Part shown: one piece after another, positions 1-5,179 of the stretch
Layout: each line of letters begins with the position of its first letter
Position numbering within the stretch: position 1 is the first letter of the stretch
Source: Deltaproteobacteria bacterium
GTDB lineage: Bacteria > Desulfobacterota > Syntrophia > Syntrophales > UBA2210
Direction of reading: 5' to 3'
Length of the DNA stretch: 5,179 nt
Assembly: GCA_019314085.1 (NCBI GenBank)
Contig: JAFCZZ010000165.1
Span: 1-5,179 of the forward strand
The notes under the pieces: model-generated
Database searches by the model: none
Told to the model about the DNA's origin: nothing
Seen by the model: only the letters and a program-made list of their open reading frames with translations
Made by a program: the position numbers and the translations under genes

Positions 1-717
1 CTTGCCTTTCCCGTCCGGGGTGATCACGGTCTTTCCACATTTGGGCATATTCTTCTTCGCCTTCGTATACTGCTCATGCTCAAAGGCAAGGCAACACATA
101 AGCCGTCCGCACAGGCCCGATATCTTTTCCGGGTTAAGGAGCATGTTCTGCTCCTTGGCCATCTTGATCGACACCGGAGCAAAGCTATTGAGAAAGCTGG
201 AACAGCAGAGTTCCCTGCCGCACATACCGATCCCCCCATATAGGCGGGCCTCACTCCTTACCCAGATCTGTCTCAGTTCGATTCGAGTCTTATACTTCCT
301 CACCAAGTCCTTCACCAGTTCCCTGAAATCAACCCTGCTTTCCGCAGTAAAGTAAAAGACCAGCTTGCTCTTGTCGAAGAGGGCTTCTACATTGACCAGC
401 CGCATGGAAAGATTCCTCTGTTTGATCTTCTCCATGCAAAAGGACAGTGCCTCGTCCTCCGTCTTCACATTTCCCTCGTGGATCTTCATATCCTCGTCAG
501 TGGCCTTGCGAACAACCTTCCGTAGGATGCGGGGCAATTTGTCACGGGAAAGGGCTCGAATACCGGTCGCGACAGATCCGATTGCCTGCCCAGATTCGGT
601 ATTCACAATAGCGTTGTCTCCCTCTCCCAGGACGATGCCGATGGTGTCGAATGAATACACCTTCCCCTTGTCTTTAAATCTGACACCTACAATACTCTTG
701 GTATCGTGTTGTTCCAT
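1..717 (-). CDS. ricT: PSP1-domain iron-sulfur protein RicT (YaaT), C-terminus cut by window edge
   Basis: The open frame has 239 codons and no stop before the left edge; it starts at the ATG at 717-715. Family members run to roughly 270-300 residues, so only the tail is missing. The PSP1 core is clear: a GGIG-M-CGRELCC segment at residues 161-172, the block PVSIKMAKEQN at 181-191, then SGLCGRLMCCL at 200-210. Cysteines 166, 171, 172, 203, 208 and 209 fall in the two conserved clusters; in Bacillus RicT such cysteines help bind [4Fe-4S] clusters of the RicA/RicF/RicT complex, which promotes RNase Y-dependent mRNA processing. The start lies one base after the holB stop (TAA-A-ATG), so translation is probably coupled. 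RicA and RicF partners are not in this window, so the exact role here is inferred from the family only. The family assignment itself is secure. Confidence 0.93.
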   Translation of the reverse strand, partial: MEQHDTKSIVGVRFKDKGKVYSFDTIGIVLGEGDNAIVNTESGQAIGSVATGIRALSRDKLPRILRKVVRKATDEDMKIHEGNVKTEDEALSFCMEKIKQRNLSMRLVNVEALFDKSKLVFYFTAESRVDFRELVKDLVRKYKTRIELRQIWVRSEARLYGGIGMCGRELCCSSFLNSFAPVSIKMAKEQNMLLNPEKISGLCGRLMCCLAFEHEQYTKAKKNMPKCGKTVITPDGKGK

Positions 718-718
718 T

Positions 719-1702
719 TTACACCTGGTGGAAGGTCTTGAGCTGGAATGTCATGGATTCCAGTATCAATTGTCTGTTGGCGTTCTGTTCAATGGCACCC
801 TGGGCATGCCGTATGGTTTTTATATTGTTCAGGATGTCGGCACCCGTCATTTTTTCTGAAAATTCCTTTGTGGCTTCGGCAATATCCTGGTGCGTGAGTC
901 TGCCCACATCGTGTAGCTCTCGGTATACCAGCATATCTCTGTACCACTCCCTGAAGATATCAAGCCGCTGCACGGCGGAGTCTCTATCCTTTCCGAAGGT
1001 GTCTGCAAGGAAGATCATATCCAGGGGGACACGAGCGGCGGCGGAAAGTACTCCGGTCACCTCTTGTTTAAAGTCAAGCAACGATTCCTTGCGTATATCC
1101 AGCGCCCTGCCGATACTTCCCCCGGCCGAGGCGGCGACGGCCCGTGACACCTGTACGTCCATCGACAATGTGTCTATCAGAAAAGAGGCGACAACCTCAG
1201 CCCGCAACGGTTGAAACCGTACCTGCTGACATCGCGATATGATCGTCTGGGGGAGTTTATGGATACGAGATGTGGTCAATATCAGGATATTGAAGGAACT
1301 CGGTTCCTCAAGGGTCTTCAGAAGGGCGTTGGCCGAGGCATCATTCATTCGGTCCGCATCCGCCAGGATGAAAACCTTCTTTCTCCCCTCAAGCGGCCTG
1401 AATTGTGTCTGATTCTGGAGGTCTCTGATCTTGTCGATCTTTATGAAGATCCCTTCGGGTTCTATCATAACGATATCGGGATGGCTGCGACGGCCTGCCT
1501 TGAGGCATGAAGGACACCTGCCGCAGAAATCGGCATTGTTCTCGCGGCAATTCAGGGCCTGTGCGAAGGCCTGTGCCGTGGTCTTCTTTCCGATACCCTG
1601 TATGCCATGGAAAAGGTACGCATGCGGGACGCGTTCCCTTTTCATGGCGCTTTGGAGTACGTCTATCTGCCTGCCCTGACCATAAATATCGCAAAACGGC
1701 AT
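719..1702 (-). CDS. holB: DNA polymerase III delta' subunit (clamp loader)
   Basis: This 327-residue AAA+ protein matches the usual delta' length. It is the stator subunit of the clamp loader that, with DnaX and delta, places the sliding clamp on primed DNA. Visible motifs are a Walker A-like loop GIQGIGKKT at residues 33-41, four zinc-ligand cysteines at 52, 60, 63 and 66 (C-x7-C-x2-C-x2-C), a Walker B-like strand VFILADADR at 110-118 that lacks the DExx glutamate (ADAD instead), the ALLKTLEEP block at 126-134, and the SRC motif at 157-159. The degenerate Walker B agrees with delta' being poor at ATP hydrolysis while offering the SRC arginine to its neighbour. The ATG start at 1702 follows an AGGG ribosome-binding sequence and lies 5 bases after the tmk stop; the stop is 1 base before ricT. 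The C-terminal collar domain (about 215-327) is poorly conserved, as usual. Confidence 0.95.
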   Translation of the reverse strand: MPFCDIYGQGRQIDVLQSAMKRERVPHAYLFHGIQGIGKKTTAQAFAQALNCRENNADFCGRCPSCLKAGRRSHPDIVMIEPEGIFIKIDKIRDLQNQTQFRPLEGRKKVFILADADRMNDASANALLKTLEEPSSFNILILTTSRIHKLPQTIISRCQQVRFQPLRAEVVASFLIDTLSMDVQVSRAVAASAGGSIGRALDIRKESLLDFKQEVTGVLSAAARVPLDMIFLADTFGKDRDSAVQRLDIFREWYRDMLVYRELHDVGRLTHQDIAEATKEFSEKMTGADILNNIKTIRHAQGAIEQNANRQLILESMTFQLKTFHQV

Positions 1703-1707
1703 AAGCC

Positions 1708-2349
1708 CTATCTTTCGATTAACCCCTTCAAATGGATACGCACATCACGGTGCACCACATCAATATCTCTGGATGCGTCTATGACCCTGAATCGGTCCGG
1801 TTCCTCCCGGGCCAGCGTAAGGTAGCCATCTCTGACCATCTCATGAAATCTCAGGCGTTCCCTCTCAAATCGGTCCTCACGGGGGGAATCCCCCGCCCTT
1901 CGCGCACGATCTGTTATCCTGTCGAGCCCCGTATCGGCAGGGATATCGAAGAGAAAGGTCATATCGGGGGCCAGCGATCGGGATGCAAAGGCGCACAGTG
2001 ACCGTACATGCCCAATGTCCTGCCCTCTGCCATACCCCTGGTACGCGACAGTGGCGTCGGAAAAGCGATCACACAACACCACGTTTCCCTTTTCCATCGC
2101 GGGGACTATGACCTCTTCGACATGCTGGGCCCTGTCTGCTGCAAAGAGCAATAGCTCCGTCCTGCCGGATAATGCGAGCGCCGTCTTATCCAGCAGGATT
2201 TTCCTCAGCTCGCCCCCGACAGGGGTCCCCCCGGGCTCGCCCGTCATAACGCACGGTATCCCCTCTTCCTTCAGATAATCAGCGGCCTTTCTGATCTGGG
2301 TTGTCTTCCCGGAACCTTCGATCCCCTCAAATGTAACAAATAAACCCAT
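1708..2349 (-). CDS. tmk: Thymidylate kinase (dTMP kinase)
   Basis: The product phosphorylates dTMP to dTDP with ATP, an essential cytosolic step of dTTP synthesis. From the ATG at 2349 it is 213 residues, the family's normal size. It carries the P-loop GIEGSGKTT at 9-17, the EPGGTP block at 38-43 that helps bind dTMP, the DRF motif at 94-96 followed by SDATVAYQGYGRG, and an arginine-rich lid at about 144-162 ending REDRFERE. The P-loop lacks the arginine of the human (type I) enzyme and the lid is basic, which fits a type II, E. coli-like enzyme. The frame remains open upstream to a TTG at 2370, but the ATG gives the canonical MGLFVTFEGIEGSGK start and has GGAG just upstream. The gene lies 38 bases after the ferredoxin stop and 5 bases before holB, so all are probably co-transcribed. 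Confidence 0.96.
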   Translation of the reverse strand: MGLFVTFEGIEGSGKTTQIRKAADYLKEEGIPCVMTGEPGGTPVGGELRKILLDKTALALSGRTELLLFAADRAQHVEEVIVPAMEKGNVVLCDRFSDATVAYQGYGRGQDIGHVRSLCAFASRSLAPDMTFLFDIPADTGLDRITDRARRAGDSPREDRFERERLRFHEMVRDGYLTLAREEPDRFRVIDASRDIDVVHRDVRIHLKGLIER

Positions 2350-2387
2350 GTTCTCCGGCCTCACAAACAAACGCCGGCCACCAACCG

Positions 2388-2579
<192 letters not shown>

Positions 2580-2582
2580 CTA

Positions 2583-2588
2583 CCCTCC
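2583..2588 (-). promoter_or_regulatory. Shine-Dalgarno sequence of the ferredoxin gene
   Basis: GGAGGG on the minus strand, 9 bases before the ferredoxin ATG at 2573. It is the strongest ribosome-binding site in the window and fixes the start of this very small gene. No convincing -35/-10 promoter pair was found upstream of it. Confidence 0.75.
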
Positions 2589-2681
2589 AAGTAATGTAAG
2601 GATTTCTCCCCCAGACTGACACAACTTCAACAGCATAGAGCGCCTTCTTCCCCATGTTGTCGTCCCTCTTATATTCCCTCA

Positions 2682-2776
2682 CCCCGATACAGGGATACGT
2701 CCCACTGAAGGGGATAAGTGCGATAATGAAGTCGCTTTCTACGAGAAAGCAACTTTTATCTTACTAATGCGTTAAC
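2682..2776 (-). repeat. Hairpin-rich interspersed repeat, copy 1
   Basis: This is one of two direct copies, offset by 145 bases from the copy at 2826-2921. Over 2705-2776 the copies differ at 5 of 72 positions, all transitions (2707, 2727, 2743, 2756, 2772); the outer 2682-2704 part is more diverged and needs a one-base gap. The core is a long hairpin with arms 2729-2740 and 2744-2755 and a 3-base loop. Within the stem one position is C against A on the plus strand, which becomes a G-U pair in minus-strand RNA, so the structure is better as RNA made in the direction of the flanking genes. Outer GATAA/TTATC arms extend the stem past a small bulge. Two weaker hairpins with CCC/GGG arms follow on the minus strand. 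It resembles a REP or small MITE-like element, but I do not recognise a named family. Confidence 0.85.
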
Positions 2777-2787
2777 AAAATGATCCC

Positions 2788-2803
2788 CCGCGGAAAAGCG
2801 CGG
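2788..2803. other. GC-rich hairpin in the spacer between the two repeats
   Basis: CCGCG and CGCGG flank a 6-base GAAAAG loop, a 5-bp GC stem in the 49-base spacer between the repeats. No T-tract follows on either strand, so it is not a canonical intrinsic terminator. The rest of the spacer shows nothing recognisable. Confidence 0.4.
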
Positions 2804-2825
2804 AGAATAATTTCCAGCTTACTAG

Positions 2826-2921
2826 TCCCGATAAACGGGATAAGCCCCCCTAAAGGGGATAAGTGCGATAACGAAGTCGCTTTCTACAAGAAAGCAACTT
2901 CTATCTTACTAATGCGCTAAC
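2826..2921 (-). repeat. Hairpin-rich interspersed repeat, copy 2
   Basis: This is the second direct copy of the element at 2682-2776. Its main hairpin is the more complete of the two: arms 2873-2885 and 2889-2901 give 13 pairs with a 3-base loop, again with one G-U pair in minus-strand RNA at the same place as in copy 1. Two further hairpins follow on the minus strand: CCCC/GGGG at about 2846-2858 and TCCCG/CGGGA with arms 2836-2840 and 2826-2830. Each is preceded by CTTATCCC, so the tail is itself two imperfect 20-base units. The element begins within the last codons of the lipoprotein gene and overlaps its stop (2917-2919). It therefore sits at the 3' end of that transcript, where it could protect the mRNA or attenuate transcription; there is no clear U-tract. 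Confidence 0.85.
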
Positions 2922-3510
2922 GCGGCATATGCGAAATCATCTCTTTTGCCACGCCTCGCGCAAAACTCGCCAGATTAGGTTTGAACCACTTGTAGTCCTC
3001 CGTATCACAATGGCTTGCCTTCCACATAACCTCGCCCGTCTGCGCCGCCACCAGATCCATGGAGAAGCCAGCCTTGGCGAGCTTGTCACTCCCCTGGGTT
3101 GTATAGTTCCAGAAGTCCACATCCACAACGAGAAGGGCGTCAATGTTTAATGCCGTACCGATATATCTGCTCATATCAGGATCGGAGTAGTGTACCATCT
3201 TCAACTTTGCGAGGTACTGGGTAACGGCATCCTTGAACCTGCCGTCTCTTTCCGCCAGCTTCGTCACTTCCTCCGGTGAAACAACGGTGGAAAACCACCC
3301 CTTGCCCTTGACGATATCCACGATAAGGCCGTCGATTATGTCCCCCGCCTCTTCTGTATAGACGCCTGCATTAACCGGAAGGACGCATATCCTTTCGGGA
3401 TGAAACTCATCGATGCCCGGTGCAACCCGGGAAAAGCGCAACTCCCCGCAAGCTGAAAGCATCACGCAGAGCATCCCCACAACGATCACGTTCCATACTC
3501 TCACCTGCAT
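2917..3510 (-). CDS. Hypothetical outer-membrane-type lipoprotein, possibly with a CsgG/LpoB/GNA1162-like fold
   Basis: From the ATG at 3510 the protein has 197 residues. A hydrophobic signal segment at residues 5-18 leads to a lipobox L18-S19-A20-C21, followed by Gly at +2, so signal peptidase II processing and outer-membrane retention are expected in a Gram-negative cell. The mature part has an ICVLPVN strand near 40, a long amphipathic region, an ALNIDALLVVDVDFWNY strand near 120, and a late AAQTGEVMWKAS segment near 155. The order 'IDALLV-DVDFW ... DLVAAQTGEVMW' recalls DUF799/GNA1162 and LpoB/CsgG-type lipoproteins, in which a GADA strand is followed by D-R/Q-TGE-LW. This is resemblance by eye and no firm family can be given. 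It starts 28 bases after the IspH-UbiA stop and probably belongs to the same transcript. Its stop codon lies inside repeat copy 2. Confidence 0.85.
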   Translation of the reverse strand: MQVRVWNVIVVGMLCVMLSACGELRFSRVAPGIDEFHPERICVLPVNAGVYTEEAGDIIDGLIVDIVKGKGWFSTVVSPEEVTKLAERDGRFKDAVTQYLAKLKMVHYSDPDMSRYIGTALNIDALLVVDVDFWNYTTQGSDKLAKAGFSMDLVAAQTGEVMWKASHCDTEDYKWFKPNLASFARGVAKEMISHMPR

Positions 3511-3516
3511 CGACAA

Positions 3517-3523
3517 TCCCCCC
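3517..3523 (-). promoter_or_regulatory. Shine-Dalgarno-like sequence of the lipoprotein gene
   Basis: GGGGGGA on the minus strand, 6 bases before the ATG at 3510. It supports that start over the upstream TTG at 3558, which would overlap the end of the preceding gene and add a 16-residue extension in front of a normal signal peptide. Confidence 0.55.
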
Positions 3524-3538
3524 GTACCACGCGGTTTT

Positions 3539-4789
3539 TTACAGCTTTGTTGCCACAAGCCAGAGACAGGCGCTCACCCCCGCAATGACATAGTTTATAC
3601 CCAGCAATCCCTCCAGCTCCATCCTGGAAAACCGGGATTTCTTATCACAAAGCCCCAGACAAATCCATATATAAAACACCGGCACCAGCAGTGCCAGGCC
3701 CAACGAAGGGGTGCAACCAAGGGGTAGTGCGGCGATCAGCACCATGCCGGTCAGAATCGTTATCCCCTTCAGCAGGATCCTTGCAGGGCCCTCTCCCATC
3801 ACGATGGGGATCGTTTCCCGGCCGATCAGGCGGTCGCTCTGAATATCCAGCGTGTCCGAAAGAACTGATTTTGAGAAGACAAGGACAAACACAAAGACAA
3901 AGGCCACCACCATGGAGCAGGGTATCTCCAGACTGACGCTTATCCGCGGGACCACGGCAGTCAAGGCAGCCCACGCCATAGCGGTAAAAAAGTTCTTGGA
4001 ACCGGGGAGATCCTCCAGTCGTTTCCCCCACACGTTGACCGTATAGAGCGCGCCAAAGAGTGAGACCGCCCCGACCAGGATAAAGGGCGCCGGGCCCTCC
4101 ATGAAGGACAGTGCCAGTGCGAGGGCAAGGGAAACTATGGCGGCTGTCATGTAAATTCCCTTGTATCGTATATAGGTCTTTTCCCTGAAGCTCCCCTTGA
4201 TCCGTCCGAAACTTTTCCCCTGCAGCCTGTTGATGGTATGGATGGCATAGACGCACAATGAAGCGATAAGTATGTGTGACACATCTACCTCAAGTCCCTG
4301 GAGCAGCATACTGACCAGGGAGAGGAATCCGGCGCCAATGGCGGAGGAAAGGTCTGTGCTGACAAGGAATATCCAGAAATCGTACAGACCCCTCAGCCGT
4401 CCCGGCATCTTCCCTCTTCTGTTGTGGGTGAGATAGTCTATCACCCCCTCGGTGATCCAGTTCGGCGTGGACGCCCCCGCAGAGACACCAATATCCCTGC
4501 ACTTAGCCAGATCAATGCCCTCAAGCTCTTCGGCGGTCTCGACATGGAGCGTTCGGACCCCACAGTCCTGGGATATCGCGGCAAGCCTCCGGGTATTCGC
4601 GCTGTCCTTCCCGCCCACGATGATGATTCCGTCCATCTTGGAGGCCATCTTTTTGATCTCGGTCTGTCTCTGCTCGGTTGAATCGCATATGGTATCAAAG
4701 ATCATGGCCTCCGGAAATCTGCGGCTGATTTCCTGCGCCACCTCCCTGTATCTTCCCGAATCCTGCGTCGTCTGCGCAACAACGCACAC
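3539..4789 (-). CDS. ispH: C-terminal half of IspH fused to a UbiA-like polytopic membrane domain (3' part of a frameshifted gene)
   Basis: This open frame of 417 codons begins at a GTG at 4789 that is an internal codon of ispH, not a natural start. Residues 1-125 are the C-terminal part of IspH: AQTTQDSGRY at 5-14, the third cluster cysteine in DTICDSTEQRQ (C35), GGKDSANTRRL at 59-69 and SAGASTPNWI at 103-112, covering substrate-binding Ser/Asn residues. After a short basic linker (123-133) comes a domain of about 280 residues with roughly eight membrane segments between 148 and 412. Its loop SDTLDIQSDRLIGRETIPI (311-329) matches the second Asp-rich motif of UbiA prenyltransferases. The first motif region, TINRLQGKSFGRIKG at 185-199, lacks the usual NDxxDxxxD aspartates, so activity of the membrane half is doubtful or altered. 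Its natural acceptor cannot be told. The frame joins the upstream fragment if one copy of the 26-bp tandem repeat is removed. Confidence 0.88.
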   Translation of the reverse strand: MCVVAQTTQDSGRYREVAQEISRRFPEAMIFDTICDSTEQRQTEIKKMASKMDGIIIVGGKDSANTRRLAAISQDCGVRTLHVETAEELEGIDLAKCRDIGVSAGASTPNWITEGVIDYLTHNRRGKMPGRLRGLYDFWIFLVSTDLSSAIGAGFLSLVSMLLQGLEVDVSHILIASLCVYAIHTINRLQGKSFGRIKGSFREKTYIRYKGIYMTAAIVSLALALALSFMEGPAPFILVGAVSLFGALYTVNVWGKRLEDLPGSKNFFTAMAWAALTAVVPRISVSLEIPCSMVVAFVFVFVLVFSKSVLSDTLDIQSDRLIGRETIPIVMGEGPARILLKGITILTGMVLIAALPLGCTPSLGLALLVPVFYIWICLGLCDKKSRFSRMELEGLLGINYVIAGVSACLWLVATKL

Positions 4790-5179
4790 CTTATCGTAGG
4801 GGGGAAGACCATCGACATCGTTTGTGTCGTTAGACCATCGACATCGTTTGTGTCGTTAATAACAACCCCCCTTCCCGAGGCATACCCCATGAGGCTGGCG
4901 ACCTCAGGATGCTCTCTGTCCCCGACTATGATCACCGCATAACCGCGTGCCGCATGTTTCTTGATGATCGCCTGGACACTTGCAACACGCGGGCAGGTGG
5001 CATCTACGATCTCTATCCCCTTTTCTCTGATCCGTTCCTTTTCCTGGGGGGATATCCCATGGGCCCGTATCACCACGATACCATCCCGAATCGAATCAAC
5101 ACTGTCTACCGGGACAATACCCCGTTCCCTGAGCAGTTCGACTGTCTGAGGGTTGTGTATGAGGGGACCGTAGGTATAC
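4702..5179 (-). CDS. ispH: 4-hydroxy-3-methylbut-2-enyl diphosphate reductase IspH, 5' part, cut by window edge and frameshifted
   Basis: IspH reduces HMBPP to IPP and DMAPP at a [4Fe-4S] cluster, ending the MEP pathway in the cytosol. The frame is open through the right edge; by family alignment about 30 N-terminal residues, with the first cluster cysteine, lie outside. Seen here are YTYGPLIHNPQ (conserved His at fragment residue 8), VVIRAHGISP at 35-44, the second cluster cysteine in DATCPRV (C62), and GDREHPEV at 86-93, whose His-x-Glu corresponds to the catalytic HPE of the family. Up to VINDTNDVDGL (residue 116) the protein is normal. Then the second copy of a 26-bp tandem repeat shifts the frame and gives a 42-residue arginine-rich tail ending at 4702. 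The correct continuation lies in the frame of 3539-4789. A normal [4Fe-4S] enzyme could not be made from this fragment, as the third cysteine is lost. Confidence 0.92.
   Translation of the reverse strand, partial: YTYGPLIHNPQTVELLRERGIVPVDSVDSIRDGIVVIRAHGISPQEKERIREKGIEIVDATCPRVASVQAIIKKHAARGYAVIIVGDREHPEVASLMGYASGRGVVINDTNDVDGLTTQTMSMVFPPTIRCALLRRRRRIREDTGRWRRKSAADFRRP
4806..4857. repeat. Perfect 26-bp tandem duplication inside ispH
   Basis: Two identical 26-base units, 4806-4831 and 4832-4857, stand head to tail with no mismatch; the match runs on by one base (4858). The length is not a multiple of three, so the second copy breaks ispH. With a single copy the coding strand reads VINDTNDVDGLPPYDKVCVVAQTTQ, a standard IspH sequence, so the duplication is the sole cause of the break. 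Lack of divergence points to a recent event or to an assembly or sequencing artefact. Confidence 0.97.

What the first reader, a model, noticed from the sequence alone, without database searches (positions are those of the whole stretch)
4806..4857. A recent 26-bp tandem duplication splits ispH and is exactly reversible
Two perfect 26-bp copies sit in the middle of ispH. Deleting one restores a textbook IspH sequence across the joint. IspH is normally essential where the MEP pathway is the only isoprenoid route, so a real knockout would be striking. Options are an assembly or chimera error, a strain-specific null mutation with another ispH or a mevalonate route elsewhere, or a slipped-strand switch in which loss or gain of a unit turns the enzyme off and on. 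The absence of mismatches favours a very recent or artificial origin.
Basis: partly seen in the sequence, partly recalled or inferred. Interest (0 to 1): 0.75.

Follow-up and report, generated by a model that had tools for sequence, protein, structure and literature searches.

The report
Isolated 26-bp duplication breaking ispH
A stretch of 26 DNA letters is written twice in a row inside a gene that most bacteria need, breaking it in this one short sequence; nothing points to a switch, and an assembly error or a chance dead-end mutation is the likeliest cause.

Summary
In detail: 4806-4857 holds two perfect adjacent 26-bp copies, and the shift splits an ispH frame on the minus strand. The gene is an IspH-UbiA fusion, a published architecture (PMC4746011, passages) and the usual state in this order. 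Eight of eight genome loci fetched have one copy. The nearest genome aligns to 1,639 window bases with 1,613 of its own, 26 fewer. In 119 genomes of the order, 107 have IspH (2 of them a second full copy), 112 have IspG and 7 have HMG-CoA reductase over its cut-off, so ispH is probably needed. Both halves look about as constrained as neighbouring genes. None of the other 119 listed hits of the N-terminal piece carries the same shifted tail. Copy number varies nowhere I could look, so a slipped-strand switch rests on the repeat alone. My best reading is an assembly-level error or an unrepresentative molecule on a short contig; this is inference, no call shows it directly. A real, very recent null allele is the main rival. 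Reads would decide and none are available. Interest is low.

The parts
4806..4831 (.). first-listed copy of the 26-bp unit (second in reading direction of the gene)
   Evidence: identical to 4832-4857
4832..4857 (.). other copy of the 26-bp unit (first in reading direction of the gene); the period-26 run extends one base, to 4858
4702..5178 (-). N-terminal IspH piece, open at the window end, ending in 42 out-of-frame residues
   Evidence: LYTB 125.7 bits over residues 1-130; tail
3539..4789 (-). C-terminal reading frame from a GTG: rest of IspH plus UbiA domain, 416 aa; the frame itself is open from 4855
   Evidence: LYTB 129.1 bits and UbiA 44.9 bits, both over cut-off; frames
4799..4804 (.). 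G6 run (C6 on the coding strand) flanking the repeat; complementary to 4866-4871
   Evidence: sequence; folding of the region not exceptional, z -1.2 and -1.1
4866..4871 (.). C6 run flanking the repeat on the other side
   Evidence: sequence

Best explanation
The locus is an ordinary ispH-ubiA fusion gene of a Syntrophales-like anaerobe that normally has one copy of this stretch. The second copy is not part of how the gene works. Most likely it is an assembly-level or single-molecule event, for example two overlapping sequence ends joined without merging the overlap, or a chimeric or amplified molecule on a thinly covered contig, and it is absent from most cells of the population. Shown: the duplication, the broken frame, one copy in the relatives examined, no decay of the gene. 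Inferred: that the extra copy is technical or unrepresentative.
For: Perfect copies and no second lesion in either half of the gene. Gene order matches L001-L006 throughout, and against the nearest genome the length difference over the gene is exactly the 26 bases. One copy in 8 of 8 loci. Relatives suggest ispH is needed, so a null allele should not be the majority form. Both ends of the window lie inside genes, as in a short contig. Breaks in relatives' ispH that I could inspect look technical: a run of nine G in G008, runs of N in G048 and G091.
Against: No call shows an artefact directly; reads and assembly data were not available. Gene-splitting tandems are not common in assemblies of this order: 0 of 5 perfect arrays of period 18 or more in 1.98 Mb, so assembly does not make them often, at least in longer contigs. 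From general knowledge, a 27-base repeat is easily spanned by ordinary reads, and graph assembly with longer words would not invent it unless ends were joined badly.
Confidence: 0.6

Rival explanations
1. A real, very recent tandem duplication made by replication slippage or template switching, giving a null or nearly null ispH allele in some cells: dying cells, a minority lineage, or a strain fed by another route.
For: Perfect copies; the gene is otherwise constrained, as expected for a young mutation. The unit holds a short imperfect inverted repeat and lies between complementary G6 and C6 runs. Template switching at imperfect inverted repeats is documented in E. coli (PMC7202029, abstract and start of introduction).
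Against: IspH is probably needed, and a contig consensus should show the common allele. Folding is not exceptional: 23 and 28 of 200 shuffles fold at least as well. The junction shares only one base.
Confidence: 0.32
2. A slipped-strand on/off switch in which gain or loss of the unit turns IspH off and on.
For: The repeat is perfect and the unit is not a multiple of three.
Against: Only two copies; one copy in 8 of 8 loci; no other listed protein has the same tail; a housekeeping enzyme is an unlikely target (general knowledge).
Confidence: 0.02
3. Recoding: a -1 slip of the ribosome on the C6 run just after the repeat restores the frame and gives a full-length protein with nine extra residues.
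For: The shifted frame reads TTC CCC CCT there, and a -1 slip would return to the IspH frame (sequence).
Against: The C6 run is not conserved: none of the eight loci has six C there. Nine extra residues between conserved IspH segments would probably harm folding (inference).
Confidence: 0.01
4. An established broken gene, tolerated because the genome has another ispH or a mevalonate route, with the UbiA part possibly still made from an internal start.
For: The C-terminal frame is open for 416 codons from a GTG and UbiA is intact. G012 and G083 have two full ispH matches; 7 of 119 genomes have HMG-CoA reductase over cut-off.
Against: Second copies and mevalonate genes are rare in the order, and none of G001-G008 is among the HMG-CoA reductase matches. 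No relaxed selection in the IspH halves.
Confidence: 0.03

Closest known systems
IspH-UbiA fusion proteins (Rao et al. 2015, PMC4746011; passages read)
   Same: IspH domain followed by a UbiA-like prenyltransferase domain, in anaerobic deltaproteobacteria-like organisms
   Different: Here the frame is split by a 26-bp duplication; the paper reports 47 fusions, mainly Desulfobacterales, and none with this break in the passages read
Frame-breaking short tandem duplications by replication slippage or template switching
   Same: Perfect adjacent copies, short junction homology, an imperfect inverted repeat nearby
   Different: Not shown to exist in any cell; only one example of this event
Phase-variable repeat tracts
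   Same: Loss or gain of a unit would change the reading frame
   Different: Two copies only, not variable in anything examined, and in a housekeeping gene
Draft-genome breaks in ispH of relatives (G008, G048, G091)
   Same: An apparently broken ispH in a metagenome-derived assembly
   Different: Those are a homopolymer run and runs of N, not a tandem duplication

Membership tests
IspH / LytB (PF02401, TIGR00216) | Profile match over the curated cut-off | tested here: met
   Each piece is over the Pfam cut-off. Each is under the TIGR00216 cut-off of 187.85 (115.7 and 117.1 bits), as expected of halves.
IspH / LytB (PF02401, TIGR00216) | Three conserved cysteines for the 4Fe-4S cluster on one chain | tested here: not met
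   The DATCP cysteine is on the N piece and the DTIC cysteine on the C piece; the first lies outside the window. That these are the ligands is recalled; PMC4746011 states three conserved Cys.
IspH-UbiA fusion | UbiA domain C-terminal to IspH in one frame | tested here: inconclusive
   The C-terminal frame holds the end of IspH and UbiA but is cut off from the IspH start by the frameshift.
Phase-variable (slipped-strand) locus | Copy number of the unit varies between cells or relatives | tested here: inconclusive
   No variation in relatives: one copy in 8 of 8 loci. Variation within the population needs reads.
Phase-variable (slipped-strand) locus | Repeat tract kept in related genomes | tested here: not met
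   8 of 8 loci without a second copy.
Established pseudogene | Relaxed selection or further lesions | tested here: not met
   dN/dS against L001 0.12, 0.23 and 0.23 for the three parts, neighbours 0.05-0.20; no further stop or shift.
Assembly artefact | Absent from the raw reads | not testable with these tools
   No reads or assembly data available.

The most novel reading that the evidence does not exclude
A reversible 26-bp slippage switch in an essential isoprenoid gene: part of the population carries two copies, loses IspH, becomes dormant or dependent on neighbours, and reverts when one copy is lost.
Probability: 0.02. Interest if true: 0.75.

Novelty: not a real feature. Interest (0 to 1): 0.12.

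Why it matters
If the two-copy allele were common in living cells, a normally indispensable enzyme would be off in part of a natural population, which would be surprising. On present evidence the value is modest: a caution that a perfect, frame-breaking tandem duplication on a short metagenome-like contig should be checked against reads before it is read as biology.

Tried and rejected
Own genome: no genome is held for the window, so need for ispH was judged from relatives.

Recurrent breakage: one search lists truncated relatives that start near the same place (P0003, P0014, P0021, P0032). I read them as contig ends or gene-caller choices, since no row that gives a contig length shows 5240, 4815, 4558 or 3004. 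This is not proof: 120 of 302 hits were listed and some rows give no contig.

Hot spot: of the 120 listed hits, 30 (the window's own included) end in 8 or more non-homologous residues, with ends at 138-267 of the reference. Eight of the 30 end at 138-151, the window at 150; P0136, placed at 236, probably belongs there too. The search favours it: the query's own homology ends at 150, and local alignments tend to stop in this poorly conserved part. In whole genomes the only break without N that I found within a contig is G008, elsewhere in the gene.

Recoding on the C6 run: not conserved. Hairpin-driven instability: folding not exceptional. Rfam: no match in the window. The unit in viral contigs: no exact match.

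Period 26: of five arrays in 1.98 Mb, one more has period 26 (L043 12849-12901). It could hint at a word-size artefact, but one case is too few. In the first 40 stretches 15 arrays of period 12 or more were seen, 6 of them not a multiple of three; those of 12-17 bases were not checked for splitting genes.

Papers: six searches. None of the titles and abstract starts listed concerns a tandem duplication in ispH; that is all these searches say. PMC6819657 was searched for passages: frameshift silencing and reversion, but no occurrence of 'tandem' or 'duplication', so it is not used.

Full report
Observation. Window 4806-4831 and 4832-4857 are identical; the period-26 run is 4806-4858. It is the only exact tandem of period 8 or more in the window. 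In 100 order-2 Markov simulations 85 had no exact tandem and the longest was 10 bases, so chance is excluded. On the minus strand the N-terminal frame matches IspH through the first copy, then continues out of frame for 42 residues to a stop at 4702. The C-terminal frame is closed upstream by TAA at 4858-4856, reads the second copy in the normal frame and runs to 3539. Both pieces are above the Pfam LYTB cut-off and each is below the TIGR00216 cut-off.

What the gene is. The C-terminal frame carries the end of IspH and a UbiA-like prenyltransferase domain. Of the 120 proteins listed (1,468 found), 109 are 551-581 aa long and 119 carry both Pfam domains; the best apart from the window's own record are 88% identical. 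Rao et al. 2015 (PMC4746011, passages) described 47 IspH-UbiA fusions, mainly in Desulfobacterales. In 119 genomes of the order of the nearest genome, 107 have an IspH match; 98 of these have a full-length one, and for 93 of the 98 the open frame is 554 aa or longer, as a fusion needs. Frame length alone does not prove UbiA. In the six loci L001-L006 the IspH parts and ubiA lie in sequence. In G019 the fetched 3 kb shows IspH without UbiA. So the fusion is the ordinary state here.

Relatives have one copy. Eight of eight loci from genome contigs have a single copy. Of 155 genomes searched with the gene's DNA, the nearest (G001, 84%) aligns to query bases 1-1639 with 1,613 bases, 26 fewer. No genome or database protein of the same species turned up: the next protein after the window's own is 88% identical. 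Gene order (ispH-ubiA, a short unassigned gene, ferredoxin, tmk, holB, ricT) is the same in L001-L006, so the contig is not grossly chimeric.

Is IspH needed? In 119 genomes IspG is found in 112 and HMG-CoA reductase over its cut-off in 7 (8 at E 0.001). None of the eight matching genomes is G001-G008. A second full ispH is in 2 of 107 genomes, G012 and G083. These genomes are drafts, so absence is weak evidence. The window's own genome could not be searched.

Age. The copies have no mismatch. Against L001, dN/dS is 0.12 before the repeat, 0.23 after it and 0.23 for ubiA; the five neighbouring genes give 0.05-0.20. The two later values are slightly above that range against L001; against L002, L003, L005 and L006 they lie within the range of the neighbours, and against L004 ubiA does while dS of the IspH C part is saturated. 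With one pairwise comparison per locus, a short period without selection would not be seen. The gene shows no further lesion, so the event is young if real.

Recurrence. Searching the N-terminal piece gave 302 hits, 120 listed; none of the other 119 listed carries the same shifted tail. Thirty of the 120, the window included, end in a non-homologous tail of 8 or more residues. The ends spread over 138-267 of the reference, with 8 of 30 at 138-151 against about 3 expected from an even spread. I read this mild concentration as bias of the search and of local alignment in a poorly conserved part, but I did not prove that. P0132 and P0149 break near the same place, by what look from the protein like different small indels (inference; no DNA seen).

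Breaks elsewhere. Nine of the 107 genomes lack a full-length match (G008, G048, G052, G068, G075, G091, G105, G108, G116). G008 has a frameshift at a run of nine G. G048 and G091 have runs of N. The other six were not examined further; G052 and G075 have their pieces on two contigs, and G116 and G052 begin within 5 bases of a contig start.

Base rate. In 100 stretches from genomes of the order (1,979,555 bases; two stretches overlap by about 2.8 kb) there are 5 perfect arrays of period 18 or more. Four periods are multiples of three. The fifth, 26 bp in L043, has no frame of 80 or more codons entering from upstream. By this test of stop-free frames none splits a gene. This fits selection against such events, and it also means that assemblies of this order do not often create them, which counts against the artefact reading for long contigs.

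Mechanism if real. The junction shares one base. The unit has a short imperfect inverted repeat and lies between complementary G6 and C6 runs. Template switching at imperfect inverted repeats is documented in E. coli (PMC7202029, abstract and start of introduction). Folding is not exceptional (z -1.22 and -1.09; 23 and 28 of 200 shuffles fold at least as well). A -1 slip on the C6 run would restore the frame with nine extra residues, but none of the eight loci has six C there.

Judgement. The duplication is in the sequence; its biological reality is unproven. I put 0.60 on an assembly-level or unrepresentative-molecule event, 0.32 on a real young null allele, 0.03 on a tolerated break, 0.02 on a switch and 0.01 on recoding. 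These are judgements, not computed values. 'Not a real feature' is the best single label, not a demonstrated one; if the allele is real, it is a new case of a known kind of mutation.

Noticed in passing
window 2681-2826 and 2827-2921: An intergenic repeat of about 145 bases, with a partial second copy, has relatives in 27 of 119 genomes of the order, up to 9 matches in one genome though few candidates per genome were scored. Nine copies align at 89% mean identity and share a hairpin; RNAalifold gives 43 pairs, 3 with two-sided changes, and no net covariation support. No Rfam match in the window.
   Followed up: partly
window 3539-5178 and genomes of the order: The IspH-UbiA fusion appears to be the usual form of ispH in this order, beyond the Desulfobacterales named in PMC4746011: 93 of 98 full-length matches lie in open frames of 554 aa or more. 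None of the NCBIfam families matched by the C-terminal piece is an IspH-UbiA model.
   Followed up: partly
L043 12849-12901: A second perfect 26-bp tandem, in another draft genome of the order, containing a strong inverted repeat and apparently outside genes.
   Followed up: no
L016 about 2151-2159: ispH of G008 is frameshifted at a run of nine G, probably a homopolymer error in a draft genome.
   Followed up: partly
   Followed up: no
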